From Candidatus Auribacterota bacterium (GTDB lineage Bacteria > Auribacterota > JAFGBW01): DNA of 13,681 nucleotides. The notes below the pieces were generated by a model, which was not told the DNA's origin, searched no databases, and was given only the letters and a program-made list of their open reading frames with translations. Positions 1-13,681 of this stretch are shown in pieces (position 1 is the stretch's first letter; each line of letters starts with the position of its first letter). The stretch spans positions 1 through 13,681 of the forward strand of contig JAFGBW010000102.1 of the NCBI GenBank assembly GCA_016932965.1. Direction: 5' to 3'. Made by a program: the position numbers and the translations under genes.

Positions 1-410
1 CCCATGATGCCTTTTTTCCTGAATTTTTCCCGGTATGCCCACTGCCATTTATACTCGAATTTGGCTGTGTCCGGCGGTTCGTAATTAGCTGTGTCAAGAT
101 AAGAAACTCCGGTTTTCAGACAGGCGTCCATGATGGCCAAATCCTGATACGGAAGCACTACATTGATCACTAATTGGGGTTTAACTTTTTTGATCAAAGC
201 CGTTGTCTCAGAAACTCTATCCGCATTCAATTGAACTGTTTCTATTTTTCTGCCCGGCATTTTCTTTAAAATCTGGCCCCTGATTTTTTTGCACCGGGAC
301 AACGTCCTGCTGGCCAACACTATTTTTGAAAACACTTCCGGAATCTGGGCGCATTTGTGCGTCACTACTCCTCCTACTCCTCCGGCTCCGATAATAAGCA
401 CTTTATTCAT
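1..410 (-). CDS. Saccharopine dehydrogenase-family protein, probable carboxynorspermidine synthase (partial, C-terminus off the left edge)
   Basis: About 136 N-terminal residues are present; the rest lies beyond the left edge. The protein opens with MNKVLIIGAGGVGG, a Rossmann dinucleotide-binding fold with a GAGGVG glycine loop. Around residues 103-125 it has a DTANYEPPDTAKFEY block followed by KWQWAYREKF, which I recognise from carboxynorspermidine dehydrogenase/synthase, the branch of the saccharopine dehydrogenase family that reductively condenses aspartate semialdehyde with a diamine using NADPH. In that pathway a decarboxylase then yields norspermidine or spermidine; any partner would lie to the left, outside the window. 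The ATG start is supported by an AGAGG Shine-Dalgarno sequence 8 nt upstream. The gene is transcribed divergently from dxs. The family call is firm. The exact substrate is inferred from motif memory, and a lysine-pathway saccharopine dehydrogenase is the main alternative. Confidence 0.82.
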   Translation of the reverse strand, partial: MNKVLIIGAGGVGGVVTHKCAQIPEVFSKIVLASRTLSRCKKIRGQILKKMPGRKIETVQLNADRVSETTALIKKVKPQLVINVVLPYQDLAIMDACLKTGVSYLDTANYEPPDTAKFEYKWQWAYREKFRKKGIM

Positions 411-418
411 AAATCATT

Positions 419-424
419 CCTCTC
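419..424 (-). promoter_or_regulatory. Shine-Dalgarno of the saccharopine dehydrogenase-family gene
   Basis: Read on the minus strand, GAGAGG lies 8 nt before the ATG whose first base is at 410. It fixes the start of the left-edge gene and shows that the plus-strand reading frame running across this region is not the real gene. Confidence 0.6.
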
Positions 425-516
425 TTTTTTCCCTTATGCAATTTTATTCAAAAGAAAATAATTTATTTATTATTACACCCATGTTATCATTTTATTCGAT
501 TTTTTATAGAATTTAT

Positions 517-634
517 ACCACAAAGACCGTGAAGATGGTCATCATGCCACAAAGCACGATGAATCTCAAATGACAAATTTCAAATTTAAGATATCCAGCG
601 TACGTTCTTCTTCGTGCTCTTCGTGGTGTATTCT
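517..634. repeat. Degenerate inverted/direct repeat of CCACAAAG..CACGAAGA type
   Basis: A unit CCACAAAGACCGTGAAGATG begins at 519. A second unit, CCACAAAGCACGATGAAT, begins at 547. A third lies on the opposite strand around 611-629 and reads CCACGAAGAGCACGAAGAAG on the minus strand. By eye, the first and third agree at about 15 of 20 positions. Between them is an AT-rich palindrome-like stretch (CAAATTTCAAATTT, about 574-588). The layout suggests a decayed dispersed element with inverted ends rather than a regulatory site. Related wording (GTGTCTTCTGTGTTATT) occurs at 3901-3917. That this is a genome-wide dispersed repeat is inference. Confidence 0.5.
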
Positions 635-658
635 CTATTTAATATATTTTATAAACGA

Positions 659-664
659 TATAAT
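659..664 (+). promoter_or_regulatory. Possible -10 box upstream of dxs
   Basis: A TATAAT hexamer matches the sigma-70 -10 consensus. A start about 7 nt downstream would leave a leader of only 8-9 nt, consistent with the absence of a Shine-Dalgarno sequence before the dxs ATG. No good -35 hexamer is found at 16-18 nt spacing, so this is weak. Confidence 0.25.
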
Positions 665-678
665 GATGTGCACTATTT

Positions 679-2622
679 ATGAATGAATCGTCTTTATTAG
701 AACTAATTCAGTCCCCGGATGATCTGAAAAAGCTGGACATCAGTCAATTGAACCAGCTTTCTAATGAAATCAGGAACTTTCTAATAACAACCGTATCAGA
801 AACAGGAGGGCATCTGGCATCTAATCTGGGTATAGTAGAGCTGACCATAGCTCTTCATTATTCCTTCAACACACCTATTGATAGAATCATCTGGGATGTC
901 GGCCATCAATCCTATGTCCATAAGATGCTGACCGGCAGAAAAGACCGGTTCCAAAAACTCCGCAAATGGGGCGGAATCTCAGGATTTCCTAAAACCTGCG
1001 AAAGCGACCATGACTGCTTCAATACAGGTCATAGCAGTACCTCTATCTCAGCGGCTCTTGGATTTGCCAGAGCAAGAGATTTAAAAAAGGAACAACATTC
1101 CGTCATCGCAGTAATCGGAGACGGCGCCATGACAGGCGGAATGGCGTTTGAGGCATTAAACGACGCAGGACGATCCTCCTCCAACTTGATAGTCGTCTTG
1201 AATGATAATACCATGTCTATTTCTAAGAATGTGGGGGGGCTTTCCGCCTATTTAAGAAAAATCACATCCCAGCCTTTTTATTTCAAAGTCATGGATGATA
1301 TGCACTCCATTTTGAATAAAATACCCGGGATCGGAAAAGACGCTGTTAAAGTTTTTGATAAAGCCACAGGCAGTATCAAATACCTGATTTTACCCGGCAT
1401 GATCTTCGAGGAACTCGGCTTTAAATATCTGGGGCCGGTTGACGGCCACAACCTGCCTGAATTGATGAAAATTTTTTCAACAGTAAAATCCCTTAAAGGC
1501 CCTGTATTGATACATATCTGCACGCAAAAAGGAAAAGGATACTCCCATGCCGAGGAAAATCCGCATCTCTTCCATGGGATTGCTCCGTTCGAAGTTGAAA
1601 CCGGCTCGGTTCTGAAAAATAAAGGACCGAGTTATTCGGACATTTTTGAAAAGAAAATGCTGTCCCTGGCTGAAAAAGAAGAAAAAATTGTGGCCATCAC
1701 CGCCGCCATGGCTCAAGGAACAGGACTGGATGAATTCTCTAAAAAATTTTCCAGCCGTTTTTTTGATGTCGGCATTGCGGAACAGCATGCGGTCACTTTT
1801 GCTGCCGGTCTCGCACTAAACGGCATGATCCCGGTCGTTGCCATTTATTCCTCCTTTCTTCAACGCGCCTACGACCAGATTCTGCATGATGTGGCAGCCC
1901 AGGACCTCCATGTGGTGTTTGCCATTGACAGGGCCGGTATCGTGGGTGAAGACGGTGAAACCCATCAGGGGCTGTTTGATTTTTCCTTTTTAAGCCACAT
2001 TCCCAATATGACGATTCTGGCCCCATGCGATTATGCGGAATTCCGGCTCATGCTGGAATATGCTGTCCTAACACACAAAGGGCCAATCGCTGTCCGTTAT
2101 CCCAAAGGATACGGAAAAGAAGAATTGATTCCTGTTGAGCCCATTGAAAATAGGCAAGCTACTATCGTCAAGACAGGTAAGGACCTGACCATTCTTTCTT
2201 CCGGAACCATGCTTGAAACCGCCTTAAAAACTGGAGAAAAATTAAAATCAACCGGAGTGGATGCGGAAATCATCCATGCCAGAATGGTGAAACCTTTGGA
2301 TTTAGCCATCCTCAGCAATTCAGTCAACAAAACTCAACTGCTTTTTACCCTTGAAGACAATGCCTGTTCCGGCGGATTCGGACAATATGTGTTCAGCCAG
2401 TTCAACGACCGGCAAATCTTCGTGAAAGGACATTGCTTTGGATTCCCTGATCACTTTATTCCTCATGGTTCGCGTGAGGAACTATTCAACCAGTATGGCT
2501 TAAATGCGGATTCCATTGTGTCCAATATATTGGAATTCATGAAAAAGACATCTGCTGAATCAATTCATGACAGGGATGATTCCCACAACCGCACCGGTCA
2601 TACAGGTTGTCAGAGTACCTGA
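679..2622 (+). CDS. dxs: 1-deoxy-D-xylulose-5-phosphate synthase
   Basis: This thiamine-diphosphate enzyme condenses pyruvate and glyceraldehyde 3-phosphate to DXP, the entry step of the cytosolic MEP pathway for isoprenoids. At 647 residues it is slightly longer than the roughly 620 usual for DXS. Visible landmarks are GGHLAS (His45), WDVGHQSYVHK (72-82), GHSSTSIS (117-124), the ThDP/Mg motif GDGAMTGG (147-154) ending in LNDN (174-177), the catalytic Glu in GIAEQHAVT (Glu368), DRAGIVGEDGETHQG (417-431), RYPKG (473-477), and a transketolase C-terminal domain with EDNACSGGFG (559-568). The N-terminal sequence around the ATG looks like other DXS proteins, so the start is kept although no Shine-Dalgarno sequence is evident. 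The last 20 residues are polar, unlike the family, and lie antisense to the end of the nucleoside transporter gene. Confidence 0.97.
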   Translation: MNESSLLELIQSPDDLKKLDISQLNQLSNEIRNFLITTVSETGGHLASNLGIVELTIALHYSFNTPIDRIIWDVGHQSYVHKMLTGRKDRFQKLRKWGGISGFPKTCESDHDCFNTGHSSTSISAALGFARARDLKKEQHSVIAVIGDGAMTGGMAFEALNDAGRSSSNLIVVLNDNTMSISKNVGGLSAYLRKITSQPFYFKVMDDMHSILNKIPGIGKDAVKVFDKATGSIKYLILPGMIFEELGFKYLGPVDGHNLPELMKIFSTVKSLKGPVLIHICTQKGKGYSHAEENPHLFHGIAPFEVETGSVLKNKGPSYSDIFEKKMLSLAEKEEKIVAITAAMAQGTGLDEFSKKFSSRFFDVGIAEQHAVTFAAGLALNGMIPVVAIYSSFLQRAYDQILHDVAAQDLHVVFAIDRAGIVGEDGETHQGLFDFSFLSHIPNMTILAPCDYAEFRLMLEYAVLTHKGPIAVRYPKGYGKEELIPVEPIENRQATIVKTGKDLTILSSGTMLETALKTGEKLKSTGVDAEIIHARMVKPLDLAILSNSVNKTQLLFTLEDNACSGGFGQYVFSQFNDRQIFVKGHCFGFPDHFIPHGSREELFNQYGLNADSIVSNILEFMKKTSAESIHDRDDSHNRTGHTGCQST

Positions 2623-3807
2623 AACAATGGTTCGAAACCCCATTGCAACTATTTCATCTCTTCTTTCAGGAACAAGCGTACTCATTCCACCAATCATGAT
2701 ACCCAGGCTTCCAGGATTGGCAAATCCGCACATGGAATAAGTCATGATCAAAAGGCTTCTTGAACCCAACGCCCCTTCCGGGAGCCGGCTCATATCCAGA
2801 TAGGCTAACAATTCATTTAAAACTGTCTTGGTCCCCATCAATCCACCTGCAACCTGAGCTTCGTTCCAGGGAATGCCCATGAGCCATGTAACCGGGGCAA
2901 AAAGAAACCCTGTCAAACGTTGCAGAGTCATTGGTTTCTCATCCATACCGGGGAAAACACCCAGGATCAGATTAAAGAGGTGGACGAGCGCAACAAGCAC
3001 GATCAGCATGGCGACTATATTGATCAGCAGTTGGACTCCCTGGATGGTTCCCTGGCTGATGGCGTCAAAAGCGCTTGTCGCACGGAAACAAGGAGTGATG
3101 TTTCCTGCTGTGGGCGACTCCCTTTCAGGAATCATGATTTTGGAGACGATAATTGAAGCAGGGATACTGATAACGGATGCTACCAGGATATGTCCCATCG
3201 CATCAGGAAGAATATTCTTCAAAAAAGCGGCGTAAAGCACCATCACGGTTCCGGCAATGGTTGCCATGCCGCACGTCATGACGGAAAACAATTCGCTCCG
3301 CGTCATGTCCTTTAAATAAGGCTTGATAAGAAGCGGGGACTCCACCATGCCCAGAAAGATATTGGAAGAGACCCCCAGACCTTCCGCTCCGCTGATCCCC
3401 AATATCTTTTGAAAAATCCATGAAAAAAATTTCACGACAACAGGAAGAATCTTCCAGTAAAATAACAGGGAGGACAAGGCGCTGATAACCAATATCAGAG
3501 GAAAAGAGCGGAAAACCAGGATAAAACTGGCTCCGGGAAATTTCTCATCAAAAGGAAGACTCCCTCCTCCAAGATATCCGAATACAAATGAAGTCCCCGC
3601 AGTTGTCGCCTTTTCAAGTGCAGAAACACATGAATTCAATATCAGAAAAAAACTCTTGAATCCGGGGAATTGAAAAAAGATAAAAGCAATCAATATCTGG
3701 AGAGCTATTCCGACGAATGCCAATTTAAAGGGAAAACGTTTACGGTCTTCACTGAAAAGCCATGCTATTGAACAAAAAATAAACAAGCCAAGAAATGCCT
3801 GAATCAT
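2560..3807 (-). CDS. Concentrative nucleoside transporter (CNT/NupC family)
   Basis: This 415-residue inner-membrane protein of the CNT family drives nucleoside uptake with a cation gradient. The order of elements fits a CNT: N-terminal helices (4-16, 28-45), KATTAGTSFVFGYLGG (66-81), the gate/core domain with SSNIFLGMVESPLLIKPYL (147-165), GMATIAGTVM (180-189), MGTKTVLNE (324-332) and CGFANPGSLG (360-369). By recall of the Vibrio cholerae CNT structure, the ribose-contacting residues appear conserved (Glu156, Glu332, Asn364 and Ser367 here). The nucleobase-contacting pair Gln-Thr of the GQTE motif is Met154-Val155 here. It is read convergently into dxs, overlapping it by 63 bp. A GAGTGAGG sequence lies only 1 nt from the ATG, so the ribosome site is not ideal. 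The exact substrate is unknown. Confidence 0.9.
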   Translation of the reverse strand: MIQAFLGLFIFCSIAWLFSEDRKRFPFKLAFVGIALQILIAFIFFQFPGFKSFFLILNSCVSALEKATTAGTSFVFGYLGGGSLPFDEKFPGASFILVFRSFPLILVISALSSLLFYWKILPVVVKFFSWIFQKILGISGAEGLGVSSNIFLGMVESPLLIKPYLKDMTRSELFSVMTCGMATIAGTVMVLYAAFLKNILPDAMGHILVASVISIPASIIVSKIMIPERESPTAGNITPCFRATSAFDAISQGTIQGVQLLINIVAMLIVLVALVHLFNLILGVFPGMDEKPMTLQRLTGFLFAPVTWLMGIPWNEAQVAGGLMGTKTVLNELLAYLDMSRLPEGALGSRSLLIMTYSMCGFANPGSLGIMIGGMSTLVPERRDEIVAMGFRTIVSGTLTTCMTGAVVGIIPVMN

Positions 3808-3950
3808 GCCTCACTCACAGAAATAGGGGTACAAACAGCCATCATGGATATTCCATCGAAAATATAACTTAACATACATTTTGGATATAAAAATTTTTTA
3901 GTGTCTTCTGTGTTATTCATTGTTAAAACTATCTTTATGTTCAAACACAC

Positions 3951-3954
3951 AGGG
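3951..3954 (+). promoter_or_regulatory. Shine-Dalgarno deciding the start of the TMTC-like gene
   Basis: AGGG lies 6 nt before the ATG at 3961. The alternative in-frame starts at 3901 (GTG) and 3937 (ATG) are preceded by T/A-rich sequence with no purine-rich site. Confidence 0.5.
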
Positions 3955-3960
3955 TCGAGC

Positions 3961-5748
3961 ATGGTCAAGTCTGTAAAAAAAATCAACTGCGGTAACAATC
4001 AATCTTTTCCTGCTTTGAACTCATCCTGTCCCAAAACGGACTCAGGAGTATTTTCATATTTGATAAACAGAATTCCGGACCGGTTTCTCCTGATTCTAAT
4101 CGGCCTGTTTCTATTTCTGGGCATCTGGATCCTCTATTTTCAGGTAAAAAACCACGATTTTATCAATTACGATGACCCGGGATACATCACAAAAAATACA
4201 CAAATTCATACGGGTCTATCTCTAAACAACATCATCTGGTCGTTTACTACCTGCCAAATGTCCAACTGGCATCCCCTGACCTGGATTTCTTATCTGTTGG
4301 ATTACCAATTATTCGGCCTGAATCCGGCCGGATACCACATGATGAATGTTTTCCTGCATGGGATCAACAGCATATTATTTTTTGTCTTTCTTTTATTATT
4401 AACCCGTGATCAATCCAAACCTATTTTCTTGTGCGGTCTTATCGCGGCTGTTTTCGCTTTTCACCCTATGAGAGTAGAATCTGTTGCCTGGATATCAGAA
4501 AGAAAAGGCCTTTTAAGCGGCCTGTTCTGGATTTTATCCATGATCCATTATCTCAAATACATGAAAACGGATTCCCGGTTCCACTATGCGGGGACACTGG
4601 TTTATTATCTATTAGGGCTCTTATCAAAACCCATGACCCTCACACTTCCTTTTGTGCTATGGCTCCTGGATTTTTGGCCCTTAAACAGGACCAAAATGTC
4701 TTTAAATAAAAAAAATAATCTTCAGCTTTTTCTGGAAAAAATTCCATTCCTGGTCTTGCTTGTGATGTTTCTGATTGTGTCATTCTATGCTCAAAGACAA
4801 AAAGGCGCCATCATGATGAGCCTAGAAGAGTTGCCCTTTTTCAGCCGGATAGAAGGCGTCATCATGGCTTATTCCTACTATATTTTGAATTTCATATGGC
4901 CGACAAATTTAGCTATTTATTACCCCCATCAGGGATCTTGGCCTTTATCGCATGTCATTCCAGGCATTTTGATCATAACCATGATCACTTTTGTTATCGT
5001 GAGGTGCAGATATAACAAACCATGGCTTTTGACCGGCTGGCTTTTTTTTCTGGGGACGCTGATTCCTGTCATCGGTTTTATCCAGGTTGGGACACAATTC
5101 ATGGCGGACCGGTATACGTACATCCCCCATATTGGGCTCTTCATCATGCTGTGGGGAGAAATTCTTTCTGTATGGAATCATAAAATAAACCGTTATCTTG
5201 TCATATTGCCAGGACTGGTCATCTTATTGGTGTTATCCTGTCTTACGTTCCATCAGATACAAACCTGGAAAGATTCGATCAGTGTCTTTTCCCATGCAAT
5301 AGAAGTGACCACGCCCAATCCCATTGCCAATAACAATCTGGGCTCCGCCTATTCCAATAAAGAAGAATATGAAAAAGCGATCCCCTATTTCAAGAAGGCA
5401 GTGGAACTGATGCCGACAAACACTTATTCCCTTTACAATCTGGGCTACGATCTCTATCAGGTGAAAAAATATGATGAAGCCCTCACCTATCTGTCCAGAG
5501 CAATAGAATTGAATCCGGATTTGTATCAGGCCTATAGCACTTCAGGAATGATCCATTTCAAAACCGGGGATCATCAAAAAGCCCGCGAGGAAATCATTCA
5601 ATTTTTAAAGCATGAACCGGACAATCCCCGCGCCATTTACTATTTGATTTTATGCGACATCAAAATAAACAAACAGGAAGAGGCGTCTTATTATCTTCAG
5701 AAATTAAAAAAACTGAATCCTGTTCTGGCAGAAAAAATCAAAAAGTAG
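3961..5748 (+). CDS. Polytopic membrane protein with C-terminal TPRs, TMTC-like putative glycosyltransferase
   Basis: This is a 595-residue protein. A cytosolic N-terminal stretch of about 40 residues is followed by a membrane helix (42-60), then a loop with NYDDPGYI (69-76) and NWHPLTWISYLLDY (102-115). Several further helices follow, with FAFHPMRVESVAWISERKG (166-183) and GTQFMADRYTYIPHIG (377-392). These blocks are typical of TMTC/DUF1736-type proteins of the GT-C fold, which use a lipid-linked sugar donor; the acidic DD pair in the first loop is where GT-C catalysis is expected. Residues about 454-586 form three to four TPRs (for example NNNLGSAYSNKEEYEKAIPY), probably outside the cytoplasm. 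The ATG at 3961 is chosen because AGGG lies 6 nt upstream. An in-frame GTG at 3901 and ATG at 3937 lack such a site. Glycosyltransferase activity is inferred from the family and the target is unknown. Confidence 0.78.
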   Translation: MVKSVKKINCGNNQSFPALNSSCPKTDSGVFSYLINRIPDRFLLILIGLFLFLGIWILYFQVKNHDFINYDDPGYITKNTQIHTGLSLNNIIWSFTTCQMSNWHPLTWISYLLDYQLFGLNPAGYHMMNVFLHGINSILFFVFLLLLTRDQSKPIFLCGLIAAVFAFHPMRVESVAWISERKGLLSGLFWILSMIHYLKYMKTDSRFHYAGTLVYYLLGLLSKPMTLTLPFVLWLLDFWPLNRTKMSLNKKNNLQLFLEKIPFLVLLVMFLIVSFYAQRQKGAIMMSLEELPFFSRIEGVIMAYSYYILNFIWPTNLAIYYPHQGSWPLSHVIPGILIITMITFVIVRCRYNKPWLLTGWLFFLGTLIPVIGFIQVGTQFMADRYTYIPHIGLFIMLWGEILSVWNHKINRYLVILPGLVILLVLSCLTFHQIQTWKDSISVFSHAIEVTTPNPIANNNLGSAYSNKEEYEKAIPYFKKAVELMPTNTYSLYNLGYDLYQVKKYDEALTYLSRAIELNPDLYQAYSTSGMIHFKTGDHQKAREEIIQFLKHEPDNPRAIYYLILCDIKINKQEEASYYLQKLKKLNPVLAEKIKK

Positions 5749-5873
5749 AGGCGTACTTTCACTCCATCCTAGTTGAACCTAGTTTAAAACATCATGACTG
5801 ACATAAACATATTCCCTTGAAGAAATGGCATGATAAAAACATGAATCACCATAAGAAAGGACAAAATCAAAAC

Positions 5874-6389
5874 ATGGAAAAAACAGAAAAAATTGAAGTG
5901 ATTGAAGGAGACATCACTTCATGCAAAACAGACGCCATCGTCAATGCAGCCAATTCCACTCTCTTAGGCGGAGGAGGGGTAGACGGGGCTATTCACAAAT
6001 CAGCCGGTCCCAAACTCCTTGAAGAATGCAGAACACTTCAAGGATGCATGACCGGTGAGGCTAAAATAACCAAAGGCTACAATCTTCCTGCCAAATGGGT
6101 GATTCACACAGTAGGCCCTGTCTGGCATGGAGGCACCCATGGGGAACCTGAGCTACTGGCAAACTGTTATAAAAATGCCCTGATTCTGGCTGAAAAATAT
6201 GGCATAAACAGCATCGCTTTCCCTGCTATCAGCACAGGGGTTTATGCTTATCCCCTGGAAAAAGCCACCCGAATTGCCGTGAATGAAGTCAAACGTTTTT
6301 TAACTGAGCATGAGTTGCCCAAAAAAGTAATTTTTGTATGTTTCGGAAAAGCAGCTTATCATGTTTATAAGGACTTGGCTGAAAAATGA
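5874..6389 (+). CDS. Macro-domain protein, probable O-acetyl-ADP-ribose deacetylase / ADP-ribosyl hydrolase (YmdB/MacroD type)
   Basis: This is a single macro domain of 171 residues that fills the whole protein, close to the 177 of E. coli YmdB. Motifs are IEGDIT (10-15), the ADP-ribose pocket VNAAN (23-27), [15 protein letters not shown] (32-46), a glycine-rich stretch around [10 protein letters not shown] (78-87), and the phosphate loop [10 protein letters not shown] (118-127). Enzymes of this class remove ADP-ribose from acetyl groups or from acidic side chains; the NAAN and GGVDGAIH residues point to an active MacroD-like hydrolase. The frame can be extended to a TTG at 5817 or an ATG at 5841, but family alignment favours 5874, which has AAAGGA upstream at a long spacing (12 nt). 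Its stop codon overlaps the start of the next gene (ATGA), so it heads a coupled three-gene unit with the tandem FtsH. Confidence 0.9.
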
Positions 6390-7285
6390 TCCTATTTAAC
6401 GAAAAACGCATAGGCGGAAAAACCGGGAAGACCAAAACGGCTTTTTCATTACCTAAGAGAATCCATATGATAAAAAAACAGGGTTCTGTTAAAATATTTT
6501 ATTCTCTCAGCATAGCCGCTCTTCTTGCCGGAACGGGCATTTTTCTTTTTTTTCTCGGAAAAACAGACCTGTCCCCATCCTATCAGAGAAAATCCCTTTC
6601 TCACTCTTTGGAAACCTTATGCAATGATGAATACAGCTTACCTGTCACAGTCCATATGCAAGGGGATACGGTATGGATAGAAACTTGGATAGATGCACTC
6701 CGTACAGCTGACGATAAATCCTACCAGGAAGACGCGCTGATCCGGATGAAAATAATTTTGAAATCCCTTGATCGCATTGTGCTCAGCATCGATTCCCCTC
6801 CCAAAACCTATATCATCTGCATGAAGGAAACCCGGTCTCTCAAATATGCCCTGATCATGGGAATAATAAAAGACATGATTCAATTTCAGTACGGATATCT
6901 TCCGTATGCGGAATATTCCAGAAGAAGAGTGGATGAGAATCATAGCGGCTCCCCCCCTCATCCTTTTGAGTTAACCTTAGAAAATTTCCTGTCTAAACTC
7001 ATCGAACGGGAAATACTTCAGGTATTTGAACAACTGCATGATTATTTCGAAATGAAAAATTTCAAAATGGATTATTCTTTATCGAAATCAGAATTCACGA
7101 TAGATTATACGATCCGTCCCTTAAAAAAAACAACCCCCCTTTTGGTGTTCAATCAAATAAAAAACAGGGTGAAGGAAACCCTCATAAACAAATATGATCT
7201 GAAGGAACAATATTCGGTCAGATTCATTGACCGTTTTGAACAAATGGAAAAAATTTTTTCCTTAACAGAACTGGGGACAGAATGA
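6386..7285 (+). CDS. Unrecognised single-span membrane protein coupled to the tandem FtsH gene
   Basis: I do not recognise a family. From the ATG at 6386 the protein has 299 residues: a basic N-terminal stretch, one hydrophobic segment (about 38-58, [20 protein letters not shown]), then roughly 240 soluble residues without a clear motif, rich in charged and aromatic residues. The topology looks N-in with the large domain outside the cytoplasm (inference by the positive-inside rule). An internal ATG at 6467, preceded by AAGAGA 6 nt upstream, would give a shorter protein (272 residues) starting just before the membrane segment and is a serious alternative. The 4-nt overlaps with both the macro-domain gene and the tandem FtsH gene imply translational coupling. 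Because the FtsH-like protein lacks a real periplasmic domain, this protein may be its membrane partner or adaptor. Confidence 0.72.
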
Positions 7286-10278
7286 ATAAAATCAAACTGT
7301 ATTTTAGAATTTACTGGCAGACCATCCTTTTGCTTACCTTTGGCGCCTTTCTGATTTTTACCTTCCTATACATTTTGGCAGTAGGGATCCAGGCATTCAG
7401 GGACACGGAATCTTTCTACAGAAAAATGACTCTTTCGGGAATGGGGTTTCAGCTGTGCATCGCTCTTTTTAATGCCATTGTTTTTTCACTTATTTCATCG
7501 GGTTTTCATTACTGGCTTTATATGGGGGGAGGGCTTTCCAAACTGGGACGAAAAAAAGTTAAACCGGAAAAAGTCAACGTCAAATGGGCAGACATCATCG
7601 GTATGGATTCTGTAAAAAAAGACGTTTTCGAAGTCATCCGGTTGATCAGGGACAGAACAGCAGTCCAGAAGGCCGGCGGCAGGATCATCAAAGGGGTCTT
7701 GATGATGGGCCCTCCTGGAGTAGGAAAAACATACCTTGCCAAGGCCATTGCCACGGAAACAGGGCTACCCTTTTTATCCGCTGTAGGCAGTGAATTTGTC
7801 GGAATTTTTGTAGGAATGGGTGCTGCCAGGATGAAAAGTCTCTTTCAAGAAGCGCGTTCCATGGCTGAATTGCATGGCGGATGTATTTTATTCATAGATG
7901 AGATTGATGTCATTGCACAGCCAAGAAGGACCGATATGGGTTTTAGCGGACAGCATGATCATAACGCCACCGTGAATCAGCTGTTGACTGAAATGGACGG
8001 ACTGGTGCAAAAACAGGACAATATCGTCATTTTAGCTGCGACAAATTTCCATGAATCCGAATTGGACCCGGCTCTGATGCGGGCAGGAAGATTCGACCGT
8101 AAAATCCATATTGCTTTACCCGGCATGAAGGAAAGAAAAGACCTCTTAAAATATTATTTAGGTAAAATACAATATAACCAGGAATCGACGGATATCGACA
8201 AACTGGCCAGGCTGCTTGTCGGTAAGAGTCCGGCTGATATTGCCAATCTGGTTCGTGAGGCGTCATTGATTGCCATTCGTAAAAATAAAATGAAACCGGA
8301 TGGAACTGAATTCAACGAGGCTCATGAACGGATTTCTCTCGGCGACAGGCTGGAAATCACCCTTTCCGAAAAAGATAAACAGATATCAGCCTATCATGAG
8401 GCAGGTAAGGCAATCATCACTTATCTCTTGGTGCCGACCCAGGATGTCTTCAAAGCCAGTATCATTCCCAGAAAAGCATCCGGAAAAGGCGTGACCTGGC
8501 TCATGGAAAAAGAAGAACGATTTCTTCTCGATAAGGAGGAACTTCTGGGTTACATCAAGATCAATCTGGCCGGCTTCACCGCTGAAAAAATCCGGTTCGG
8601 AGTCACTTCAACGGCAGTGGAAAGCGACCTGAAAAATGTCAATGAACTGAGCGATCTCATGGTCCTGTATCTTGGCATGGGAACTTCTGGCGTCCTGGGG
8701 ATTTCCCCGCAAGGTCAGGCTTCAGAAAAAGATAAAGAAGTTTTGATCAGCAGATGTCTCGAGGAAGTGAATGAAATCTTAAGAAAAGAAAGACCGCTTC
8801 TGGATGAAATGGCAGAATCACTTCTCACACACTCAGAACTGGACTATGATTCCATGGAGTTTTTGTTTAAGAAACACGGTAAAACACGGCTGACCTATAC
8901 TGTAAAAACAGGGCAAAGGGACAAAAAAGAAGGGATGATCGGCTGGGACCAGATCATCGGCATGGAAGAGACGAAAGAAGAAGCGAAAGAAGTGGTTCAG
9001 TTAATGCGGGACCGAGTGATCTTAAAAAAGTCCGGCGGAAATTTTATCAAGGGTCTTCTGTTATTCGGTCCGCCAGGATGCGGAAAAACCTATCTTGCGT
9101 CCGCCATTGCCAATGAAGCGGGTGTGCCTCTCATCAGCCGTTCCGGTTCGGAATTTGTCGAAATGTTTGTTGGAGTCGGTGCAAGCAGAATCAGGAATTT
9201 GTTCCAGGAGGCGAGAGAAAAGGCCCTGTCAGAAAACGGCTGTATTATTTTCATAGATGAAATAGACGCTGTCGCTGCCAAACGCTCGGAAGATTTGGGG
9301 TTCGGCGGGACTTCTGAACGCAATTCCACCGTCAATCAACTGCTGGTGGAAATGGACGGGATAAAAGAAAAAAGCAATGAATACAATATCATCGTGATCG
9401 GCGCTACCAACATGGACGAACAATTTTTGGATCCTGCTTTACTACGGCCGGGAAGGTTTGACAGAAAAATATACGTCGATCTTCCCACATGGGAAGACAG
9501 AAAAAAACTCTTTGCTTTTTACTTAAAAGGACATCCCTGCAACACCCAGGAGGTTGACCCCGAAAAATTTGCCGGTATCACAGCCGGGTGGTCCCCGGCA
9601 GAAATATCCAACCTCATCCGGGAGGCTTCTCTCCTGGCTGCCAGGAAGAAAAAAGAACAGTTCGGCATTGTAGAAATTGAGGAGGCCCGCGAGCGATTTG
9701 AACTGGGCCTAAAAAGAAAAATTCAGGTCAGCGATGATGAAAAAAGAGCCACAGCTATACATGAAACCGGACACTGCATGGCCACGTATTTTTTCGAGCC
9801 GAACAATCCTCCCTTTAAGCTTTCCATTGTACCGCGCAGAAAAACTCTGGGGGTTTCCTGGGAGAGCCGTAAAGGGGATCAAACCGGCGGGGATAGAAAT
9901 GAACTCTTAGCCAGCATTAAAGTCTCACTGGCAGGCTATGCCGCTGAAAAATTAAAATGTAAGGCTACCAGTGCCGGCGTGGACAGCGATTTTTCTAACG
10001 CCATCAACCTCGCGAACAACATGGTCTGGAGGTGGGGAATGGGAAAAAGCGGACAAATCGGGAATTTCCATTCTCTGATGAAAAATAATCCTCATCTGAT
10101 TTCCGATGAAACCAAACAGAAGCTCGACAGGGAAACACAGGACATCCTGCAGGAATGCCTGAAGGATGTGGAAGACATGCTCAAGCGTGAATCCGTGCTC
10201 ATGGACCGTCTGGTGGAGGAACTGCTTAAAAAAGAAGAGCTCAATTACCGCGAACTCGAACAGATATTCAAACAGTGA
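7282..10278 (+). CDS. Tandem FtsH-like protein: two AAA+/M41 metalloprotease modules on one chain, the first with a degenerate zinc site
   Basis: This is a 998-residue membrane-anchored protein. Two helices (about 12-37 and 56-80) flank a loop of under 20 residues. Module 1 has Walker A GPPGVGKT (143-150), pore-loop FVG (176-178), Walker B CILFIDEID (201-209), and SRH with arginine fingers R270/R273. Its peptidase motif is HEAGK (372-376) and the third ligand position is D449. After a short linker, module 2 repeats everything with an offset of about 453-455 residues: GPPGCGKT (596-603), FVG (629-631), CIIFIDEID (654-662), R725/R728, intact HETGH (827-831) and D903. Ordinary FtsH is a single module of about 610-650 residues and forms hexamers, so a tandem chain could form a trimer of pairs. 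Module 2 is predicted to be an active ATP-dependent zinc protease and module 1 an ATPase with a dead protease. GGGGA lies 4 nt before the ATG, which overlaps the upstream stop codon. Confidence 0.93.
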   Translation: MNKIKLYFRIYWQTILLLTFGAFLIFTFLYILAVGIQAFRDTESFYRKMTLSGMGFQLCIALFNAIVFSLISSGFHYWLYMGGGLSKLGRKKVKPEKVNVKWADIIGMDSVKKDVFEVIRLIRDRTAVQKAGGRIIKGVLMMGPPGVGKTYLAKAIATETGLPFLSAVGSEFVGIFVGMGAARMKSLFQEARSMAELHGGCILFIDEIDVIAQPRRTDMGFSGQHDHNATVNQLLTEMDGLVQKQDNIVILAATNFHESELDPALMRAGRFDRKIHIALPGMKERKDLLKYYLGKIQYNQESTDIDKLARLLVGKSPADIANLVREASLIAIRKNKMKPDGTEFNEAHERISLGDRLEITLSEKDKQISAYHEAGKAIITYLLVPTQDVFKASIIPRKASGKGVTWLMEKEERFLLDKEELLGYIKINLAGFTAEKIRFGVTSTAVESDLKNVNELSDLMVLYLGMGTSGVLGISPQGQASEKDKEVLISRCLEEVNEILRKERPLLDEMAESLLTHSELDYDSMEFLFKKHGKTRLTYTVKTGQRDKKEGMIGWDQIIGMEETKEEAKEVVQLMRDRVILKKSGGNFIKGLLLFGPPGCGKTYLASAIANEAGVPLISRSGSEFVEMFVGVGASRIRNLFQEAREKALSENGCIIFIDEIDAVAAKRSEDLGFGGTSERNSTVNQLLVEMDGIKEKSNEYNIIVIGATNMDEQFLDPALLRPGRFDRKIYVDLPTWEDRKKLFAFYLKGHPCNTQEVDPEKFAGITAGWSPAEISNLIREASLLAARKKKEQFGIVEIEEARERFELGLKRKIQVSDDEKRATAIHETGHCMATYFFEPNNPPFKLSIVPRRKTLGVSWESRKGDQTGGDRNELLASIKVSLAGYAAEKLKCKATSAGVDSDFSNAINLANNMVWRWGMGKSGQIGNFHSLMKNNPHLISDETKQKLDRETQDILQECLKDVEDMLKRESVLMDRLVEELLKKEELNYRELEQIFKQ

Positions 10279-10296
10279 TCCTCACATATGCAATCA

Positions 10297-12357
10297 TCAT
10301 AGCAGATTGTATTCTCTGATTTTTGCCTTTAATGTGTTCCTGTTTATCCCCAGTATGGAAGCAGTCCTGGATTTATTGTAATTCGTCTGGACCAATAATT
10401 TTTCGATAAGGATTTTCTCAATCCTGCCTATGACACCCGAATAGATATCCGAGTGACTGTATCGTTTACTTTCAATGGAAATCCACTTTTCAATATCGAA
10501 TTTCTCATGATCATGTCCGGTTTCATGATGCAGCATCTGGTCAGGCAGCACAGACTTGTCAATCACATCTTTTCTGCTTAAAACAACACCCTTTTCGATG
10601 ATATTCTCAAGTTCCCTGATATTCCCAGGCCAGTTGTAATTCAACAAAATATTTTTGATTTTAGGATCAAGCCCGGTCACATTCTTGTGATAAAGTGCGT
10701 TGTATTTCTTAATGAAATAATCCACTAAAAGCATGATATCATCTTTTCTTTCTCTTAACGGCGGCAATCTCAGGGTGATGACATTCAGTCTGAAAAATAA
10801 ATCGCTCCTGAATTTATTTTCATGCACCATTTTTTCAAGATTTTTATTCGTGGCTGTAATGATTCTTATGTCTATTTTAACCGTTTCATCAGACCCTAAC
10901 GGTTCTATCTCCTTTTCTTGTATGGCTCGAAGAATCTTTGCCTGCAAATGAACAGGCATATCGCCTATTTCATCAAGGAAAAGGGTCCCGCCGCTTGCGA
11001 GCTCGAACTTGCCGGTCCTGTTTGAAACGGCGCTGGTAAAGGCCCCTTTTTTATATCCAAATAATTCGGATTCCAGAAGATTTTCCGGTATAGCCGCGCA
11101 ATTCAAGCTGACAAACCTCTTGTCCCTTCTGTCGCTTAAAAAATGCAACACCTTTGCAATAAGCTCCTTACCTGTTCCTGTCTCTCCAGTTATTAAAACA
11201 GATGCGGGCGTATTCGCTATGGTTTTTACCTGTTCAATGACCTTCCTCAAATTCTCGTTTCTTCCAATGATGTTTCTGAAACTATACCCGGTTTTCAGCT
11301 CCTCACGGAGTTCAAGATTTTCTGTTATCAGACGCCGGGTTTCCTCTTCCTGTAACTGATGATTTCTGACCCTGTAGGATATCATGGATGTGAGTAACGT
11401 CATGGTTTTTGTCACGTCTTCAAAATACCTGTCACTCTCGAATCTCGATTCGATGGCCAGGACTCCGATCACATCATGATCAATTTTTATAGGCGAGGCG
11501 ATGAATGAAACACGTCCTAATCCGGCTCTTTTCAATTTCATCTTGTTCAGAAATCTCGGTTCTTTGGAAACATCCCTGATGGAAGTGGTTTTGCCGCTCT
11601 CAACAGTTCCTCCTATGATCCCTTCTCCGATTTTATAGATGCCCTTTTTCATTGCCTCATCACTTATCCGGTATCCGCAGTTGATGTTGAGGGAACCCGG
11701 ATCATCCTTGTCAAATAAGACGAGCATACCTCTGATGATGAGCATCTTATTTTTCAGGACTTCCATGATCTGATTGAAGACGGAGTTGAGATCATTTTCC
11801 TTTTCCAGGATATCGAACGCGGATATCAAAACATCCTGTGTATTCACTTTGGACTCCAAACTTTCCTGGGTCTTCTCTCTCAATATGATTTGGGCTGATA
11901 ATTCAGCAACCATGGTCAGAAGTTCAAGATGGTCTTCTGAAAAAGCGTTCACCATGGAACTGTCGACGCTGATGACTCCAATCAGCATGGCATCTGTTTT
12001 TATGGGCACGGCTAGTTCAGACATCAGATCTTTTCTGATGCTCACATAACGGGGTTCTTTTCTTATATCATTCAACAGTTTGGGGATACCGGTTTTAGCC
12101 ACCCATCCCGTCACTCCTTCGCCGATTTTAAGTTTGGTAGTGTCCGCAACGTTAGGACGGATTCCCTTGTAGGCTAAAATATCCAGCACGGCCTTTTCGT
12201 GGTCGATGAGCATGACCGTACCGGTTGTGGCATTGGTGAGACCGATGCAGCGCTCAAGGATGATTTCCAACAGTTCCCTGGTCGTATGGGCTTTGTTCAT
12301 CTCCACGGCGATATAATGAACCAATTTCAGATTATTTATTTTTTTCTGTATATCCAT
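10297..12357 (-). CDS. Sigma-54-dependent transcriptional activator, GAF-GAF-AAA+-Fis (FhlA-like architecture)
   Basis: This enhancer-binding protein has 686 residues and remodels sigma-54 RNA polymerase. Two GAF domains occupy about 10-160 and 175-330 and should sense a small ligand. A short coiled linker follows (about 335-357), then the AAA+ domain with Walker A GETGTGKE (391-398), the sigma-54 contact loop GAFTSA (438-443, usually GAFTGA), Walker B TLFLDEIGDM (458-467), and RLPPLRERKDD (530-540). The C-terminal Fis-type helix-turn-helix is at about 643-684. No receiver domain is seen, so control is by ligand rather than phosphorylation. The ATG at 12357 is chosen because AAGGA lies exactly 6 nt upstream; a TTG at 12387 and ATG at 12363 are in frame but worse placed. 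It ends 18 bp from the tandem FtsH stop (convergent) and is divergent from glnN, the likeliest target. Confidence 0.95.
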   Translation of the reverse strand: MDIQKKINNLKLVHYIAVEMNKAHTTRELLEIILERCIGLTNATTGTVMLIDHEKAVLDILAYKGIRPNVADTTKLKIGEGVTGWVAKTGIPKLLNDIRKEPRYVSIRKDLMSELAVPIKTDAMLIGVISVDSSMVNAFSEDHLELLTMVAELSAQIILREKTQESLESKVNTQDVLISAFDILEKENDLNSVFNQIMEVLKNKMLIIRGMLVLFDKDDPGSLNINCGYRISDEAMKKGIYKIGEGIIGGTVESGKTTSIRDVSKEPRFLNKMKLKRAGLGRVSFIASPIKIDHDVIGVLAIESRFESDRYFEDVTKTMTLLTSMISYRVRNHQLQEEETRRLITENLELREELKTGYSFRNIIGRNENLRKVIEQVKTIANTPASVLITGETGTGKELIAKVLHFLSDRRDKRFVSLNCAAIPENLLESELFGYKKGAFTSAVSNRTGKFELASGGTLFLDEIGDMPVHLQAKILRAIQEKEIEPLGSDETVKIDIRIITATNKNLEKMVHENKFRSDLFFRLNVITLRLPPLRERKDDIMLLVDYFIKKYNALYHKNVTGLDPKIKNILLNYNWPGNIRELENIIEKGVVLSRKDVIDKSVLPDQMLHHETGHDHEKFDIEKWISIESKRYSHSDIYSGVIGRIEKILIEKLLVQTNYNKSRTASILGINRNTLKAKIREYNLL

Positions 12358-12363
12358 GAACAT

Positions 12364-12368
12364 TCCTT
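12364..12368 (-). promoter_or_regulatory. Shine-Dalgarno deciding the start of the sigma-54 activator
   Basis: On the minus strand AAGGA is followed by 6 nt and then the ATG at 12357. It overlaps the alternative ATG at 12363, which would leave no spacing, so the 12357 start is preferred. Confidence 0.65.
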
Positions 12369-12445
12369 CAAATCCATTCAGTCGCAATCGTATCCATAAA
12401 AGGAATATGTCCTATTTATCGCAAATGATCCATATTCAAAATGAT

Positions 12446-12462
12446 TGATTATATATTAATCA
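12446..12462. promoter_or_regulatory. Palindrome TGATTA-N5-TAATCA, candidate activator/operator site
   Basis: This is a perfect 6-bp inverted repeat with a 5-bp AT spacer. It is centred about 200 bp upstream of the -24 element of the glnN sigma-54 promoter, a usual distance for an enhancer site of a sigma-54 activator. A minus-strand TATAAT (12448-12453) lies inside it and could be the -10 of the activator gene, which would make the site suitable for autoregulation. Protein binding is inferred. Confidence 0.4.
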
Positions 12463-12651
12463 TTCCTGGTTAAAAAATAATCAATATTTTCATTACAGAA
12501 TAACATTTTCTTTTCAAAATGAAATGCACTTCTCAATGATCTTATAAAGCATAAAATTAATTTTGCATCCTCTAAATCCTTATAACTTCAAAGACCTTTC
12601 ATGATATACCATTTTGATAGGATGACCTGATTCATTCCGTCATGCTTCATC

Positions 12652-12668
12652 AGGCACGGTTATTGCTT
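12652..12668 (+). promoter_or_regulatory. Sigma-54 (-24/-12) promoter of glnN
   Basis: AGGCACGGTTATTGCTT matches the sigma-54 consensus TGGCACG-N4-TTGCW at every fixed position except the first T. The invariant GG (12653-12654) and GC (12665-12666) are separated by exactly 10 bp, as required. Transcription would start about 12 nt after the GC, near 12678, giving a leader of roughly 78 nt to the glnN start. A sigma-54 activator is encoded divergently next door. Confidence 0.8.
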
Positions 12669-12756
12669 AATCGTCTCAAAAATAGAATCCATTTCCCGAC
12701 TAGGGAGAATGGTTGTCTATTCATAAAAAAACAACTCTCAATAAGGGTGCATGAAC

Positions 12757-13681
12757 ATGAAAAAAGAAAAGAATCCGGCTAAAATTTTCGGGATGAATGT
12801 ATTCAATGATAAAGTGATGAAGGAACTTCTGCCCAAGACAACATACAAGGAATTCAAAAAAACCATTGTGGAAGGCCGATCGCTTTCATTAGAAGTGGCC
12901 AATGTGATTGCCAATGCCATGAAAGATTGGGCTATCAATAAAGGAGCAACCCATTACACTCACTGGTTTCAGCCTTTAACTGGATCAACAGCAGAGAAAC
13001 ATGATTCTTTCATCTCCCCGATGGAAGATGGAAGCGTTACCCTCGAATTTTCCGGAAAACAACTGATCAAAGGGGAACCGGATGCCTCTTCATTTCCTTC
13101 CGGTGGCTTACGCGCCACTTTTGAAGCTAGAGGATATACGGCATGGGACCCTACCTCTCCTGCTTTTCTAAAAGAAAATGCAGAAGGAGACGTGACCCTT
13201 TGTATTCCAACCGCCTTTTATTCCTATACAGGTGTGGCTCTTGATAAAAAAATCCCCGTACTGAGATCCATGGATGCTGTTTCAAAACAAGCCTTGAGGA
13301 TTCTAAGGGCTTTTGGAAACACAACAGCAAAAAAAGTCGTATCCACTCTGGGTCCTGAACAGGAATATTTCTTAATCGACAAAAATTTATATCTTAAAAG
13401 GCTTGATTTAATGCTTTGCGGCAGAACCTTATACGGTGCCCCATCTCCCAAAGGCCAGGAACTGGAAGACCAGTATTTCGGATCCATAAAAGACAGGATT
13501 TCTGCATTCATGACAGATTTGGATATGGAACTCTGGAAAATGAGCATCACTTCCAAAACCCGACACAATGAGGTGGCCCCTGCCCAGTATGAAATGGCTC
13601 CTGTATTTGAAAGTCTCAATATTGCAGTGGATCATAATCAACTAGCAATGGAAACCATGCAAAAGGTGGCACTGCGTCACG
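12757..13681 (+). CDS. glnN: Glutamine synthetase type III, GlnN (partial, C-terminus off the right edge)
   Basis: The first 308 residues of a GSIII are present; the family is usually about 700-730 residues long and dodecameric. The enzyme makes glutamine from glutamate, ammonia and ATP in the cytoplasm. Diagnostic blocks are [17 protein letters not shown] (11-27), [21 protein letters not shown] (65-85), [20 protein letters not shown] (98-117), [17 protein letters not shown] (121-137), the metal-ligand motif [10 protein letters not shown] (199-208) and [14 protein letters not shown] (269-282). The frame stays open to the window edge. Two in-frame ATGs lie 6 nt apart (12751 and 12757). AAGGG at 12743-12747 is 3 nt from the first and 9 nt from the second, which is therefore preferred. 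A sigma-54 promoter about 90 bp upstream suggests control by nitrogen or by the neighbouring GAF-type activator. Confidence 0.95.

Follow-up and report, generated by a model that had tools for sequence, protein, structure and literature searches.

Architecture of the tandem gene

The window, by which we mean the whole stretch of 13,681 nucleotides that was analysed, contains on its forward strand a single uninterrupted open reading frame (7282-10278, 998 aa) encoding two FtsH-type modules in tandem, designated T1 and T2, behind two predicted membrane helices. Directly upstream lies the gene of a putative envelope protein (the partner), whose stop codon overlaps the start codon of the tandem gene (ATGA at 7282). 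The features are listed below; residue numbers refer to the tandem protein except for M28, which is in the partner, and the basis of each assignment is given in parentheses.

6386..7285, +, partner gene, 299-aa single-TM envelope protein; possible start at M28, base 6467 (gene neighbourhood, AF2)
7282..10278, +, tandem FtsH ORF, TM1-TM2-AAA-M41 (zinc site broken)-linker-AAA-M41 (ORF, Pfam, same architecture in eight other genomes)
7324..7380, +, membrane helix 1, residues 15-33 (hydropathy; helix in AF2 model)
7438..7494, +, membrane helix 2, residues 53-71 (hydropathy)
7576..8331, +, T1 AAA+ domain, residues 99-350 (Pfam, alignment, structure comparison)
7708..7731, +, T1 Walker A GPPGVGKT, residues 143-150 (motif)
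7801..7824, +, T1 pore loop GIFVGMGA, variable across T1 modules (alignment, motif)
7894..7908, +, T1 Walker B IDEID, residues 205-209 (motif)
8074..8100, +, T1 Arg-finger block LMRAGRFDR, R267 and R270 (alignment, motif)
8353..8901, +, T1 M41 domain, residues 358-540, zinc site broken (Pfam, alignment)
8395..8409, +, T1 zinc motif HEAGK, His to Lys at 376 (alignment, motif)
8872..8943, +, inter-module linker, about residues 531-554 (low confidence in AF2 model)
8935..9699, +, T2 AAA+ domain, residues 552-806 (Pfam, alignment, structure comparison)
9067..9090, +, T2 Walker A GPPGCGKT, residues 596-603 (motif)
9160..9183, +, T2 pore loop EMFVGVGA (alignment; EM[FY]VGVGA in 9/9 T2)
9253..9267, +, T2 Walker B IDEID, residues 658-662 (motif)
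9439..9465, +, T2 Arg-finger block LLRPGRFDR, R722 and R725 (motif)
9724..10266, +, T2 M41 domain, residues 815-995, intact (Pfam, alignment)
9760..9774, +, T2 zinc motif HETGH, residues 827-831, third ligand D903 (alignment, motif)

Pfam matched the protein to AAA (whole-protein E 2e-77) and to Peptidase_M41 (E 7.6e-64), in two stretches each, and TIGR01241 gave 809 bits against a cut-off of 600, a score that is the sum over two stretches. T1 and T2 share 44.7% identity across 447 aligned positions. The original prediction had put the distance between corresponding motifs of the two modules at 453-455 residues, and this was borne out by the motif pairs: Walker A (143-150/596-603) and the Walker B sequence IDEID (205-209/658-662) are offset by 453, the third zinc ligands (D449/D903) by 454, and the Arg-finger blocks (265-273/720-728) and HExGx motifs (372-376/827-831) by 455 residues. 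It had also placed the membrane helices at the N-terminus only, and by hydropathy the sole segments of membrane grade are indeed residues 15-33 and 53-71. The loop between the two helices is about 20 aa, so the FtsH periplasmic domain is absent.

In structure comparison both modules matched solved chains of the FtsH family, the T2 model 3kds (Z 37.4) and the T1 model AFG3L2 6nyy (Z 32.1). The linker measures 20-25 aa in the eight tandems in which it was measured, and its middle (537-551) has low confidence in the AF2 single-chain model of the window protein, a model with a pTM of 0.43 that does not fix the placement of T1 and T2 relative to each other.

Loss of the zinc site in the first module

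The T1 zinc motif of the window protein is HEAGK (H372-K376, codons CAT GAG GCA GGT AAG), the second zinc His being replaced by Lys. Since the Lys codon AAG is two substitutions away from either His codon, the replacement is not explained by a single base error. T1 does keep its ATPase residues, namely K149 of Walker A, E207 of Walker B and the Arg fingers R267 and R270. Judged by these residues, T1 of the window is very probably a protease-dead ATPase, and T2 would by its motifs be a complete ATPase-protease. Of the prediction of two complete FtsH modules in tandem, the fusion thus stands and the completeness does not: the full AAA+ motif set occurs twice, as had been claimed, but the M41 set only in T2. 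The combination of a mutated HEXXH with intact AAA+ motifs corresponds to the definition of the FtsHi pseudo-proteases given in PMC8197885.

Distribution of tandem and short FtsH proteins

A first scan revealed the same ORF, of about 1010 aa, on three Omnitrophota contigs, together with about twenty single-module relatives of about 555 aa. When 384 Omnitrophota genomes were scanned, the short FtsH family was found in 291 of them (match E<=1e-100) and the tandem in eight (G435, G323, G262, G277, G240, G059, G060 and G061), so that the fusion does recur in other genomes, a point on which the original prediction had made itself dependent. The tandem ORF of G323 is truncated at a contig end. The window's genome, the sole one with a tandem among 44 genomes of its own phylum, provides the ninth. 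No further tandem was found in a broad set of 384 genomes from other phyla, in which scoring was confined to the top two candidates of each genome at a strict cut-off, a procedure that may miss distant tandems of canonical type. The long frames of G448 and G710 were rejected as tandems; each consists of one module with extensions.

The short single-module proteins of Omnitrophota and related phyla (e.g. L009, L028, L065) have about 555-570 aa and the same N-terminus as the tandem, which by sequence belongs within this phylum-wide family of short single-module FtsH proteins lacking the periplasmic domain. In six of the nine host genomes the tandem is the sole member of the short family, and the one other FtsH-type protein found there is a canonical FtsH of about 630-680 aa. 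Besides the tandem, the window's genome encodes a short FtsH with one module (L002) and an FtsH of canonical type (L003).

Unequal conservation of the two modules

Six of the nine tandems have HEAGH as their T1 zinc motif; the window has HEAGK instead, and L007 and L008 have YEAGH. HExGH and the Asp ligand are present in all nine T2 modules, and HExGH is intact in all single-module relatives tabulated. The topology of the tree described below indicates that HEAGK and YEAGH are two independent losses of the T1 zinc site. The T. maritima FtsH mutant H423Y, made in the laboratory, is deficient in both protease activity and zinc binding (PMC8943139); because this is a change of the first His to Tyr, YEAGH of L007 and L008 can be considered a natural version of H423Y. 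A dead half characterises the window gene and L007/L008 and not the tandem family in its entirety.

The two AAA domains differ in conservation, with a mean pairwise identity of 69% for T2 versus 59% for T1, and the M41 domains are conserved alike (53% in T1, 51% in T2). All nine T2 pore loops fit EM[FY]VGVGA, whereas the [FY]VG core is found in only four of the nine T1 modules. The ATPase motifs (Walker A and B, Arg fingers) are kept in both modules, and the Walker A Lys, Walker B and both Arg fingers are present in all T1 copies. Taken at the level of sequence, T2 is under stronger constraint than T1.

Origin of the fusion

A tree was built from 18 tandem modules, 26 single modules and three canonical FtsH proteins, the two modules entering separately as the original prediction had proposed. 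The nine T1 modules form one clade (support 92/92) and so do the nine T2 modules (99/95), which indicates one old fusion of two paralogues, inherited thereafter; the fusion would have taken place once, before the tandem-bearing lineages diverged. Late self-duplication, with T1 and T2 as sisters, was rejected by AU tests both for the window gene (p 0.0003) and for L006 (p 0.0001). An early sparse tree had pointed to multiple fusions with different single-gene origins of T1, an interpretation that was dropped when the tree with nine tandems gave a single T1 clade. Two adjacent, near-identical unfused genes are present in the group (G106, L087), and those of G106 illustrate how tandem pairs can start.

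The tandem gene of the window nests among Omnitrophota tandems, its T2 grouping with that of G323 (98/94). GlnA, which is also encoded on this contig, shares 73% identity with that of a genome of the same order (G001) and 56-64% with Omnitrophota proteins. DXS is placed outside the Omnitrophota clade (100/99), although it fails to cluster with its own order as well. On these GlnA identities and the DXS placement, the idea that an Omnitrophota contig had been misbinned was rejected. The host of the window is not an Omnitrophota member, and the neighbouring genes fit its own lineage. Neighbour genes of the host's own lineage together with a tandem nested in Omnitrophota argue for horizontal acquisition and not contamination; the gene was probably transferred from Omnitrophota into the window's lineage.

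The neighbouring gene

Homologues of the partner lie directly downstream of most single short ftsH genes and of the tandems L006, L088, L090 and L091, and profile comparison identified the genes adjoining L007, L089 and L002 as further homologues (E 1.8e-17 to 3.8e-20). The gene order is inverted in the window, where the partner is upstream of the tandem. A lipobox-type Cys is present in all 17 aligned homologues; the window partner has Lys at this position and keeps only the helix. The AF2 model of the window partner (pLDDT 86.8) consists of two alpha-beta-beta-alpha-beta-beta units. The protein had no Pfam match and no solved relative by sequence (E>=0.18), and Foldseek returned no significant match (best E 2.3e-3; TM to the model <=0.24). 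Matches to OsmC-like and other alpha/beta proteins, covering residues 196-284, were discarded, as a Z of about 8 is the level of a common arrangement. The partner appears to represent an undescribed family of two-domain envelope lipoproteins adjoining nearly all short ftsH genes. Judged by gene neighbourhood, it probably makes up for the absent periplasmic domain, serving as a regulator or substrate receptor at the membrane's outer face.

Genes of the Band_7/SPFH class adjoin the tandem in G435 and G240 and a single short ftsH gene in L022. HflK/C proteins, which are of this class, form complexes with FtsH (PMC12048511). By analogy, an SPFH-linked assembly of the tandem is plausible in some species.

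Assembly of the tandem protein

Bacterial FtsH, i-AAA and m-AAA proteases have a single AAA+/M41 module and are hexamers. We favour, with a probability of about 0.6, the reading that the tandem is a naturally fused FtsH heterodimer, of which three chains would come together in a single hexameric ring of FtsH type where T1 alternates with T2. This inferred geometry fits a linker that is short and conserved, ATPase motifs that are complete in both modules, and the absence of a second short FtsH from six of nine hosts. The same six hosts suggest that the tandem probably assembles with itself. With two paralogous modules (44.7% identical) on one chain, both the 1:1 ratio and the order of two different subunits are enforced, as had been foreseen. 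Known FtsH heterocomplexes are mostly 1:1, and thylakoid FtsH tolerates loss of the type B protease but not loss of the ATPase (PMC9020784).

Such a ring would be anchored by the T1 helices only, with six helices instead of twelve, and would be driven by ATP hydrolysis at six ATPase sites. It would contain three protease sites in the window protein and six where T1 is intact. T2 would grip and cut; T1 would contribute anchoring, ring geometry and ATP hydrolysis, like the protease-dead subunits of heteromeric FtsH complexes; and the adjoining lipoprotein-type protein would replace the missing periplasmic domain on the outer side of the membrane. We give even odds to the more specific version, in which the hetero-ring consists of three active/inactive pairs in strict alternation of live and dead, with half the usual anchors and the lipoprotein-type protein as a detached periplasmic domain.

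Six chains might instead form two stacked homohexamers, with T1 in the ring next to the membrane and T2 in the distal one, comparable to the double rings of p97 or ClpA except that both tiers would contain protease domains. Type II AAA+ proteins, whose chains each contain two AAA modules, form stacked rings (PMC5447069), and the dead T1 of the window and of L007/L008 would suit a pass-through chamber that, in the window protein, would lead on to the T2 motor. However, the T1 protease is intact in six of the nine and would destroy the substrate ahead of T2, yet the distal T2 is the more conserved module, and this disfavours a stacked double ring. It would also place an M41 layer between two AAA rings, an arrangement of which we know no example. 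We consider stacking unlikely. Slightly less likely still is that T1 is a decaying membrane anchor or spacer, that T2 alone forms the working hexamer and that the fusion is nearly neutral. The faster evolution of the T1 AAA domain (59% vs 69%), the variable T1 pore loops and the twofold loss of the T1 protease are consistent with decay, but the Walker A Lys, Walker B and both Arg fingers persist in all T1 modules over deep divergence and T1 length is kept, and neutral decay would have spared none of these.

Half of the protease sites are dead in the window protein, as in FtsHi (PMC8197885), and the tandem could on this ground be mainly an unfoldase or translocase like the plant FtsHi motors, with proteolysis secondary; HExGH and the Asp ligand in all nine T2 modules make this very improbable. 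Practically negligible is the chance that neighbouring ftsH genes were joined artificially during assembly or gene calling, an eventuality raised by the original prediction. Adjacent unfused copies do exist in the group (G106, L087), but eight independent genomes have the same single frame, the T1 modules make up one clade and the T2 modules another, and in the window the two are just 44.7% identical.

Relation to known FtsH-type proteins

The component domains are all known; the fusion and the pairing of a short ftsH with a lipoprotein gene appear to be undescribed. Neither the tandem fusion nor the short FtsH family was found described in the open-access literature searched, in agreement with the earlier statement that no protease of this architecture was known, and the words 'tandem', 'fused' and 'two AAA' are absent from a review of FtsH evolution (PMC9020784).

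With bacterial FtsH (M41, TIGR01241; E. coli, T. maritima) the tandem shares the order of AAA+ and M41 zinc protease and the N-terminal membrane helices. Bacterial FtsH has one module per chain and a periplasmic domain between the helices, whereas the window tandem has two modules, one of them dead, and no periplasmic domain; the window's genome has a separate gene for a canonical FtsH (L003). The heteromeric m-AAA proteases (Yta10/Yta12, AFG3L2/paraplegin) and thylakoid FtsH of types A and B likewise combine two paralogous subunits, mostly 1:1, and one protease type can be dispensable (PMC9020784), but their subunits are separate proteins and those of the tandem lie on a single chain with a single anchor. 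There is still debate over the reason for mixed FtsH rings in organelles and over the number of protease and ATPase sites that a ring requires. As ratio and order are covalently fixed in the tandem, the role of each subunit could be tested by point mutation with no scrambling of stoichiometry. What other organisms assemble from separate proteins, an 'active plus helper' pair, seems here to have been fixed by nature in one chain.

Intact AAA+ with a mutated HEXXH is a feature in common with plant FtsHi and the Ycf2-FtsHi motor (PMC8197885); FtsHi are separate proteins in an import motor, whereas the pseudo-protease of the window tandem is fused to an active partner. The tandems thus exhibit, in bacteria and in one fixed position, repeated natural loss of the protease, the same change that gave rise to plant FtsHi. 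p97, NSF and ClpA, of type II AAA+, also have two AAA modules per chain but lack M41 between and after them. The short single-module FtsH proteins (L009, L028, L065) share the N-terminus and the adjacent lipoprotein gene with the tandem, and differ in having one module, with HExGH intact; their pairing with the lipoprotein gene is widespread in Omnitrophota.

Gene neighbours and relatives of the tandem ftsH

The partner gene, encoding an envelope protein (window 6386-7285, plus strand), is located upstream of ftsH, not downstream, and its product carries a lysine in place of the lipobox cysteine, a residue present in 17 of the 17 aligned homologues. A macro-domain gene of the ADP-ribose hydrolase family (5817-6389) adjoins it on the upstream side, the two overlapping by 4 bases provided that the partner starts at 6386. 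The partner ORF of G435, a genome also carrying a tandem ftsH, encodes 677 amino acids (locus L088, 3577-5610), more than twice the usual length.

Genome G106 has two short (single-module) ftsH genes side by side on the minus strand of locus L087, one at 1294-3012 and one at 3224-4630; they are near-identical and unfused. The single-module loci L009, L011 and L026 resemble T1, the first tandem module, in having an Arg-finger block altered to MRAGRFDR and a pore loop with G in place of E; the larger trees place these loci apart from T1.

Band_7/SPFH (HflK-type) genes adjoin short or tandem ftsH in three species:

L088 (tandem), 8794-9792, Band_7/SPFH gene
L091 (tandem), 7090-9525, Band_7/SPFH gene
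L022 (single-module), 4857-5855, Band_7/SPFH gene

Downstream in the window, a GAF-GAF-sigma54 activator of the NifA type (10297-12387, minus strand) is divergent from a long-type glutamine synthetase gene (12751-13680), of which the genome carries another copy on C249.
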